The notes under the pieces are model-generated. The model worked only from the letters and a program-made list of their open reading frames with translations. It made no database searches and had not been told where the DNA came from. From Caulobacter sp. AP07 (GTDB lineage: Bacteria; Pseudomonadota; Alphaproteobacteria; Caulobacterales; Caulobacteraceae), in NCBI RefSeq assembly GCF_000281955.1, contig NZ_AKKF01000008.1:1-64000 (forward strand): 64,000 nucleotides of DNA, written 5' to 3'. A program made the position numbers and the translations under genes. Below are positions 1-64,000 of this stretch, in pieces; position 1 is the first letter of the stretch; the number at the start of each line of letters is the position of its first letter.

Positions 1-507
1 CTCGTCGGCCACCAGCCACGACGGCTCGCCGGCCAGGACCCGGGCCAGCAGGGCGCGGGCCCGCTCGCCGCCCGACAGGGTGGTGACGTCGCGGTGGGCC
101 AGGCCGGTCATGCGGGTCTGGATCAAGGCCTCCTGCACCGCCGCATGATCGGCTTCGGTCAGGCCGAGGGCCCCGCTGTGGGGGATGCGGCCCAGGCCCA
201 CCAGGGTCTCGACGTCCACCGCCCAGGCCACCTCGGGCGTCTGGGGCAGGAAGCCGACGTGGCGGGCGCGCTCGCGATGCGGCGTGGCCAGGAGCGGCCG
301 GCCGCCGAGCGTGACGCGTCCGGCGCCGGGGCGGCGCAGGCCGGCCAGGCAGGCCAGAAAGGTCGACTTGCCCGCGCCGTTGGGCCCGACGACGGCGGTG
401 ACCTCGCCCGGCCGGAACCGGGCGCTGATCCCGTCCAGGACGACCCGGCCGCCGAACGCGACGGTGAGGTCGTCGGCGACCAGATCGCCGTTGTCGCCCA
501 GGTTCAT
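1..507 (-). CDS. btuD: ABC transporter ATP-binding protein, B12 uptake (BtuD-like), partial
   Basis: ATPase subunit of a FecCD-type importer; it would power B12 transport across the inner membrane from the cytoplasmic face. The 169 visible codons contain a Walker A GPNGAGKST, an ABC signature LSGGERARALLARVL and the start of Walker B (WLVADE), where the window cuts it off, so the 3' end is missing. The ATG at 507 overlaps the permease stop (ATGA), showing translational coupling as the last visible gene of the btuB operon. By sequence alone it could equally be a haem or siderophore ATPase (FecE/HmuV type). The B12 assignment rests on the operon, its cobalamin riboswitch and the cob genes. Confidence 0.9.
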   Translation of the reverse strand, partial: MNLGDNGDLVADDLTVAFGGRVVLDGISARFRPGEVTAVVGPNGAGKSTFLACLAGLRRPGAGRVTLGGRPLLATPHRERARHVGFLPQTPEVAWAVDVETLVGLGRIPHSGALGLTEADHAAVQEALIQTRMTGLAHRDVTTLSGGERARALLARVLAGEPSWLVADE

Positions 508-1487
508 GCCAGCCTCCGGCGCATCGAGATCAACAGGGCCAGGAAGAACGGTCCGCCCACCGAAGCCATGGCGACGCCGAGCCGGACCTCCGCGGCCGAC
601 GGCGTCAGCCGCACGACGATGTCGGCGACCAGGACCAGGACGGCCCCGGCGACGGCGCTGGGCGCCAGCAGCGCCCCGGGCTGGTGGCCGACCAGCGGCC
701 GCATCAGGTGCGGCACGATCAGGCCGACGAAGCTGATCATGCCCGTCACGGCCACGCTGGCCCCCGACGCCATGCCGACCCCGACCGCCAGCAGCACCCG
801 CGTCAGGGCCAGGTTGATCCCCAGCGCCCTGGCGCCGGTCTCGCCCAGGGTCAGGGCGTTCAGGGCCCGGCCGAGCGACAGCAGCAGTCCGCAGCCGATC
901 GCGATGAACGGCAAGGCCATCCAGACGTCGTCGGCGCTGCGGTCGGCCAGGGAGCCGAGCAGCCAGTTGATGATCTCCTGGGCCGCCCACGGGCTGGGAG
1001 CCAGGCTCAGGGCCAGGGCGACGCCGGCGCTGGCCACGGTGTTGAGGATCACCCCCGCCAGGATGAAGGTGATGGTCCCGCCGGTTCCGCCGGCCAGGGC
1101 CAGCATCACCGCCACGCCGACCCCCGCGCCGAGCATGGCCGCCGCGAACAGCATCCACGGCGTGCTCAGTCCCATGGCCAGATACATGGTCATCACCGCG
1201 CCGAGGGCGGCCATGGACGAGACGCCGAGCACGCCCGGATCGGCCAGCGGGTTGCGCGTATAGCCCTGCATCGCCGCGCCGGAGAGGCCCAGGGCCGCGC
1301 CGACCGTCACGGCCAGGACGGTGCGCGGCAGGCGAAGCTCGAAGATGATCGCCCAGCGCGGATCGTGGGCGGTCTGGGACCAGGCGCTCCACGGGACCCA
1401 GACCCGTCCGGCCATCAGCGACACGGCGGCAAGCAGCAGGACGAGGAGGCAGAGCCCCGCGATCAGCAAAAGTCGCCTGGCGGTCAT
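504..1487 (-). CDS. btuC: FecCD-family ABC permease, B12 uptake (BtuC-like)
   Basis: Inner-membrane permease of 327 residues, the usual size for BtuC/FecD. It starts MTARRLLLIAG, is hydrophobic throughout with about ten predicted membrane segments, and carries the family-typical stretches LRLPRTVLAVTVGAALGLSG, GYTRNPLADPGVLGVSS and FVGLIVPHLMRP. The ATG at 1487 overlaps the stop of the binding-protein gene (ATGA). The reading frame stays open further upstream, but that part lies inside the neighbouring gene and looks like an out-of-frame arginine/proline-rich shadow. Partner of the preceding BtuF-like and following BtuD-like genes. Confidence 0.93.
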   Translation of the reverse strand: MTARRLLLIAGLCLLVLLLAAVSLMAGRVWVPWSAWSQTAHDPRWAIIFELRLPRTVLAVTVGAALGLSGAAMQGYTRNPLADPGVLGVSSMAALGAVMTMYLAMGLSTPWMLFAAAMLGAGVGVAVMLALAGGTGGTITFILAGVILNTVASAGVALALSLAPSPWAAQEIINWLLGSLADRSADDVWMALPFIAIGCGLLLSLGRALNALTLGETGARALGINLALTRVLLAVGVGMASGASVAVTGMISFVGLIVPHLMRPLVGHQPGALLAPSAVAGAVLVLVADIVVRLTPSAAEVRLGVAMASVGGPFFLALLISMRRRLA

Positions 1488-2338
1488 GCGGATTCTCCGA
1501 GAACCTGCCGCCGGGCGGTGGCCAGGACGGCGGCGGTCTGGATCAGCACTGGTCCGCCGCAATAGAGCAGCCGCTCGGGGAACACCGCCCGCCGCATGCG
1601 CGGGCCGACGCTGGCCAGGGCCGGATGGTTGAGGATGCGCTCGGCCCAGGTCGGGGCGTTGGGCGTGGCCTGGCCGGCCAGCAGCACCTCGGGCGGATCG
1701 TCGAGCAGGCGCTCCAGCGAGACATTGCCCCACTTCTTGAGGCCATAGCGCTCGGCGACGTTCACGAAGCCGGCGCGGCGCATCATCTCGTCGACCAGGG
1801 TGCCGTGCCCGGCGGCGAAGCCGTTGGGCTGGAAGACCAGGGCGGTCACGGGCCGGGCGCCGGGGCGGGGCGCGCCCTGGGCCATGGCCGTCTCGACGCG
1901 GGCGATCAGCGCCTCGCCGCGATCGGGGTGGCCGACGGCGTCGGCGATGCACCGGATCTGGGCCTGGTTCTCGATCCAGCTGTTGGGCACCTTGAACAGC
2001 TCGGTGCGGATTTTCAGGCGCTTCAGCGCCGCGCGGGTGGCCAGCGACGAATGGGCGGCGGTCAGCACCACGTCGGGGCGCAGCGCGATCACCTCCTCGG
2101 CGCTCTCGTAGGTGATCGGATAGGTCCGGGCGACGCCGGCGATCGTCGACTGCTGGGCGTCGCGCGCATAGTGGCTGAGCGCCAGGATCTGGCTACGGTC
2201 GGCGACATTGACCAGTACGGCGTCGGTGCAGGGATTGAGCGAGACCACCCGGGGCAGGGCGCGCGCCTTGGCCGCCCCGCCCGCCAGCCCGACCGCCAGG
2301 CCGGTCCCGACCGCCGCCCGCCGGGTCAGGCCGGTCAA
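1484..2338 (-). CDS. btuF: periplasmic cobalamin-binding protein (BtuF-like)
   Basis: Substrate-binding protein of 284 residues of the iron-siderophore/B12 class (helical-backbone type III). It has an export signal with an RR pair (LTRRAAVGTGLAVGLAGG), then the family motif VVSLNPCTDAVL and a C-terminal lobe. The proposed start is a TTG at 2338 that overlaps the cobO stop as TTGA; a longer frame exists upstream but runs through cobO. It should bind B12 or cobinamide in the periplasm and deliver it to the permease encoded next. Start confidence is moderate because it is a non-ATG codon and the RR motif is only Tat-like. Confidence 0.85.
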   Translation of the reverse strand: MTGLTRRAAVGTGLAVGLAGGAAKARALPRVVSLNPCTDAVLVNVADRSQILALSHYARDAQQSTIAGVARTYPITYESAEEVIALRPDVVLTAAHSSLATRAALKRLKIRTELFKVPNSWIENQAQIRCIADAVGHPDRGEALIARVETAMAQGAPRPGARPVTALVFQPNGFAAGHGTLVDEMMRRAGFVNVAERYGLKKWGNVSLERLLDDPPEVLLAGQATPNAPTWAERILNHPALASVGPRMRRAVFPERLLYCGGPVLIQTAAVLATARRQVLGESA

Positions 2339-2940
2339 AACTCGACCCCCCGCTGGGCCTTGAAGCCCTGTTCGAAGGGATGCTTGACCAGGGTCATCTC
2401 GGTGACCAGGTCGGCGATCTCGATGAGCTGCGGCTTGGCGTTGCGGCCGGTCAGGCAGACGTGCTTGTCGTTGGGGCGGGCCTTGAGGACCTCCACCACC
2501 TCGTCGATGTCGAGATAGTCGTAGCGCAGGGCGATGTTGATCTCGTCCAGCAGCACGAAGTCGAGCTTGGGATCGGCGATCATCTCCTGCGAGACCAGCC
2601 AGGCGGCGCGGGCGGCGGCGATGTCGCGCTCGCGGTCCTGGGTGTCCCAGGTGAAGCCCTCGCCCATCACCTCGTAGCGCACCTGGTCGGGGAACTTCTT
2701 GAAGAACAGCCGCTCGCCGGTCTTCCACTTGCCCTTGATGTACTGCACCACTCCGACCTGGAGACCCCAGCCGAGGTGGCGGGCGACCATGCCGAAGCCG
2801 GCCGAGGACTTGCCCTTGCCGTCGCCGGTGTGGACCAGCAGCAGGCCCTTCTCGAGGGTCTTGGTCTCCATCATCGCCTCGCGCTCGGCCTTGAGGGCGC
2901 GCATGGCTTCGGCGTGCTTGGCGTTGATGTCGTCGGTCAT
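2335..2940 (-). CDS. cobO: cob(I)yrinic acid a,c-diamide adenosyltransferase
   Basis: CobO/BtuR/CobA-type corrinoid adenosyltransferase of 201 residues, the normal length. It transfers the 5'-deoxyadenosyl group of ATP to Co(I) corrinoids, both in late synthesis and in salvage. The ATP-binding P-loop TGDGKGKSS is at residues 38-46; the later stretches VVQYIKGKWKTGE, LLDEINIALRYDYLD and HVCLTGRNAKP are typical. The ATG overlaps the cobD stop (ATGA). Its place between cobD and btuF points to converting imported corrinoids into the adenosyl form. Confidence 0.97.
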   Translation of the reverse strand: MTDDINAKHAEAMRALKAEREAMMETKTLEKGLLLVHTGDGKGKSSAGFGMVARHLGWGLQVGVVQYIKGKWKTGERLFFKKFPDQVRYEVMGEGFTWDTQDRERDIAAARAAWLVSQEMIADPKLDFVLLDEINIALRYDYLDIDEVVEVLKARPNDKHVCLTGRNAKPQLIEIADLVTEMTLVKHPFEQGFKAQRGVEF

Positions 2941-3923
2941 CGGAGTCTCTCCAGGGCGGCGGCGAGGCGGAGCCAGTCGGGCTTGGGGCCGGGAAGGCCG
3001 AAACGGATCAGCGTCTCGTCCCAGGGGAAGGGGCGGGTGAGGATGCCGGCGCGAGCCAGGACCTCGAAGCGGCGCGGCGCGTCGGCGGCGCGGGCCAGGC
3101 GAAACAGCGACGTGCCGCCGACGATCTCGAACCCGGCGACGCGGAGCAGGGCGTCCAGCCGCGCGGCGTCCTCGGCCAGGCGCTGGCGGGTCCGGATCGC
3201 CCAGGCGGGGTCGGCATAGGCGGCCAGGCCCACGGCGATCGCCGGTCCCGAGACCGGCCAGTCGCCCAGGGCGTGGCGGACCTGCGCGGCCAGCCCGGGC
3301 TCGGCGATCAGGAAGCCGAGGCGCGCGCCAGCCAGGCCGTAGAACTTGCCGAACGAGCGCAGCACGATCAGCCGCCGGTGACCGGGCGCGCCGGCCAGGG
3401 GGGCGACCGACAGGTCCGGCTCGGTGTCGGCGAAGGCCTCGTCGACGATTAGCGTTTCGTCCGTCAGGCCGAGCACCTCATCCGGCGACAGGGCCTGTCC
3501 GTCCGGATTGTTCGGATTGACCACCACGCGCAGGTCGATGGCGGCGTCGGCGTCGGCCGACAGCATCGCCCCGGCCTCGCGCCAGGCCTCGGCATGGCCG
3601 CCGTAGGTCCGTGTCGCGACACCGATCCGCCGGGCCGGCAGCAGGCGCGGCAGGAGACGGATCAACGCCTCGCTGCCGGCCGCCGCCGCCACCCTCGCCG
3701 GATCCTCGACGCCAAAGGCGCCCGCCGCCGCCCGCTCCAGAGCCCGGGCGGACTCGGGGTCGGGCAGGCGGGACCAGGCTTCGGACGCCACGGGTGGGAC
3801 CGGATAGGGGCAGGGATTGATCCCCGTCGACAGGTCCAGCCAGGGCGTCGGCGCGTCCGGATAGAGGGGCCGCGCCGCGCCGAGGCGGCCGCCGTGGCCG
3901 AGCAGGGCCGCCGGCGTCGCCAT
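2937..3923 (-). CDS. cobD: threonine-phosphate decarboxylase (CobD; CobC in Pseudomonas naming)
   Basis: PLP-dependent aminotransferase-fold enzyme of 328 residues that makes (R)-1-amino-2-propanol O-phosphate, the linker of the B12 nucleotide loop. Visible marks are LDLSTGINPCPYPVP near the N-terminus, NPNNPDG at 136-142, the PLP-pyridine aspartate in VDEAF (D161), and the Schiff-base lysine in RSFGKFYGLAGARLGF (K193). It starts 2 nt after the btuB stop and overlaps cobO downstream, so it is co-translated in the riboswitch-controlled operon. Other PLP enzymes (HisC) are related, but this operon context and the N-terminal motif favour CobD. Confidence 0.94.
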   Translation of the reverse strand: MATPAALLGHGGRLGAARPLYPDAPTPWLDLSTGINPCPYPVPPVASEAWSRLPDPESARALERAAAGAFGVEDPARVAAAAGSEALIRLLPRLLPARRIGVATRTYGGHAEAWREAGAMLSADADAAIDLRVVVNPNNPDGQALSPDEVLGLTDETLIVDEAFADTEPDLSVAPLAGAPGHRRLIVLRSFGKFYGLAGARLGFLIAEPGLAAQVRHALGDWPVSGPAIAVGLAAYADPAWAIRTRQRLAEDAARLDALLRVAGFEIVGGTSLFRLARAADAPRRFEVLARAGILTRPFPWDETLIRFGLPGPKPDWLRLAAALERLR

Positions 3924-3925
3924 GG

Positions 3926-5860
3926 CTAGAACCGCGCCCGCACGCCGACGAAGGCGCCGCGACCCAGGGTCCCGTAGCGGTAGAGCGTCTCGTACTGCTG
4001 GTCGAACAGGTTCTCGATCCGGCCATAGACTTCGAAGGTGTCGTTGATCGGATAGGCGACCCGCACGTCGGTCAGCACATAGCTCTTCAGGCGCCGGGTG
4101 TTGCTGGCGTTGTCGAAGCTGTGGCCGACATACTGCAGCGACACCCCGCCGTTCAGGCCGCTGGGCAGATCGATGGCTAGGTCGGCATTGGCGGTTTCAC
4201 CGGCCCGGCGGGTCAGGTCCTTGCCGTAGTTGGGGCCGGGCGAGCGGTTGGTGGCGTCCAGGTTGGTGTAGTTGCCCGACACCGTGACGATCGAATTGAT
4301 CGCGTAGGACGCCTCGACCTCGACGCCGTCGGCCTTGGTCTTGGCCGTGTTGGCGTAGCCGCCGAAGTTGGGCGGGGTGTTGTTGGACAGGAAGTCGATC
4401 TGGTTCTTGGTGTCGCGGCTGAAATAGGTGATCGAGCCGCGCAGGCGGCCTTCCAGCACGCTGTGCTCGACGCTCAGGTCCCAGCTCTTGGCCTCTTCGG
4501 GCTTCAGGGTAGTGTTCCCGTAGTCGCTGTAGAGCTGGTACAGCGACGGCGCCTTGAAGCCTTCGCCATAGTTGGCGCGCAGCACCGTGGCGCCGTCGTT
4601 CGGCGACCAGGCCGCGCCGGCCTGGTAGGTGGTGGCGCCGCCGAAGGTGTCGTGGTCGTCGTGGCGGACGCCGGCGGTCAGGGCCAGGCCGGCGATCGGC
4701 TTGGCCTGGAGCTGGCCATAGACGCTGTCCATGCCGGTGGCGTGGCGGTCGACCTTGGTGCTGAACGACGGGGAGGCGGTGCGGAACCAGGTCCGCTCGG
4801 TCTCGGCCCCGAACACCGCGCGCCAGATCGGATTGATCGTCCAGGTGCCCTGATATTCCAGGCTGTTGTCGGTGCCGCGCGCGTCGAAGGTCTTGGGCGC
4901 GCTCTGGGCGGGATTGTAGTTGTCCCGGTCGGTCTGGGTGTAGGCGTAGCCGACCCGGCTCTTCAGGGCGCCGTCGAAGTTGGACAGGCGCACCCCGACA
5001 TAGCTGACCAGCTCCCGGGTCTTGCCGTAGTCCGCGGTGTCGCCCAGGGCGTAGGGCGGGGCGGGAAGCGAGCTGTCGTACTCGTTGCGGCCGGCGGCGT
5101 AGGAGGCGCGCACGTCGAGGCTGGCCCAGTCGGTGACGTTGATGTCGGCGCGGCCGCTGATCGCGGTGTTGTGGTAGCCGTCCTTCTCCTTGCCGCCCAT
5201 GGCCTTGTCGAAGTTCGAGATGCCGGCCGTGGTGTACTGGCCGGCCGCCAGTCGCCAGCCGCCCCAGTCGCCGCCGGCCCCGACGCCCACGCGGGCATAG
5301 GCCGTGGCGCGCGAACCGCCTTCGAGCGTCGCGGTTCCGGCCAGCGGGCCATCGGGGGTCTTGGTGATCAGGTTGACGACGCCGCCGATCGCCTGGCTGC
5401 CCCACAGGGTCGACTGCGGGCCGCGCAGCACCTCGATGCTGCTGACGTCGCCGGCCAGGAGGGTGGCGAAGTTGTAGCCGCCGCCGGTGGTCGACGGGTC
5501 GTTGAGTTTGACGCCGTCGATCAGCACGGCGGTCTGGTCGCTCTCGGCGCCGCGGATGCGCACCTGGGTCGAGCCGCCGACGCCGCCGTTGCGGGTCACC
5601 GTGACGCCGGGGGTGTGCGACAGCAGGTCGGAGACGACCACGGCCTGGCGCCTGCGCAGCGCCTCGGCGTCGATGATGGTCATGCTGACCGGCACTTCCG
5701 ACAGCTTGTCGGCGGCGCGACCGGCGGTGACCACGATCTGGTCGACCTCGCTCGACGCCTCGGCGGTTTCGGCGGCCAGCGAGACGCTGGGCAGGGCGAG
5801 GGCGGGCAAGGCGAGGGCGGGAAGGGCGGCCACCAGGGCCAAGACGGAAATAGAGCGCAT
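3926..5860 (-). CDS. btuB: TonB-dependent vitamin B12 outer-membrane receptor
   Basis: Outer-membrane receptor of 644 residues, close to the usual 610-650 for BtuB. It has an N-terminal signal rich in Ala/Leu, a TonB-box-like segment (VDQIVVTAGRAADKLSEVPV), a plug with VRIRGAESDQTAVLIDGVKLND and GGVVNLITKTP, then a 22-strand-type barrel ending in the canonical terminal Phe (FVGVRARF). I chose the ATG at 5860 over an in-frame TTG at 5866 because AAGGA sits six bases upstream of the ATG. First gene of the B12 operon, directly behind a cobalamin riboswitch, which strongly supports the B12 substrate. Confidence 0.95.
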   Translation of the reverse strand: MRSISVLALVAALPALALPALALPSVSLAAETAEASSEVDQIVVTAGRAADKLSEVPVSMTIIDAEALRRRQAVVVSDLLSHTPGVTVTRNGGVGGSTQVRIRGAESDQTAVLIDGVKLNDPSTTGGGYNFATLLAGDVSSIEVLRGPQSTLWGSQAIGGVVNLITKTPDGPLAGTATLEGGSRATAYARVGVGAGGDWGGWRLAAGQYTTAGISNFDKAMGGKEKDGYHNTAISGRADINVTDWASLDVRASYAAGRNEYDSSLPAPPYALGDTADYGKTRELVSYVGVRLSNFDGALKSRVGYAYTQTDRDNYNPAQSAPKTFDARGTDNSLEYQGTWTINPIWRAVFGAETERTWFRTASPSFSTKVDRHATGMDSVYGQLQAKPIAGLALTAGVRHDDHDTFGGATTYQAGAAWSPNDGATVLRANYGEGFKAPSLYQLYSDYGNTTLKPEEAKSWDLSVEHSVLEGRLRGSITYFSRDTKNQIDFLSNNTPPNFGGYANTAKTKADGVEVEASYAINSIVTVSGNYTNLDATNRSPGPNYGKDLTRRAGETANADLAIDLPSGLNGGVSLQYVGHSFDNASNTRRLKSYVLTDVRVAYPINDTFEVYGRIENLFDQQYETLYRYGTLGRGAFVGVRARF

Positions 5861-5867
5861 GTTCAAT

Positions 5868-5889
5868 CCTTCAAGCGCGGCAACGAAGG
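5868..5889 (-). promoter_or_regulatory. hairpin over the btuB Shine-Dalgarno (riboswitch expression platform)
   Basis: On the minus strand CCTTC (5889-5885) can pair with GAAGG (5872-5868) across a 12-nt loop. The second arm contains the btuB Shine-Dalgarno AAGGA. This suggests that the riboswitch upstream acts by hiding or exposing the ribosome site, not by a terminator; I see no U-tract after any hairpin here. The stem is short (5 bp), so this is an inference. Confidence 0.5.
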
Positions 5890-5979
5890 CTGGCCCGAAG
5901 ATTCGGACCGGCCCGACGATGTCGCCTCGGGGGAAAAGAACCCCATCGTTCGGCGCACCCCGGCCGGACGAAGGACGAC

Positions 5980-6156
5980 TGCGACGGGCAGGTCTCCTGG
6001 CTCACGGGTCAATGCCGATGCGCGTCGCCTTCCCAGCCGCCTTCCGAAGAAAGTGATCAGTGGCTAATGACACGCGGGCTCGCCGCTTACAGTTGCGGGG
6101 GCAGCCCGGGTTTCACACCCGAGTTCCCTTTTCATCCTCTTTCGAGGAACCTGTCG
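5980..6156 (-). promoter_or_regulatory. cobalamin riboswitch, btuB leader
   Basis: Reading the minus strand, the conserved elements come in the expected order: GGTTCCTCGAAAG, AAAAGGGAA, GGTG-TGAAA-CC, GC-GCCCCCGCAACTGTAAG (the B12 box), and at the 3' end GTGAGCCAGGAGACCTGCC. This is the class-I cobalamin riboswitch pattern. It lies between the promoter near 6170-6193 and btuB, so B12 should repress the whole btuB-cobD-cobO-btuFCD operon. The cobU gene is transcribed the other way and is outside this control. Confidence 0.95.
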
Positions 6157-6166
6157 CGAGAGCTGC

Positions 6167-6193
6167 ACTATATGTTGCGTCGCACACGGTCAA
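6167..6193 (-). promoter_or_regulatory. candidate promoter of the btuB leader
   Basis: Minus strand TTGACC (6193-6188) and TATAGT (6172-6167) are separated by 15 bases, placing transcription start near 6160, just before the first conserved riboswitch base. The -35 element sits only a few bases from the Shine-Dalgarno of divergent cobU (6197-6200). Spacing is a little short for a housekeeping promoter but alphaproteobacterial promoters tolerate this. Confidence 0.5.
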
Positions 6194-6206
6194 TCTGGAG
6201 CGCATC

Positions 6207-6722
6207 TTGTCGTTCACCCTCGTCCTCGGCGGAGCCCGATCCGGCAAGAGCGCCTTCGCGCAGGCCGCCGCCGAGGCGCAGGCCGCGCGGGGCGGCGGAC
6301 GGCTGGTGATGATCGCCACCGCCCAGGCCTTCGACGCCGAGATGGCCGAGCGCATCGCCCGGCATCGTCTGGATCGCGGCGAAGGCTGGACGACGCTGGA
6401 GGCCCCGTTCGAACTGTCGGCCGCCCTGGAGGGGCTGGGCGCGAGCGACGTGGTGGTGGTCGACTGCCTGACGCTGTGGCTGTCGAACCTGATGCTGGAC
6501 GACCGCGACGTGGCGACGGCGGCGGCCGAACTGGCGACGGCGGCCGGCCGCTTCGAAGGCGCCTTGTGGCTGGTGTCCAACGAGGTCGGCTTCGGCATCG
6601 TACCCGACAACGCCCTGGCCCGCCGCTTCCGCGACGAGGCCGGACGGCTGCACCAGGCCCTGGCCCAGGCCGCCGACGCCGTGACCCTGGTGGTGGCCGG
6701 GCTGACCCTGAAGCTGAAATAG
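6207..6722 (+). CDS. cobU: adenosylcobinamide kinase / adenosylcobinamide-phosphate guanylyltransferase
   Basis: Bifunctional CobU (CobP) of 171 residues, normal length. It phosphorylates adenosylcobinamide and then transfers GMP to form AdoCbi-GDP for nucleotide-loop assembly. P-loop GGARSGKS is at residues 8-15; VVVDCLTLWLSNLM and WLVSNEVGFGIVPDNALARRF are family signatures. The frame is open upstream through the antisense of the riboswitch, but that part has no family similarity. I chose TTG at 6207, which has GGAG (6197-6200) six bases upstream. It is divergent from the btuB operon and not behind its riboswitch; any promoter of its own must lie in or near the riboswitch DNA. Confidence 0.93.
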   Translation: MSFTLVLGGARSGKSAFAQAAAEAQAARGGGRLVMIATAQAFDAEMAERIARHRLDRGEGWTTLEAPFELSAALEGLGASDVVVVDCLTLWLSNLMLDDRDVATAAAELATAAGRFEGALWLVSNEVGFGIVPDNALARRFRDEAGRLHQALAQAADAVTLVVAGLTLKLK

Positions 6723-6830
6723 GCTGGCGGGTTTCGGAGAAAAACTAGGTTGAGCGGCGTTATCCCAAGTCTAAGGTGCGGGTAACAGAGACGCCGTTCG
6801 CGCGGACGGGCGGCGCTCCGGGAGGACGCC

Positions 6831-7718
6831 ATGAACGCCTTTACCCCCATCGCGGCCAGCGAGACGCCCGACTATGCCGGCCTGACCGTGACGCCGGCCG
6901 GCCCGGTGCTGGGCGCGGAAATCTCCGGTCTCGACCTTCGCCAGCCGCTGGCGCCGGAAATCGTCGCCGCGATCCGCTCGGCCCTGCTGCGCCACAAGGT
7001 GGTGTTCTTCCGCGACCAGGACATCAGCCACGAGGACCATGTCCGTTTCGGCCGCTATTTCGGGGACTTGGAAGGACATCCTGTCACCGCCCACGTGCCC
7101 GGCTTTCCCGAGATCCTGCACATCGAGGCCGCCGACGGCATGAAACTGCGCGAGGAGATCGTGCCGCTGGTTCGCGTGGCCAACAAGTGGCACACCGACG
7201 TCACTTTCCGGCCCGCGCCGTCGATGGGCGGGGTGCTGCGGGCCCGCCACCTGCCGCCGCTGGGCGGCGACACCCTGTTCGCCGACACCGCGGCCATCTA
7301 TCGCGACCTGCCGCAGGCGCTGAAGGACCAGTTGGCGACCCTGACCGCCGAGCACGACATCCTGCAGAGCTATGGCTACCGGGTCGACGAAGCCAAGCGG
7401 GCCGAACTGCGCGCCGCCTATCCGCTCCAGGCCCATCCGGTGATCCGCACCCATCCCGAGACCGGCGAGAAGCACCTGTTCGTCAACAAGGTCTTCACGA
7501 CGCGGATCCTGGGCCTGCCCGAAGACGAGGCCAAGCGCCTGCTGGCCGACCTGCTGGACCGGGTGAAGACCCCCGAGTACCAGGTCCGCTTCCGCTGGAC
7601 GCCCAACGCCATCGTGTTCTGGGACAACCGCGCCACCCAGCACTACGCCATCCTCGACTACTGGCCGCAGGAGCGCACCGTCGAGCGGGTGACCATCCAG
7701 GGCGACGTGCCGTATTGA
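6831..7718 (+). CDS. TauD/TfdA-family 2-oxoglutarate-dependent dioxygenase
   Basis: Fe(II)/2-oxoglutarate dioxygenase of 295 residues. The iron triad is visible: H121 and D123 in KWHTDVTF and the distal His in NRATQHYAI (near residue 271), followed by the basic ERTVERV region that binds the 2-oxoglutarate carboxylate. The strong ribosome site GGGAGG precedes the ATG. Relatives release sulfite from taurine, other alkanesulfonates or alkyl sulfates; with a flavin monooxygenase gene just downstream, organosulfur scavenging is the most likely role. The exact substrate cannot be told, so no tauD symbol is given. Confidence 0.9.
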   Translation: MNAFTPIAASETPDYAGLTVTPAGPVLGAEISGLDLRQPLAPEIVAAIRSALLRHKVVFFRDQDISHEDHVRFGRYFGDLEGHPVTAHVPGFPEILHIEAADGMKLREEIVPLVRVANKWHTDVTFRPAPSMGGVLRARHLPPLGGDTLFADTAAIYRDLPQALKDQLATLTAEHDILQSYGYRVDEAKRAELRAAYPLQAHPVIRTHPETGEKHLFVNKVFTTRILGLPEDEAKRLLADLLDRVKTPEYQVRFRWTPNAIVFWDNRATQHYAILDYWPQERTVERVTIQGDVPY

Positions 7719-7733
7719 GGTGATCCTGGGTTT

Positions 7734-7769
7734 ATATTGCCCGGGCTTATCAATGGCTTGAGGCAATAT
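7734..7769. repeat. inverted repeat between the dioxygenase and monooxygenase genes
   Basis: ATATTGCC (7734-7741) and GGCAATAT (7762-7769) form perfect 8-base arms 20 bases apart. It could be an operator pair for a sulfur-status regulator or a weak hairpin; there is no U-tract, so it does not look like an intrinsic terminator. Confidence 0.4.
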
Positions 7770-7833
7770 CGTTAGATTGCCGGGTCGCGGCCCCTTACCT
7801 ACGGCCTGTCATTTTCAGAACAGGCCTCGCCCC

Positions 7834-9165
7834 ATGTCCCAACCGCGTCAGATCAAGCTGGGCTTCATCCTGCACGGGGTCGGTCCCGGCTGGGGCGACT
7901 GGCGCCATCCCGACGCCCAGCCGACGGCGAGCACGGACTTCCAGTTCTACAAGCGCCAGGCCCAGGTCGCCGAGGCCGGCAAGTTCGACTTCCTGTTCGT
8001 CGCCGACAGCGTCTACATCACCGAGAAGTCCAGCCCGCACTATCTGAACCGTTTCGAGCCGCTGACCATCCTGTCGGCCCTGGCCGGCGCGACCAACAAC
8101 ATCGGCCTCGTCGGCACCCTGACGGTCAGCTACAGCGAGCCGTTCAACGTCGCGCGGCAGTTCTCGTCGCTGGACCACATCAGCGGCGGCCGGGCCGGCT
8201 GGAACGTCGTGACCTCGTGGCTCGAGGGCAGCGCCGCCAACTACAGCCGCGAAAAGCACTACGCCCACGACGTCCGCTACCGGCTGGCCGGCGAGTATCT
8301 CGACGTCGTCCAGGGCCTGTGGGACTCGTGGGAAGACGACGCCCTGACCTTCGACAAGGCCAGCGGCCAGTTCTTCGATCCGGCCAAGCTGCACACCCTG
8401 GACCACAAGGGCGAATTCTTCTCGGTGAAGGGACCGCTGAACATCGCGCGCTCGCCGCAGGGCCAGCCGGTGATCTTCCAGGCCGGAGCCTCGGAGGACG
8501 GCAAGAACTTCGCCGCCAAGCGGGCCGACGCCATCTTCGTCTCGCACGACGAACTGGACGCCGCCCAGGCCTATTACAAGGACATCAAGGCTCGAGCCGC
8601 TGGTTTCGGCCGCGATCCCGATCAGCTTCACGTCCTGCCGGCCGCCCGTCCGGTGGTCGGCCGCACGGCGGAGGAGGCCGAGGCCAAGTACCAGGAACTG
8701 ATCAATCTGGTGTCGATCGACAACGCCCTGTCGATGCTGGGGCGGCCGTTCAACGACTACGACTTCTCGGTTCACGACCTCGACGCGCCGTTCCCCGACG
8801 TCTCCGAGCACGGCGCCAACAGCAACCAGAGCGCCTCGCTGAAGATCCTGGCCGCCGCCAAGGCCGAGAACCTCAGCCTGCGCCAGGTCGCCCTGCGCTT
8901 CGCCACGCCGCGCGGCCACTTCGTCGGCGCCCCCGAGCAGGTGGCGGACGCCCTGCAACTGTGGTTCGAGGAACGCGGCTCCGACGGCTTCGTGCTGTTC
9001 GAGTCCGTGCCGGGGCAGCTGGAGCTGTTCGTCGAGCTGGTCGTGCCGATCCTCCAGGCTCGCGGCATCTATCGCCAGGACTACGAGTCCACGACCTTCC
9101 GGGGCAATCTGGGCGTCGATTTCGCGGTCAACCGCCACGCGGTCAAGCGCGACGTCGCGGCCTGA
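7834..9165 (+). CDS. LLM-class flavin-dependent monooxygenase (NtaA/SnaA/DszA/SoxA family)
   Basis: 443-residue FMNH2-dependent monooxygenase of the bacterial-luciferase superfamily, in the long NtaA/DszA branch: [16 protein letters not shown] near the N-terminus, the [11 protein letters not shown] segment, [23 protein letters not shown], and [15 protein letters not shown]. Enzymes of this branch oxidise nitrilotriacetate, dibenzothiophene sulfone and alkane sulfur compounds using reduced flavin from a partner reductase, which is not encoded nearby. I chose the ATG at 7834 over an in-frame TTG 57 bases upstream. With the TauD-like gene before it, a role in using organic sulfur is inferred. 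Confidence 0.88.
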
Positions 9166-9180
9166 CCCCGGCGCCGGACC

Positions 9181-9855
9181 TCATCGAGACAGGCGCGGTC
9201 CGGCGTCGATGCGGCGCTCCATCAACAGCAGCGTCAGCATCACAAGGAAGGCGAAGGCCAGCAGGGCGGCCGAAAGTTGGTGGGCCTTGTCCCACTCCAG
9301 GGCCTCGACCAGGCGGTAGATCTCGATCGACAGCACCTCGGTCTCGCCCGGAATGCCGCCGCCCAGCATCATCACCACCCCGAACTCGCCGACCGTATGG
9401 GCGAAGGCCAGGATGGCGGCGACCGCGTAGCCGGGCAGGGCCAGGGGCAGGGCGACGCGCAGGAAGGCGTTCCACGGCGAGGCGCCCAGGGTGGCCGCCG
9501 CCTCCATCGGCTCGTCGCCGATCGCGATGAAGGCGTTACGCAGCGGCTGGACGGCGAAGGGCAGGGAATAGATCAGCGAACCGATCACCAGCCCCTCGAA
9601 GGTGAAGGCCAGGGTGCGGACACCGAACGGGTGCAGCAGGGTCATCAGCGGGCTGTGCGGCCCCAGGGCGATCAGCAGGTAGAAACCCAGGACGGTTGGC
9701 GGCAGCACGATCGGCAGGGCGACCAGCGCCCCCACCGGCGCCTTCCAGCGCGAACGACCGCGGGCCAGCCACCAGGCCAGGGGCGTGGCGAGGATCAGCA
9801 GCAGGGCCGTGGTGATCCCCGCCAGCTTGACCGTCAGCCACGCCACATCGAGCAT
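9181..9855 (-). CDS. modB: molybdate ABC transporter permease
   Basis: Inner-membrane permease of 224 residues, the normal ModB size, with about five or six membrane segments. The ABC-permease EAA loop is seen at [28 protein letters not shown]. The opening [25 protein letters not shown] and the stretch [22 protein letters not shown] are typical of ModB. It starts 2 nt after the modA stop. The ATPase gene modC, usually next, is absent: the 3' side runs straight into the convergent monooxygenase gene. An ATPase must come from elsewhere. Confidence 0.94.
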
Positions 9856-9857
9856 GA

Positions 9858-10619
9858 TCAGTGAACCTCGTAACCGTAGCGCTTGATGATGGCCTTGGCG
9901 TCCTTGCCCTTCAAGAACTGAAGGAAGGCCTTGGCCGCGACGCTGTCGGCGCCGGTCTTCAGCAGCACCGCCTGCTGGTCGATCGGCGTGTGGTCGGCGG
10001 CGGGGACCAGCCAGCGCGAGCCGCCGGTCTCGTTGGCCACCTGCGACAGGGCCACGAAGCCGAGCTCGGCCGCGCCGGTCTGCACATACTGGTAGGTCTG
10101 GGTGATCGACGCGCCGGTGACGACCTTCGGCTTCAGCGTGTCATAGAGCTTGAGCCTGGTCAGGGTCTCGACCGCCGCCTGGCCGTAGGGCGCGGCCTTG
10201 GGGTCGGCGATGGCCAGTTTCTCGAACTTGCCGGTCCTCAGCACCGCGCCCTTGGCGTCGACCAGGCCCGGCGTCTTGCTGAACAGCACCAGGCGGCCGG
10301 TGGCGTAGGTGAAGCGCGTGCCGGCCACCGCCAGGCCGTCGGCCTCGGCCTTGGCCGGGCGCTCGCTGTCGGCCGACAGGAACACCTCATACGGCGCGCC
10401 GTTGGCGATCTGGGTGTAGAACTGGCCGGAAGACCCGAAGCTGAGCACGACCTTGTGACCGGTGGCGGCCTCGAACCTGGCGGCGATCTCCTTGGCCGGT
10501 TCGGTGAAGTTGGCGGCGACCGCGACCTTGGTCTCGGCGGCGACGGCGGACGCCGCGCCCAGAGCCAGCGACAGGGCGCCGGCGAGGGCTGCGGCCAGGA
10601 AGGGGCGGCGGTTCAGCAT
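9858..10619 (-). CDS. modA: periplasmic molybdate-binding protein
   Basis: Exported binding protein of 253 residues with a signal peptide ending near AVAAE, then the ModA core: [45 protein letters not shown], and [16 protein letters not shown]. The oxyanion is held by Ser/backbone groups in these segments in known ModA proteins. GGGGA lies upstream of the ATG. It is transcribed away from the TonB-dependent receptor gene, with a ModE-like palindrome between them, so repression by molybdate-loaded ModE is expected. Tungstate could also be a ligand. Confidence 0.95.
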
Positions 10620-10662
10620 GGTTGGAATCCCCGGGCGTACATGGCGTGAGCTGGGCTATTCG

Positions 10663-10685
10663 GTTATGTAGTAAGTCTACATAAC
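10663..10685. promoter_or_regulatory. ModE-type operator between modA and the TonB-dependent receptor
   Basis: GTTATGTAG (10663-10671), five bases, then CTACATAAC (10677-10685): perfect 9-base arms. The known ModE box has half-sites close to TATATAACG in an inverted repeat with a short spacer, and this site resembles it, though the exact half-site differs. It is 44 bases upstream of modA and 11 bases upstream of the receptor start, and a modE gene follows the receptor, so it could repress both divergent units when molybdate is plentiful. Confidence 0.8.
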
Positions 10686-10695
10686 GGGGTTTCGC

Positions 10696-12747
10696 ATGTT
10701 GTTCAGGGGTTTTTTGCTGGCCAGTTCGCTGCTGGCCGGGACGGCGCACGCTCAGGCGGTTTCGAGTCAGGCCATGTCGAGCGACGTCTACGCCCTGGGC
10801 GAGGTGCGGGTCACGGCGCGTGACCGGGCCGGGGCGATGGTCGGGGGCTCGGTGATCCCTTCGGAAGACCTGCGCCGGTTCGACAAGGTCAGCATCGACC
10901 AGGCCCTGGACCTGATCCCCGGCGCCGTGGCCGGCAATAGCGGCGGTTCGCGCAACGAGCGGCTGGTGTACATCCGTGGCTTCGACCGTTTCCAGGCCAC
11001 CTTGTCGATCGATGGCGTGCGGGTGTTCCTGCCGGCCGACAACCGCATCGACTTCGCCCGCTTCCTGACCGCCGACCTCTCCGAGGTTCAGGTCTCCAAG
11101 GGCTATGTCTCGGTGCTGGACGGGCCCGGCGGGATCGGCGGGGCGATCAACCTCGTCACCCGCAAGCCTTCAGAACCCTTCGAGGGGGAAATCCGCCTGG
11201 GCGCGGGTTTCGACGCCGACGGTTCGCTGAACAGCGACGCCGTCTCGGGCCGGATTGGCGGTCGCACCGACCGTTTTTACGCCCAGGTCAGCGGCGCACG
11301 GAACGCACGCACCCACTGGGCGCTGCCGGACAGCTATCGTTCGACCACGCTGGAGAACGGCGGCTATCGCGATCATTCCGACAGCGAAGATTGGCGCGTC
11401 AACGCCAAGGTCGGGTTCACGCCCAACGACACCGATGAATACTCGCTGACCTACACCCGGCAGAAGGGCGAGAAGAACGCGCCGTTCCATGTCACCGACA
11501 CCGCAAGCACCCGCTTCTGGACCTGGCCCTACTGGAACCTCGACAGCGTGGCGCTGTTGACCAAGACCCAGGTCGCCGACAACGCCTATGTGAAGACCCG
11601 TTTCTATCGCAACACGTTCGAAAACGGCCTGTTCTCCTACGACAACGCCCGTCAGAACACCCAGACCCTGGGGCGGGCCTTCCGCTCCTCCTACGATGAT
11701 GTCGCGTATGGCGGGAACGTCGAGCTGGGCGTCGGCCTGACCGCGTCCAACACCCTGAAGGCCGCCGCCTTCTATCGCCGCGACAAGCACGTGGAGTGGC
11801 AACGGACCTTCGCTCCGGCCCTGACCGAGCCGCGCCAGACGACCACGGAAGACACCACCTCCCTGGCCCTGGAGGACACTCAGCACTTCGGCGCGCGGGT
11901 CGATCTGGTGGTCGGCGCATCGTACGACCACCGCGACCTGTCGATGGCCCAGGACTACAATTCCAACGCCTTCGTCTACTACCCTCTGACCGACGACGGC
12001 GCCTGGAACGGCCAGGCGGCGCTGATCTGGAGGCCGACCGACGCCAGCCAACTCCATGCGAGCATCTCGTCGCGGGCCCGTTTCCCGACCCTGTTCGAGC
12101 GCTACAGCTCGCGGTTCGGCACGGCGATCCCCAATCCCAGCGTCAAGGCCGAGCGGGCGGTGAACTATGAGGTCGGCGGCAAGGTCGAACTGACGCCCGC
12201 CATCTCGGTCGAAGGCGCGGCCTTCTACAGCGACGTCCAGGACGCCCTGATCCAGATCCCGGTCGCTCTCGGCCCGCCGTTCGGCACGGTCAGCCAGACC
12301 CGCAACGCCGGAGACGGCGAATATTACGGCGTCGAAGCGGCGATCACCGCCCAGCTCTCGCCGAGCCTGACCCTGGGCGGCAACTACACCTATCTGCACC
12401 GCGCGCTGACCGATCCGACCAACGCTGCCTTCCGGCCGACCGGCGTTCCGGACCATAAGCTGTTCGTCCATGCCGACTGGCGCCTGGGTCGACGCCTGAC
12501 CCTGACGCCGAACATCGAGGCCGCCTCGACGCGCTGGACGGTGACCTCCAGTTCGCTGGTCTCGCCCGTCCGCCACTACAGGACGGGCGGCTACATCCTG
12601 GCCAACCTCTCGGCCCAGGTGGCGATCACGCCGAAGATCGACCTGATGCTCGGCGCTCGCAATCTGCTCGATCAGCGCTATCAACTGGTCGACGGCTTTC
12701 CCGAGGAGGGCCGCAACTTCAGGGCCGATCTGCGCGTGAGATTCTAG
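10696..12747 (+). CDS. TonB-dependent receptor, predicted molybdenum uptake
   Basis: Outer-membrane receptor of 683 residues: signal peptide ending at TAHAQ, TonB-box-like YALGEVRVTA, plug with LVYIRGFDRFQATLSIDGVRVFL and GPGGIGGAINLVTRKP, then a beta-barrel ending in Phe (FRADLRVRF). It abuts modE (stop TAG immediately followed by the modE ATG) and is divergent from modAB across the ModE-like site. I infer that it imports molybdate bound to a chelator or another molybdenum/tungsten species. The family cannot be read for substrate by sequence, and a siderophore receptor captured by ModE control is the alternative. Confidence 0.9.
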   Translation: MLFRGFLLASSLLAGTAHAQAVSSQAMSSDVYALGEVRVTARDRAGAMVGGSVIPSEDLRRFDKVSIDQALDLIPGAVAGNSGGSRNERLVYIRGFDRFQATLSIDGVRVFLPADNRIDFARFLTADLSEVQVSKGYVSVLDGPGGIGGAINLVTRKPSEPFEGEIRLGAGFDADGSLNSDAVSGRIGGRTDRFYAQVSGARNARTHWALPDSYRSTTLENGGYRDHSDSEDWRVNAKVGFTPNDTDEYSLTYTRQKGEKNAPFHVTDTASTRFWTWPYWNLDSVALLTKTQVADNAYVKTRFYRNTFENGLFSYDNARQNTQTLGRAFRSSYDDVAYGGNVELGVGLTASNTLKAAAFYRRDKHVEWQRTFAPALTEPRQTTTEDTTSLALEDTQHFGARVDLVVGASYDHRDLSMAQDYNSNAFVYYPLTDDGAWNGQAALIWRPTDASQLHASISSRARFPTLFERYSSRFGTAIPNPSVKAERAVNYEVGGKVELTPAISVEGAAFYSDVQDALIQIPVALGPPFGTVSQTRNAGDGEYYGVEAAITAQLSPSLTLGGNYTYLHRALTDPTNAAFRPTGVPDHKLFVHADWRLGRRLTLTPNIEAASTRWTVTSSSLVSPVRHYRTGGYILANLSAQVAITPKIDLMLGARNLLDQRYQLVDGFPEEGRNFRADLRVRF

Positions 12748-13536
12748 ATGTCCGTCGATGGTGATCTCAGCGCGTCCCTGATCCTGCGGCGCGGGGCGCT
12801 GGCCCGCGTCGGGCTGGAGCGCATCGCGCTGATCGAGGCGGTCGGTGACCTTGGCTCGATCAGCGCCGCCGCCAAGCGGCTGGGCCTGAGCTACAAGGGG
12901 GCCTGGGACGGGGTGCAGGCCCTCAACAACCTGTTCGACGCTCCTTTGATCATCGCCAACGCCGGCGGCAAGGCGGGCGGGGCGGCGGTCGTCACCGCGC
13001 GCGGCCATGCCGTGATCAAGGCCTTTCGCGAGGTCGAACGCGAGATCGGCGCCGCCCTGTCGCGGCTGGAGGCGGGCCTCGCGGCGCCGGGCCAGGACCT
13101 GGGCGAGCTGTTCTGGAGCCTGGGCCTGCGCACCAGCGCCCGCAACGCGCTGCGGGGAATGGTCGCCCGCATCGCCGACGACGAGGTGACCGCCACGGTG
13201 ACCCTGTCGCTGGGCGATGGCGTCGAGATCGTCTCGATCATCACCCGGCGCAGCCGCGACGAGCTGGGTCTCGCGGTCGGCGAACCGGCCATCGCCCTGA
13301 TCAAGTCCAGCTTCGTGAGCCTGGCCGCCGCGGCCCCCCTCGACGGCGGGGTCAATCGCCTGGCCGGTGTGGTCGTCGACCGCGAGGACGGCCTCGCCGC
13401 CAGCGAGATCAGCCTGACCCTGGCCGCCGGCAAGACCCTGGTCGCCACCGTGTCGCGAGGCGCGGTCGTTCCGGCGCTCGGCGACCGTGTCGTCGCGATC
13501 ATCGAACCCTCCAACGTCATCCTCGCCGTCGAATAG
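12748..13536 (+). CDS. modE: molybdate-responsive transcriptional regulator
   Basis: Full-length ModE of 262 residues. The N-terminal winged helix is clear (ERIALIEAVGDLGSISAAAKRLGLSYKGAWDGVQALNN), followed by two Mop/TOBE repeats: NALRGMVARIADDEVTATVTL with an IITRRSRDELGL turn, and NRLAGVVVDREDGLAASEISLTL. These bind molybdate or tungstate and switch DNA binding. Directly downstream of the receptor with no gap, so co-transcribed, and likely autoregulated through the palindrome at 10663-10685. Length and both domains fit E. coli ModE. Confidence 0.95.
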   Translation: MSVDGDLSASLILRRGALARVGLERIALIEAVGDLGSISAAAKRLGLSYKGAWDGVQALNNLFDAPLIIANAGGKAGGAAVVTARGHAVIKAFREVEREIGAALSRLEAGLAAPGQDLGELFWSLGLRTSARNALRGMVARIADDEVTATVTLSLGDGVEIVSIITRRSRDELGLAVGEPAIALIKSSFVSLAAAAPLDGGVNRLAGVVVDREDGLAASEISLTLAAGKTLVATVSRGAVVPALGDRVVAIIEPSNVILAVE

Positions 13537-13546
13537 GATTCCGCCC

Positions 13547-14050
13547 GTGAAAGCCCTCGTGTTCGCCCTCTGCTTCGTCGGCCTGTCAACCGGCGCGACC
13601 GCCCAGACCCTCGCGCTCAAGGGGCCGACGGGTCAGACGGCGACGGTCAGCGTCGCGGACCTGGCAAGCCTGCCGCGCGTCAGCTTCGCGTTCGACAGCC
13701 ATGGCGAGACCCACGTCTACGAGGGCCCGCTGTTGATCGACGTGTTGGCCAAGGTCGGAACGCCGACCGGCAAGGCGATCCACGGGCCGGAGATGGCCGA
13801 CGCGGTCCTGGTCAAGGCCCAGGACGGCTACCAGGTGGTGTTCGGCCTGGCTGAGCTCGATCCCGGCACTCGTCCCAACCGCATCATCCTGGCCGACAAG
13901 GCCGACGGCGCGCCGCTGGGCGGCAAGGACGGGGCGTTCAAGGTGGTGGCCGAGGGCGACCTGCGTCCGGCCCGCTCGGCGCGGATGGTCAGCCAGATCG
14001 AGGTCCTGCGCCTGGCCGCGCCCGACGTCGCGGCCGCCCACCAACACTAG
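13547..14050 (+). CDS. small exported protein with an oxidoreductase molybdopterin-binding-like fold
   Basis: 167 residues from a GTG start with AGGA eight bases upstream. It begins with a signal peptide ending near GATAQ. The mature part (VADLASLPRVSFAF, GPLLIDVLAKVG, DGYQVVFGLAEL, RIILADKADG, SARMVSQIEVL) resembles the molybdopterin-binding domain of sulfite-oxidase/YedY-type enzymes, but it is only one domain long and shows no Cys to coordinate molybdenum. It ends in a His-rich tail (HQH). It is the last gene of the receptor-modE unit. I suggest a periplasmic molybdenum-binding or accessory role; the function is not known to me. Confidence 0.75.
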   Translation: MKALVFALCFVGLSTGATAQTLALKGPTGQTATVSVADLASLPRVSFAFDSHGETHVYEGPLLIDVLAKVGTPTGKAIHGPEMADAVLVKAQDGYQVVFGLAELDPGTRPNRIILADKADGAPLGGKDGAFKVVAEGDLRPARSARMVSQIEVLRLAAPDVAAAHQH

Positions 14051-14086
14051 CGGCGAGGCGCCGGCCGCGCGGCCCCGTGACGCCGT

Positions 14087-14554
14087 TCAATGGACCGTCG
14101 CGCGATCGTCGACATGCTCGGCCGGCGCTTCACGCAGCCGGGCGGGAAGGGGATAGCCGTCGACATTGAGCGCGGCGTTCAGCGCCCGCGCCAGCACCAT
14201 GACGGGCTGCGGGTCGATCAGCAGCGGCTCCAGCAGCGTCTCGCCGACCGCCGTCGCCGTTCCCGCCAGGCCGCAGGACACGACGAGCCGCTGCTCGTCC
14301 GTCGAGATGCCCCCGCAGACCGGACACTGGATCTGGATCGGATGCCGCAGGGTCGCCTCCACCGACTGCATCCAGGCGACGAACAGGCCGGCGACACGAT
14401 TGGACGACCGAAAGGACAGGGCCTGGGCCACCCGGCGATTGGGGCGCTCGTCGGTCAGTCTCAGCGCCGCCCACTGACGCATCGCGCTCAGCAGCAGCTT
14501 TTCGCCGGGGGTCGGGCCTGACGACCAGCACATGGCGGCGGGGGAGGGGGTCAT
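14087..14554 (-). CDS. conserved protein of unknown function with a CPVCGG motif
   Basis: 155 residues from an ATG at 14554 with AGAGG about seven bases upstream; the frame is open further upstream, but that part overlaps two Fur-box-like sites and reads as non-coding. The protein is probably cytoplasmic, without a signal or membrane segment, with Cys-x-x-Cys in QIQCPVCGGISTDEQRLVVSCG, where a third Cys lies 14 residues later and may bind iron or zinc. It also has a helical N-terminal half (LLLSAMRQWAALRLTDE). I do not recognise the family. Its position divergent from a FecI-type sigma gene across Fur boxes suggests iron-starvation induction. Confidence 0.72.
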   Translation of the reverse strand: MTPSPAAMCWSSGPTPGEKLLLSAMRQWAALRLTDERPNRRVAQALSFRSSNRVAGLFVAWMQSVEATLRHPIQIQCPVCGGISTDEQRLVVSCGLAGTATAVGETLLEPLLIDPQPVMVLARALNAALNVDGYPLPARLREAPAEHVDDRATVH

Positions 14555-14587
14555 TGCGGCCTCTATCGGCTGGGAAGGACTCTCTTG

Positions 14588-14606
14588 TTGCGAGTCATTA
14601 TCAATA
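14588..14606. promoter_or_regulatory. Fur-box-like site 1
   Basis: TTGCGAGTCATTATCAATA resembles the iron-box variant TTGCGAATNATTCTCAATA seen upstream of many TonB-dependent receptor and sigma genes. The reverse strand gives TGATAAT followed by a degenerate second half. It lies 34-52 bases upstream of the CPVCGG gene and in the leader of the sigma-factor gene. Confidence 0.55.
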
Positions 14607-14623
14607 TCTAGACGCAAGCGTTG

Positions 14624-14642
14624 TTGCGAGTCAATCTCAACT
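14624..14642. promoter_or_regulatory. Fur-box-like site 2
   Basis: TTGCGAGTCAATCTCAACT repeats the core of site 1 in the same orientation 36 bases further on, about 120 bases before the sigma-factor start. Two such sites in one 209-base intergenic region make iron control of both divergent genes likely. Confidence 0.55.
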
Positions 14643-14763
14643 ACGTATGCTGGACCCATACCTGTCAGCGGCATAGGTTCGAGATTCGTCGCGATCGCCC
14701 GCCTCTGCGATCGACCTGCCTGGAGTTCCCGCTCTGCCTGCTACGCCGCGATCGATCACGCCG

Positions 14764-15261
14764 ATGATCCGGCTGTACGGTGAGAGGCGGGCCAATCTGG
14801 TGCGCATCTTCGCCGCGCGGCTGAGGTCGGTCGCCGAGGCCGAAGACCTGGTCCAGGACCTCTTCCTCAAGGTTCAGGCCCTGGGCGAGCTGGAGGTCGA
14901 GGGCGACGGCTCGGCGCTGCTGTTTCGGATGGCCAACAACCTGATGCTGGACCGGCTTCGCAGCCAGGCCCGAGCGGGGGCGCGCGACGAGAACTGGCGT
15001 GGCCTGCAGACTACCACCCTGGGCGACCAGCCGGTCGCCGACGCGCCTTCGGCCGAGGACGTCGTGGCCGGCCGGCAGAGACTGGACGTGATGATGGCGA
15101 CGTTGGAAACCCTGCCGACCCAGGTGGCCAAGGCCTTCACCCTGCACAAGCTGGACGGGCTCAGCCACGCCGAGACCGCCGTCGCCATGGGGGTCAGCCG
15201 CAGCGCGATCGAGAAGCATGTGAGCGCCGCCTTGAAGGCGTTGATGGCGAAGCTGCCATGA
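14764..15261 (+). CDS. ECF RNA polymerase sigma factor, FecI type
   Basis: 165-residue ECF sigma factor. Region 2 is present (AARLRSVAEAEDLVQDLFLKVQ, then LLFRMANNLMLDRLRSQAR) and region 4 (LPTQVAKAFTLHKLDGLSHAETAVAMGVSRSAIEKHVSAAL) has the helix-turn-helix that reads the -35. The ribosome site at the chosen ATG is weak. It is followed by a FecR-type regulator and a TonB transducer, the usual surface-signalling triplet: a ligand on the receptor releases the sigma through FecR to activate the receptor operon. Fur-like sites upstream fit iron starvation as the first trigger. Confidence 0.93.
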   Translation: MIRLYGERRANLVRIFAARLRSVAEAEDLVQDLFLKVQALGELEVEGDGSALLFRMANNLMLDRLRSQARAGARDENWRGLQTTTLGDQPVADAPSAEDVVAGRQRLDVMMATLETLPTQVAKAFTLHKLDGLSHAETAVAMGVSRSAIEKHVSAALKALMAKLP

Positions 15262-15358
15262 AGAATTTTGCGACCTTGAAAACGAGTTTCGGAGGTTGCG
15301 GGGCTTTGGCGACGTCATACCCTTGCAAGGACGCCGCGCGGCGTCAGGACGGAGCGAA

Positions 15359-16330
15359 ATGACGCGGTCCCAGACGGACATCGAAGTCGCGATCGACTGG
15401 CTGGTCCTGCTGCAGGGGGACACGGTCACCGAGGACGACTGGCGCGCCTTCGACGCCTGGCTGACGGCGTCGCCCGCTCACGCGCTGGCCTATGACCAGG
15501 CCCAGGCCTTCGACCAGCGGCTGGATCTCGACGCCCGTCTGGTCGAACGTGCGCCATCGGTCACGGCCACGGCCTCGACAAACGTCATCGCCCTGCGCCC
15601 CACCCGTCGTGTCTGGCTTTGGTCGGCCGGGAGCGCCATCGCCGCGGCGTTCGTCGCCGGCGCCGTCCTGCTTCCGGGCAGCGGTCTCCTGGGCGGCCGG
15701 GAAACCCGCTATGTGACCGGGGTCGGAGAGCGCAGGACCATCGCCCTCGAAGACGGCACCCGCATCGAGTTGAACGCCGCCTCACGCCTGACCGTCCGGT
15801 TCGAGCGCAATGCCCGGCACGTCCGGATGGACGACGCCCAGGCCTTCTTCGACGTCGCCAAGGATTCGCGGCGTCCGTTCCTGATCGAGGCCGGCGACAC
15901 CCAGGTGCGGGTGGTCGGCACGCGGTTCGACGTCCGCCATCGGGACGGACAGGTCGCGGTGGCCGTCCAGCGCGGCCTGGTCGAGGTGCGCCCGGCCAGC
16001 GCCGCGCCGGTCCGCCTGCGGCCCGGGCAGGGACTTTCCCACGTCGAGGGGCAGGACGATGCGCGCGTCGCGACCGTTCCCGTCGATGAGGTCACCGGCT
16101 GGCGTCAGGGGCGGTTGATCTATCGGGACCGGCCGCTGTCGGAGATCGTCGGCGACCTGAACCGGCTTTTCCCCCGTCCGGTGAAGCTGGCTGACGCGCG
16201 CGCCGCCGACATGCGACTGTCCGGCGTGTTGATCGTCGATGAGCAGGATGCGATGGTCGGCCGACTGTCACATCTGCTTCCCGTTCGAACGACGACGACC
16301 AACGACGCTATCGTGATCCGGGCGCGCTAA
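15359..16330 (+). CDS. FecR-type anti-sigma/sigma regulator
   Basis: 323 residues from an ATG with GGAG six bases upstream. Domain order is as in FecR: an N-terminal cytoplasmic DUF4880 (IDWLVLLQGDTVTEDDWRAFDAWL and ASPAHALAYDQAQ), one membrane helix (SAGSAIAAAFVAGAVLL), then periplasmic FecR beta-sandwich (GERRTIALEDGTRIELNAAS, VRVVGTRFDVRHRDGQ) and a C-terminal STN-like part (GRLIYRDRPLSEIVGDLNRL). It links the outer-membrane receptor's N-terminal signalling domain to the sigma factor encoded upstream. Confidence 0.94.
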   Translation: MTRSQTDIEVAIDWLVLLQGDTVTEDDWRAFDAWLTASPAHALAYDQAQAFDQRLDLDARLVERAPSVTATASTNVIALRPTRRVWLWSAGSAIAAAFVAGAVLLPGSGLLGGRETRYVTGVGERRTIALEDGTRIELNAASRLTVRFERNARHVRMDDAQAFFDVAKDSRRPFLIEAGDTQVRVVGTRFDVRHRDGQVAVAVQRGLVEVRPASAAPVRLRPGQGLSHVEGQDDARVATVPVDEVTGWRQGRLIYRDRPLSEIVGDLNRLFPRPVKLADARAADMRLSGVLIVDEQDAMVGRLSHLLPVRTTTTNDAIVIRAR

Positions 16331-16373
16331 GGCCTTGCCGACGGGACCGGAATCGTTCGAAGCGCGAAGCTTG

Positions 16374-16393
16374 AGCTCTAGGGGGGTAGAGCT
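16374..16393 (+). promoter_or_regulatory. hairpin in the transducer leader
   Basis: AGCTCTA (16374-16380), loop GGGGGG, TAGAGCT (16387-16393): a perfect 7-base stem immediately before the Shine-Dalgarno GGAG of the TonB-transducer gene. It could slow translation or mark an mRNA processing point between fecR and the receptor. There is no U-tract, so it is not a terminator. Confidence 0.4.
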
Positions 16394-16401
16394 GGAGCCT
16401 G

Positions 16402-18867
16402 ATGATCCCGGACGCGGATTTTCCGTTTCGACGCCGTTCTGACAGCCCAGGCTCGCCCGGGGCGCGGTCGGCCGCCGGCCTGCTGACCTCAGGTTCCGTC
16501 TTCGCCCTGACCTTGGTTTCAAGCCTGACCCTGGTCGCGCAGGCCCACGCCGAACCCACCCGTTACACTTTCAGGATTCCCGCCAAGGCCCGGTCGGAAG
16601 CGCTGATCGATCTTGGCGTCCAGGCGCGCGTCACGCTTGGCGGAGCCTCGTCCTGCCCGGGGCGGAGCCCGGCCGTGGTCGGCGTCCTGACGCTGCGCCA
16701 GGCCCTGGACGCCGTGACGTCGGGCGCGCCGTGCCGGTTCGAGATTCTCGGCGACGCCACGGTCAGCATCGCGCCCGAACGCCCCGCGCCGCGCCCGGCG
16801 CAGCCCAAGGCGGCCGAACCGGCCCTGCCTGTCGATGGCGTGATCGTCACCGCCACCAAGCGCGCGACACGGCTCGGCGCGACGGCCGGCGGGGTCAGCG
16901 TGATTGGCCCGGGACGGCTTCACGACGCCGGCTCGGTCGACACCAAGAGCATTTCGCAGCAGACGGCGGGCTTCATCACCACCAACCTCGGCGCGGCCCG
17001 CAACAAGATCATGCTGCGCGGCCTGTCGGACGGCGCCTTCACGGGCCGCACCCAGCAGACCGTGGGAACCTATCTCGACAACATCCCGCTGACCTACAAC
17101 GCCCCCGACCCCGACCTTCGGCTGATCGACGTCGATCGCGTCGAGATCCTGCGCGGTCCCCAGGGCGCGCTCTACGGCGGCGGGTCGTTGAGCGGGGTCT
17201 ACCGGATCGTGTCGCGCAAGCCGGTGCTGGACGAATGGTCGGGGGCGGTGAAGGTCGGCGCGGCCGCCACGGAGTCCGGCTCTCCCAGCGGTCGCCTGGA
17301 GGGTGTGGTCAACCTGCCGCTCGTCACGGGGCGAGCGGCGCTGCGGTTGGCGGCCTATAGCGACGTGGACGGCGGCTATGTCGACGACGTCAACCTGCGC
17401 CTTTCGAACGTCGATCGCACGACCCGGACCGGCGGTCGCGCGGCGCTGTCCGCCGTGCTCGGTGAGAACTGGTCGTTGACGATCTCGGGGGCGCGTCAGG
17501 ACCTGCACGCCACCGACAGCCAATACACGACGCCCAGCCTGGGTGGTCAGAAACGCGCCAACCAGGTGCGGGAGACCCACGACAACGTGCTGCAGCAGGG
17601 CGCGGTGACGCTGACCGGGACGGGGTCCTGGGGAAGGTTCGAGTCGTCCACCGGCTATGTCCGTCACCGCTTCGCCAGCCGCTTCGACGCCACGGCGGCC
17701 CTGAACCCGGCGAGCGTCTCGGCCGTCGACGTCGGCCTGTTCGATGAGGCCAGCAAGGTCAGGCTGTTGGTGGAGGACGCGGTGCTGTCCTCGCCCGACA
17801 GCGGCCGTTTCCGGTGGTTGCTCGGGCTCTACGGACTGGCCAGCCTGGAGGACAGCGACGGCGAACTGCGGGCCCGCATCGCCAAGGACCCCTCGCGGCT
17901 GCTCTACCTGGAGGACCGGCGTGACAGGCGTCGGGAGTTGGCCCTGTATGGCGAGACCGCCTATGACCTGGGTGGCGGATGGACCGTGAGCCTGGGCGGT
18001 CGGGCCTTCCGCACCGCTGTACGCACGACCTCGGCGATCACGGCGCCGGCCCCCGGACAATCCCGCAGATTCGAACGGCAGGCCCTTTTCACGGGCGTTT
18101 CTCCCAAGTTGTCGCTGCAACGAACGTGGGGCTCGGGTGGGATTGTCTATCTCCTGACCTCGGAGGGGTACAGGTCCGGCGGGTTCAATACGGGAGGACT
18201 CGTCGCGCTGTCGGCTCTGCGCGACTCGTTCAAGCCCGACCATCTGCGCAATTACGAGATTGGCGTCGGCGCCAGCCCGCTGGAAGGTCGCGTGACCCTG
18301 CGCGCCGCGCTGTTCCACGACGTGTGGACCGATATCCAGACCGACCAGTATCTGAGCTCGGGGCTGTCCTACACGGCCAATGTCGGCGATGGTCGCAACA
18401 CGGGCCTGGAACTCGAGGGCACGGCGCATGTCAGCCCAAACCTCACGGTCGAGGCCAATGCGCTGTTCAGCCGACCGCGCCTGAGCAGGGTGGACCAGAA
18501 CTTCGCGTCGGCGGCCCAGAGCGAACTGCCCGGCGTTCCGGACGTCTCGGCCGGGGCCATGACCCGCTACCAGCGAGACCTGGCCGCGGACCGGCGCCTC
18601 GTGCTGACCGCGGAGATGAAATATGTCGGCCGTTCGCGGCTGACCTTCGACCGGCGATTTTCGCCGTCCATGGGCGACTACGTGACCGGACGCCTGTCGG
18701 CCGAGGTGGCGACACCGACCTGGAACTTCACCTTCGCGGTCACCAATCCCGCCAATGCGTCCAGCGACACCTTCGCCTATGGCAACCCCTTCAGCTTCGG
18801 CCAGGTGCGCCAGGTCACGCCCCTGCGCCCGCGCACCTGGAGCCTGGATGTCTCCCGCGTCTTCTGA
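16402..18867 (+). CDS. TonB-dependent receptor/transducer with STN signalling domain (FecA-like)
   Basis: 821-residue outer-membrane receptor. After a signal peptide (ending near QAHAE) comes an STN domain, about residues 52-125 (YTFRIPAKARSEALIDLGVQA through APCRFEILGDATVSIAP), which contacts FecR in the periplasm. A plug follows (NKIMLRGLSDGAFTGRTQQTVGTYLDNIPL; RVEILRGPQGALYGGG) and then a barrel ending with the terminal Phe in SLDVSRVF. It is the effector of the sigma/FecR pair upstream; the ligand is probably a ferric siderophore, but this is inference. Confidence 0.94.
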   Translation: MIPDADFPFRRRSDSPGSPGARSAAGLLTSGSVFALTLVSSLTLVAQAHAEPTRYTFRIPAKARSEALIDLGVQARVTLGGASSCPGRSPAVVGVLTLRQALDAVTSGAPCRFEILGDATVSIAPERPAPRPAQPKAAEPALPVDGVIVTATKRATRLGATAGGVSVIGPGRLHDAGSVDTKSISQQTAGFITTNLGAARNKIMLRGLSDGAFTGRTQQTVGTYLDNIPLTYNAPDPDLRLIDVDRVEILRGPQGALYGGGSLSGVYRIVSRKPVLDEWSGAVKVGAAATESGSPSGRLEGVVNLPLVTGRAALRLAAYSDVDGGYVDDVNLRLSNVDRTTRTGGRAALSAVLGENWSLTISGARQDLHATDSQYTTPSLGGQKRANQVRETHDNVLQQGAVTLTGTGSWGRFESSTGYVRHRFASRFDATAALNPASVSAVDVGLFDEASKVRLLVEDAVLSSPDSGRFRWLLGLYGLASLEDSDGELRARIAKDPSRLLYLEDRRDRRRELALYGETAYDLGGGWTVSLGGRAFRTAVRTTSAITAPAPGQSRRFERQALFTGVSPKLSLQRTWGSGGIVYLLTSEGYRSGGFNTGGLVALSALRDSFKPDHLRNYEIGVGASPLEGRVTLRAALFHDVWTDIQTDQYLSSGLSYTANVGDGRNTGLELEGTAHVSPNLTVEANALFSRPRLSRVDQNFASAAQSELPGVPDVSAGAMTRYQRDLAADRRLVLTAEMKYVGRSRLTFDRRFSPSMGDYVTGRLSAEVATPTWNFTFAVTNPANASSDTFAYGNPFSFGQVRQVTPLRPRTWSLDVSRVF

Positions 18868-19018
18868 CCCTGGCGGTCGAGTTTGATTTCACAGGCCTAT
18901 TTTGGATCAACCCGCGCGCGAAACGCGAAAAATCTTCTGAGGTTCCCTCAAAACGGCGGCGTCTACCTCTTGATGGGGTCACGCTCGCTAGCGCGGCGCC
19001 CCCAAGTCGGGGAAAGTT

Positions 19019-19864
19019 ATGCCTGTGCTGTCGGGGCTCGTCTGCGCCCACAATGAAGAAGCGCGTATCGCGCAATGCCTTGAACGCCTGGCGTTCTGCG
19101 ACGAGATCGTCGTCGTCGCCGACCGGTGCTCCGATCGCACCGTCGCCATCGCGCGCAAGATGGGCGCCCGGATCGTTTCGGGGATTTTTCCGGTCGAGGG
19201 CCTGCGCAAGGCGGCCGGCGTCGCCGCCTGCCGCGGCCGATGGATCATGGAACTGGACGCCGACGAGGCTGTGACGCCCGCCCTGGCGCTGGAAATCCGG
19301 GAGACGATCGCCAAGGCCGACGCCGGCGACTGGTACCAGGTTCCGGTCGACAACTTCGTGGGCGAGCGGCTGGTGCGCCACGGCTGGGGCGGCTCGTTCG
19401 GCGCTTCGTCGGTGGCGCGGCTGTTCCGCAAGGGCGTCAAGAGCTGGAAGAGCGAGCGCGTCCATCCGGGTACGACCTTCACCGGCGTCTATGGCGGCCG
19501 ATTGCAGCATGCCATCCTGCACAAGGTCGACGACGACATCGCCGACATGGTCCAGCGCCTCAACCGCTATACCGCGCTGCGCGGTCAGGACCTGGCCGAC
19601 AGCGGCAAGATCAAGAGCCTGTGGGACGACCTGTTCCGGGGCGTGCGCCGCTTTTACAAGTGCTACGTCTCGCGCAAGGGGTACCAGGAAGGCGACCTGG
19701 GCTTCCTGATCGCGGTCATGGCCGGACTCTATCCGTTGCTGTCCAACCTCAAGGCGCGGGAGATCCGCTTCCTGAACGGGCAGGACGTCCGGACCGTGCG
19801 CGCCGGACGCGCCGCGGTGATCAACCTGGACGGCGAGGATACGAGGCTGGGCCATTCGGCCTAG
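19019..19864 (+). CDS. family 2 glycosyltransferase (WaaE/KdtX-like)
   Basis: 281 residues. N-terminal GT-A nucleotide-sugar fold: LSGLVCAHNEEARIAQCLERL, ADRCSDRTVAIARKMGARI, and the metal-binding DxD in MELDADEAVTP. The following region (WYQVPVDNFVGERLVRHGWGGSF; RVHPGTTFTGVYGGRLQHAILHK) is of the kind seen in lipopolysaccharide-core GT2 enzymes such as WaaE/KdtX. There is no membrane segment at the N-terminus and a weakly hydrophobic C-terminal helix (GFLIAVMAGLYPLLSNL). It forms a two-gene unit with the deacetylase-like gene that starts ten bases downstream. Sugar donor and acceptor are unknown. Confidence 0.85.
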   Translation: MPVLSGLVCAHNEEARIAQCLERLAFCDEIVVVADRCSDRTVAIARKMGARIVSGIFPVEGLRKAAGVAACRGRWIMELDADEAVTPALALEIRETIAKADAGDWYQVPVDNFVGERLVRHGWGGSFGASSVARLFRKGVKSWKSERVHPGTTFTGVYGGRLQHAILHKVDDDIADMVQRLNRYTALRGQDLADSGKIKSLWDDLFRGVRRFYKCYVSRKGYQEGDLGFLIAVMAGLYPLLSNLKAREIRFLNGQDVRTVRAGRAAVINLDGEDTRLGHSA

Positions 19865-19874
19865 ACACCGTCCG

Positions 19875-20669
19875 ATGTGGCTCAACCGTCTCCTGATCAC
19901 CGCTATCCTCGGGCCGGAACTCGCGCGCTGGAAGGCGCGGGCGCGCGCGCCCGTGGTCTGGTGGCGGGATGACGACGCGCGCCGTCCGACCCCGGCCCTG
20001 GATCGCTTGCTGGCCCTGTCGAGCCGCTTTGAAGCGCCGATCACGCTGGCGGCGGTGCCGGACGGCGACATCCAGGCCCTGGCCCAGGCCTGCCGCGCGG
20101 CCGGCGGGGTCGAACTGGCTATCCACGGCTTCCGACACGAAAATCGCGCGCCGCCGGGGCGGCCTTCGGGTGAGGTCAACGACCTGGATCGCCTGGCCGA
20201 CGTGGTGCTGGAACTGGGCACGGCGCTGGACGTCTTCAGGCGCGCCGGGACGCCGGCCAGTCTGTTCGTGCCGCCCTGGAACAACATCCATCCGACCCTG
20301 AGGGCGGCGCTGGCGCTGCACGGCCTGGAGCTTTCCGGCTACGGCGATCTGCGCAATGTGGACGAACCGGCCCGCCTGGACGCCCATCTGGACGTCCTGC
20401 GCTGGAAGCCCGGGCCTCGCTTCCGGGGCGCGGCGCGGTTCCTGTCGCGGACCCGTCGTCTGCTGACCGAGCGACGCCGCAAGGGGCTCTGGGACGAACC
20501 GCTCGGCCTGCTGACCCATCACCTGGATCACGACGAGGCTACCTGGCGGTTCCTGGAAGCCTTCCTGCCCGTCGTGAAGCCCGTCAGCCGTCGGTCCATC
20601 GTCGGCGACCCCGTCGCGAGGACGGGACGCGACGGCCCGCGGACCCTCGCGCCCCGGAAGGCCGGCTAG
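19875..20669 (+). CDS. polysaccharide-deacetylase-like protein
   Basis: 264 residues. It has a metal-site-like VVWWRDDDARRPTPALDRLL and the later AIHGFRHENRAPPGRPSGE, which match the Asp-Asp and His-x-x-x-His pattern of carbohydrate esterase 4/NodB-like proteins; FVPPWNNIHPTL is the next conserved strand. It begins ten bases after the glycosyltransferase and its end comes within three bases of the convergent malate synthase stop. Likely job: removing an N-acetyl or O-acyl group from the glycan built by the neighbour, or a related hydrolysis. The substrate cannot be read from sequence. Confidence 0.78.
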   Translation: MWLNRLLITAILGPELARWKARARAPVVWWRDDDARRPTPALDRLLALSSRFEAPITLAAVPDGDIQALAQACRAAGGVELAIHGFRHENRAPPGRPSGEVNDLDRLADVVLELGTALDVFRRAGTPASLFVPPWNNIHPTLRAALALHGLELSGYGDLRNVDEPARLDAHLDVLRWKPGPRFRGAARFLSRTRRLLTERRRKGLWDEPLGLLTHHLDHDEATWRFLEAFLPVVKPVSRRSIVGDPVARTGRDGPRTLAPRKAG

Positions 20670-20671
20670 CG

Positions 20672-22252
20672 CTAGCTGATCAGTTCATACGCGGGGAGGG
20701 TCAGGAATTCTTCCAGCGTGTCGGCCAGCACCATCCGCGAGAACAGATGGGCGGCCTCTTCCAGGCGCGGCGACGGGAAGTCGCGACGCAGGCCGGCCAT
20801 CTCCTGGGTCAGCAGGCCGACGAACAGCTCCGAGGTGATGGTGCGGCCGTCGTCGAGCTCGGCGGCCAGCTTGATCCATTGCCACAGCTGGGTGCGGCAG
20901 ATCTCGGCCGTCGCGGCGTCTTCCATCAGGTTGTAGAGCGGCACGGCCCCGCGGCCCTCGATCCAGGCCTGGGTGTAGCGCACGCCGACCCGGATGTTCT
21001 CGCGCACGCCGTCCTCGGTGCGAACGCCGTCGTGCAACTCCAACATCTGGGGTTGGGTAATGGTCAGGTCGGCGAGCTTGCGGTCCAGCTGGTTGGGCGT
21101 CGGCATCAGGCGGTCGAAGACCTCCATGGCCACCGGCACCAAGTCGGGGTGGGCGACCCAGGTGCCGTCGTGGCCGGCCCCGGCCTCGCGTTCCTTGTCG
21201 GCCCGGACCTTGGCGAAGGCGGCCTGGTTGGCGGCCTCGTCGCCCTTGATCGGAATCTGGGCGGCCATGCCGCCCATGGCGAAGGCCCCGCGGCGGTGGC
21301 AGGTCTGGATCAGCTTCAGCGAATAGGCGCCCAGGAACGCCTGGCCCATGACCATGGCCGAACGGTTGGGGGTCAGGAACGCGGGCCGGCGGCCCAGGCG
21401 CTTGATGAACGAGAAGATGTAGTCCCAGCGACCGCAGTTGAGGCCGGCCATGTGGTCGCGCAGTTCGAAGATGATCTCGTCCATCTCGAAGGCGGCGGGG
21501 ATGGTCTCGATCAGCACCGTGGCCTTGATCGTGCCGACGGGCAGGCCGAGCGCCTGCTGGGTATGGACGAAGACCTCGTTCCACAGCCGCGCCTCAAGAT
21601 GGCTCTCCAGCTTGGGCAGGTAGAAATAGGGGCCCGAGCCCTGGGCCAGCGCGGCCTTGGCGTTGTGGAACAGGTAGAGGCCGAAATCGAACAAGGCTCC
21701 GCTGATGGGCTGGCCGTCGACCTCCAGGTGGCGCTCGGGGAGATGCCACCCACGGGGACGAATGACCAGGACGGCTGGGTTGGCTCCCAGCGCGTAGCGC
21801 TTGCCGGAGTTGGCGTCGACATGGGTCAGGTCGCCTGCCCAGCGGTCTTTCAGATTGACCTGGCCCTCGATCAGGTTGGCCCAGGTCGGCGAGGTGGCGT
21901 CCTCGAAGTCGGCCATGAACACCTTGGCCCCGCAGTTGAGGGCGTTGATGATCATCTTGCGATCGACGGGGCCGGTGATCTCGACGCGGCGATCCTGCAG
22001 GTCGGCCGGGATCGGCGCGACCGTCCAGTCGCCAGCGCGGACCTCGGCGGTTTCGGCCAGGAAGTCCGGCAGTTCGCCGGCGTCGAAGCGGGCCTGGCGG
22101 GCGACGCGCAGGGCCAGCAGCTCACGACGGCGGGCGTCGAACCGGCGATGCAGGTCGGCTACGAAGGCCACGGCCTCGGGGGTGAGGATTTCCACGGCGC
22201 GGCCCTCGACGGAACCGGTGATCTGAACATTGGCGGCGATGTCGAGGGGCAT
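20672..22252 (-). CDS. aceB: malate synthase A
   Basis: 526-residue malate synthase: glyoxylate + acetyl-CoA + H2O gives malate + CoA. Typical segments are KMIINALNCGAKVFMADFEDATSPTW, the WHLPERHLEVDGQPISGALFDFGLY region, and GRWDYIFSFIKRLGRRPAFLTPNRSA near the active site. I chose the ATG at 22252, where AGGA precedes MPLDIAANVQITG. The next start is 42 bases upstream and lacks a good ribosome site. It follows a 77-residue gene and aceA in the same direction, together completing the glyoxylate shunt. Confidence 0.96.
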   Translation of the reverse strand: MPLDIAANVQITGSVEGRAVEILTPEAVAFVADLHRRFDARRRELLALRVARQARFDAGELPDFLAETAEVRAGDWTVAPIPADLQDRRVEITGPVDRKMIINALNCGAKVFMADFEDATSPTWANLIEGQVNLKDRWAGDLTHVDANSGKRYALGANPAVLVIRPRGWHLPERHLEVDGQPISGALFDFGLYLFHNAKAALAQGSGPYFYLPKLESHLEARLWNEVFVHTQQALGLPVGTIKATVLIETIPAAFEMDEIIFELRDHMAGLNCGRWDYIFSFIKRLGRRPAFLTPNRSAMVMGQAFLGAYSLKLIQTCHRRGAFAMGGMAAQIPIKGDEAANQAAFAKVRADKEREAGAGHDGTWVAHPDLVPVAMEVFDRLMPTPNQLDRKLADLTITQPQMLELHDGVRTEDGVRENIRVGVRYTQAWIEGRGAVPLYNLMEDAATAEICRTQLWQWIKLAAELDDGRTITSELFVGLLTQEMAGLRRDFPSPRLEEAAHLFSRMVLADTLEEFLTLPAYELIS

Positions 22253-22332
22253 GGCGGGTCCTGCGAGAGTTCGGTCTTGGCCTTCCCACGCCAAGGGCGC
22301 GGGAGGTGAATTATTGTGGCGGGTATCGAAAG

Positions 22333-22566
22333 TCAGGCGCTTTTCACGGCGCCCTTTTCCCGGACGGTCGGGACGATCTGGTCGCCCCAGTTTCCCGCGC
22401 CGTCATGAAAACGGGAAGACCGGACCAGCTCGACCGAATAGCCGGCGTCGATGGCGCGTCGCACCGCTTCGTTCAGGCGATGGGACGCTTCGGCCACCCG
22501 GTCCACGGCCCGTTCCTGGGCGGACGCGTTGGGCATGGCGGCGGGGGTGAATTGGGGCGCGGACAT
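22333..22566 (-). CDS. small protein between the glyoxylate-shunt genes, unknown function
   Basis: 77 residues from an ATG with GAGG about nine bases upstream. It starts MSAPQFTPAAMPNASAQERAVDRVAEASHRLNEAVRRAID, a helical amphipathic segment, then GYSVELVRSSRFHDGAGNWGDQIVPTV. No signal, membrane helix or known motif is visible. Its neat position between aceA and aceB and the good ribosome site support it being real and co-transcribed. I do not recognise the family. Confidence 0.7.
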   Translation of the reverse strand: MSAPQFTPAAMPNASAQERAVDRVAEASHRLNEAVRRAIDAGYSVELVRSSRFHDGAGNWGDQIVPTVREKGAVKSA

Positions 22567-22630
22567 GGGGTGATCCTCGATCGGGTTGGCGGGGTTGGTC
22601 GCCCCCTCCCGGAGGAGGGGGCGGGTAGAG

Positions 22631-24250
22631 CTATTCGGCGGCGAACTGGCTCATGGTGTTGCCGTGACCGCCGGCCTTCAGGGCCCGCTCACCGGCGACC
22701 ATTTCCTTGAAGGTGTCGCCCAGGTCCGAGCCGACCTCGTGCTGGTGCTTCACGGCCGAGACGCCACGACGGATTTCCTCGCGCTGGACGGAATTGACGT
22801 AGGCCTTCATCCGGTCGTCGCCGAAATAGCCGCGCGACAGCTCGTCCATGCTCTTGGCGGTCAGGTGGAAGGTCGGCAGGGTGATCAGGTTGTGGAACAC
22901 CCCGGCCCGGGCCGAGATGTCGGCCTGGAAGCGGGCAAGGCGGGCGTCGGTCTCGCGGCCCAGGTCGGTGGCGTCGAGATCGGCCGACATCAGGCCCGCG
23001 CCGTCCGGATAGGAGTCCTTGTGGATCTTGCCCTCGGCGATCCACTGGTCGCGCACCTGCTTGCGCAGGTTCAGGGTCCAGTTGAAGGACGGCGAGTTGT
23101 TGTAGGTCAGCTTGGCGTTGGGCACGACCTGGCGGATCTCGGTGACCATGGCGGCGATCTCGTCGACATTGGGGGTGTCGGTCTCGATCCACAGCAGGTC
23201 GGCGCCGCCCTGGGTCAGGGAGGCGATGCAGTCCTCGATGACCCGGGCCCGGCCGGTGCCGTCCTGGAAGGCGAACAGGCCGTTGGGCATCCGCACCGGC
23301 TTGACGAACTGGCCGTCCTTGTAGAGCGCGACCTCGCCGTCCTGGATCGGGTTCTCGGCGATGATGGCCTCGGTCTTCAGCCACTTGATGTAGTCGGACG
23401 CCAGGTCGCCGGGCTCCTGGCTGACCGGGACCTTCTGGGTCAGGCCGGCGCCGAGGCTGTCAGTGCGGGCCACGATGACGCCGTCGTCGACGCCCAGTTC
23501 CTCGAAGGCCAGGCGACAGGCGCGCAGCTTCTCGATGAAGTCCTCGCGGGGAACCGTGACCTTGCCGTCCTGGTGGCCGCACTGCTTGGCGTCGGACACC
23601 TGGTTCTCGATCTGCAGGCAGCAGGCGCCGGCCTTGATCATTTCCTTGGCCAGGATGTAGGTGGCGTTCTCGTTGCCGAACCCGGCGTCGATGTCGGCGA
23701 TGATCGGAACGACATGGGTCTCGAAGCCGTCGATCGCCTCGATCGCCGCCCGCTCGGCCGCCGCGTCGCCGGCGTCGCGCGCCGTCCGCAGGACCTTGAA
23801 GAGGTCGTTGATCGCCACTTCGTCGGCCTGGCGCAGGGAGACGTAGATCTCCTCGATCAGGTCGACGACCGAGGTCTTCTCATGCATCGACTGGTCCGGC
23901 AGGTGGCCGAAGCGGTTGCGCAGGCCGGCCACCATCCAGCCGGACAGATAGACATAGGCGCCCTTGGTCGTGCCGCGCAGGCGCTTGACCGACTTGATCA
24001 TCTGCTGGGCGTGGAAGCCCGACCAGCAGCCCAGCGACTGGGTGAACTGGGCGCTGTCGCGGTCGTAGTCGGCCATGTCGGCGCGCATCACACCGGCCAT
24101 CGAACGGGCGATGTCGAGATGGGTGGAAAAGGTGTTCTGCAGCTTCAGCTGGATGATGTCGTCGACGGCGATGCCGCCGGGTGTCACGCCTTGGGGATAG
24201 CGGCTCAGGAGGGCTTCGCGATGTTGGGCGTAGGTCTTGCGCGGCGTCAT
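22631..24250 (-). CDS. aceA: isocitrate lyase
   Basis: 539-residue isocitrate lyase, the long proteobacterial form: isocitrate gives succinate + glyoxylate. The catalytic loop is KQCGHQ (about residues 222-227, with the active Cys at 224); usually written KKCGH, here the second Lys is Gln, a tolerated variation. Other marks are GAYVYLSGWMVAGL, ADIDAGFGNENATYIL and LTYNNSPSFNWTLNL. It is the first gene of the shunt unit, divergent from a ScfR regulator whose operators lie between them. Confidence 0.97.
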   Translation of the reverse strand: MTPRKTYAQHREALLSRYPQGVTPGGIAVDDIIQLKLQNTFSTHLDIARSMAGVMRADMADYDRDSAQFTQSLGCWSGFHAQQMIKSVKRLRGTTKGAYVYLSGWMVAGLRNRFGHLPDQSMHEKTSVVDLIEEIYVSLRQADEVAINDLFKVLRTARDAGDAAAERAAIEAIDGFETHVVPIIADIDAGFGNENATYILAKEMIKAGACCLQIENQVSDAKQCGHQDGKVTVPREDFIEKLRACRLAFEELGVDDGVIVARTDSLGAGLTQKVPVSQEPGDLASDYIKWLKTEAIIAENPIQDGEVALYKDGQFVKPVRMPNGLFAFQDGTGRARVIEDCIASLTQGGADLLWIETDTPNVDEIAAMVTEIRQVVPNAKLTYNNSPSFNWTLNLRKQVRDQWIAEGKIHKDSYPDGAGLMSADLDATDLGRETDARLARFQADISARAGVFHNLITLPTFHLTAKSMDELSRGYFGDDRMKAYVNSVQREEIRRGVSAVKHQHEVGSDLGDTFKEMVAGERALKAGGHGNTMSQFAAE

Positions 24251-24339
24251 GTGTCTGGTCCCGAGAAGGCGGTCGAGTAGGAGGGTTTGTGTCTCGGAGC
24301 TAACCCGCCCGCCGCGACGGACGCGAACCTATTGAAGGT

Positions 24340-24354
24340 GATTTGTCACAAATC
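24340..24354. promoter_or_regulatory. palindromic operator, probably for the ScfR regulator
   Basis: GATTTGT-C-ACAAATC is a perfect 7-1-7 palindrome, 86-100 bases upstream of aceA and 40 bases upstream of the regulator start. ScfR-type regulators bind AT-rich palindromes near their own promoters, so this could control both genes; the link is inferred from position. Confidence 0.55.
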
Positions 24355-24362
24355 GACTTTGT

Positions 24363-24376
24363 GATTTCTGTAAATC
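24363..24376. promoter_or_regulatory. second palindrome of the same type, weaker
   Basis: GATTT-CTGT-AAATC repeats the outer half-sites of the operator at 24340-24354 with a 4-base centre, 8 bases beyond it. Two related sites next to each other suggest cooperative binding by the adjacent regulator. Confidence 0.4.
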
Positions 24377-24393
24377 TGTGACAACATGACCGA

Positions 24394-25824
24394 ATGGCGA
24401 CCTCGGACAAGAAGCTCTTTCTCGGCGGCCGGTTGAAGCGGCTGCGGCGCGACCTGGGCATCACCCAGACCCGCATGGCCGAGGACCTGGAGGTCTCGGC
24501 CAGCTACCTGAACCTGCTGGAGCGCAACCAGCGGCCGGTGACGGCCCAGATGCTGCTGCGCCTGGCCGACGCCTACGACCTGGATTTCCGCAGCCTGGCG
24601 GCCGACGATCCCGGCGGCGGGGCCGGACTGGAGGAGGTGCTGGGCGACAAGATGTTCGCCGATCTGGGCATCGGGCGTCACGAGGCCGCCGAGGTGGCCG
24701 AGGTGTCGCCGGCGGTCACCGAGGCGGTGGTGCGGCTCTACCGGGCCTATATCGATCGCGAGCGGCTGATCGACCTGGGCGCCTTCGACCGGGTGGAAGG
24801 GATCGCGCCCTCGGGAGTCGCCACCCTGCAGCCGACGGATTGGGTGCGAGACCTTGTCAGCTCGCAGCGCAACTATTTCCCCGAGCTCGAAACCTGCGCC
24901 GAGGCTGTGGTCGCCCTCCTGAAGGCGGACCCGCAGGACCTGGGCCCGGCGGTGCGCGAGCGCCTGCAGACCCGGCATGGCGTGCAGACCCGGGTGATGC
25001 CGGTCGAGGTGATGAGCAGCTCGCTGCGTCGCTACGACCACCACCGCAAGCGGCTGATGCTGTCGGAGACCCTGGCGCCGGCCAGCCGGATCTTCGCGAT
25101 GTGCTATCAGCTGGGCCTGCTGGAATATGGCGATGACCTGACCGCCCTGGCCGACCGCTTCAAGGCTCCCGACCGCGCCAGTCGCCAGCTGCTCAAGGTG
25201 TTCCTGGGCAACTATCTGGCCGGGGCGATCATGATGCCCTACGGACCATTCCTGGCGGCGCTGGAGGCCAGCGGCTACGACATCGAGCGGGTGCGGTCGC
25301 GGTTCGGCATCAGCTTCGAACAGGCGGCCCAGCGACTGACGACCCTGGGCCGCTCGGGCGCGCGCGGCGTGCCGTTCTTCATGGTCCGGCTGGACGCGGC
25401 CGGCAACATCTCCAAGCGGTTCGCGGCCGGCGCCTTCCCGTTCTCGCGGTTCGGCGGCACCTGTCCGCGCTGGAACGTCCACGACAGCTTCAAGACCCCG
25501 GGGCGCATCCTCACCCAGGTGATCGAGACGCCGGACGGCGAGCGCTACTTCACCCTGTCGCGCACGGTTCGCCGGGTGTCCGGCCTGCAGGCCGGCCAGG
25601 AGGACGAACTGGTCATCGGCCTGGGCTGCGAGTTGAAATACGCCGCCAAGCTGGCCTATGCGCGCGGGCTGGACATCGCCGCCCCGGTCGCGGTCGAGAT
25701 CGGCCCGTCCTGCCGGATCTGCGAGCGGCCGGCCTGTCCGCAGCGGGCGGCGGCGCCGATCAACAGGACCTTGCTGGTCGAGGAATCCAGCAAGGCCCTG
25801 TCGCCGTTTCCGTTCGTGACCTGA
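24394..25824 (+). CDS. ScfR-family (XRE/DUF2083) short-chain fatty-acyl-CoA regulator
   Basis: 476 residues. An N-terminal XRE helix-turn-helix ([55 protein letters not shown]) is followed by a DUF2083 effector region and a C-terminal Cys cluster in [22 protein letters not shown]. This is the layout of RamB/ScfR proteins, which control the glyoxylate shunt and propionate genes in response to acyl-CoA. It is divergent from aceA, with two palindromes between, so it probably regulates aceA-aceB. The Cys cluster may bind metal. Its end is close to convergent metE. Confidence 0.9.
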
Positions 25825-25830
25825 GGCCGA

Positions 25831-28191
25831 TCAGGCGGGAACGGGCCTGTCCTCCGCGCTCAGGGTCTGGCGAGCGGCCTTGGCGGCGGCGACCATGTTG
25901 ACGAGCGCGGCGCGGGTTTCCGGCCACTTGCGGGTCTTGAGGCCGCAGTCGGGATTGACCCAAAGCTGGCCGGCCGACAGCCGGGTCCGGGCGGCGCTCA
26001 GGAGTTGCGTCATCTCCTCGACCGCCGGCACGCGCGGCGAGTGGATGTCGTAGACGCCGGGCCCGATCTCGGCCGGATAGGCGTAGCTGGCGAAGGCGTC
26101 GAGCAGCTCCATCTTCGAGCGCGCGGTCTCGATGGAGATGACGTCGGCGTCCATGGCGCCGATGGCGGCGATGATGTCGTTGAACTCCGAATAGCACATG
26201 TGGGTGTGGATCTGGGTGTGGTCGGCGACGCCGGAGGCCGTCAGCCGGAAGCACTCGACCGCCCAGGACAGGTAGGCCTCCCAGTCGCCGCGCCGCAGCG
26301 GCAGGCCTTCGCGCAGGGCCGCCTCGTCGATCTGGATGACCTTGGCGCCGGCCGCTTCCAGGTCGACGACCTCGTCGCGGATCGCCAGGGCGATCTGCCG
26401 GCAGGCCTGTTCGCGGGAGATGTCGTCACGCACGAACGACCAGTTGAGGATGGTCACCGGCCCCGTCAGCATGCCCTTCATCGGCCGGTTGGTCAGGCTC
26501 TGGGCGTAGCGCCACCATTCCACCGTCATCGGCCGGGGACGCGAGACGTCGCCATAGAGGATCGGCGGGCGCACGCAGCGCGAGCCGTAGGACTGCACCC
26601 AGCCATGCTTGGTGAAGGTGAAGCCCGACAGCTGCTCGCCGAAATACTGCACCATGTCGTTGCGCTCGAACTCGCCGTGCACCAGCACGTCCAGGCCGAC
26701 CTCCTCCTGCCAGGCGACGGCGCGGGCGGTCTCCTCGCGCAGGAACACCGCATAGTCGGCGTCGCTCAACCCGCCCTTGCCGTGGGCCGAGCGAGCCTTG
26801 CGGACCGCTTCGGTCTGGGGGAACGAGCCGATGGTGGTGGTCGGGAAGGCGGGCAGGTTCAGGCGCGGGATCTGCAGGGCCTGCCGGCGGCTGAAACCGG
26901 ACTGGCGACGGGCCATGGCCGGCGTCGTGGCGGCCAGGCGGGCGGCCACCGCCGCGTCGTGGATCTTCGGCGAGGTCCGGCGGGCCTGGGCCGCCGTGGT
27001 GCTGGCCGCCAGGGCCGGGGCGACGCGGGTCCGCCCCTCGTTCAAGGCCGTGGCCAGCACGGCGAGCTCTTCGATCTTCTGGACGGCGAAGGCCAGCCAC
27101 TGGCGGACCTCCGGGTCGAGCGCCGTTTCGATTTCCAGGTCGATCGGGGTGTGCAGCAACGAACAGGACGGGGCCAGGATGACCCGGTCGCCGCCCCGCG
27201 CCGAGACGATGGGGTCCAGGCGGTCGAGCAGCGCTTCGAGGTCGGCGCGCCAGACGTTGCGGCCATCGATCACCCCGAGCGACAGGACCAGGCTGTCGCG
27301 GCAGTGCGCCAGCACGGCGTGGAGCTGTTCCGGGGCGCGGACCAGGTCGACGTGCAAGCCGTCGACCGGCAGGTTGGCTGCGGTCGAAAGGTTGTCGCCA
27401 TAGCCGCCGAAATAGCTGGTCAGCATCAGGCGCAGGCCGGGCGTGGCGTGGCTGAGCGCGCCATAGGCGCGGCGCAGTTCGGCCCGCTCGAAGTCGGTGA
27501 GGTCGAGGGCCAGGCAGGGCTCGTCGATCTGCACCCAGTCGGCGCCGGCCGCCGTCAGGCGCTGCAGGACGTCGATATAGACCGGGACCAGGGCCGAAAG
27601 CAGCGAAAGCGGATCAAACCCCGCGTCCCGGGTCTTGGCCAGCTTGAGGAAGGTCACCGGGCCCAGCAGCACGGGCCGGGTGTGGATGCCCAGGGCCTTG
27701 GCCTCGAGGAACTCGTCGATCGCCTTGGTCGAGGCCAGGACGAAGGCCTGGTCGCGCGACACCTCGGGGGCCAGGTAGTGGTAGTTGGTGTCGAACCACT
27801 TGGTCATCTCCATGGCCGGCAGGCCGGCGCCGTGGTCATGGGAATGGCCGTGGGCGCAGGCTTCCTCGCTCGCGGCCCCCTGGGTTCCGCGAGCCATGGC
27901 GAAATAGGCGGCGGTGTCGATCGGTCCGCCGGTCCAGCCGTAGGTCGACGGGATGGCGCCGACCATGACGCTGGTGTCCAGCACATGGTCGTAGAGCGAG
28001 AAATCATTGCTGGGCACGTGGTTCACGCCCAGCGCCTTCTGGCGTTCCCAGGTCTGGGCGCGAAGCCTGGCGGCGGTCGCGAGCAGGGTGGGGGCGTCCG
28101 TTCTGCCCGCCCAGTGATCCTCGAGCGCGCTTTTTAATTCGCGGCGTGGGCCGATGCGGGGAAAGCCCAGGGTGGCGATGGTGACGGTCAT
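25831..28191 (-). CDS. metE: 5-methyltetrahydropteroyltriglutamate-homocysteine methyltransferase (B12-independent)
   Basis: 786-residue MetE, the usual two-barrel size; it makes methionine from homocysteine and methyl-tetrahydrofolate without B12. The N-terminal half starts [19 protein letters not shown]. The C-terminal half carries the zinc ligands in [11 protein letters not shown] (His and Cys) and [11 protein letters not shown] (Cys). I chose the ATG at 28191, preceded by AGAGG nine bases upstream. A cobalamin riboswitch and a hairpin over that ribosome site lie upstream, so the gene should be off when B12 is present and the B12-dependent enzyme can work. Confidence 0.98.
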
Positions 28192-28199
28192 GTTCAAAA

Positions 28200-28226
28200 G
28201 CCTCTGCCGGTGTTGCGGCGAGAGGC
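28200..28226 (-). promoter_or_regulatory. hairpin over the metE Shine-Dalgarno (expression platform)
   Basis: On the minus strand GCCTCT (28226-28221) pairs exactly with AGAGGC (28205-28200), and an inner GCCG can pair with CGGC. The second arm is the Shine-Dalgarno AGAGG of metE. This is a translation-control expression platform for the riboswitch just upstream; it implies that ligand binding masks the ribosome site. Confidence 0.75.
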
Positions 28227-28323
28227 TGGTCGGGGCGCGCGCGACGGATCGCGCACGGGCCATCGCGGCCCGGTCGCGCCTTGCTAGCGACCAGACCGGG
28301 CACCCCGCCGGAGGACGTTATCT

Positions 28324-28525
28324 GTCGGGGCAGGTCTCCTGGCTCACGGGTCGACGCCCCTGTCCTGGCCTTCCCGACACGCCACCGATCCAGCTCGGCG
28401 TGTCAGTGACACTCATCGGACAGCGGCTCACCGCTCACAGTTGCGGGGGCAGCGCCGGCCTCGGGTTTTCACGCCCTCACCGACTTCCCTCTTAGCTCCG
28501 GAATCGCAAGACCCCGGAGAACCAC
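28324..28525 (-). promoter_or_regulatory. cobalamin riboswitch, metE leader
   Basis: The minus strand shows GGTTCTCCGGGG, AGAGGGAAGTCGGTGAGG, TGAAAACCC, GC-GCTGCCCCCGCAACTGTGAGC, and the 3' closing element GTGAGCCAGGAGACCTGCC, all in the class-I cobalamin riboswitch order. The core matches the btuB leader at 5980-6156. It lies 130 bases upstream of metE on the same strand. Repression of metE by B12 through such an element is well known in other bacteria. Confidence 0.95.
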
Positions 28526-28565
28526 GACGACCCTATCTGGGACCAATCCGCGCGCCGCGTCAATG

Positions 28566-28591
28566 GGGACATAAAGATATCCTTATATCCC
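28566..28591. promoter_or_regulatory. palindromic operator upstream of the metE leader
   Basis: Core ATAAAGATATCCTTAT (28571-28586) is a near-perfect palindrome; with flanking GGGAC and ATCCC it has 13-base arms with two mismatches and no loop. It sits about 40 bases upstream of the riboswitch, just before a TTGACG that could be the -35 of metE (28563-28558). Several methionine regulators (ArsR-type SahR/SamR are examples I recall) use AT-rich palindromes near methionine genes, so a second, transcriptional control on metE is plausible. The protein is not identified. Confidence 0.5.
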
Positions 28592-28602
28592 TTCCGTGGA
28601 GG

Positions 28603-29949
28603 TCACTTCGCGCGCTGGCGGTGCTTGTCCAGGCTCAGTTTGTGGCGTTCCACCTTGTCGTAGAAGGTCTTGCGCGGAATGCGCAGCAGGCCGAGCGCCG
28701 CGCGGACGTCTCCGCCGGCGCTGGTCAGGGCCTCCTCGATGAGGTGCGCCTCGTAGGTCGCGACGCGTTCCGGCAGCGAGCCGAGGTCGGCGGCCTGGGG
28801 CAGGCCGGCCTGGTCGGAGAGCCCCAGGGCGACGCGCTGGGCGTAGTGGTTGAGCTCGCGCACATTGCCCGGCCAGTCGTGGTTGAGCAGTCGCCAGTGG
28901 ACGGCGTCGTCGACGGCCCGCGGCGACCCGCCCAGCCGCTCGGACGCTCGCGCCAGGAAGTGGGCGAACAGCAGCGGGATGTCGTCGCGCCGCTCGCGCA
29001 GCGGCGGAATGCGAATCCGCACGACGTCCAGCCTGTGGAACAGGTCCTCGCGGAACAGTCCGGAGGTGACGGCCGCGCCGAGGTTGGTCTTGGCCGCGGC
29101 GACCACGCGGATGTCCAGGGTGCGGGGGCGGTTGGAGCCCAGGGGCACGATCTCGCGCTCTTCCAGCAGGCGAAGGAACTTGCCCTGGGCGTCGAGGGGC
29201 AGGGTCTCGATCTCGTCGAGGAACAGGGTGCCGCGATCGGCCTGTTCGATGCGTCCGACCCGCTGGCGGACCGCGCCGCTGAAGGCCCCCAGTTCATGGC
29301 CGAACAGCTCGCTCTCCAGCATGCTGGACGGCAGGGCGGCGCAATCCATGGTCACGAACTCGCGGTCGCGCCGGCGTCCCCACAGGTGCAGGGCGCGCGC
29401 CGCCAGCTCCTTGCCGACGCCGGTCTCGCCCTCCAGCAGCACGTCGACATCGGCGTTGGCCAGTTGCCGCAGGGTGGAGCGCAGGCGCTCCATCACGGCC
29501 GTCTGGCCGATCAGGGGCCCGTCGCCCTGGGCGGCGTCGGCGGCGGCGCGCAGGCGGCGGTTCTCCAGCACCAGGCGGCGGGTCTCCAGGGCCCGCCGGA
29601 CGCTGGAGACCAGGCGTTCGGGCGCATAGGGCTTGGCGACGAAGTCGTAGACGCCCTCGTGCAGGGCCTCGACGGCCTCGGCGACGTCGGCATGGCCGGT
29701 GATCAGGATGACCGGCAGGTTCTTGTCCTGGTCACGCAGACGCCGGAACAGCTGGCGCCCATCCATCCTCGGCATGCGGATGTCGCTGACCACCACGCCG
29801 GGAAAGCTGTCGGACAGATCGGCCAGGGCGTCCTCGGCCGAGGCGAAGGCCAGGACGTCGAAGCCGGCCAGCTGCAGGGTCTGGACATTGGCCCCGCGCA
29901 GGGCGTCGTCGTCGTCGATGAAGGCGACCTGATTGACGGAAAGCGGCAT
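28603..29949 (-). CDS. dctD: sigma-54-dependent C4-dicarboxylate response regulator
   Basis: 448-residue NtrC-type activator. Receiver 1-120 with phospho-acceptor D56 in VVVSDIRMPRMDG; AAA+ domain with Walker A GETGVGKE (174-181) and Walker B LFLDEIE; Fis-type DNA-binding C-terminus (GGDVRAALGLLRIPRKTFYDKVERH). The sigma-54 contact loop reads GAFSGA (221-226) where most family members have GAFTGA; Ser is a conservative change. It begins where the DctB stop ends and should activate dctA from the upstream sites near 31801-31848. Confidence 0.95.
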   Translation of the reverse strand: MPLSVNQVAFIDDDDALRGANVQTLQLAGFDVLAFASAEDALADLSDSFPGVVVSDIRMPRMDGRQLFRRLRDQDKNLPVILITGHADVAEAVEALHEGVYDFVAKPYAPERLVSSVRRALETRRLVLENRRLRAAADAAQGDGPLIGQTAVMERLRSTLRQLANADVDVLLEGETGVGKELAARALHLWGRRRDREFVTMDCAALPSSMLESELFGHELGAFSGAVRQRVGRIEQADRGTLFLDEIETLPLDAQGKFLRLLEEREIVPLGSNRPRTLDIRVVAAAKTNLGAAVTSGLFREDLFHRLDVVRIRIPPLRERRDDIPLLFAHFLARASERLGGSPRAVDDAVHWRLLNHDWPGNVRELNHYAQRVALGLSDQAGLPQAADLGSLPERVATYEAHLIEEALTSAGGDVRAALGLLRIPRKTFYDKVERHKLSLDKHRQRAK

Positions 29950-31782
29950 CTAGCGGGCCTTGGGCAAGGTGATGACGAAGCGCGCGCCCGGGCCGGGCTC
30001 GAGCGTCAGTTCGCCGCCGAACTCGGTGACGATGTCGCGGCTGATGACCAGGCCCAGGCCCAGGCCGCGCGGCTTGGTGGTGGCGAAGGGCGTGAACAGG
30101 GTCTTCACCGCCTGAGGCGACAGGCCGGGGCCGTTGTCGGCGACCACGATCCGCACCTGGTTGCGCCGCGAGGAGACCTGGATCGCGATCTCGGGATCGG
30201 CCGCGCCGTCCAGCGCCTCGATGGCGTTCTGCAGTAGGTTGACCAGCACCTGTTCCAGCCGGAAGCGCTCGGCCATGACCTGCAGGTCCTCGTCCGCTTC
30301 CGACCGCACGACGCGGACGCCCTGCTGGCGCATGCGCGGTCCGACCAGCAGCAAGGCGCCCTCGATCGCCTCGTGCGCCGTCACCGGGGCCAGCGGCGCG
30401 CTGGTCTTGCGGGCAAAGGCGCGGAGCTGGTCGGTGATCAGGCCGATCCGGTCGGTCAGGCCGGCGATCAGGCCCAGATTGCTGCGCGCGGTCTCCGGAT
30501 CGGCGCGCTCCAGGAACACCGCAGCGTTGTCGGCATAGGCGCGAATGGCCGCGACCGGCTGGTTGATCTCGTGGGCCACGCCCGCCGCGATCTGGCCCAG
30601 GGTGGCCAGCTTGTTGGACTGCACCAGTTCGTCCTGCATCAGGTGGACGTGCGCCTCGGCCCGGCGCCGTTCCTCCATCTCGATCGTCAGCTTGCGGTTG
30701 GTCTTGCGCAGCTCGGCCGTGCGTTCCCCGACCCGGGCTTCCAGCTCGGCGCGCGCGGCCTCCTGGCGGGCGGCGCGCGCCGTGGCCTGGCCGCGCCACC
30801 GCAACAGGGCCGCTCCCAGGCCGCACGCCGCCAGGCCGATCAGCAGGGCCACGGCCCGGGCCGCGGCCACCGCCGTGCGCAGGGTCGCGCCGGTCGGCGT
30901 CAGGGTGAACACCGTCCAGCCCGCCGCGCCGGGGTCGGCGCTGGCGGCCATGAACCGGGCGGACGGCTGGCCGGGCAGAGCGACCGAGACCAGGGCCGGC
31001 GTTCGGGCGGCCGCCACGGGGGGCTTGAGGTCCAACACCGTGAACGGCGCCTCGCCGAACCGGTGCTCGGCGCGCAGTCGCCGCTGCTCGGCGGCGGGCA
31101 GGGGCGAAAGCGTCGAGAACCGCCAGGGCGCGATCGACGTCACCAGGATCACGCCCTCGGCGTCGGCCGCGAAGGCCGGTTCCGCCGACGACCAGTCGGC
31201 CTCGAGTTGCTCGAACTCGACCTTGACCACGACCACGCCCAGCAAGCCGTCCGGGCCGTCGACCCGGCGCGACATGAACAGGCCGGGGCGACGGCTGACC
31301 GTGCCCAGGGCGAACAGCTCGGCGACGCCGGCCCGCTGGGCGTCGCGGAAATAGGGGCGAAAGCTGTAGTCGGACCCGACGAAGCTGGTGGGCTGTCGCC
31401 AGTTGCTGGCGGCTATGGTCACGCCCCGGGCGTTCAGCACATAGATCACCGCGGCGCGCGTGCCCTCGCTCAGGGTCTCGAGCTTGCGGTTCAGCGCCCC
31501 GATCCCGGCGGGATCGGTCGAGCGCAGGACCGACGCCACGTCGGGGTCCTGGGCCAGGACGAAGGGCAGGGAACGGTGCTTGGCCAGCTCGCTGCGCAGC
31601 ACCGCCGCGTGCAGGGCGGCGGAGGCCCGCGCCTGGCGGGACAGGTCGGCCGTGGCCCGTCGTTCGGCAACGGCGCCGGCGGTCCACACGGCGGCGACCA
31701 GCAGCGCCAGCGAAACGGCGACGAACACCGTCCAGCGCCGGGTGATCGGGTCTCTCAGGGGCGGCGGCGGCGGCGGAGTCAT
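29950..31782 (-). CDS. dctB: C4-dicarboxylate sensor histidine kinase
   Basis: 610-residue sensor kinase. Near the N-terminus comes one membrane helix (RWTVFVAVSLALLVAAVWTAG), then a periplasmic PDC-type sensor (YVLNARGVTIAASNWRQP; SDYSFRPYFRDAQRAGVAELFALG), a second helix (AVAAARAVALLIGLAACGL), a coiled coil and the kinase core: phospho-acceptor His in IAAGVAHEINQPVAAI, and an ATP site GLGLGLVISRDIV. I chose the ATG at 31782 over a GTG 36 bases upstream because the latter overlaps a palindrome (31801-31820). It pairs with DctD. Confidence 0.93.
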   Translation of the reverse strand: MTPPPPPPLRDPITRRWTVFVAVSLALLVAAVWTAGAVAERRATADLSRQARASAALHAAVLRSELAKHRSLPFVLAQDPDVASVLRSTDPAGIGALNRKLETLSEGTRAAVIYVLNARGVTIAASNWRQPTSFVGSDYSFRPYFRDAQRAGVAELFALGTVSRRPGLFMSRRVDGPDGLLGVVVVKVEFEQLEADWSSAEPAFAADAEGVILVTSIAPWRFSTLSPLPAAEQRRLRAEHRFGEAPFTVLDLKPPVAAARTPALVSVALPGQPSARFMAASADPGAAGWTVFTLTPTGATLRTAVAAARAVALLIGLAACGLGAALLRWRGQATARAARQEAARAELEARVGERTAELRKTNRKLTIEMEERRRAEAHVHLMQDELVQSNKLATLGQIAAGVAHEINQPVAAIRAYADNAAVFLERADPETARSNLGLIAGLTDRIGLITDQLRAFARKTSAPLAPVTAHEAIEGALLLVGPRMRQQGVRVVRSEADEDLQVMAERFRLEQVLVNLLQNAIEALDGAADPEIAIQVSSRRNQVRIVVADNGPGLSPQAVKTLFTPFATTKPRGLGLGLVISRDIVTEFGGELTLEPGPGARFVITLPKAR

Positions 31783-31800
31783 GCGGCGATCCGTGAAGAT

Positions 31801-31820
31801 GTGTGCGGATTTTCGCACAC
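31801..31820. promoter_or_regulatory. DctD-type upstream activating site 1
   Basis: GTGTGCG-GATTTT-CGCACAC is a perfect 7-6-7 inverted repeat (the other strand reads GTGTGCGAAAATCCGCACAC). This closely resembles what I recall of rhizobial DctD sites, but I cannot verify the comparison here. It lies between dctB and dctA. Confidence 0.55.
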
Positions 31821-31834
31821 AATGCCTCCGCGTT

Positions 31835-31848
31835 GGCGGAAAATCGCC
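31835..31848. promoter_or_regulatory. DctD-type upstream activating site 2 (weaker)
   Basis: GGCG-GAAAAT-CGCC has the same core spacing as site 1 and its centre is 31 bases (about three helical turns) from it, the arrangement expected for cooperative DctD binding. Confidence 0.4.
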
Positions 31849-31868
31849 GCCCCCTCTACGCGCCTAGG

Positions 31869-31883
31869 TGGATAGGGAGAAGC
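31869..31883 (+). promoter_or_regulatory. possible sigma-54 promoter of dctA
   Basis: TGG at 31869-31871 and GC at 31882-31883 are separated by the obligatory ten bases; the rest fits the TGGCAC-N5-TTGCA consensus only in part (AAGCA in place of TTGCA). It is the best match I find between the UAS sites and dctA and would start transcription near 31895. Confidence 0.3.
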
Positions 31884-32026
31884 AAAAGTCAACAAAATCA
31901 ATACCTAATGGCTTCCGTCTGCTGTGCTTGCGCCGCTTTCGTTCAGCAAGGATCGTCTAACCAAGCGCCTTCGCAAAGGGACGCGGGAACGGAAACGCGG
32001 CCCTCGGGCCAGCCCATGAGGCGACA

Positions 32027-33349
32027 GTGAAGACAATCAGCCCCACCGCGCCCGCGCGGCCGCAACGCTTCTACCAGCACCTCTACTTCCAGGTGCTGAC
32101 CGCCATCGTGCTGGGCGCGACGATCGGGCATTTCTGGCCGCATGTCGGCGAGTCCCTCAAGCCGCTGGGCGACGGCTTCATCAAGCTGGTCAAGATGATC
32201 ATCGCGCCGGTGATCTTCCTCACCGTCGTCACCGGCATCGCCGGCATGCGGGACCTGGACAAGGTCGGCCGCGTCGCCCTCAAGGCCTTCATCTATTTCC
32301 TGGTGTTCTCGACCCTGGCCCTGATCATTGGCCTGGTCGTCGCCAACGTCGTCCATCCGGGCGCCGGCATGAACATCGACCCCGCCAGCCTCGACCCCCA
32401 CGCCGTGGCCTCCTACGCCTCCAAGGCTCACGACCAGACCATCGTCGGCTTCCTGCTGCATATCATTCCGGACACCGTGGTCAGCGCCTTCGCCGAGGGC
32501 GAGATCCTGCAGGTGCTGTTCTTCTCGATCCTGTTCGGCCTGTCCCTGGCCCTGATCGGCGATCGCGGCCAGCCGGTGCTGGACCTGCTGAACTCGGTGG
32601 GCGAGGCGTTCTTCAAGCTGGTGCACGTGCTAATGAAGGCCGCGCCGATCGGGGCCTTCGGGGCCTTCGCCTTCACCATCGGCAAGTACGGCATCGGTTC
32701 GGTCGTCAATCTGGCCGCCTTGGTGGGGACCTTCTACCTGACCTCGCTTCTGTTCGTGGTCGTGATCCTGGGCCTGGTCGCCAAGGCCAACGGCTTCTCG
32801 ATCTTCCGCCTGATCCGCTACCTGAAGGCCGAACTGCTGCTGGTGCTGGGCACCAGCTCCTCGGAAGCGGCGCTGCCCAGCCTGATCGAGAAGCTCGAAC
32901 GGGCCGGCTGCCCCAAGTCCGTCGTCGGGCTGGTCGTGCCCCTGGGCTATTCGTTCAATCTGGACGGCACCAACATCTACATGACCCTGGCGGCGCTGTT
33001 CATCGCCCAGGCCACCGGCGTCCACCTGACGCTGGGCGACCAACTGCTGCTACTGGGCGTGGCCATGCTGAGCTCGAAGGGCGCGGCCGGCGTCACGGGA
33101 GCGGGGTTCATCACCCTGGCGGCAACCCTGTCGGTGGTGCCCTCGGTGCCGGTGGCCGGCATGGCCCTGATCCTCGGCGTCGACCGTTTCATGTCCGAAT
33201 GCCGGGCCTTGACCAACTTCATGGGCAACGCCGTGGCCACCATCGTGGTCTCGCGCTGGGAGCGCGGCCTGGACGCGGACCAATTGGAGGCGGCCCTGGC
33301 CGGTCATGTCGAGCCCTCGCCGGACCCAGGCACGATCGCGGCCGAATAG
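32027..33349 (+). CDS. dctA: C4-dicarboxylate transporter (DctA family)
   Basis: 440-residue inner-membrane symporter for succinate, fumarate and malate driven by cations. Start is GTG with GAGG seven bases upstream. Family marks: [42 protein letters not shown] (the serine-rich re-entrant loop), [26 protein letters not shown] and [26 protein letters not shown]. Divergent from dctBD and presumably activated by DctD and sigma-54. A strong terminator follows at 33368-33392. Confidence 0.97.
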
Positions 33350-33367
33350 GCGCTCCCCCCGGTTGGA

Positions 33368-33392
33368 GGCCGCTTCGGCGGCCTTTCTTTCC
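33368..33392 (+). terminator. intrinsic terminator after dctA
   Basis: GGCCGC-TTCG-GCGGCC, a perfect six-base GC stem with a tetraloop, followed by TTTCTTT. It ends the dctA transcript about 20 bases after the stop codon, so the porin gene downstream needs a promoter of its own or read-through. Confidence 0.85.
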
Positions 33393-33453
33393 CATCCTGA
33401 TCCTGATCCTGACCGTCTTCCGGCGCGCGGCGCCGGAGAGGGGAGACTCCATC

Positions 33454-34893
33454 ATGCGCATCCTTTTCGCCACCACGGCCCTCGTCGCCGCCAGCCTCGC
33501 CGGCGCGGCTCATGCCGAAGATCCCGACCTCGCCGCGCTGAAGGCGCAGATCCAGGCGCTGCAGGCGCGGCTCGACGTGCTCGAACGCCAGGCAGCGCCC
33601 CCGACCGCGCCGCCAACGGCCGCGCCCGCCGCCGCAGGCACGCCCATCGCCACCTTGGCGTCCAAGCCGGCGGTAGAGCCGATCCGCTGGGAGAACTCGC
33701 CGCGCTTCACCGACGGCTCGGGCGCGACCTTCAAGCTGCGTGGGCGGATGTCGCTTGACGCGGTGGACTCCACCACCGAGCGCGACGGCCTGGCCGACTA
33801 CCATGCCCGCCAATTCAAGGCCCGCCAGCTGTTCCTCGGCGTCGAGGGTCAGACCGGCCGCTGGGCCTATCGCTTGGAGGGCGGCGCGGTCAGCGGCGGC
33901 GCCTGGGGCTGGGACGACGCCATCATCGAATACAAGCTCGACAAACAGACCTCGCTGCTGGCCGGCAACCAGAAGGCCGCCTCACTGGAGGGCCTGACCT
34001 CATTCAAGTCGATCACCTTCATGGAGCGCGGCGCCTATGGTGACCTGATCGACGCCGGATACACCCTGGCGCTGGAGGCGGTGCGTACGGGCCCCAACTG
34101 GTCGCTGTGGGCAGCCCTGCAGGGCGACAGCATCAACAAGGCCGACGTGACCGGCGGCTTTGATCCCAACCAGGCGGTCGAGCGCATGGGCGCGACGGTG
34201 CGGGCCACCTGGTCGCCCAAGCTGTCCGAGAGCGACCGCCTGCATCTGGGGGTCTGGGCGCGCCGGCGCGACCGCGGCGGCGAGACCGGCTTCACCTATT
34301 CGACCGCCGCCAACACCGCCTTCCGGCCGCAGACCGCGTCAGGCGCGACCCTGTTGAGCACCGGCGCGGTCGGCGACAGCGACACCACCCTGGCCCTGGA
34401 AGGCGCCTGGATGCACCGCGCCCTGTCGCTGCAGGCCGAAGCCGCCCAGATCCGGGTCGACCGTATCGCCACCAGCCTGAGCCCGACCCTGGGCGGCGAC
34501 AATTTCGACATCGTCACCGCTTACGCCGCCGCCAGCTGGTTCCCGACCGGCGAGACGCGCCCCTACAATCCCAACGGTTCGTTCGGCCGGATCAAGGTAG
34601 CCCATCCGCTCGACAAGGGCGGCTTGGGCGCGCTGGAGCTGGCGGCCCGCTACGACTACGCCGACCTCAGCGACATGGCTGCCAATACGGCGGTGGCTCC
34701 ATCGCTGCAGACCGGCCTGGCCACGGCGGGAATCTACCGCGCCGTCACGGTCGGGGCCAATTGGTACCCCTACAGTTACGTCCGGCTGACCGGAAACCTG
34801 ACTCGGGCGAAGATCGACAATCGCAGCATCGGGGGCGCCGAACTGGACGCCGACGTCACCGTGGCCCAGGCCCGCTTGCAGGTGGAGTTCTAA
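33454..34893 (+). CDS. OprP/OprO-type outer-membrane porin
   Basis: 479 residues from an ATG preceded by GGGAG. Signal peptide ends at AHAE, followed by a short coiled coil (LAALKAQIQALQARLDVLERQ) that trimerises these porins, a Pro/Ala linker, and a beta-barrel from RWENSPRFTDGSGATFKLRGRMSLD to the terminal Phe in ARLQVEF. The loop SFKSITFMERG is typical of the phosphate-selective porin family. Being next to dctA, it may admit dicarboxylates or another anion; specificity is not deducible. Confidence 0.9.
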   Translation: MRILFATTALVAASLAGAAHAEDPDLAALKAQIQALQARLDVLERQAAPPTAPPTAAPAAAGTPIATLASKPAVEPIRWENSPRFTDGSGATFKLRGRMSLDAVDSTTERDGLADYHARQFKARQLFLGVEGQTGRWAYRLEGGAVSGGAWGWDDAIIEYKLDKQTSLLAGNQKAASLEGLTSFKSITFMERGAYGDLIDAGYTLALEAVRTGPNWSLWAALQGDSINKADVTGGFDPNQAVERMGATVRATWSPKLSESDRLHLGVWARRRDRGGETGFTYSTAANTAFRPQTASGATLLSTGAVGDSDTTLALEGAWMHRALSLQAEAAQIRVDRIATSLSPTLGGDNFDIVTAYAAASWFPTGETRPYNPNGSFGRIKVAHPLDKGGLGALELAARYDYADLSDMAANTAVAPSLQTGLATAGIYRAVTVGANWYPYSYVRLTGNLTRAKIDNRSIGGAELDADVTVAQARLQVEF

Positions 34894-34964
34894 GAAACGG
34901 GGCATTAGAGCTTGTGTTTGATGGCTGGCGTCGGACACACGCGCCCCTTCGCACGTCGTCCTTC

Positions 34965-35639
34965 TCAACCGTGTTGCGCGCTGGGCGGCTCGCCGATCAG
35001 CAGGGCGCAGGTGGCCTCGGCCGCGACCGGGTCCCGGTCGGCGATGGCCCGGGCCATCGCCCTGTGCAGCATCACGTCCTTCAACTGGTCTTCTGGCGTC
35101 TGCTTCTCCATCTGCCAGATCCAGAACCGGGTCGCGACGTTCTGCAGGGCGATGACGAAGCGAGCCAGGGTCGGGTTGTGGGTGGCGAAGGCGACCGCGC
35201 GGTGGAAGGCGTGATCCATCGCCAGCATGGCGCGGAAGTCGCCGGCCGCGATCGCCGCCTCGGCGCCGTCGAAGGCCCCGGCGATGGCGACCAGGTCCGA
35301 GGGCCGGGCGTTGCGCGCCGCCAGCGCCGCCGTCCGCCCTTCCAGCATCCGCCGCACCTCGAAGGCGTGCTCGATCTCGGCGATGTCCAGCGGGGCGACG
35401 ATGGTGCCCACCCGCGGGCGTCGCATGACCAGGCCCTCCAGGGCCAACCGGCCCAGGGCGTCGCGCACCCCGCCGACCCCGCCGGCGTAGCGCGCGGCCA
35501 GGGCCTTCTCCTCCAGCACCTGCATGGGCGCCAGTTCGCCCAGGATGATGTCCATCAGGATCAGGTCGTAGAGCCGCGCCTTCTGCAGGCCCGGCGCCCA
35601 GTCGCCGTGCGGCTCGACGCTGTTGAGGGGGCCTTTCAT
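34965..35639 (-). CDS. GntR-family regulator with FCD domain
   Basis: 224 residues. The N-terminal winged helix (ARLYDLILMDIILGELAPMQVLEEKALAARYAGGVGGVRDALGRLALEGLVMRRPRVGTIV) and a helical FCD ligand domain (EHAFEVRRMLEGRTAALAARNARPSDLVAI; MDHAFHRAVAFATHNPTL) with likely metal-binding Asp/His residues. It is divergent from ribD. FadR-type FCD proteins usually sense carboxylic acids; control of the riboflavin genes would be unusual, so its target may lie elsewhere. Confidence 0.9.
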   Translation of the reverse strand: MKGPLNSVEPHGDWAPGLQKARLYDLILMDIILGELAPMQVLEEKALAARYAGGVGGVRDALGRLALEGLVMRRPRVGTIVAPLDIAEIEHAFEVRRMLEGRTAALAARNARPSDLVAIAGAFDGAEAAIAAGDFRAMLAMDHAFHRAVAFATHNPTLARFVIALQNVATRFWIWQMEKQTPEDQLKDVMLHRAMARAIADRDPVAAEATCALLIGEPPSAQHG

Positions 35640-35783
35640 GGCCGAGGCGGGGTCGAGCAGGTCATCGTCAAGCTCCTAGGCGCAAAAACCGCCGAGGTCA
35701 TTTCTCGCGGCGTCTAAAATGTAAGAGTTTCGAAAACGAACGCGCGCTTGGCCGGGTCGCGCCTTCCGCCCTAACTCGCCGGC

Positions 35784-36773
35784 ATGACGACTTGCCCTCC
35801 CGTGCCGGCGGACGCCGTGGCCGACGGTTTCCGCCAGGCCCTGACCGCCGCCGAAGCCTTCGCCGGCGCCACCGCGCCAAATCCGCCGGTCGGCTGCGCG
35901 GTGCTCGACGCTCGGGGCGTGGTGCTGGCCTGCGCGGCCCACCAGCAAGCCGGTGGCCTCCATGCCGAGGCCGCCGCGCTCGCGGTCTGTCGTGAGACGG
36001 GCCTGATCGATCGCGTTCATACGCTGATCGTCACCCTCGAACCCTGCAATCACCACGGCCGCACCCCGCCTTGCGTCGAGGCGATCCTGGCCAGTCCCGT
36101 CCAGGCCGTCTGGATCGGAGCGCGCGACCCCAACCCGGCGGTGGCCGGGGAGGGCGGGGCGCGCCTGGCCCGAGCGGGCCTGGAGGTCGCCTTCGCCGGC
36201 GACCTGGACCATCGCGACGCCACGGGCCTTTCCCGCCAGGCCGCACGCCTGATCGCCCCGTTTGTCACATGGTCTGTCCACGGACGACCGTGGCTGACCG
36301 TCAAACAGGCCTTGACCGCCGAGGGCGGCATGGCCCCGCCGGCCGGCGCAAGGACCTTCACGTCGCAGGCCTCGCTCGCCCTGGCCCACCAGCTGCGGCG
36401 GCGGGCCGACGCGATCGTCACCGGTTCCGGGACCATCCTGGCCGACGCCCCGCTGTTTACCGTGCGCCACGTGCCCGACCCCCGCCGGGCGCCCCGGCGG
36501 CTGGCCGTCCTCGATCGTCGGCGACGCACCCCGGCCGCCTATCTCGATGCGGCGCGAAGGCATGGTTTCGAGGTCAGCCTGCATGACGACATTCCCGCGC
36601 TGTTGGCCGACCTCGCCGCCAGCGGCGTGCTGGAGGCCCTGGTGGAATGCGGCCCGACCCTGCTCGACGCCTTCCGCGCCGCCGACCTCTGGGACGAGCA
36701 CGTGACCATCCGCCAGAGCCCCCGTCCCGGCGAGCCCGACACGGTCGAGATCCTCAACCGGCTGGCCGCCTGA
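35784..36773 (+). CDS. ribD: riboflavin biosynthesis deaminase/reductase
   Basis: Bifunctional RibD of 329 residues, a little shorter than the usual 360-370. The zinc deaminase site is intact: GGLHAEAAAL (His-x-Glu) and TLEPCNHHGRTPPC (Cys-Cys). The reductase half follows (GRPWLTVKQALTAEGGMA; ADAIVTGSGTILADAPLFTVR; VECGPTLLDAFRAADLWDE). The ribosome site is weak. A TCTAAAAT about 70 bases upstream may be its -10. I see no FMN riboswitch, unlike many riboflavin operons. First gene of the rib unit. Confidence 0.95.
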   Translation: MTTCPPVPADAVADGFRQALTAAEAFAGATAPNPPVGCAVLDARGVVLACAAHQQAGGLHAEAAALAVCRETGLIDRVHTLIVTLEPCNHHGRTPPCVEAILASPVQAVWIGARDPNPAVAGEGGARLARAGLEVAFAGDLDHRDATGLSRQAARLIAPFVTWSVHGRPWLTVKQALTAEGGMAPPAGARTFTSQASLALAHQLRRRADAIVTGSGTILADAPLFTVRHVPDPRRAPRRLAVLDRRRRTPAAYLDAARRHGFEVSLHDDIPALLADLAASGVLEALVECGPTLLDAFRAADLWDEHVTIRQSPRPGEPDTVEILNRLAA

Positions 36774-36789
36774 AGCGCAAGGAGACCCG

Positions 36790-37416
36790 ATGTTTTCCGG
36801 AATCGTCGAACAGATCGGCCAGGTGACCGCCATCGTTCCCGAGGGTGACGGTTCGCGACGGCTGACCGTCGAGACGGGCTTTCCCGATCTCGAACTGGGC
36901 GAGAGCGTGGCCGTCAACGGCGTCTGCCTGACCGTCGTCCGCCACGACGACGGGGGCCAGGCCGACTTCTTCGTCAGCCCCGAGACCCTGGCCCGCACCA
37001 ATCTGGAGGCGATCGTCGCCGGGACCCGCCTCAACCTCGAACGTTCGGTGACCCTGGCCACGCGGCTGTCCGGCCACCTCGTCCAGGGTCATGTCGACGG
37101 CGAGGCCCGTCTGGCCGAGATCATCGACGACGGCGGCTCGTGGCGCCTGCGCCTGACCCTGCCCGAAAGCCTGCGCGGCTTCTGCGTCGAGAAGGGCTCG
37201 ATCGCCCTCAACGGGATCAGCCTGACGCTCAACAGCGTCGAGGCGGCGGGCGCGGACGGCCGGTTCGCGGTCGGCGTCACCCTGATCCCCCACACCTGGA
37301 CCCACACCAACCTGCAGCACGCCGCCGTCGGCGACCCGATCAATGTCGAGGTCGACGTGCTGGCCAAATACGTGGAGCGGCTATGTCACGCCTATCTGAC
37401 GCCATCGAACGCCTGA
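36790..37416 (+). CDS. ribE: riboflavin synthase, alpha chain
   Basis: 208 residues with the two internally repeated lumazine-binding modules: [13 protein letters not shown] with [14 protein letters not shown], and [14 protein letters not shown] with [21 protein letters not shown]. It dismutates two 6,7-dimethyl-8-ribityllumazine molecules to riboflavin. AAGGAG is well placed before the ATG. Its last 34 bases overlap the ribBA start, so the two are translationally coupled. Confidence 0.96.
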
Positions 37417-38585
37417 AGTCCGGCCGGATGATCATCCTCGTCGATGACGAGGACCGCGAGAACGAGGGCGACCTGGTCATGGCCGCGCGGTTCGCCGACG
37501 GCCCGGCCATCGCCTTCATGGCCCGCCAGGCCAGCGGCCTGGTCTGCCTGACCCTGGAGGGCGAGGCGGTCGATCGCCTGGGCCTGCCGCCGATGGTCGC
37601 CGACAACCGCACCAGCCGCCAGACGGCCTTCACCGTCTCGATCGAGGCGGCGACCGGCGTCGACACCGGCATCTCGGCCTTCGACCGGGCGCGGACCATC
37701 GCCGCGGCGATCGCGCCGGGGGCCAAGGCCGGCGATCTCGTCTCGCCGGGCCACGTCTTCCCGCTGCGCGCCGTGCCCGGCGGAGTCCTGGCCCGGGCCG
37801 GTCACACCGAAGGCTCGGTCGACCTGATGAAGCTGGCGGGCCTCGCGCCGGCCGGCGTCATCTGCGAGATCATGAACGACGACGGGACCATGGCGCGGAT
37901 GGAGGCTCTGGAGGCCTTCTCCCGCCGCCACGACATCCCGATCCTGACCATCGCCGAGGTCGCGGCCCATCGGATGGCGACCGAGGTCCTGGTCGACGAG
38001 GTGGCCGCCGCCCGGCTTCCGTCCGTGCACGGCGCCGGCCCCTTCCAGGTCCGCGCCTTCCGTAGTCGCGTCGACGGCAGTGAGCATCTGGCCCTGATCC
38101 GGGGACCGCTGAGCGGCGCCCCGCTGGTGCGGGCGCATTCCGAATGCCTGACCGGCGACGCCCTTGGCTCGCAGCGTTGCGATTGCGGCGCGCAGCTGCG
38201 GGAGGGGTTGAAACGGATCGGCGACAGCGGCGACGGCGTGCTGCTCTATCTGCGCGGCCATGAGGGGCGGGGCGTGGGGCTGGCCAACAAGATCGCCGCC
38301 TACGCCTTGCAGGACCAAGGGTTGGACACGGTCGAGGCCAACCACGCCCTGGGCTTCGCCGATGACCTGCGCGACTACGGCGTCGCGGCCCAGATCCTCA
38401 AGGCGCTGGGCGTCGAACGTATTCGGTTGCTGAGCAACAATCCTCGCAAGGCCGCCGGCCTGCGCGCCAACGGTTTGGCGGTCAGCGAGGAACTGCCGCT
38501 GACCATACCGTCCACGCCGCACAACGCCGGCTATCTCGACACCAAGCGCGACAAGCTGGGCCACCGCCTGGCGCGCGCCTCCTGA
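37383..38585 (+). CDS. ribBA: 3,4-dihydroxy-2-butanone-4-phosphate synthase / GTP cyclohydrolase II
   Basis: 400-residue fusion. N-terminal RibB with the metal site [15 protein letters not shown] and the His in [18 protein letters not shown]-terminal RibA with the zinc triple-Cys [18 protein letters not shown], the catalytic [21 protein letters not shown] and [11 protein letters not shown]. It supplies both precursors of the riboflavin ring. Start ATG at 37383 has GGAG within the end of ribE. Both halves look intact. Confidence 0.96.
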
Positions 38586-38597
38586 CACGAGTTCCCC

Positions 38598-39065
38598 ATG
38601 ACAGATCCCATCGCGGCTAGCCGCATCGCCATCGTCGTCAGCCGCTTCAACCCCGAGGTCACCGACGGCCTTCTGAAGGGCGCGCTCGATCACCTGACGG
38701 CCAAGGGCGTGACCGTCGCGCCGACCGACGTGATCGACGCGCCCGGCGCCTTCGAGCTGCCGCTGATCGCCCAGACCCTGGCGCGCACGGGCCGCTATGA
38801 CGGCGTGGTCTGCCTGGGCTGCGTCATCAAGGGCGACACCGCCCACTTCGAGTTCATCAGCCTGGGCGCCAGCCTTGGCTTGATGGCGGCGGGCCTGACC
38901 ACCGAAACGCCGATCACCTTCGGCGTGCTGACGACCTATACCGACGAGCAGGCGGTGATCCGCAGCCGCGACGACGCCGAGAACAAGGGGCGGGAAGCCG
39001 CCCTGGCCTGCCACGCGACGATCGCGACGCTGCGGCGGATCAGGCGCGAACCGGCCGCCGGGTAG
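38598..39065 (+). CDS. ribH: 6,7-dimethyl-8-ribityllumazine synthase
   Basis: 155-residue lumazine synthase: VVSRFNPEVTDGLLKGAL (substrate loop), DAPGAFELPLIAQTLARTGRYDGVVCLGCVIKGDTAHFEFIS with the catalytic His, and PITFGVLTTYTDEQAVIRS. It condenses the RibBA product with the pyrimidine made by RibD. Starts 12 nt after ribBA. Last gene of the unit: a nusB gene, common after ribH in alphaproteobacteria, does not follow; a convergent HAD phosphatase does. Confidence 0.95.
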   Translation: MTDPIAASRIAIVVSRFNPEVTDGLLKGALDHLTAKGVTVAPTDVIDAPGAFELPLIAQTLARTGRYDGVVCLGCVIKGDTAHFEFISLGASLGLMAAGLTTETPITFGVLTTYTDEQAVIRSRDDAENKGREAALACHATIATLRRIRREPAAG

Positions 39066-39072
39066 GGCAGGT

Positions 39073-39891
39073 TCAGGCCGGCGCCTCGACGCGCAGCACG
39101 AAGCGGTCGATGGCGGCGGCGACGCCGTCCTCCTCGTTGGAGCTGGTCACGAAGCCGGCGGCGGCGCGAACGGCCTCCGGGGCCTGGCCCATGGCGATCG
39201 ACAGGCCCGCGCGGGCGAACATCGGCAGGTCGTTGGGCATGTCGCCGATCACCGCCACCTGGGGCAGGGGAACCCCCGCCGCCCGGGCGATCGCCGCGAC
39301 GCCATCGCCCTTGTTGGCGGCCGGGGCGGTGATGTCGAGGAAGTACGGCTGTGATCGGGCGATGGTCGCGGCCGGGCCGACGGCCTGGCTGACCACGGCC
39401 TCCAGGCGTTCGAGCGCCGCGAAGTCCTCGCTGAGCCCGACGATCTTGTCGACCTGGTCAAGGCCGTCGAAGTCGGACACCAGGGTCGGCTCGAGGTCGG
39501 CCGCCAAGCGCTCGTGCGGCACGCGGATTCCCTCGGCCGAGCGCGCGTACCAGAGGCCGTGGGCGAACAGCCAGATCTCGACGCCGGCCTGTTCGAGCAG
39601 GGCCAGGGCCGCGCGCGCCGCGGCCGGGTCGAGGCGCTGGGCGCTCTCGATGGTCCCGTCGGCGCGCAGGATCGTGCCGCCGTTGAACGCGCCCAACGGA
39701 CCCTGGATGTCCAGGGCCCTGGCCAGGGCCAGCATGCCGCTCGGCGGTCGGGCGCTGATCAGTGTGGCCTGGACGCCGGCGGCGCGCAGGCGAGCGAAGG
39801 CGTCGACCGTGGCCGGCGCCAGGCTCTTGTCGTGTCGCACCAGCGTGCCGTCGACGTCGGAAACGAAGAGCTTGATCGGCGTCCCGCTCAC
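39073..39891 (-). CDS. Cof-type HAD-superfamily (IIB) phosphatase
   Basis: 272 residues. HAD motifs are all present: [11 protein letters not shown] (nucleophile Asp); [46 protein letters not shown]2-type cap lies between. It overlaps the gnd stop (ATGA), so it is co-translated with 6-phosphogluconate dehydrogenase and transaldolase. It may act on a sugar phosphate of the pentose-phosphate pathway as housecleaning; the substrate is not clear. Confidence 0.88.
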
Positions 39892-40865
39892 TTCGGCGCC
39901 TCGACATGGCCGCCGAAGCCGAAGCGCATCGCCGACAGCAGCTTCTCGCCGAAGGTGTGGTCGACCCGCGAGCGGTAGCGCGCATAGAGGGCGGCCGACA
40001 GCACGTTGGCCGGCACCGCCTCTTCCATCGCCGCCTCGATGGTCCAGTGGCCCTCGCCGCTGTCGGCGACGTGGCCGCTGAACTGGGTCAGCGCGCCGTC
40101 CTTGGCCAGGGCGATGGCGCTGAGGTCGAGCAGCCAGGAACTGACCACGCTGCCCCGCCGCCAGACCTCAGCGATGTCGGGCAGGTTCAGAGTGAAGCGT
40201 TCGTCCTCGGGCAGGGCTTGCGACGCCTTGCCCTTGAGGATGTCGAAGCCCTCGGCATAGGCCTGCATCAGGCCGTATTCGATGCCGTTGTGGATCATCT
40301 TCACGAAGTGGCCGGCCCCGGCGGGACCGGCGTGGATGTAGCCGCGCTCGGCGCGGTCGTCGGCCGGGTCCCGGCCCGGCGTGCGGACGATCGAGCCGTA
40401 GCCCGGGGCCAGCGTGGCGAAGATCGGGTCGAGCCCGCGGACCACGGCCTCGTCGCCGCCGATCATCATGCAGTAGCCGCGCTCCAGCCCCCAGACGCCG
40501 CCCGATGTGCCGACGTCGACATAGTGCAGGCTCTTCTCGCGCAGCGCCTTGGCCCGACGGATGTCGTCCTTGTAGAAGCTGTTGCCGCCGTCGATGACGA
40601 TGTCGCCGGGCTTGGCCAGGGCGGCGATCTCGTCGATCGTCGCGTCGGTGACCGGACCGGCCGGCAGCATGACCCAGAAGATCGCCGGACCGTCCAGCTT
40701 GCCGTGCATGTCGGCCAGGCCGTCCGAGGCGATCGCGCCTTCCTGGGCCAGTTCCAGCACCGGCTCGGGCGAGCGGTTGTAGACCACCACCTCATGGCCG
40801 CCGCGCATCAGGCGGCGCACGATGTTCGCGCCCATGCGGCCAAGGCCGATCACACCGATCTTCAT
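39888..40865 (-). CDS. gnd: 6-phosphogluconate dehydrogenase, decarboxylating (short form)
   Basis: 325-residue form of the enzyme, shorter than the 470-residue E. coli type but common in bacteria and complete here. NAD(P) fold: [32 protein letters not shown]; substrate motifs [30 protein letters not shown] and the catalytic [16 protein letters not shown]. It oxidises 6-phosphogluconate to ribulose 5-phosphate and CO2. 48 bases after transaldolase, ATGA overlap with the HAD gene. Confidence 0.94.
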
Positions 40866-40913
40866 GATCCGAGATCCTTCAAGCTGTTGCGTTCGCGGCG
40901 ATCGTTCCGCCGG

Positions 40914-42056
40914 TCACTTCCGGAGGTCTTGAACAAAGGCGGCGCGCTTGTCCTCCACCGCGCCGAGCAGGGCGTCGGCGGCGTCGGAGAACTGCTTGAC
41001 GCCGTCGACGACCAGGGCGGCGGTGACCCCAGGCAGATCGAGCCCCAAGGCCTGAGCCTTGTCGAGCACGGCCTCGGCCTCGGCGCGACCTTCGGACAGC
41101 GTCTGGGCCACGCGACCGTGGTCGCGGAAGGCGTCCAGGGTCTTGGGCGGCAGGGTGTTGACGGTGTCGGGGCCGATCAGGGGCTCGACATAGAGGACGT
41201 CGCGATAGTCGGGGTTCTTGACCCCGGTCGAGGCCCACAACAGGCGCTGCGGCATGGCGCCCTTGGCGGCCAGAGCCTTCCAGCGGTCGCCGGCGATCAT
41301 CTCCTCATACCAGGCGTAGGCCTGCTTGGCGTTGGCGATGGCGATCCGGCCGGCCAGGGATTTCGCCTCCGCCGCCTTCGGGTCGCCCGCCGCTTCGAGG
41401 TCGGCGATCTTCTTGTCCATCTGGGAGTCGATGCGGCTGACGAAGAAGCTGGCGACGCTGGCGACCCGATCGATCGGCTGGCTCTTGGCGACCCGCGCCT
41501 CCAGTCCGGCCAGGTGAGCTTCGGCCACCGCCTGGTAGGCCTCGATCGCGAACAGCAGGGTGATGTTGATGTTGAGGCCGGCCTCGATCAGCGCGCGAAC
41601 GGCCGGGACACCGGCCTTGGTTCCGGGCACTTTGATCATCAGGTTCGGACGGTCGACGGTCTTCCACAGCCGCCGGGCCTCCTCGATGGTCGCGTCGGTG
41701 TCGTTGGCCAGGTAGGGCGAGACCTCCAGGCTGACATAGCCGTCCTTGCCGTTCAGGCGGTCGTAGGTGGGACGCAGCTTGTCGGCGGCCGACTGGATGT
41801 CGGCGATGGCCAGGCTCTCGTAGGCGTCCACGGCGCTGGCGTCGGGGTGGGCCTCGAGGAAGGCGTGCAGGCCTTCGTCATAGGCGTCGCCGTGGCCGAT
41901 GGCCTTTTCGAAGATCGACGGGTTGGAGGTGACGCCGGTCAGGCCGTCCTGGGCGATCAGCGCGTCGAGGCCGCCGTCCGCGAGAAACTTGCGATCGACG
42001 AAATCCAGCCAGACGCCTTGGCCGGCTTCGGACAGGGTCTTGATCGGACTGGTCAT
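40914..42056 (-). CDS. tal: transaldolase
   Basis: 380 residues, the longer bacterial transaldolase class. Marks: GLTGVTSNPSIFEKAI at the N-terminus and RPNLMIKVPGTKAGVPAVRALIEAGLNINITLLFA with the Schiff-base Lys, then VASFFVSRIDSQMDKK. It exchanges three-carbon units between sugar phosphates in the non-oxidative pentose-phosphate pathway. GGGAG precedes the ATG. First of a three-gene unit tal-gnd-HAD. Confidence 0.95.
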   Translation of the reverse strand: MTSPIKTLSEAGQGVWLDFVDRKFLADGGLDALIAQDGLTGVTSNPSIFEKAIGHGDAYDEGLHAFLEAHPDASAVDAYESLAIADIQSAADKLRPTYDRLNGKDGYVSLEVSPYLANDTDATIEEARRLWKTVDRPNLMIKVPGTKAGVPAVRALIEAGLNINITLLFAIEAYQAVAEAHLAGLEARVAKSQPIDRVASVASFFVSRIDSQMDKKIADLEAAGDPKAAEAKSLAGRIAIANAKQAYAWYEEMIAGDRWKALAAKGAMPQRLLWASTGVKNPDYRDVLYVEPLIGPDTVNTLPPKTLDAFRDHGRVAQTLSEGRAEAEAVLDKAQALGLDLPGVTAALVVDGVKQFSDAADALLGAVEDKRAAFVQDLRK

Positions 42057-42270
42057 CGGTCATCTCCCAGGCGCGGCCCTTGCCGTTGCTGCACAACCGG
42101 CGTCGGCAGGGGTGGTTCCCAATGAACAGACCATATCTAGGAAGGCGGCGGCTTGAACGTTAGGGCGGCGAGCGGCCGGGTTCAGTGGTCTGGTTTCCCT
42201 TTGCCTTGCGGACAAGGAAGGGGCGGCCCGCCGGGACCGCCCCAGGTTTGGCAGGTTCGTCGCGCCTGGA

Positions 42271-43947
42271 TCAGGCTTCGATATCGACGTCCTTGGTTTC
42301 CTTGAGGAACAGGATTCCGACCACGGCGGTGACCGCCGCGACCACGATCGGATACCAGAGGCCGTAATAGATATTGCCCGTCGCGGCGACCATGGCGAAG
42401 GCCGTGGTCGGCAGGAAACCGCCGAACCATCCGTTGCCGATGTGGTAGGGCAGGCTCATCGAGGTGTAGCGGATGTTGGTCGGGAACAACTCGACCAGCA
42501 TGGCGGCGATCGGGCCGTAGACCATGGTCACGTAGATCACCAGGATCGTCAGGATGGCGATGACCAGCGGCTTGTTGACCAGCGCGCTGTCGGCCTTGGC
42601 GGGATAGCCGGCGGTCTTGAGCGCGGCGCCCAGGTCCTTCTCCCAGGACGTCTTCCTGGCGGTGAACGCGGCCTTGTCGAGGGTCTCGCCGGCGAAGGAC
42701 GGGATGACCTTGTCGCCGATCTTGATCGTCGCCAGCGTCCCGGCCGGAGCGGCCTGGTTGGTGTAGGTGACGCCGGCCTTGGCCAGGTAGGATTTGGCCA
42801 GGTCGCAGGAGTGGTTGAACACCGTCTTGCCGATCGGGTCGAACTGGAACGCGCAGTCGCCGGGGTTGGCGACGACGGTCACCGGCGCGGTGGCGACGGC
42901 GGCGGCCAGCTGGGGGTTGGCCGCGACGGTCAGGGTCTTGAACAGCGGGAAGTAGGTGAGCGCCGCCAGGACGCAGCCCAGCATGATGATCGGCTTGCGG
43001 CCAATCTTGTCCGACAGCCAGCCGAAGAACACGAAGAACGGCGTGCCGATCAGCAGGGAGATGGCGACCATCGAATTGGTCAGGGCCCCGTCGACCTTGA
43101 GCATCTTCTCCAGGAAGAACAGGGCGTAGAACTGGCCCGTGTACCAGACCACGGCCTGGCCGGCGGTCAGGCCGACCAGGGCCAGCAGGACGATCTTCAG
43201 GTTGCCCCACTTGGCGAACGAGTCGGCCAGCGGCTTCTTCGAACCCTTGCCTTCCTCGACCATCTTCACGAACGACGGGCTTTCGGCCAGTTGCAGGCGG
43301 ATCCACAGCGACACGCCGAGCAGGGCGATCGAGATCAGGAACGGGATGCGCCAGCCGAACGCCTTGAAGGCGTCCTCGCCGACGGAGGAACGGGTCAGCA
43401 GGATGACGATCAGGCTCAGGAACAGGCCGAAGGTGGCGGTGATCTGGATGAAGCTGGTGTAGAGGCCGCGACGGCCGGGCGGGGCGTGCTCGGCCACATA
43501 GGTCGCCGCGCCGCCGTACTCGCCGCCCAGGGCCAGGCCCTGGACCAGGCGCATGACGACCAGCAGGATCGGGGCGATGATGCCGATCTGGCCATAGCTG
43601 GGCAGCAGGCCGACGACGAAGGTCGACAGGCCCATCAGCAGCATGGTGACCAGGAAGGTGTTCTTGCGACCCCAGAGGTCGCCCAGGCGTCCGAACACCA
43701 GGGCCCCGAACGGGCGCACCGCGAAGCCGGCCGCGAAGGCCAGCAGGGCGAAGATGTAGCCGGTCGTCTCGTTGACGCCCGAGAAGAAGTGATGGGTGAT
43801 GTAGGTGGCCAGCGAGCCGTAGAGATAGAAGTCGTACCACTCGAACACGGTGCCGACGGAAGCCGCGCCGATCACCAGGGCATCCTTGCGACCGACCTCC
43901 TTGCCCCCCTTGGCGCCCGTTGCCGGCTTGATGGCGGCGTCTACCAT
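42271..43947 (-). CDS. MHS-family (metabolite:H+) MFS symporter with a periplasmic insert
   Basis: 558 residues, 12 membrane helices. The MHS signature is clear: IGAASVGTVFEWYDFYLYGSLA, RPFGALVFGRLGDLWGRK, RLVQGLALGGEYGGAATYVAEHAPPGRRG and VELFPTNIRYTS. About 115 residues between helices 9 and 10 (roughly 343-458) form a periplasmic insert with two cysteines (C365, C381) that may make a disulfide. A strong GGAGG precedes the ATG. MHS proteins carry organic acids such as citrate, shikimate, proline/betaine and 2-oxoglutarate; the substrate here is unknown. Confidence 0.9.
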   Translation of the reverse strand: MVDAAIKPATGAKGGKEVGRKDALVIGAASVGTVFEWYDFYLYGSLATYITHHFFSGVNETTGYIFALLAFAAGFAVRPFGALVFGRLGDLWGRKNTFLVTMLLMGLSTFVVGLLPSYGQIGIIAPILLVVMRLVQGLALGGEYGGAATYVAEHAPPGRRGLYTSFIQITATFGLFLSLIVILLTRSSVGEDAFKAFGWRIPFLISIALLGVSLWIRLQLAESPSFVKMVEEGKGSKKPLADSFAKWGNLKIVLLALVGLTAGQAVVWYTGQFYALFFLEKMLKVDGALTNSMVAISLLIGTPFFVFFGWLSDKIGRKPIIMLGCVLAALTYFPLFKTLTVAANPQLAAAVATAPVTVVANPGDCAFQFDPIGKTVFNHSCDLAKSYLAKAGVTYTNQAAPAGTLATIKIGDKVIPSFAGETLDKAAFTARKTSWEKDLGAALKTAGYPAKADSALVNKPLVIAILTILVIYVTMVYGPIAAMLVELFPTNIRYTSMSLPYHIGNGWFGGFLPTTAFAMVAATGNIYYGLWYPIVVAAVTAVVGILFLKETKDVDIEA

Positions 43948-44256
43948 AGCGATCCCTCCGAAGTGTTCGCCGCCTTGCGCAGCTTGTCTGGTCTGAAACG
44001 AGGCGCGAGGCCCATTCTGAATGCGGCTTGAAGGTGGCAGCCCGAAGGGCGGTTGGGGAGGGGAGTTTGGTCGAAGACCGCCGATTCTGCTCGACCTTGA
44101 TTTTCAGTGGCTGCGCGCACGGCGCAAGAGCGCCCGGCGCCGAAAGAGGACGCTTCTCGCCACCAGGGCCGAAGGCCACGCGCCTTCCATCCTTTCCAGA
44201 TCCTGCTTGTCACGCGCCCCCGGGAGACGGCAATAGACGTCGACAAGGAGACCTCA
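43948..44256. other. divergent intergenic region, no gene seen
   Basis: The 309 bases between the MHS symporter and the amino-acid permease hold the promoters of both genes. The symporter ribosome site (GGAGG) lies at the left edge and AAGGAG of the permease at the right edge. I see no convincing small gene, operator or terminator in between. Confidence 0.5.
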
Positions 44257-45651
44257 TTGCATAAGCCGTCGGCAGAAACCGGCCCGGACCAGGGCGCCGC
44301 ACCGTCCCTCGCCAGGGTGCTCCACAATCGCCACATCCAGTTCATCGCGATCGGCGGTGCCATCGGTTCCGGACTGTTCCTGGGCAGCGGCCAGGCCATA
44401 GCGCAGGCCGGCCCCAGCGTGATGGTCGCCTACGCCCTGGCCGGCCTCGCCGTGTTCTTCATGGCCCGCGCCCTGGGCGAGCTGACCCTGAACCGGCCCG
44501 GCGCGCCGTCGATCGCCGGCCATATCGACGATTGCGTCGGGCGTTGGGCGGGGTTCATCACCGGCTGGAGCTATTGGCTGATCTGGGTGCTGGTGGGCAT
44601 CGCCGAGATCACCGCCGTGGGCGTCTTCCTTCGCTTCTGGGCGCCCGACTTTCCGCAATGGCTGGCGGCGCTCATCACGCTCGTGACGCTGTACCTTATC
44701 AACCGCAACGGCGCGCGGCTGTTCGGCGAGATGGAATTTGGCCTCACCCTCATCAAGGTGGTCGCCATCCTGGCGCTGATCCTGGGCGGAACGGCGATGG
44801 TCGTGATGCATCTGGGCCCGCCGGGGCAGCCCGCCGACCTGGCCAATCTCTGGAAGTTCGGCCTGGCACCGCATGGCGTGGCCGGCCTGCTGGCGACCTT
44901 GCCCGTGGCGCTGTTCTCGTTCGGCGGCACCGAACTGGTCGGGGTCACCGCGGCCGAGACGGCCGAGCCGGAAAAGGCGCTGCCCAAGGCCATCAACGGC
45001 GTGATCCTGCGCATCCTGCTGTTCTACATCGGGTCGTTGGCGGTGATCATGGCCATCGCGCCCTGGAGCACCTTCAGCGGCGGCGAGAGCCCCTTCGTCA
45101 TGGTCTTCGACCGTCTGGGCCTGCCGGCGGCCGCGAGCATCGTCAATTTCGTGGTGCTGACGGCGGTGATCTCCACCTGCAACAGCGGCGTCTACGCCAC
45201 CGGCCGCGTGCTGGCGGCCATGGCCGAGCGCGATCAGGCCCCCCGGTCGCTGGCCAAGCTGAACGCGCGCGGCCTGCCGCTCAACGCCCTCAACCTCTCG
45301 AGCGGCGCGATGCTGGTCGGGGTGGGGCTGAACTACGTCTTCCCCGATAAGCTCTTCGCCTATGTCATGGCCCTGGTCGCGGCCCTGCTGTTGTGGACCT
45401 GGCTGATGGTCGTCCTGGCCCACCTCAACTTCCGTCGACAGCGGACCCGGGCGGGCGAAACCGGCAAGACGCGCTTTCCGATGCCGATCTATCCCGTCGC
45501 CAACGGCCTGGTGATCCTGTTCATCGTGGTGGTGGTGGCGATCATGGCGCTGGATCCAGGCAGTCGGCCGGTGTTCTACACCGCTGTCGTCTGGTTCTCG
45601 CTGATGGGCGGAGTCTATGTGGCGTGGGGCCGGCGGCGTCGCCTCGGCTGA
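44257..45651 (+). CDS. amino-acid permease, CycA/AAT type
   Basis: 464 residues, 12 membrane helices, APC superfamily. Start is TTG with a perfect AAGGAG seven bases upstream; no ATG start has comparable support. Marks: HIQFIAIGGAIGSGLFLGSGQAIAQAGPS, VFFMARALGELTLNRPGAPS, SFGGTELVGVTAAETAEPEKALPKAIN, VISTCNSGVYATGRVLAAMAERDQAP. The family moves D-serine, D-alanine, glycine and other neutral amino acids with protons; which one is not clear. Confidence 0.9.
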   Translation: MHKPSAETGPDQGAAPSLARVLHNRHIQFIAIGGAIGSGLFLGSGQAIAQAGPSVMVAYALAGLAVFFMARALGELTLNRPGAPSIAGHIDDCVGRWAGFITGWSYWLIWVLVGIAEITAVGVFLRFWAPDFPQWLAALITLVTLYLINRNGARLFGEMEFGLTLIKVVAILALILGGTAMVVMHLGPPGQPADLANLWKFGLAPHGVAGLLATLPVALFSFGGTELVGVTAAETAEPEKALPKAINGVILRILLFYIGSLAVIMAIAPWSTFSGGESPFVMVFDRLGLPAAASIVNFVVLTAVISTCNSGVYATGRVLAAMAERDQAPRSLAKLNARGLPLNALNLSSGAMLVGVGLNYVFPDKLFAYVMALVAALLLWTWLMVVLAHLNFRRQRTRAGETGKTRFPMPIYPVANGLVILFIVVVVAIMALDPGSRPVFYTAVVWFSLMGGVYVAWGRRRRLG

Positions 45652-45652
45652 G

Positions 45653-45705
45653 GGCCGAAGTAGCTGTCGCGGCGCCTGAACGGGGCGCCACCGAGGCGTT
45701 CGGCC
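45653..45705. repeat. nested inverted repeats between convergent genes
   Basis: Outer arms GGCCGAA (45653-45659) and TTCGGCC (45699-45705) enclose GGCGCC (45671-45676) and GGCGCC (45684-45689), each self-complementary. The region joins the ends of the permease and the LysR gene and may form a hairpin that serves as a two-way terminator, although it lacks a U-tract. Confidence 0.4.
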
Positions 45706-45721
45706 TTGGACCGGGCGGGCG

Positions 45722-46609
45722 TCAGTTCGCGTCGACGCCCAACTCCACGGCGATGGCGCGCAGGGCCCGGATCAGGGCGCTGCGCCGGCGCTCCTGCTGG
45801 CAGACCAGATAACCGCGCAGGGGCTGCTCGCGCACCAGGCCGCTGAGGGGGCGGTAGGCGATGCGCGGGTCGGGCGGGCATTCGGACGAGAAGAACGCGC
45901 TGACGCCCAGGCCCAGGGCGACCGCCTCGCGGATGGTCTCGCGGCTCTGCAGTTCGAGGGTGTCGGTCGGCTCGACCTCGGCCGCGGCGAGCGCCTGTTC
46001 GGTGAAGGCCCGGGTCTTGGAACTCGGCTCGCGGATCAGCAAGGTCGCCTCGGCCAGCCAGGCGATCGGCGTCGTCTCGGCCTGGGTCCAGGCGTGATCG
46101 CTGGGCATCGCCATCCACAGGCTGTCGGTAAAGAGCGGGTCGTAGGTGAACTGGCCGTCGGCCGGAGGGTCGCTGGCGATCGCCGCGTCGATCTCCGAGT
46201 CCCCCAGCCAGCGCATGACCTGGCGGGCGTTGCCCATCCGGACCTGGACGGTGGAGCCGGGATTCTCGCGGCGAAAGTGCGCGACCATGCGGGCGGCCTG
46301 GGGCGGGCAGTCGGAGCCGAGGCGCAGCGAGCCTCCAGCCAGGCTGGTGGCCTCGCCCAGCATGTCGTCGACGTCGGCCGCCGCCGAGAACAGGCGCTCG
46401 GTCAGGGCCAGCAGGTCGCGTCCGGCGTTCGACAGCTTCAGCGGCGAGCGGCGGCTTTCGAACAGGCTGACGCCGTGACGCTCCTCCAGCGCCTTCAGCT
46501 GCTGAGACAAGGTCGGCTGAGCGACGTTGAGGCGCCGCGCGGCGCGGGTGACGCCGCCTTCCAGGGCGATGGCGTGGAAGGCGCGCAGATGCTGGAAATT
46601 GGCGGCCAT
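45722..46609 (-). CDS. LysR-family regulator of the phosphonate locus
   Basis: 295 residues. The N-terminal winged helix is typical (NFQHLRAFHAIALEGGVTRAARRLNVAQPTLSQQLKALEERHGVSLFE), followed by a two-lobed effector domain. I chose the ATG at 46609 (MAANFQHL). It is divergent from the TonB-dependent receptor, phosphonate oxidase and phnX genes, with two dyads in the intergenic region. The effector is likely 2-aminoethylphosphonate or a related compound; this is inferred from context only. Confidence 0.9.
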   Translation of the reverse strand: MAANFQHLRAFHAIALEGGVTRAARRLNVAQPTLSQQLKALEERHGVSLFESRRSPLKLSNAGRDLLALTERLFSAAADVDDMLGEATSLAGGSLRLGSDCPPQAARMVAHFRRENPGSTVQVRMGNARQVMRWLGDSEIDAAIASDPPADGQFTYDPLFTDSLWMAMPSDHAWTQAETTPIAWLAEATLLIREPSSKTRAFTEQALAAAEVEPTDTLELQSRETIREAVALGLGVSAFFSSECPPDPRIAYRPLSGLVREQPLRGYLVCQQERRRSALIRALRAIAVELGVDAN

Positions 46610-46647
46610 GACAGGGACGTGACTAGACGATCGCCGTGACGGGGCCG

Positions 46648-46664
46648 TGACGGTCAAACCGTCA
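46648..46664. promoter_or_regulatory. palindrome A in the LysR/receptor intergenic region
   Basis: TGACGGT-CAA-ACCGTCA is a perfect 7-3-7 inverted repeat. A half-site-like GTGACGG occurs again just to its left. It lies 39-55 bases upstream of the LysR start and is a candidate regulator site. Confidence 0.45.
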
Positions 46665-46675
46665 TCAACGCCGTC

Positions 46676-46692
46676 CATAGGCGGCGCCTATG
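46676..46692. promoter_or_regulatory. palindrome B, LysR T-N11-A type
   Basis: CATAGGC-GGC-GCCTATG is a perfect 7-3-7 inverted repeat and contains a T-N11-A core, the usual LysR box. Its centre is 28 bases from that of palindrome A. It is about 105 bases upstream of the receptor start. Confidence 0.5.
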
Positions 46693-46796
46693 TGCCGCAT
46701 ACAACCAAACGCTTGGCCGACAGACCATCCGGCGCCCCATGAAGCCGTCCGGCGAGGCGGCGATGCGCCCCCGCTCACGGACATCAGGGGAAACCG

Positions 46797-49244
46797 ATGA
46801 AACCCGAATTCAGGACGCTGCTCTGCTACGGCGCGGCGGCGATGGCGCTGGCCGGCGGTCAGGCATGGGCCGAGGAAACGACCGCCAAGGACGCCGCGCC
46901 CAGCGACGCCAGCATGGTCGACGAGGTCGTCGTCACCTCCGCGACGGTGGCGCGCGGCAACACCATCGTCTCCAACCGGACCATCGCCGCCCAGCCGGCG
47001 GCGATGAACATCATCAACGCCATCCAGGACGTGCCGGGCGTGTCCATCCGCGGATCGGACGCCTTCAACGCCGATCCGTGGACCTACGGCGTCAACATCC
47101 GCGGCTTCGACGTCAACCTGCGCTCGTCGAAGATCGGCCAGACCATCGACGACATGCCCGCCTACAACGCCTCGTACTATCTGGGCGGCGCGCCGGCCCA
47201 GAAGTTCCTGATGAACGAAACGGTCGACCACATCCAGATCGACCAGGGCACGACCAGCGTCGGCTCGGCCTCGGCCTCGGCCCTGGGCGGCACCATCGCC
47301 TATGTCACGCGCGACCCGAAGGAAGAGGCCGGCGGCCTGATCTCGGTCAGCGTCGGCGACAACGACGCCCGTCGCTACGCCGGGGTCTATGACACCGGCC
47401 GGATCTTCGGCAACACCCGCGCCTATGCCGGCGTCGCCCGCTTCACGGCCTGCCGCTGGGTCCACAGCTGCAGCGACGGCAGCGGCGCCGACGAGTGGCA
47501 CGCCGAGGCCAAGTCGGTCAGCGAGTTCGACAAGCTGACCGTCACCGCGCGCCTGTCCTACGACAAGGCGGTCGATGACCCGCTGATCGAGGCCTCGCGG
47601 AAATTCCTGGACGCCACCACCGCCGGCGACGCCTCGGTCCCGGCCTGGACCGGCACGACCCCGGCCGGCGTCAACGAGAACTGGGCCCACGCCTGGTCGG
47701 CGCACCGCGAGAACACGCTGGGCTACGTCAAGTTCGACTACGCCGTGAACGACGCGGTCAAGCTCGAGGTCGCGCCCTACTACCATCACCAGAAGGGGCA
47801 GGGCGACTGGGCGCCGCCCTATCAGCAGATCGCGCTGGACCCGACCCTGACCCGCACCATCACCGGCGGCACCGCGCCGGGCGCCAGCCGCAAGAAGGCC
47901 TATTACGGCTGGACCGACAGCGCCGGCCGCCAGCGCGTCGTGGTCAAGGGCGTCGACTACACCGACATCGACGGAACCAAGATCAACGCGTCGCTCTGCT
48001 ATAATCCCGACGGCTCGGTGATCGCCACCTGCACGCCGCTCCAGACCTATCGCACCAGCCTCTACGAGCACGACCGCTACGGCTTCACCTCGAAGGGCGA
48101 CTTCACCTTCGGCCAGCACCAGGTGCAGGTCGGGGCCTGGTACGAGGAGCTGGACCGCGACTTTGGCCGCGCCTGGCGCCAGATCGTCGATATCCGCAAA
48201 GGGCCGGCCTATTACACAAGCCCCCAGCTGATCGACTTCCAACAGCACTTCAAGACCAAGCAGTGGAAGCTGCACGCGATGGACAGCTGGACCCTGGGCG
48301 ACCTGACCCTGACCGGCGGCGTCCAGAAGTACCTGATCGACATCGACGGCGAGACCGAGGGCTGGGACGCCTACGGCAAGCCGGTGGCGCCGCTGAAGAC
48401 CAGCCTGAACGCCGACTCCGACCTGCTGTTCAGCGTCGGGGCGCTCTACAAGGTCAACGCCGGCCTGCAGGCCTTCGCCGGCTTCTCGCAGAACTACGGC
48501 GCGGTGGGTGACTGGGCGCTGGAGAAGACCCAGACCGACACCTCCAAGCTGAAGTCTTCGGTGGCCAACGACTACGAGGCCGGCCTGCGCTATCGCGGCC
48601 CGCGCCTTTCGGCCCAGGTCACCGCCTATTTCATCGACTACGAGCACGCGATCACCTTCTACTCGGCCGACTTCATTTCGGGCGGGCCGTCGGGTTCCAC
48701 CGGCGGCATCAACTACACCGCGGGCACCTCGGGGGCTTACGCCAACGCCGGCAAGGGCATCGAGAGCAAGGGCGTCGAGGCCAGCGTCAACTTCGACCTG
48801 ACCGACGAGCTTGGCCTGTTCGGCGCTCTGACGCTGAACGACTCCACCTACAAGGCGGGGTTCCTGGGCGGCACCGCCAACGCCGGCACCGACAAGCCCG
48901 TCAAGGCCGGCAACGACGTGCCGGGCGCTCCGACCACCCTGGTCTCGCTGGGCGCGGACTACAGCCACGAAAACTTCCGGGCCGGCGTTCGGGCCAAGTA
49001 CACCGGCAAGACCGCCGGCGACGCGCCCAACACGCCCAACCTCTACCTGCCGGCCTATACGCTGGTGGACCTGTCGGCCGGTTACCGCCTGCCCTTGGAG
49101 GGCGGTCGCAACGCCGACCTGCAGCTGAACGTCACCAATCTGTTCGATGAGAAGTACATCGGCGGCATGCTGGACGAGTTCACCCAGCTCTACACGCGCG
49201 GCGCGCCGCGCACCGTCTCGGCGACCCTGAGCTTCAGCTTCTAG
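46797..49244 (+). CDS. TonB-dependent receptor of the phosphonate locus
   Basis: 815-residue outer-membrane receptor: signal peptide (AAMALAGGQAWAEE), TonB-box-like MVDEVVVTSATVARGN, plug (WTYGVNIRGFDVNLRSSKIGQTIDDMPAYN; VGSASASALGGTIAYVTRDP), then a large barrel ending in Phe (TVSATLSFSF). It contains loop cysteines (FTACRWVHSCSDGS; SLCYNPDGSVIATCTPL) that may form disulfides. AGGGGA precedes the ATG. First gene of the catabolic unit with an FAD oxidoreductase and phnX, so I infer an organophosphonate or its derivative as cargo. Confidence 0.9.
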   Translation: MKPEFRTLLCYGAAAMALAGGQAWAEETTAKDAAPSDASMVDEVVVTSATVARGNTIVSNRTIAAQPAAMNIINAIQDVPGVSIRGSDAFNADPWTYGVNIRGFDVNLRSSKIGQTIDDMPAYNASYYLGGAPAQKFLMNETVDHIQIDQGTTSVGSASASALGGTIAYVTRDPKEEAGGLISVSVGDNDARRYAGVYDTGRIFGNTRAYAGVARFTACRWVHSCSDGSGADEWHAEAKSVSEFDKLTVTARLSYDKAVDDPLIEASRKFLDATTAGDASVPAWTGTTPAGVNENWAHAWSAHRENTLGYVKFDYAVNDAVKLEVAPYYHHQKGQGDWAPPYQQIALDPTLTRTITGGTAPGASRKKAYYGWTDSAGRQRVVVKGVDYTDIDGTKINASLCYNPDGSVIATCTPLQTYRTSLYEHDRYGFTSKGDFTFGQHQVQVGAWYEELDRDFGRAWRQIVDIRKGPAYYTSPQLIDFQQHFKTKQWKLHAMDSWTLGDLTLTGGVQKYLIDIDGETEGWDAYGKPVAPLKTSLNADSDLLFSVGALYKVNAGLQAFAGFSQNYGAVGDWALEKTQTDTSKLKSSVANDYEAGLRYRGPRLSAQVTAYFIDYEHAITFYSADFISGGPSGSTGGINYTAGTSGAYANAGKGIESKGVEASVNFDLTDELGLFGALTLNDSTYKAGFLGGTANAGTDKPVKAGNDVPGAPTTLVSLGADYSHENFRAGVRAKYTGKTAGDAPNTPNLYLPAYTLVDLSAGYRLPLEGGRNADLQLNVTNLFDEKYIGGMLDEFTQLYTRGAPRTVSATLSFSF

Positions 49245-49255
49245 GCCGCCACCGG

Positions 49256-49291
49256 CCGCGCGGGGGTCCCGACCCCTGGATCCCCGCGCGG
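49256..49291 (+). repeat. hairpin between the receptor and FAD oxidoreductase genes
   Basis: CCGCGCGGGG (49256-49265) can pair with CCCCGCGCGG (49282-49291), a perfect 10-base stem. No U-tract follows, so rather than terminating, it may protect the receptor mRNA or reduce downstream expression. Confidence 0.5.
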
Positions 49292-49344
49292 TCGCCTCCC
49301 ATTGTGAAGACGCCGTCTCCTCGGACGGCAAAGGACCAGAGATC

Positions 49345-50481
49345 GTGTCGGAAAAGCATTTCGATCTGGCCGTGGTCGGCGCGGGCATTGTGGGACTGGC
49401 CCACGCCCTGGCGGCCGCCCGGCTCGGCAAGCGCGTGGTGGTGATCGATCGCGACGCCCAGGCCAATGGCGCCTCGGTGCGCAACTTCGGTTTCGTGACG
49501 GTCACGGGCCAGGCGCGTGGCGAGGTCTGGCGCCGGGCGCGCCGCACCAGCGCCATCTGGGACGAGGTCGCGCTCGCGGCCGGCATTCCGGTCGTCCAGC
49601 GCGGCCTGACCCTGCTGGCCCAGCGACCCGAGGCCCGCACCGTGCTGGAAGCCTTTCTCGACACCGAGATGGGCGAAGGCTGCGGATGGCTGGACGCCGA
49701 CCAGCTCGACGGACGCTTGCCGAACGGCGCGCGCGGGCAGGGGGCCTTGACCAGCACGACCGACCTGCGCGTGGAGTCCCGAGAGGCCATCCCTCGGCTG
49801 GCCGGTTGGCTGGAAGCGGTCCATGGCGTGACCTTTCTGCGCGGCGTCGCGGTGCGCGGCGTGGAAACCGGCCGTCTGGAGACCTCGGACGGCGATGTCC
49901 GGGCCGAGGCCGTGGTGGTCTGTCCCGGCGACGACCTCTGCACGCTGTTCCCCGACCAGTTCGCCCAGGCGCTGGTGACCCGATGCAAGCTGCAGATGTT
50001 GCGTCTGGCCGATCCCGGCTGGCGGCTGCCGGCTCCGGTGATGTCGGATCTGAGCCTGGTGCGCTACCTGGGCTATGCCGACCTGCCGCAGGCCGGGCCG
50101 CTGTTGCGGCGGCTTGAGGCCGAGCAGCCCGAACACCTGGAGCACGGCGTCCACCTGATCGTGGTGCAGAGCGCCGACGGTTCGCTGGTGGTCGGCGACA
50201 GCCACCACTATGCCGCCACGCCCGATCCCTTCGCTCATGAGCACGTCGACCAGCTGATCCTCGACGAGTTCGCCGCGGTGTTCGGCCAGGCCCCGCCGCC
50301 GGTGGTCGAGCGCTGGACCGGGACCTACGCCTCGGCGCGCGGCCACAGCCTGGTGGAGGCGCCGATGCGCCACGTCCGTCTGGTGACGGTGACCAGCGGC
50401 TCGGGCGCCTCGACCGCCTTCGCCCTGGCTGAAGACGTCATCGCCGGGCTTTATGACCTGAAGTCGGGAGTCGCCGCATGA
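49345..50481 (+). CDS. phosphonate-associated FAD-dependent oxidoreductase
   Basis: 378 residues from a GTG start. N-terminal FAD site VVGAGIVGLAHALAAARLGKRVVVIDRD, then NGASVRNFGFVTVTGQARGE, and a DAO-type C-terminal domain ending RLVTVTSGSGASTAFALAEDVI. This looks like the TIGR03364 FAD oxidoreductases found beside phosphonate genes. Such enzymes are reported to oxidise 2-aminoethylphosphonate or its N-methyl form to phosphonoacetaldehyde. Here it overlaps phnX (ATGA), which cleaves phosphonoacetaldehyde, and no phnW transaminase is present, so it probably replaces that step. Confidence 0.85.
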   Translation: MSEKHFDLAVVGAGIVGLAHALAAARLGKRVVVIDRDAQANGASVRNFGFVTVTGQARGEVWRRARRTSAIWDEVALAAGIPVVQRGLTLLAQRPEARTVLEAFLDTEMGEGCGWLDADQLDGRLPNGARGQGALTSTTDLRVESREAIPRLAGWLEAVHGVTFLRGVAVRGVETGRLETSDGDVRAEAVVVCPGDDLCTLFPDQFAQALVTRCKLQMLRLADPGWRLPAPVMSDLSLVRYLGYADLPQAGPLLRRLEAEQPEHLEHGVHLIVVQSADGSLVVGDSHHYAATPDPFAHEHVDQLILDEFAAVFGQAPPPVVERWTGTYASARGHSLVEAPMRHVRLVTVTSGSGASTAFALAEDVIAGLYDLKSGVAA

Positions 50482-51302
50482 GCCTGCAAGCCATCAGGGC
50501 CGTCGTCTTCGACTGGGCCGGCACGATGATCGATTTTGGCTGCCGCGCCCCGGTTGTCGCCTTGCGCCGGGTCTTCGCCGACGCCGGGGTGGAGATTACC
50601 GAGGCCGAGGCCCGGCTCGACATGGGCAAGGCCAAGCGCGACCATATCCGCGCGCTCCTGGCCCTGCCGCGCGTCGCCGACGCCTGGCGCGCGGTTCATG
50701 GCGCGGCCGGCGAAGCGGACGTCTCGCGCCTGCACGACGCGGTTGAGCCGATGATGCGCGCGGCGGCCAAGGACTGCGCGCGGCTGATCCCTGGCGCGGC
50801 CGACTTGGCCGAACGACTGGGCGCGGCGGGCGTCAAGGTCGGCTCGTCCACCGGCTACACCCGCGCCATGATGGCCGACATCCTGCCGCTGGCCGCCGAA
50901 CAGGGCTACGCGCCCCAGGTGGTGGTCTGCGCCGGCGAGACGCTGGAGGGACGGCCTTCGCCATTGATGATGTGGAAGGCCCTGGTCGAGCTGGGCGCCT
51001 GGCCGGCCGGCGCCTGCGTCAAAGTGGACGACGCCGTGGTCGGGATCGGCGAGGGCCTGGCCGCCGGAGCCTGGACCGTCGGGCTGTCGGCTTCGGGGAA
51101 CGGAGTCGGGCTGTCGTGGGAGGCGCTGAACCTTCTGCCGGCTCCCGATCGCGAGCAGCGCATCGCCGCCGCGACCGAGGCGCTGCGCGAGGCCGGCGCG
51201 CACTACGTGGTGGAAACCGTCGCGGACCTGGGGCCGGTGCTGGAAGACATCGGCGCCCGGATCGCGGCGGGCGAGACGCCGGACGGGCGTGGCGCGCGAT
51301 GA
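50478..51302 (+). CDS. phnX: phosphonoacetaldehyde hydrolase
   Basis: 274-residue HAD-type phosphonatase: phosphonoacetaldehyde + H2O gives acetaldehyde + phosphate. Marks: VVFDWAGTMIDFGCRAPV with nucleophile Asp12, DMGKAKRDHIRALL with the Schiff-base Lys, VGSSTGYTRAMM, and CVKVDDAVVGIGEGLAAGAW. Start ATG overlaps the oxidoreductase stop and its own stop overlaps the transporter start. It identifies the locus as carbon-phosphorus catabolism. Confidence 0.95.
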   Translation: MSLQAIRAVVFDWAGTMIDFGCRAPVVALRRVFADAGVEITEAEARLDMGKAKRDHIRALLALPRVADAWRAVHGAAGEADVSRLHDAVEPMMRAAAKDCARLIPGAADLAERLGAAGVKVGSSTGYTRAMMADILPLAAEQGYAPQVVVCAGETLEGRPSPLMMWKALVELGAWPAGACVKVDDAVVGIGEGLAAGAWTVGLSASGNGVGLSWEALNLLPAPDREQRIAAATEALREAGAHYVVETVADLGPVLEDIGARIAAGETPDGRGAR

Positions 51303-52627
51303 CCGTCGGTGCGGGTCCTGTCACCCGTTGGCTGAGCCGGGCGCCGTCCTGGGTCTTCGCCCTCTACGGCGGGCTGGCGGCCTTCGCGGCCTATTTCGCC
51401 ATGTACGCCTATCGCAAGCCGTTCACGGCGGCGAGCTACGCGCACGTGGCCGGTTGGCCCTTCGCCATCGATTTCAAGGTGGTGCTGGTGATCGCCCAGG
51501 TCGTCGGCTACGCGGCTTCCAAGATCATCGGTGTCAAGGTGATCTCGGAGATGCGGCCGGAACGGCGGCCCCTCGGCATTCTTCTGTTGATCGGCGGCGC
51601 TGAACTGTCGCTGCTGGCGTTCGCGCTCGCGCCTCCGGTGTTCGGACCTCTAGCCTTGTTCGCCAATGGCCTCGGCCTTGGCATGATCTGGGGCCTGGTG
51701 TTCGGCTTCCTCGAAGGGCGGAGGCTGTCGGAAGTCCTGGGCGCCATGCTCTGCGCCAGCTTCATCCTGGCCTCCGGGGTGGTGAAGTCGGTGGGCAAGG
51801 CTTTGCTCCTGCACGGCGTCGACGACCGCTGGATGCCGGCCCTGACCGGCCTGATCTTCGCGCCGCTGCTGCTGGTCGCCGTGGCAGGCCTCGCGCAATT
51901 GCCGCCGCCCGACGCCGCCGACGAAGCCGCCCGCGTCAGGCGCGCCCCGATGACCGCCAAGGCCCGCGCCGCGCTCTTCGCCGCCCACGCCCCGGCGCTG
52001 ATCCTGCTGGTGGCGGTCTATGTGCTGCTGACCGCGCTGCGGGATTTCCGCGACAACTTCTCGGCCGAGATCTGGACCGAGCTCGGCTACAAGGACGCGG
52101 CCTCGATCTTCGCCCTGTCGGAAATCCCCGTGGCGGTCATCGTGCTGGTCGGCCTGTCCCTGTTGATGCGGGTGCGCGACAACCAGCGGGCCGTCGGCTT
52201 CAATCTCGGCTTCGTCGCCTTGGGCCTGGGGCTGCTCGGCGTTTCAACCCTGGGCCACCAGTTGGGCCTGCTGGGGCCGGTCGCCTGGATGATCGCGGTG
52301 GGGGCGGGCCTCTACATGGCCTACACCCCCTTCAACGGCGTGCTGTTCGACCGGATGATCGCCGCGACCGGCAGTGTCGGCACGGCGGGGTTCCTGATCT
52401 ATGTCGCCGATTCCAGCGGCTATGTCGGCAGCGTCGTCCTGCTGCTGGTGCGCTCGTTCGCCAGCCTGGACCTGGCCTGGAGCGGCTTTCTCAGCGCCGC
52501 CGCCTATGTCACGTCCGTACTCGGACTGGTGGGAGTGTGCCTGGCCCGACAACTGCTGACCCATCGCGGAGGTCGCGCCGACGGGGCTCCAGCGCGACCG
52601 GTTCCGCGAACGGCCGATTTGTCGTGA
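51299..52627 (+). CDS. DUF5690-type MFS transporter of the phosphonate locus
   Basis: 442 residues, about 12 membrane helices, with AYFAMYAYRKPFTAASY near the N-terminus, GLGLGMIWGLVFGFLEGRRLSEVLGA, and GAGLYMAYTPFNGVLFDRMIAATGSVGTAGFLIYVADSSGYVGS. I believe this belongs to the DUF5690 MFS-related group. It overlaps the phnX stop (ATGA), so it is co-translated with the phosphonate enzymes and should be the inner-membrane importer for the phosphonate (or an exporter of the product). Confidence 0.8.
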   Translation: MTVGAGPVTRWLSRAPSWVFALYGGLAAFAAYFAMYAYRKPFTAASYAHVAGWPFAIDFKVVLVIAQVVGYAASKIIGVKVISEMRPERRPLGILLLIGGAELSLLAFALAPPVFGPLALFANGLGLGMIWGLVFGFLEGRRLSEVLGAMLCASFILASGVVKSVGKALLLHGVDDRWMPALTGLIFAPLLLVAVAGLAQLPPPDAADEAARVRRAPMTAKARAALFAAHAPALILLVAVYVLLTALRDFRDNFSAEIWTELGYKDAASIFALSEIPVAVIVLVGLSLLMRVRDNQRAVGFNLGFVALGLGLLGVSTLGHQLGLLGPVAWMIAVGAGLYMAYTPFNGVLFDRMIAATGSVGTAGFLIYVADSSGYVGSVVLLLVRSFASLDLAWSGFLSAAAYVTSVLGLVGVCLARQLLTHRGGRADGAPARPVPRTADLS

Positions 52628-52646
52628 CCAAGGCGGAGGGCCGGGA

Positions 52647-53873
52647 TCAGCTCATGATCCCGACGAACACCGAGCTGGCGACGCAGAAGATCACGACCCC
52701 CAGCGGCGGGACTTTCCAGCGCTCCAGGAGCAGGTATGCGGTCGCCGCTATGGCGACGTCGCGCCCATCGCGGATGGAACTGGTCCAGACGGGGTCGTAG
52801 AGCGCCGCCGCCAGGACGCCGACCACGGCGGCGTTGATCCCGGCCAAGGCTCCCCTTGCCCCCGGGCGCCGGCTGATCCAGCTCCAGAGCGGCACCCCCG
52901 CCAGCACGATCAGCATGCCCGGGAGAAAGATGAAGAGGGTGGCGATCAGAGCCCACAGCGCCGCCACCGCGGCGCCATGCGGGGAACCGGCCGCCGCGCC
53001 GAGATAGGTCGCGAAGGTGAACAGCGGGCCAGGGACGGCCTGGGCCGCGCCATAGCCGGCCAGGAACCGGTCTTCGGTCAGCCACCCCTGGGGAACCAGC
53101 GCGTCGTGCAGCAGCGGCAGGACCACGTGTCCGCCGCCGAACACCAGAGCGCCGGCCCGGTAGAAGACCCCCATCAGGTCGGTCGTCGAACCGGGCGCCA
53201 GGCTGCCCAGCCATGGCAGTCCGACGAGAAGCGCGACAAAGGCCGCGAATGCGCCGACCCCGACGCGTCGGCGCACGGGCAGGGCGGGCGGCGACGGGGG
53301 CAGGTCCACGCCGCGGCAGAACACGGCGCCGCCGACGGCGCCGAGCGCCAGCGCGCCCAGCTGCATGGCCGAGCCGCCGACCACGAGCAACAGGGCCGTG
53401 GCCGCGAGCGCCAGGCCGGCGCGGGGCAGGTCCGGGCACAGCTTGCGTCCCATGCTCCACACCGCCTGGGCGACGACCGCGACGGCGACCAGCTTGAGGC
53501 CGTGCAAGCCCGCCAGCGTCAGCGGATCCTTCAGGCCTGGGGCGGCCAGGGCGAACAGATAGAGCGCCAGGGCCGATGGCAGGGTGAAGCCGATCCAGGC
53601 CGCGAGGGCGCCCAGCCATCCGGCGCGCTTGAGACCGATCAAGGCGCCGACCTGGCTGCTGGCCGGTCCGGGCAGCATCTGGCACAGCGCGACCAGGCCG
53701 GCGTATTCGTCCGCCGACAGCCATTGGCGGCGTTGGACATAGGCCCGTTCGAAATAGGCGAGGTGGGCGATGGGGCCGCCAAATGACGTCAGCCCCAGGC
53801 CCAGCGAGACCCCCAGGACTTCCAAGGCTGATGGTCGGCGCGGACTCGGCGGGACCGGAGGCGCCGCCGTCAC
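52647..53873 (-). CDS. chrA: chromate efflux transporter
   Basis: 408-residue ChrA of the long, two-repeat class. Each half carries the CHR motif: SFGGPIAHLAYFERAYV with CQMLPGPASSQVGALIG in the first, and VFGGGHVVLPLLHDALV with AQAVPGPLFTFATYLG in the second. GTG start at 53873, seven bases after the PadR stop. Chromate is pumped out; some homologues are only sulfate-linked. The PadR regulator upstream is the known companion of this ChrA class. Confidence 0.93.
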   Translation of the reverse strand: MTAAPPVPPSPRRPSALEVLGVSLGLGLTSFGGPIAHLAYFERAYVQRRQWLSADEYAGLVALCQMLPGPASSQVGALIGLKRAGWLGALAAWIGFTLPSALALYLFALAAPGLKDPLTLAGLHGLKLVAVAVVAQAVWSMGRKLCPDLPRAGLALAATALLLVVGGSAMQLGALALGAVGGAVFCRGVDLPPSPPALPVRRRVGVGAFAAFVALLVGLPWLGSLAPGSTTDLMGVFYRAGALVFGGGHVVLPLLHDALVPQGWLTEDRFLAGYGAAQAVPGPLFTFATYLGAAAGSPHGAAVAALWALIATLFIFLPGMLIVLAGVPLWSWISRRPGARGALAGINAAVVGVLAAALYDPVWTSSIRDGRDVAIAATAYLLLERWKVPPLGVVIFCVASSVFVGIMS

Positions 53874-53880
53874 GCGCGGG

Positions 53881-54204
53881 TCACGGCTGGTCGACCGGCG
53901 CCGGGTCGTGAACCTCGCGCACCAGTTCGCGCACCCGCGCCTTGGCGACGGCCAGCGCTTCCAGCCCCAAGGGCGTGGCGCGGTAGAGCCGGCGGAACGT
54001 CCGCCCGATCTGTTCCTTGCGCGACGAGAGGTAGCCGTTGCGCTCCATCCCGTGCAGCATCGGATAGAGCGTGCCGGGGCTGAGCTTGTAGCCGTGATGG
54101 CCAAGCTCCTCGATCATCCATTGTCCATAGATCTCGCCGTCGGCGGCATGGTGCAGAACGTGCAGCCGGATCAGGCCGGCGAGAAGATCGTGGTGCTCCA
54201 GCAC
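53881..54204 (-). CDS. PadR-family transcriptional regulator
   Basis: 107 residues, small winged-helix PadR: LIRLHVLHHAADGEIYGQWMIEEL, HHGYKLSPGTLYPMLHGMERNGYL, SRKEQIGRTFRRLYRATPLGLEAL. GTG start at 54204 with a weak ribosome site. It is adjacent to and upstream of chrA in the same direction; PadR-ChrA pairs are known in other bacteria, so control of chrA, probably by chromate, is expected. Confidence 0.88.
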   Translation of the reverse strand: MLEHHDLLAGLIRLHVLHHAADGEIYGQWMIEELGHHGYKLSPGTLYPMLHGMERNGYLSSRKEQIGRTFRRLYRATPLGLEALAVAKARVRELVREVHDPAPVDQP

Positions 54205-54469
54205 GCAGGGTCATTCCGTTGCCGGCTCCACGAAATCGAAGATCGATAACGAGAGCCATGTGTAGGCGCGGTTGACGCCCTTGTCACGACCCGTTCAAGC
54301 CGCTTGAGCGTTCGCGGATCATGCCCGCTGGTGAAGCCATCGCGATAGGCTAAGATTGTGAGGTGTTGGCGCGATCACCGAGGCGCGAGCGGCTGGCTTG
54401 CGACGGACGTTCAGCCGAGGTGACCGAACCAACGCCCTAGCGGGCGCCGAACGAGCGGGGCAGGCCACG

Positions 54470-57436
54470 ATGGATGAAACAGCGGTCAGCGTGAGGCTGC
54501 CCAGGACGGCTCCGGTCATGCTGATCGCATGCGCCCTGATCGGCGTGGCGCTTCTGACCATCGGGCCGGGGAGCTATCCCGAGCTCCATACGGTTCTGGA
54601 CACCGGCATGGCGCTGCTGTCGGTGGTGCTGGCGCTGATGCTCTGGGACACGGGAGAGCATCTGCAAAGCGAGGTCGCCCGCCGATTGGCGATCGGCTTC
54701 GCCGTCACCGGCGTGATGGAACTCGTGCATGTGCTGGTGGCCATCGAGTGGTCCGGCGCGTTCGCGGCGGTTTCCGCCGCCAAGGGGACGCTGCGGCCCT
54801 CCACCTGGCCGCCACCGTCGCATCTCCTGCCGCTTTCGGTGCTCGGCGCCCTGCTCTGGCCCCTGCGGGGAAGGCTGGCGCTGTTGTCGTTCGCCGCCAG
54901 CGTCGCCGTGATCGCGGCGGCGTTGTTCGCCGTCTTTCACTACGCGCCGACCTACGCGGCTCCCGGTTTCCTTGGCGTCACGCGTCCCGCGCTGGTGTTC
55001 GCGCCGGTCCTGTGGATCGCGGCCGGCGGTGTCGCCTGGCGTCTGAGAGGACGAGACCAGGTCGCCTCGGCGCTTCCGACCACGGCCGCGGTGCTGACGG
55101 TCGCCAACATCATAATGCTCTATTCGCGGGCGCCGGCCGACGGACCGGCGATGGTCGCCCATCTCGGGAAGATCGCCGGCGACATGACGCTGCTCCTGTT
55201 TCTCCTGCGGATGGCTTCGAGCGACCTGCAGGCGCGCATCCGCGCGGAAGCGGGGCTGTCCCGGCTCAACGCTGAACTCGATCAGCGGGTGAGCGAGCGG
55301 ACCGGCGAACTCATGGCGGCCAACAGCACGCTCGAGCAGGAGATCAAGGCCCGCCGTGAAAGCCAGCGCCTGCTTGAAGCCATTGTCGAGAATTCTCCGG
55401 CCGTCATCTATGTCAAGGACCTCGAAGGGCGCTACCTGCTCGTCAACCGCCGCTACGGCGATATCTTTCACGTCGACGCCGATGGGATGGTCGGAAGGAC
55501 CGACTACGACATCTTCCCGCAGGACACGGCCGACGCGTTTCGCGCCATGGACGAGCGCGTCGCCGAGGCGGGGCAGCCGCTCCTGGAAGAGGAGGTCGCC
55601 CCTCACGACGACGGCCTTCACACCTACCTCTCGGTGAAGTCGCCGCTCCGGGACGATGCCGGCCAGCCGTACGCCGTCTTCGGGATTTCGACCGACATCA
55701 CGGAACGCAAGCAGGCGGAAATCCGGGTCCAGACCCAACTTGAACGGCTGGCGCTGCTGGACGAGATCACCCGCGCCATCGGTCTGCGCCAGGACATCGA
55801 GAGCATCTTCCAGGTGGTCGTGCGCAGCATCGAAAGCCAGCTTCCGGCCGACTTCGCATGTCTCTGTCTGTACGACGGCCTCGATCGGACGCTGACGGTC
55901 GCGGCGGTGGGCGTCAACAGCCAGGCCTTGGCGCTCGAGCTGGCCATGCCCGAGCGCGCGCGCATCGAAATCGACGAGAACGGCCTCTCGCGCTGCGTCA
56001 AGGGCCAGCTCGTCTACGAAGCCGACATCGCGGACATCCCTTTCCCGTTCCCCCAACGCCTCGCGCGCGGCGGGTTGCGCGCCCTAGTCGCCGCGCCGCT
56101 TCAAGCCGAGAGCAAGGTCTTCGGCGTGATGATCGTGGCGCGTTTCGCGGCCGAGAGCTTCGTCAGCGGCGAATGCGAGTTCCTGCGGCAGCTCAGCGAG
56201 CATGTGGCGCTGGCCGTACACCAGGCCCAACTGCATCAGGCGCTGCAGGACGCCTACGACGATCTGCGCCTATCGCAGCAGACGATCCTGCAGCAGGAGC
56301 GCCTGCGCGCGCTGGGCCAGATGGCCAGCGGTATCGCCCACGACATCAACAACGCCCTGTCGCCGGTCGCGCTCTATACGGAGTCGATGCTAGAAACCGA
56401 AACGGGCCTTTCGGCGGAGGCCCGGGGCAATCTCCAGGTCATCCAGCGCGCGGTCGAGGACGTGAGCCACACCATCGCGCGAATGAAGGAGTTCTACCGG
56501 CAGCGCGAGCCCCAGCTCATCCTCGCGCCGGTCAGGCTGCACGAACTGGTCCAACAGGTGCTGGATCTGACCAAGGCGCGCTGGAGCGACATGGCCATGC
56601 GGCGGGGCGCCGTCATCGACGTCCGGACCGAGCTCGCGGACGACCTGCCGCCGACCCTGGGCGTGGAGAGCGAAATCCGCGAGGCGCTGATCAACCTCGT
56701 CTTCAACGCCATCGACGCCATGCCTGACGGCGGAACCCTGACGCTGCGGATCAAGCCGGCGGTGGGCGGGAAGGGGCGGGCGCGTCGCGTGGCCGAGGTC
56801 GAGATCGAGGACACAGGCTCCGGCATGGACGATGAGACGCGCCGCCGTTGCCTGGAGCCGTTCTATACGACCAAGGGCGAACGCGGGACGGGGCTTGGCC
56901 TGGCGATGGTGTACGGCGTCGCGCAGCGCCATGGCGCCGAGCTGGATGTCAGGTCGGCTCCCGGCGAGGGGACGACGGTTCGCCTGAGTTTTCCGGCGCC
57001 GGCTGAAGTCACGATCGCGGCCGCCAAGGGCGACCAGGACATCATGCCACAGCGGTTGCGCCTGCTGCTCGTCGATGACGATCCGGTGCTCCTCAAGGCG
57101 CTGGGCGACACGCTGAGCGCTGACGGTCACGTCGTCACCACGGCCCACGATGGCCGCGCCGGGATCGACGCCTTCGCGGCGGCGAACGACGGCGAGACTC
57201 GATTCGCCGCGGTCATCACCGATCTTGGCATGCCCAAGATCGATGGGTGGAAGGTGGCCGCCGAGATCAAGGCCTTGTCCCCGTCCACGCCTGTCATCCT
57301 GCTGACAGGCTGGGGGCAGGGCCTGCTCGCGGACGCCGACATGCCGCGACATGTCGATCAACTCCTGAGCAAGCCGCCGAAGCTCAGGGAAATTCGGGAA
57401 GCCCTGGCGAACCTGTGTCCGGAGGCCACGCCTTGA
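54470..57436 (+). CDS. large membrane hybrid histidine kinase (PAS, GAF, receiver)
   Basis: 988 residues. An N-terminal block of about seven membrane helices (residues 15-245) is followed by a coiled coil (250-300), a PAS domain (NSPAVIYVKDLEGRYLLVN; GISTDITERKQAE), a GAF domain (FACLCLYDGLDRTLTVAAVGV), the kinase core with phospho-acceptor His in GIAHDINNALSPVAL (near residue 620) and ATP site GTGLGLAMVYGVAQ, and a C-terminal receiver (LLLVDDDPVL; DLGMPKIDG). I chose the ATG at 54470 (GGGGCAGG upstream). TTGA overlap with the next kinase means the two are co-translated. The signal is unknown. Confidence 0.92.
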   Translation: MDETAVSVRLPRTAPVMLIACALIGVALLTIGPGSYPELHTVLDTGMALLSVVLALMLWDTGEHLQSEVARRLAIGFAVTGVMELVHVLVAIEWSGAFAAVSAAKGTLRPSTWPPPSHLLPLSVLGALLWPLRGRLALLSFAASVAVIAAALFAVFHYAPTYAAPGFLGVTRPALVFAPVLWIAAGGVAWRLRGRDQVASALPTTAAVLTVANIIMLYSRAPADGPAMVAHLGKIAGDMTLLLFLLRMASSDLQARIRAEAGLSRLNAELDQRVSERTGELMAANSTLEQEIKARRESQRLLEAIVENSPAVIYVKDLEGRYLLVNRRYGDIFHVDADGMVGRTDYDIFPQDTADAFRAMDERVAEAGQPLLEEEVAPHDDGLHTYLSVKSPLRDDAGQPYAVFGISTDITERKQAEIRVQTQLERLALLDEITRAIGLRQDIESIFQVVVRSIESQLPADFACLCLYDGLDRTLTVAAVGVNSQALALELAMPERARIEIDENGLSRCVKGQLVYEADIADIPFPFPQRLARGGLRALVAAPLQAESKVFGVMIVARFAAESFVSGECEFLRQLSEHVALAVHQAQLHQALQDAYDDLRLSQQTILQQERLRALGQMASGIAHDINNALSPVALYTESMLETETGLSAEARGNLQVIQRAVEDVSHTIARMKEFYRQREPQLILAPVRLHELVQQVLDLTKARWSDMAMRRGAVIDVRTELADDLPPTLGVESEIREALINLVFNAIDAMPDGGTLTLRIKPAVGGKGRARRVAEVEIEDTGSGMDDETRRRCLEPFYTTKGERGTGLGLAMVYGVAQRHGAELDVRSAPGEGTTVRLSFPAPAEVTIAAAKGDQDIMPQRLRLLLVDDDPVLLKALGDTLSADGHVVTTAHDGRAGIDAFAAANDGETRFAAVITDLGMPKIDGWKVAAEIKALSPSTPVILLTGWGQGLLADADMPRHVDQLLSKPPKLREIREALANLCPEATP

Positions 57437-59049
57437 CGAACCGCGCCGCGACCGAGCCACCTCCGCCCCGCATCCTCATCGTCGACGACGAGGCCGCGAA
57501 CCTGACGGCGCTGCGCGTCACCCTGGGCCACCAGGGCTACGAGACCGAGGGGTTCACCGATCCGACCGCCGCGCTGGCGGCGCTCAAGCAGGGCGGGTTC
57601 GACCTGCTGCTGACCGACCTCAGGATGCCGGACATGGGTGGCGTGGAGCTGCTGCAGCGGGCCCAGGCGCTTGATCCGAACCTAGTCGGTGTGATCATGA
57701 CCGGCGAGGGCAGCATCGCCTCCGCCGTGGAGGCGATGAAGACCGGCGCGCTGGACTACATCCTCAAGCCCCTCAAGCTTGGCGCCATCCTGCCCGTGCT
57801 GTCGCGCGCGCTGACCATGCGCACACTCCGGCTGGAGAACGCCGCGCTGGAACGCAGCGTCCGCGAGCGCACGGCGGAACGGGAGAAGGCGCTTCGGGAA
57901 GTCGAGAACCAGACGACCGAGCGTCTGCGGGCCGAGCAGGCCATGATGCAGATTCAGAAGATGGAAGCGCTCGGGCAACTGACCGGCGGCGTCGCCCACG
58001 ACTTCAACAACCTGCTCATGGCCATCGACGGCGCCTTGCACCTCCTCGACAAGCGCCTGGAGCCCGACCATGTCGGTCGCAAATATATCGAGGGTGCGCG
58101 CGAGGCGACGCGGCGGGGCGCGCGGGTGACAAACCAGCTTCTCGCCTTTTCGCGCACCCAGCGCATCGAGCTGCAGCCGATCGACGCCTGCGCGGCGTTG
58201 CGGGAGGCCGCGCCGATCATCGCCCACGCGCTGGGGCCGACCATTTCGTTGAGGCTCGACTTCGCGCCCGGCGAGATCTGGACCAAGACGCATCGGGACC
58301 AGCTGGAGCTCGCCGTGGTGAACCTGGCGGTGAATGCGCGTGACGCCATGCCCGACGGCGGCGAGGTCGTGCTGGGCGTCGCGCCCGGGGATGGGCCGGC
58401 CGCGGTCATCTGGCTGCGTGACGACGGCTGCGGCATGACGCCGGAAACGGCGACCCGGGCGCTGGAGCCGTTCTTCACCACCAAGGAACGCGGCAAGGGC
58501 ACGGGCCTGGGCCTGACCCAGGTCTATGGCTTCGCCCATCAGTGCAAGGGTGAGGTCTCGATCGAAAGCGCGCCCGGCGCGGGCGCGACGGTGCGGATCG
58601 TCCTGCCGCGCATCGAGGCTCCGGCGGCCGAGGTCAAGGAGCGGCCCGCCGACATATCCGTCGCGCGCGGCGGCCGGGTCGATCCGGGACGGATCAAGGT
58701 GCTGGTCGTCGATGACGACGACGCCGTTCGCCAGGTCCTGGTCGACGGCCTGCGCGTCGAAGGTTTCGACGTCATCGAAGCCGCGGGCGGCGTCGACGGC
58801 CTGGCCGCGCTGCAGAGCCGGTCGCCGGACGCCCTGGTGGTGGACTTCGCGATGCCGGGCATGAATGGCGCCGAGGTCGGCGGGCGCGCCCGGGCCCTGA
58901 GGCCCGGATTGCCGATCGTGTTCTGCAGCGGCTACTCCGACACGGCCCAACTCGAGAAGGTGGAGGGCGCGGTGCTCCTGCGTAAACCCGTCTCCATCGG
59001 GGTCCTGGGGCGCGCGGTCATGGATCTGGTGGCGGCTCAGACGGTCTGA
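57433..59049 (+). CDS. receiver-histidine kinase-receiver hybrid protein
   Basis: 538 residues, no membrane segment. Order: receiver (ILIVDDEAANLTALR; LTDLRMPDMGG), coiled coil (ERSVRERTAEREKALREVEN), kinase with His in GGVAHDFNNLLMAI and ATP site KGTGLGLTQVYGFA, then a second receiver (VLVVDDDDAVRQVLVDGL; VVDFAMPGMNG). Start TTG at 57433 overlaps the previous stop (TTGA) and has GGAGG eight bases upstream. It could pass signal from the membrane kinase through a phosphorelay; no output domain is visible, so an unlinked partner is needed. Confidence 0.92.
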   Translation: MTNRAATEPPPPRILIVDDEAANLTALRVTLGHQGYETEGFTDPTAALAALKQGGFDLLLTDLRMPDMGGVELLQRAQALDPNLVGVIMTGEGSIASAVEAMKTGALDYILKPLKLGAILPVLSRALTMRTLRLENAALERSVRERTAEREKALREVENQTTERLRAEQAMMQIQKMEALGQLTGGVAHDFNNLLMAIDGALHLLDKRLEPDHVGRKYIEGAREATRRGARVTNQLLAFSRTQRIELQPIDACAALREAAPIIAHALGPTISLRLDFAPGEIWTKTHRDQLELAVVNLAVNARDAMPDGGEVVLGVAPGDGPAAVIWLRDDGCGMTPETATRALEPFFTTKERGKGTGLGLTQVYGFAHQCKGEVSIESAPGAGATVRIVLPRIEAPAAEVKERPADISVARGGRVDPGRIKVLVVDDDDAVRQVLVDGLRVEGFDVIEAAGGVDGLAALQSRSPDALVVDFAMPGMNGAEVGGRARALRPGLPIVFCSGYSDTAQLEKVEGAVLLRKPVSIGVLGRAVMDLVAAQTV

Positions 59050-59114
59050 AGGAGATTTCGGTCTGCCGCCAGGTCGCCGCCGGGGGCGGAAATCCCGCCG
59101 CGTCGATGCCGCTC

Positions 59115-59131
59115 AGCGAGATGATCTCGCT
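59115..59131. repeat. perfect 17-bp palindrome after the kinase pair
   Basis: AGCGAGAT-G-ATCTCGCT, 8-1-8, lies 66 bases beyond the last kinase codon and 205 bases before the giant surface-protein gene. No U-tract follows. It may be a binding site for a regulator of either gene. Confidence 0.4.
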
Positions 59132-59335
59132 TGGCGCGATGGGGGGAATATTCTCCTAGGGCGCGGAGGGAGGCGACCATTCGCGGGTATCCGCACCGGA
59201 CCAGGCGGGATGCGACGCGGCGTCCTGGAGCGGGCTTTTTGATCAGGTCGCCGTCCGGTCGCGGGTTCCGACAAAAAGTCTCGACACGGTCGTCAAGGTC
59301 AAGCTAGGCACCCATAAGTTGTTCCTGGGGGCGTC

Positions 59336-62300
59336 ATGCGTACGAATTTGAACCAGCGGCCATCGCGGTCGCTGCGGCTGCGACTGCTCGGTTGCAGCCT
59401 GGTGGCGCTTGCCGCCGCCGTCGCTGGCGCCGCACAGGCCGATTGCCTTCCCACCCCGGCGCCCGCGGGGCCGATCCTCTGCTCCGGCGCTACCGTCGGC
59501 GGCGTGGCGATCTCGACCAGCACCAACGTCACGGTTCAGGCCGGAGCCAGCGTCGCGGGCGCGCTCTACGAGCACGCGATGACCTTCACTTCGCTGGGCA
59601 CGGTCGGCACGGTCGCCAGCCTGCAGGTCGATGGCCTGGTCAATGGTCTGGGGCAGGGCGGCGTGGTGGTGCTGAGCGGCACGGTTCCCAACTTCAACTA
59701 TCCGTCCACCCGCCTGGACATCAAGGTGGGGCAGGGCGGCGTGATCGTCGGGCGCGTCGGTGTCTTGACCCATTGGCAAGGCGCGCCCGGCTACAACACG
59801 GCGGGTGCGACGCTCGACAACAGCGGCCTGGTGCAGGGGTCCGACGAGGGGCTTACGAGCTCCGACGCGCAGCACAGCGGCTTCCTGTCGGTCAACAACC
59901 GGGCGACCGGCGTGATCCGGGGCGCGTACGGCGCGATCTTCGGTTCGGTGATGTACCTGACCAACGCCGGCCTGATCGATGGCGGCATCGACGCCGCCTA
60001 CGAGCTGCCCAGCTCGGGCAGCTACGCCATCATCCCGCAGTCGGTCAACAATTCCGGCGTGATGACCGCCAGCTACAACGAGGCTACGCTTGATCTGAAG
60101 GGCGGCTGGCTGACGGTCACCAACAGCGGCCAGATCGTCAACACCGGGCCCGGCGAGGCCATCGACGCGGCCAACCGCCTGAACCTGACCAACGCGGCGG
60201 GCGGTCTGATCCGATCGGCTGGCGGCGTCGCCATCCGCGCGGGCGGTGGAACCTTCGTCAACCGCGGCGCGATCGACGGCTCGGTCGTCCTGTCGGACCA
60301 GGCGACCTTCGACACGATGGGCGGAACCCTGAACGGTGACCTGTTGTTCGGCGCCTCTGACGACACCCTGGTCGCCGGCTGGGACAGCGCCAGCGGCCGG
60401 TTGGCCGGGATCGCGGGCCGCGTCGACGGCGGCGGCGGGGTCAACACCCTGCGGTTCGACCTGGCGCAGGACGCCAATGTCGACGCCCTGCTCGGGGCGG
60501 TCGCGCTGCCGACCAACTTCCAGAACCTGGCCTTGAATCTGAGCAATGACGCCAAGGTCAGCCTGACTGGCGACGCGCCGTCTGGCCTGATGGTCAACGG
60601 GACCGGCAGCTTCACGACCAGCGGCGTGGTGACCACCAACGGCACGGCCCTCAAGCTGGGCTTCTACTACCCGTCGCCCCTGAACTTCACCAACACCGGC
60701 AGCATCGTCGCGACCTTCAATCCTCCCACGGCCAACGACTACGCCCTGGATGTCCGCAGCATCAAATCCTTCAGCAATGAGGGCACGATCACCTCGGAGG
60801 GCGGCAACGGCGTCACCGCCTACATGGACTATACCGGGGTGCTGAAGAACAGCGGCTCGATCATCGCCACGGGCATGGGCCTGAACCTGAACGGCGGCCT
60901 GAACAACACCGGCCTGATCCGTTCGACCCAGGGCGCGGGCCTGACCGTGTGGAGCGGCTCCGCGATCTCGACCAACACCGGCACGATCGAAGGCGTCACC
61001 ATCGGCGCGGCCGTCAACAGCACGATCCTGGCCAATACCGGAACGATCCGGGCCAGCAACGGGGTCGGGGTCAAGAGCGGCAGCTACGCCAGGATCGACA
61101 ACCAGGCCGGCGGTGTGATCACCGGGACCAAGGCGTCGGTGTCACGTGACGGCGGCGACGGCTTCTATACCGCCGTGCTCAACGCCGGCGTCCTGAACGG
61201 CGACGTCGACCTGCGCAACGCCTTCACGCCGTCCGATAGCCCGAACCTCTATGCCGACAAGGGCGGCACGCTGAACGGCTCGCTTTCCATGGGAACCGGC
61301 TGGGACACGGTGATCACCGATCTGTCGCGCCTGGTGAACGGCAAGTTCACGGGCGTCACCGGCACGGTCAACGCCGGCGGCGGCGCGGGGGTCGACACCC
61401 TGCTGCTCACCGTCACGGAAGACGCCACCCGCACCTTGACCATGCCCGACAGCTTCGAGCAGCTCGCTCTCGACCTCGCCGGCGGCGCGGCGCTCAAGCT
61501 GACCCTCGACCGGCCACTGACCAGCACGCTGTCCCTAACGGGCGAGGGCAGCCTGGATCTGACCGCGGACATTTCGGTCAGCAAGGGAAGCTACGCAATC
61601 AGTCTGTTCGGTCCGTCGGCGGCTTCGGCGGAGCAGTTCGGCTATGGTTCGAACCCGGGGAAACTGTCGGTGATCAGCCGCGGCGCCCTGACCATCACCC
61701 AAGCCCCGTACTACTACGCCTCGGGCGTCACTCTGGCGGCCGACTCAACGTTCGAGAACGCCGGCAGCCTGACGATCAGCGGCGATCCGAGCACCTATTC
61801 CATGCCCGTCGGAATCTATGGCGGCGCGGCGGTGATCAATTCCGGCGTCATCAACCTGTCGAGCGCTATCGGCATTAGCGGCGCGACGAGCTTCACCAAC
61901 ACCGGAACCCTGAAACAGACACCCGGACCGGGACTCTCGATCGGAGTCCAGAACGTGGCGGCCGTCGTCAACAGCGGAACGATCGAGACCGGCGGCCTGG
62001 CCGTGGGCCTCTACGGCTTCGGCAACGCCCCTCTCACGGTCGCCAATAGCGGCGTGATCCGCAGCACCGGCGCGGACGCCGTCAGCGGCGGCTATTCCAA
62101 GCTGGAGCTGACCAATAGCGTCACTGGCGTCATCGAGAGCACGACCGGCTACGCGTTCACGAGCTCGGGCGACGCCGTCCACATCGTCAACGCCGGAACG
62201 ATCACCGGCGACATCGGCCTGCGGGGCTTCAGCGCCGACAAGATCGAGAACACCGGAACGATTACCGGCGACATCGCCACCGGCTATGGCGACGACGTGG

Positions 62301-64000
62301 TGATCAACAACGGCACGATCATCGGCGACGTGGCGTTGGGCGACGGCAACGACAGCTTCACCCTGAGCGTCAACGGCGTGATCAAGGGCGTCGTCGACGG
62401 CGGTTACGGTCTGGACATCCTGACCCTCGACTCCAGCAAGGGCGGCAGTGTCTCTTCCAGCCAGTTCGTCAACTTCGAAGCCTTCCGCCAGACCGGCGGC
62501 GGCAGTCTGAGCTATTCGGGCGTGTTCCTGGGCGGGCCCATCGTCATCGCCGGCGGCGGGGCCGAGGTGCTGGCCGGAACCAGCCTCACCGCGCCGGGCG
62601 CGACGACATTCCTGGGCACGAGCGGCTCCGAGCAAGTGACCATCGGCGGAACGATCTCGGGCGGCGTGTCGCTGGGCGGCGGCGCCGACACGGTGACCAA
62701 CCGCGGCGCCATCGGCGCGGCCGTGCTGCTGGGCGCGGGCGACGACGTCTATACCGAGGGCGCGGGCTCGACCGTGGCCGGCGCCATCGACGGCGGCGCG
62801 GGTGGCGACAGCTACATCGCCGAACTGGATGGCGACCGCACGGGCCTTCACACTCGCACCGGTTTCGAGCGCCTGGGCGTTATCGGCACGGGAAGGCTGA
62901 CCCTGGCGCTGGACCAGAATTGGGACGCGATCAGCCTGGCCGGCACGGGCCTGACCCTGCAGCAGGGAACCTTCACGGTCGGCGGCGTGTCGGGTGGCGA
63001 CACGGCCGAAATCGTGACCCTGGATCGTGACGTCGCCAAGGTCGACCTGGCGGGCGGCGACGACGCCCTGACCCTGGGCGGCGACGCCTTCGCCGGCGCC
63101 TATGCCGGCGGGACAGGGACTGACGCTCTCGCCTTCACGACCGCCAACACGGTGACCGTCAGCGGTTCGATCACGGGCTTCGAGACGATCTCCCTGGCCG
63201 GCGGCAATCAGCTAAACGTCTCGGGCGTCCTTGGCGCCAGCGGCGACGCGTTCGCCTTCACGGGCGGCGGCCAGACGCTGTCGGTGCTGTCCGGCGGCAA
63301 GCTGGACGGCACGGTCGACCTCGGCGCCGGCGACGACGTGTTCAGGCTCGCCGCGGGCGGCCAACTGCTCGGCGTCGTGCTGGGCGGGACTGGAAACGAC
63401 CTCGTCGCCATCGATCTGATCTCCGACCTGTCGCTACGCGGCGACCAGCTACGGCAGTTCGAGACCCTGCAGGTCACGGGCACGGGCGCGCTTAACTTCA
63501 CGGGCGGCGCGGCCAAGTTCGACCACCTGCTCACCGCCAGCCAGAACCTCGTCGTCGCGGCGGGCTCCAGCCTGGACGCCGGGGACCTGACGTTCGACGG
63601 CGCGGCGAACATCATGATCGTCAGCGGCGCGTTCTCGGGCGCGCTGAACCTGGGAGGCGGCGACGACGTCCTGCGCCTGACCACCGGCGGAACCCTCACG
63701 GGCTCGGCCAATGGCGGGACCGGGAACGACCGGCTCGAACTGGCGCTGGGCGGCGCCGACGCCGCGCCGATCGCCCTGGGCGCCACGCCGTTCTCGGGTT
63801 TCGAGACGCTCAGCCTGCAATCGGGCGTCGTCAGCCTGGCCGGCGACTACGGCTTCGACACCATCCAGGTTTCGAACGGACGCCTGATCGGCCTGGCCGG
63901 CTCGCGTCTGGCCGCGCGGACCATCACCGTCGCCCAGGGCGCGACCTTCGGGTCGGCCGGCCTGGTGACCGGCGACATCACCGTGGCCGGCACGCTCAGC
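59336..64000 (+). CDS. giant repetitive surface protein, probable autotransporter passenger, partial
   Basis: The frame is open from the ATG at 59336 to the window end, 1555 codons with no stop, so its 3' end lies outside. It begins with a signal peptide (RLRLLGCSLVALAAAVAGAAQA) and Cys soon after. The first half repeats N-T/S-G-x-I motifs such as NTGTI, NSGVI and NAGTI every 20-30 residues, as in a beta-solenoid. The second half repeats GGTGND/LGAGDD/GGGDDVL blocks, RTX-like, alternating with FETLSL-type strands. Long antisense frames here are shadows of the repeat bias. A C-terminal barrel would be expected beyond the window; it could also be a secreted adhesin. Confidence 0.85.
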   Translation, partial: MRTNLNQRPSRSLRLRLLGCSLVALAAAVAGAAQADCLPTPAPAGPILCSGATVGGVAISTSTNVTVQAGASVAGALYEHAMTFTSLGTVGTVASLQVDGLVNGLGQGGVVVLSGTVPNFNYPSTRLDIKVGQGGVIVGRVGVLTHWQGAPGYNTAGATLDNSGLVQGSDEGLTSSDAQHSGFLSVNNRATGVIRGAYGAIFGSVMYLTNAGLIDGGIDAAYELPSSGSYAIIPQSVNNSGVMTASYNEATLDLKGGWLTVTNSGQIVNTGPGEAIDAANRLNLTNAAGGLIRSAGGVAIRAGGGTFVNRGAIDGSVVLSDQATFDTMGGTLNGDLLFGASDDTLVAGWDSASGRLAGIAGRVDGGGGVNTLRFDLAQDANVDALLGAVALPTNFQNLALNLSNDAKVSLTGDAPSGLMVNGTGSFTTSGVVTTNGTALKLGFYYPSPLNFTNTGSIVATFNPPTANDYALDVRSIKSFSNEGTITSEGGNGVTAYMDYTGVLKNSGSIIATGMGLNLNGGLNNTGLIRSTQGAGLTVWSGSAISTNTGTIEGVTIGAAVNSTILANTGTIRASNGVGVKSGSYARIDNQAGGVITGTKASVSRDGGDGFYTAVLNAGVLNGDVDLRNAFTPSDSPNLYADKGGTLNGSLSMGTGWDTVITDLSRLVNGKFTGVTGTVNAGGGAGVDTLLLTVTEDATRTLTMPDSFEQLALDLAGGAALKLTLDRPLTSTLSLTGEGSLDLTADISVSKGSYAISLFGPSAASAEQFGYGSNPGKLSVISRGALTITQAPYYYASGVTLAADSTFENAGSLTISGDPSTYSMPVGIYGGAAVINSGVINLSSAIGISGATSFTNTGTLKQTPGPGLSIGVQNVAAVVNSGTIETGGLAVGLYGFGNAPLTVANSGVIRSTGADAVSGGYSKLELTNSVTGVIESTTGYAFTSSGDAVHIVNAGTITGDIGLRGFSADKIENTGTITGDIATGYGDDVVINNGTIIGDVALGDGNDSFTLSVNGVIKGVVDGGYGLDILTLDSSKGGSVSSSQFVNFEAFRQTGGGSLSYSGVFLGGPIVIAGGGAEVLAGTSLTAPGATTFLGTSGSEQVTIGGTISGGVSLGGGADTVTNRGAIGAAVLLGAGDDVYTEGAGSTVAGAIDGGAGGDSYIAELDGDRTGLHTRTGFERLGVIGTGRLTLALDQNWDAISLAGTGLTLQQGTFTVGGVSGGDTAEIVTLDRDVAKVDLAGGDDALTLGGDAFAGAYAGGTGTDALAFTTANTVTVSGSITGFETISLAGGNQLNVSGVLGASGDAFAFTGGGQTLSVLSGGKLDGTVDLGAGDDVFRLAAGGQLLGVVLGGTGNDLVAIDLISDLSLRGDQLRQFETLQVTGTGALNFTGGAAKFDHLLTASQNLVVAAGSSLDAGDLTFDGAANIMIVSGAFSGALNLGGGDDVLRLTTGGTLTGSANGGTGNDRLELALGGADAAPIALGATPFSGFETLSLQSGVVSLAGDYGFDTIQVSNGRLIGLAGSRLAARTITVAQGATFGSAGLVTGDITVAGTLS

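Follow-up and report, generated by a model that had tools for sequence, protein, structure and literature searches.

A stretch of 64,000 nucleotides from Caulobacter sp. AP07 (contig NZ_AKKF01000008.1, positions 1–64,000; hereafter the window) carries modB, modA, a palindrome, a gene for a TonB-dependent receptor (TBDR), modE and a gene for a small exported protein, all within positions 9181–14050. The locus is probably a module for scavenging molybdenum under ModE control, extending as far as the outer membrane. The receptor is best read as a putative ModE-repressed outer-membrane molybdenum importer, belonging to a TBDR group that has apparently not been described. It shares a putative ModE control site with the mod genes, a pairing kept in many relatives, which suggests that scarce or bound molybdenum has an outer-membrane entry route of its own.

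Organization of the locus

On the reverse strand, modB (9181–9855) encodes the molybdate ABC permease (TIGR02141, 232.7 bits, cut-off 182.6) and modA (9858–10619) the periplasmic molybdate-binding protein (TIGR01256, 249.8 bits, cut-off 62.5), both NCBIfam equivalog assignments. The receptor gene (10696–12747, forward strand) encodes a protein of 683 residues in which the plug (PF07715, 58.1 bits) and the β-barrel (PF00593, 131.1 bits) both exceed their cut-offs, identifying it as a TBDR. It is matched by 22 NCBIfam models, none at its cut-off; the siderophore-receptor model TIGR01783 reaches 171.3 bits against a cut-off of 223.5 and therefore does not assign the protein to its family.

The modE gene (12748–13536, forward strand) encodes an N-terminal HTH_1 domain and two TOBE stretches above cut-off (Mop 89.6, cut-off 55), and its product matches the ModE structures 1b9m/1o7l in the PDB. 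The models ModE_repress (88.2, cut-off 98.5) and PRK10676 (117.2, cut-off 369) stay below their cut-offs. Residues Ser126, Arg128, Thr163 and Lys183 of E. coli ModE (E. coli numbering), which we take to be those of the molybdate site, are conserved. By its order of HTH and TOBE (Mop) domains and these residues, the product classes as a ModE regulator.

For the small exported protein (13547–14050, forward strand; 167 residues) the GTG start at 13547 was preferred to 13487, which overlaps modE. The sole cysteine is located in the signal peptide, with none downstream to act as the Moco cysteine. The AlphaFold model (pLDDT 86, pTM 0.79) predicts a SUOX fold that resembles the pterin-binding PruR (7kom, Foldseek E 3.2e-7) and almost equally the sulfite oxidases (3hc2, 3.8e-7). 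The PF00174 model scores 17.5 bits, under its cut-off of 24, and 25.8 bits in the relative L106.

The NCBIfam and Pfam matches, with the coordinates, bear out the compact modAB, receptor, modE and small-protein locus described in the initial annotation. Genes for the biosynthesis of a chelator were not seen among those annotated at the locus, and a sigma-70 consensus scan of positions 10500–10900 returned no promoter-like or terminator-like site.

A candidate ModE operator

Between the divergent modA and receptor promoters lies a perfect 9-5-9 inverted repeat, GTTATGTAG-N5-CTACATAAC (10663–10685); the modA start is 43 bp away on one side and the receptor start codon 10 bp away on the other. 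It agrees with CGNTATRT-N8/9-AYATANCG at 13 of 14 positions with a half-site spacing of 9, and the site upstream of E. coli modA does so at 14 of 14 with a spacing of 8. The repeat is thus indeed close to the ModE box, as had been proposed, and we consider it a putative ModE operator that resembles the one of E. coli modA and is placed at a mod promoter, and to which ModE is predicted to bind.

A search allowing up to three mismatches finds a single copy of the palindrome in the window, where 100 shuffles gave none, and a single copy in the whole 5.6 Mb assembly. Conservation was assessed in 23 genomes of the genus, 148 of the family and, later, 398 of the phylum, own genome included. Within the genus, modE was found in 19 of 23 genomes, and comparison across these placed the palindrome (at most three mismatches) at a mod locus in every one of the 19; of the four genomes that lack modE, one has it somewhere. 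A reversed control pattern allowing three mismatches was present in 20 of 149 genomes vs. 59 of 149 for the real palindrome, and single three-mismatch sites in the genomes of relatives can still be due to chance. For the palindrome itself a chance origin is ruled out by its single occurrence in window and assembly, the shuffles, its conservation and the enrichment of boxes in relatives (see below).

Absence of modC from the genus

A modC gene is absent beside modB, and no ATPase in the whole genome scores above the ModC cut-off; a complete ModABC transporter was thus not found. Matches in this genome to the ModC of a relative (39–46% identity) are not orthologs by score; a CysA is present (TIGR00968, 367.8, cut-off 342.75). 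ModE alone accounts for the PF03459 (TOBE) matches in the genome, a test that is insufficient by itself because ModC is short (237–242 residues) in the relatives L093, L097 and L116. With 326 contigs the assembly may have a gap, but modC is missing from the genus too: an ortholog was found in 1 of 31 genus genomes, and that one is 76% complete with 5% contamination. Loss of modC in this assembly alone is thereby ruled out. The initial annotation was right that the gene is missing beside modB, and none was found elsewhere in the assembly; as a trait of the genus, the absence is not the oddity of this locus that it was held to be.

Distribution of the receptor and its box

The receptor is an accessory gene. 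Its distribution is patchy, with copies in 7 of 23 genus genomes, 12 of the 19 modE-bearing ones lacking it, and orthologs in 11 of 148 family genomes (E ≤ 1e-130) and 9 of 398 phylum genomes (E ≤ 1e-110, own included). In a sister genome (G116, modE 95%) the receptor gene is absent, as is this copy of the small gene except for its first 22 bases. The palindrome is found at or near the receptor start in 10 of the 11 family orthologs; in six of these 10, receptor and modE are on different contigs, and no mod genes were detected in the 12 kb around three of these six (L100–L102).

Among 174 receptor relatives found, 80 from named genomes (80–43% identity) were examined for a ModE-like box, defined as at least 12 of 14 consensus positions within 350 bp upstream. 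Such a box precedes 57 of the 80; among control windows it was found in 28 of 1580, and among Markov sequences in 1 of 800. The remaining 23 relatives have no box at this threshold. The 14-position consensus had been drawn after viewing the same 80 loci; scores for the E. coli half-sites alone and the phylum sample are less dependent checks. At least 12 of 16 half-site positions were matched in 52 of 80 relatives vs. 17 of 1580 control windows, and at least 14 of 16 in 27 of 80 vs. none of 1580. In the later phylum sample, five of the eight relatives other than our own have a box and three do not, and three of the eight have a ModE or ModE-HTH neighbor.

Within the fetched flanks (at most 7 kb), modA, modB, modC, modE or a ModE-HTH gene was present for 32 of the 80 relatives, in several gene orders. 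No mod gene was found for the remaining 48, some of them on short contigs; the box is nonetheless present in 31 of these. As the site stays with the receptor away from mod genes, and many distant relatives also have a ModE-like box upstream, control of the receptor by ModE, as first suggested from the locus alone, is strongly supported by sequence comparison.

The genes that recur beside the relatives are modE or ModE-HTH genes, modA, modB and modC, a di-heme enzyme of the MbnH family with a small partner, or the small PruR/SUOX-fold protein found in the window. The MbnH-family enzyme in receptor operons scores 296–301 bits with TIGR04039 in two relatives, under the cut-off of 362.85, and matches PDB 6e1c at E 1.1e-70. 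Its partner is matched by no Pfam model at cut-off and by no NCBIfam model, PDB sequence matches are weak (E of at least 0.19), and structure prediction (pLDDT 89.7) gives it a fold like that of collagen- and carbohydrate-binding modules. With a fold matching these other β-sandwich modules, it was rejected as MbnP. In the loci read, distant relatives of the partner adjoin unrelated genes, which means that finding the partner does not by itself indicate a function in molybdenum use.

Proposed function and possible cargo

Passage of molybdenum across the outer membrane is usually ascribed to passive porins. In our model, ModE loaded with molybdenum would occupy the palindrome when molybdate is sufficient and shut both the modAB and the receptor-modE-small protein units; when molybdate is short, both divergent units would be released. 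The TonB-powered receptor would then move a molybdenum species into the periplasm, where ModA would capture molybdate for import by ModB and an ATPase encoded elsewhere. Handling of the cargo in the periplasm, or its release there, is probably the task of the SUOX-fold protein in this locus or, in relatives, of the MbnH-like di-heme enzyme and its partner.

The substrate of the receptor cannot be derived from its sequence; we infer, in line with the initial annotation, a bound form of molybdenum or very scarce molybdate. Molybdate complexed by an organic ligand appears somewhat more likely than the free oxyanion. More specifically, we tentatively suggest that this TBDR group of alpha-, beta- and gamma-proteobacteria may comprise true molybdophore receptors for complexed molybdenum, under ModE or ModE-HTH control, with periplasmic release by di-heme oxidases (MbnH-like or DHOR) and their partner or by a PruR-like protein, which could even hint at Mo-pterin as the cargo.

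A variant of the same module, of fairly low probability, takes free molybdate (or tungstate) as the cargo, which TonB energy would concentrate without a chelator where nanomolar concentrations make diffusion too slow. The operator is common to the receptor, modA and modB, so the delivered molybdate would suit ModA directly. Freshwater molybdenum is typically below 20 nM (PMC3440940), and the Caulobacter Zur paper makes the same argument for scarce ions generally (PMC4176598). Against this, the best curated resemblance of the receptor, below cut-off, is to siderophore receptors (TIGR01783), and relatives from Afipia (Peripla_BP_2 and FecCD) and Mesorhizobium (Peripla_BP_2) adjoin transporter families typical of chelates.

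It is rather unlikely that ModE switches the receptor on during molybdenum shortage for some other nutrient, for instance one serving a Mo-free pathway. In Azotobacter, ModE sites do lie in the promoters of vnfA1 and anfA, the activators of alternative nitrogenases, by which molybdenum shortage turns on a substitute, although a modE1 mutation does not fully relieve repression by molybdenum (PMC9542535). The Afipia relative (L258) also adjoins a heme-type ABC ATPase, and since such heme- or siderophore-type ABC genes flank some Rhizobiales relatives, the wider receptor family may carry other cargo. However, mod or ModE-HTH genes in the flanks of the 32 relatives span several orders, and in the loci read no other pathway recurred as widely.

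Scavenging of molybdenum bound to a pterin, as Mo-pterin or one of its breakdown products, with the PruR-like protein as the periplasmic binder, is improbable. It would fit the SUOX fold with PruR as best solved match, sulfite oxidases being almost level, the joint absence of small gene and receptor from the sister genome, and the linkage of the small protein to modE and modA in L168–L170. Yet the small protein accompanies 7 of 80 receptor relatives, so that most lack it; in G106 and G138 it occurs behind its own site without a receptor; and free molybdopterin is unstable in air. A copper or other-metal system like methanobactin MbnT-MbnP-MbnH, with an incidental ModE-type regulator, is equally improbable: it could explain the MbnH-family enzyme in the operons of relatives, but no match to that family or to the partner, and with them no such module, was found in the genome under study, the partner is unlike MbnP, and ModE retains its presumed molybdate-site residues.

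Comparison with known systems

Our preferred reading, a ModE-repressed outer-membrane importer of molybdenum, makes the receptor a candidate molybdophore receptor. That such receptors are linked to ModE-type regulation in alpha-, beta- and gamma-proteobacteria makes a dedicated, energy-driven outer-membrane step directly testable. They could be a sign of organisms living under molybdenum limitation in freshwater and soil, Azospirillum being among those with a relative. In the literature searched, which included few subscription papers and no regulon databases such as RegPrecise, we recognized no published ModE-controlled TBDR or dedicated ModE-controlled molybdophore receptor; a prior prediction may exist.

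The ModE-modABC system of E. coli MG1655 shares the class of site upstream of modA and the domain order of ModE, but has modC and a half-site spacing of 8 instead of 9 and, in the region viewed, lacks a receptor gene. In Azotobacter vinelandii, three TonB-dependent siderophore receptors and a modABC operon (class B genes) are on solely when molybdenum and vanadium are absent, but are controlled by VnfA1 and sigma-54 rather than ModE (PMC9542535); this organism is, moreover, a diazotroph that makes Mo-binding compounds (PMC3440940). Methanobactin loci often combine a TonB-dependent transporter (MbnT) with a di-heme MbnH-family enzyme and a small partner (MbnP), as do relatives of our receptor, but they concern copper, include biosynthesis genes and have a partner of another family, and neither MbnH nor partner was found in the genome under study (PMC3621798). 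For Pseudomonas aeruginosa an outer-membrane step for molybdate has likewise been proposed, through a secreted ModA and the outer-membrane metalloproteinase IcmP instead of a TBDR beside ModE (PMC8602904).

The Zur regulon of Caulobacter (ZnuK, ZnuL, ZnuM) differs in metal and regulator (zinc and Zur, here molybdate and ModE) and in that its cargo is backed by mutants where ours is deduced (PMC4176598). It belongs to the same genus and has a metal-sensing repressor that acts on an ABC importer and TBDRs by way of inverted-repeat operators; ZnuK and ZnuL are important under zinc starvation, and their control by Zur provides a precedent for a metal regulator acting on TBDRs that the cell needs (PMC4176598).

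Gene Content of the mod Locus

All genes reported in the initial annotation are present in the window: modB (9181–9855, reverse strand), modA (9858–10619, reverse strand), a TonB-dependent receptor (TBDR) gene (10696–12747, forward strand), modE (12748–13536, forward strand) and a gene for a small exported protein (13547–14050, forward strand), for which GTG 13547 is the best start. In a family model search of the window proteins both ModB and ModA passed the curated cut-offs, and domain searches identified plug and barrel domains in the receptor and an HTH followed by two TOBE stretches in ModE. The perfect 9-5-9 inverted repeat noted between the divergent modA and receptor genes was borne out as well (10663–10685), with 43 bp separating it from the start of modA and 10 bp from that of the receptor gene. 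Allowing up to 3 mismatches, this palindrome (hereafter the site) has a single occurrence in the window, with none in any of 100 shuffled versions, and a single one in the whole assembly.

The locus is flanked on the modB side by genes for a TauD-family dioxygenase and an NtaA/DmoA-type FMN monooxygenase (6831–9165), which may constitute an organosulfur gene set. On the other side it adjoins a FecIRA-type set (14764–18867), in which genes for an ECF sigma factor and a FecR-like protein are combined with that of a second TBDR (16402–18867).

The Palindrome as a Predicted ModE Operator

Including its flanks, the palindrome reads GGTTATGT-N9-ACATAACG, and its E. coli counterpart, read from MG1655 in front of modA, is CGTTATAT-N8-ACATAACG. 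Scored over 14 positions of the ModE box consensus CGNTATRT-N8/9-AYATANCG, the E. coli site reaches 14/14 and the window palindrome 13/14. ModE structures are the top solved matches of the window ModE, which shares with the E. coli protein the molybdate-site residues Ser126, Arg128, Thr163 and Lys183 (E. coli numbering).

Comparison of the intergenic palindrome between related genomes, a check proposed in the initial annotation, found it retained: all 19 modE-bearing genomes of the genus sample (23 genomes) carry the site, and its position there is always the mod locus; among the 4 genomes without modE, 1 has it somewhere. Across 149 genomes of the family, the site was found in 59 and a reversed control pattern in 20, so that a lone site with 3 mismatches may be due to chance. 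The site (up to 3 mismatches) is present in the fetched stretch of 33 of 44 family modE loci, part of which were selected for already having it, and absent from 11; where modA lies apart from modE (G082 and G091), the site is present there as well.

Association of the Site With the Receptor

Receptor orthologs (E at most 1e-130) occur in 11 of 148 family genomes and in 7 of 23 within the genus, and the receptor is therefore an accessory gene. The order site-receptor-modE is shared by the window and two of these genomes (G123, G136). Six Caulobacter genomes (G056, G064, G071, G086, G142, and G146) have receptor and modE on different contigs; their receptors show 79–80% identity, and each is preceded, 11 bp from its start, by a palindrome of its own that has 1 or 2 mismatches. 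In the 12 kb read from three of the six (L100–L102), tblastn detected no mod genes around the receptor. A 2-mismatch site precedes the receptor of G032, and none was found upstream of that of G053 at the same stringency, giving 10 of 11 family orthologs with a site. Judged from these sequences, the predicted operator travels with the receptor, even away from modE.

When named genomes were scanned using the receptor alignment, 174 relatives were obtained, and the best 80 were examined (Caulobacter, Phenylobacterium, Azospirillum, Novosphingobium, Sphingobium, Mesorhizobium, Nitrobacter, Methylosinus, Rhodocyclus, Lysobacterales, and others). Within the 350 bp upstream of the receptor, 57 of these 80 have a box scoring at least 12/14, compared to 28 of 1580 control windows taken from those loci and 1 of 800 Markov sequences. 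Because the consensus was derived from the same 80 loci, the test was repeated with the E. coli half-sites alone, which gave 52 of 80 versus 17 of 1580 control windows at a score of at least 12/16, and 27 of 80 versus 0 of 1580 at 14/16 or more; counts over related loci are not independent, though gene orders vary. These orders include receptor-modE-small1-modA2, a receptor divergent from modAB, an HTH-only regulator adjoining the receptor and, at L268, HTH-modABC followed by MbnH-partner-receptor. The fetched flanks of 32 of the best 80 (31 under alternative thresholds) contain a mod or ModE-HTH gene; the box is present in 26 of these 32, and in 31 of the 48 others.

In a later sample of 398 genomes of the phylum, the receptor matched (E at most 1e-110) in 9, being its own genome and 8 others, whose matches show 31–38% identity to the window receptor. 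A box scoring 12/14 or better is present in five of these 8 and missing in three; a ModE or ModE-HTH protein is encoded within 1.5 kb of the receptor in three of the 8, one of these loci also holding modA and the small protein.

Short ModE-HTH proteins of 129–137 aa, too short for TOBE domains, adjoin receptors at L254 (9017–9427; TIGR00637 score 80 bits) and L291 (904–1290), with similar HTH matches near further receptors. DUF2478 (PF10649), a family linked to molybdenum, is encoded near the receptor at L273 (2280–2870, R. palustris) and L292 (3375–4019).

Small Exported Proteins at the Receptor Loci

The predicted structure of the small exported protein has a SUOX fold, with the pterin-binding PruR as nearest solved fold and sulfite oxidases almost level; its sole cysteine lies within the signal peptide. 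A second copy, 40% identical, is present elsewhere in the genome, and relatives stand with modE and modA2 at L168–L170.

The sister genome G116 (modE 95%) still has modAB and modE with the site, but no receptor, and the small gene is reduced to its first 22 bases, with a 37% paralog kept elsewhere. From this comparison we infer that the compact locus predates the split from G116, and that receptor and small gene were lost there. The monooxygenase gene still lies beside modB in G116, and by eye the same ECF sigma/FecR-like/receptor trio follows modE (L067).

In the fetched flanks of the best 80 of 174 relatives, a small exported protein is matched in 43 (at least 45 bits, some of the matches weak) and an MbnH-family di-heme enzyme in 34 (at least 70 bits). 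A Caulobacter example of the latter has 6e1c as top PDB match and TIGR04039 as best family, below cut-off, and in G086 the match is to a fragment only; Reyranella and Methylosinus loci carry a DHOR di-heme oxidoreductase. Neither the MbnH family nor its small exported partner had a match in the window genome. SUOX-fold small genes also stand behind the site without a receptor, at L105 (G106; 0 mismatches) and L106 (G138; 3 mismatches), modE having no match in G106 at E 1e-10. In G126 (L114), apparently at the same chromosomal spot as in G106 and G138, a 2-mismatch site precedes the gene for the MbnH partner, which would fit with the two small proteins being interchangeable.

Transport Model and Possible Cargo

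modC is absent beside modB, and in the whole genome the family model search found no ATPase above the ModC cut-off. With the short ModC of a relative as query, 1 of 31 genus genomes contains an ortholog (66%, 315 bits), the next best match scoring 144.5 bits. A CysA above the sulfate ATPase cut-off is encoded in the window genome, and one might guess that it serves ModB.

Most likely, molybdenum-loaded ModE would repress both divergent units, and upon shortage of the metal the receptor would carry molybdenum into the periplasm, to be taken over there by ModA and ModB. Release or escort of the cargo might fall to a di-heme oxidase or to the SUOX-fold protein. This cargo may be a molybdenum chelate, consistent with the resemblance of the receptor to siderophore receptors (below cut-off), with Peripla_BP_2 or FecCD neighbors in Afipia and Mesorhizobium relatives, and with Azotobacter receptors induced in the absence of Mo and V (PMC9542535). 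Alternatively, it may be free molybdate, as suggested by the direct pairing of the receptor with ModA and by the nanomolar molybdenum of fresh water (PMC3440940).

Within our partial coverage of the literature we found no recognizable description of a ModE-controlled TBDR, nor a passage on one among those covered of a comparative regulon paper (PMC5343134). Metal-dependent regulation of TBDRs has a precedent in Caulobacter itself, where the metal is zinc (PMC4176598).
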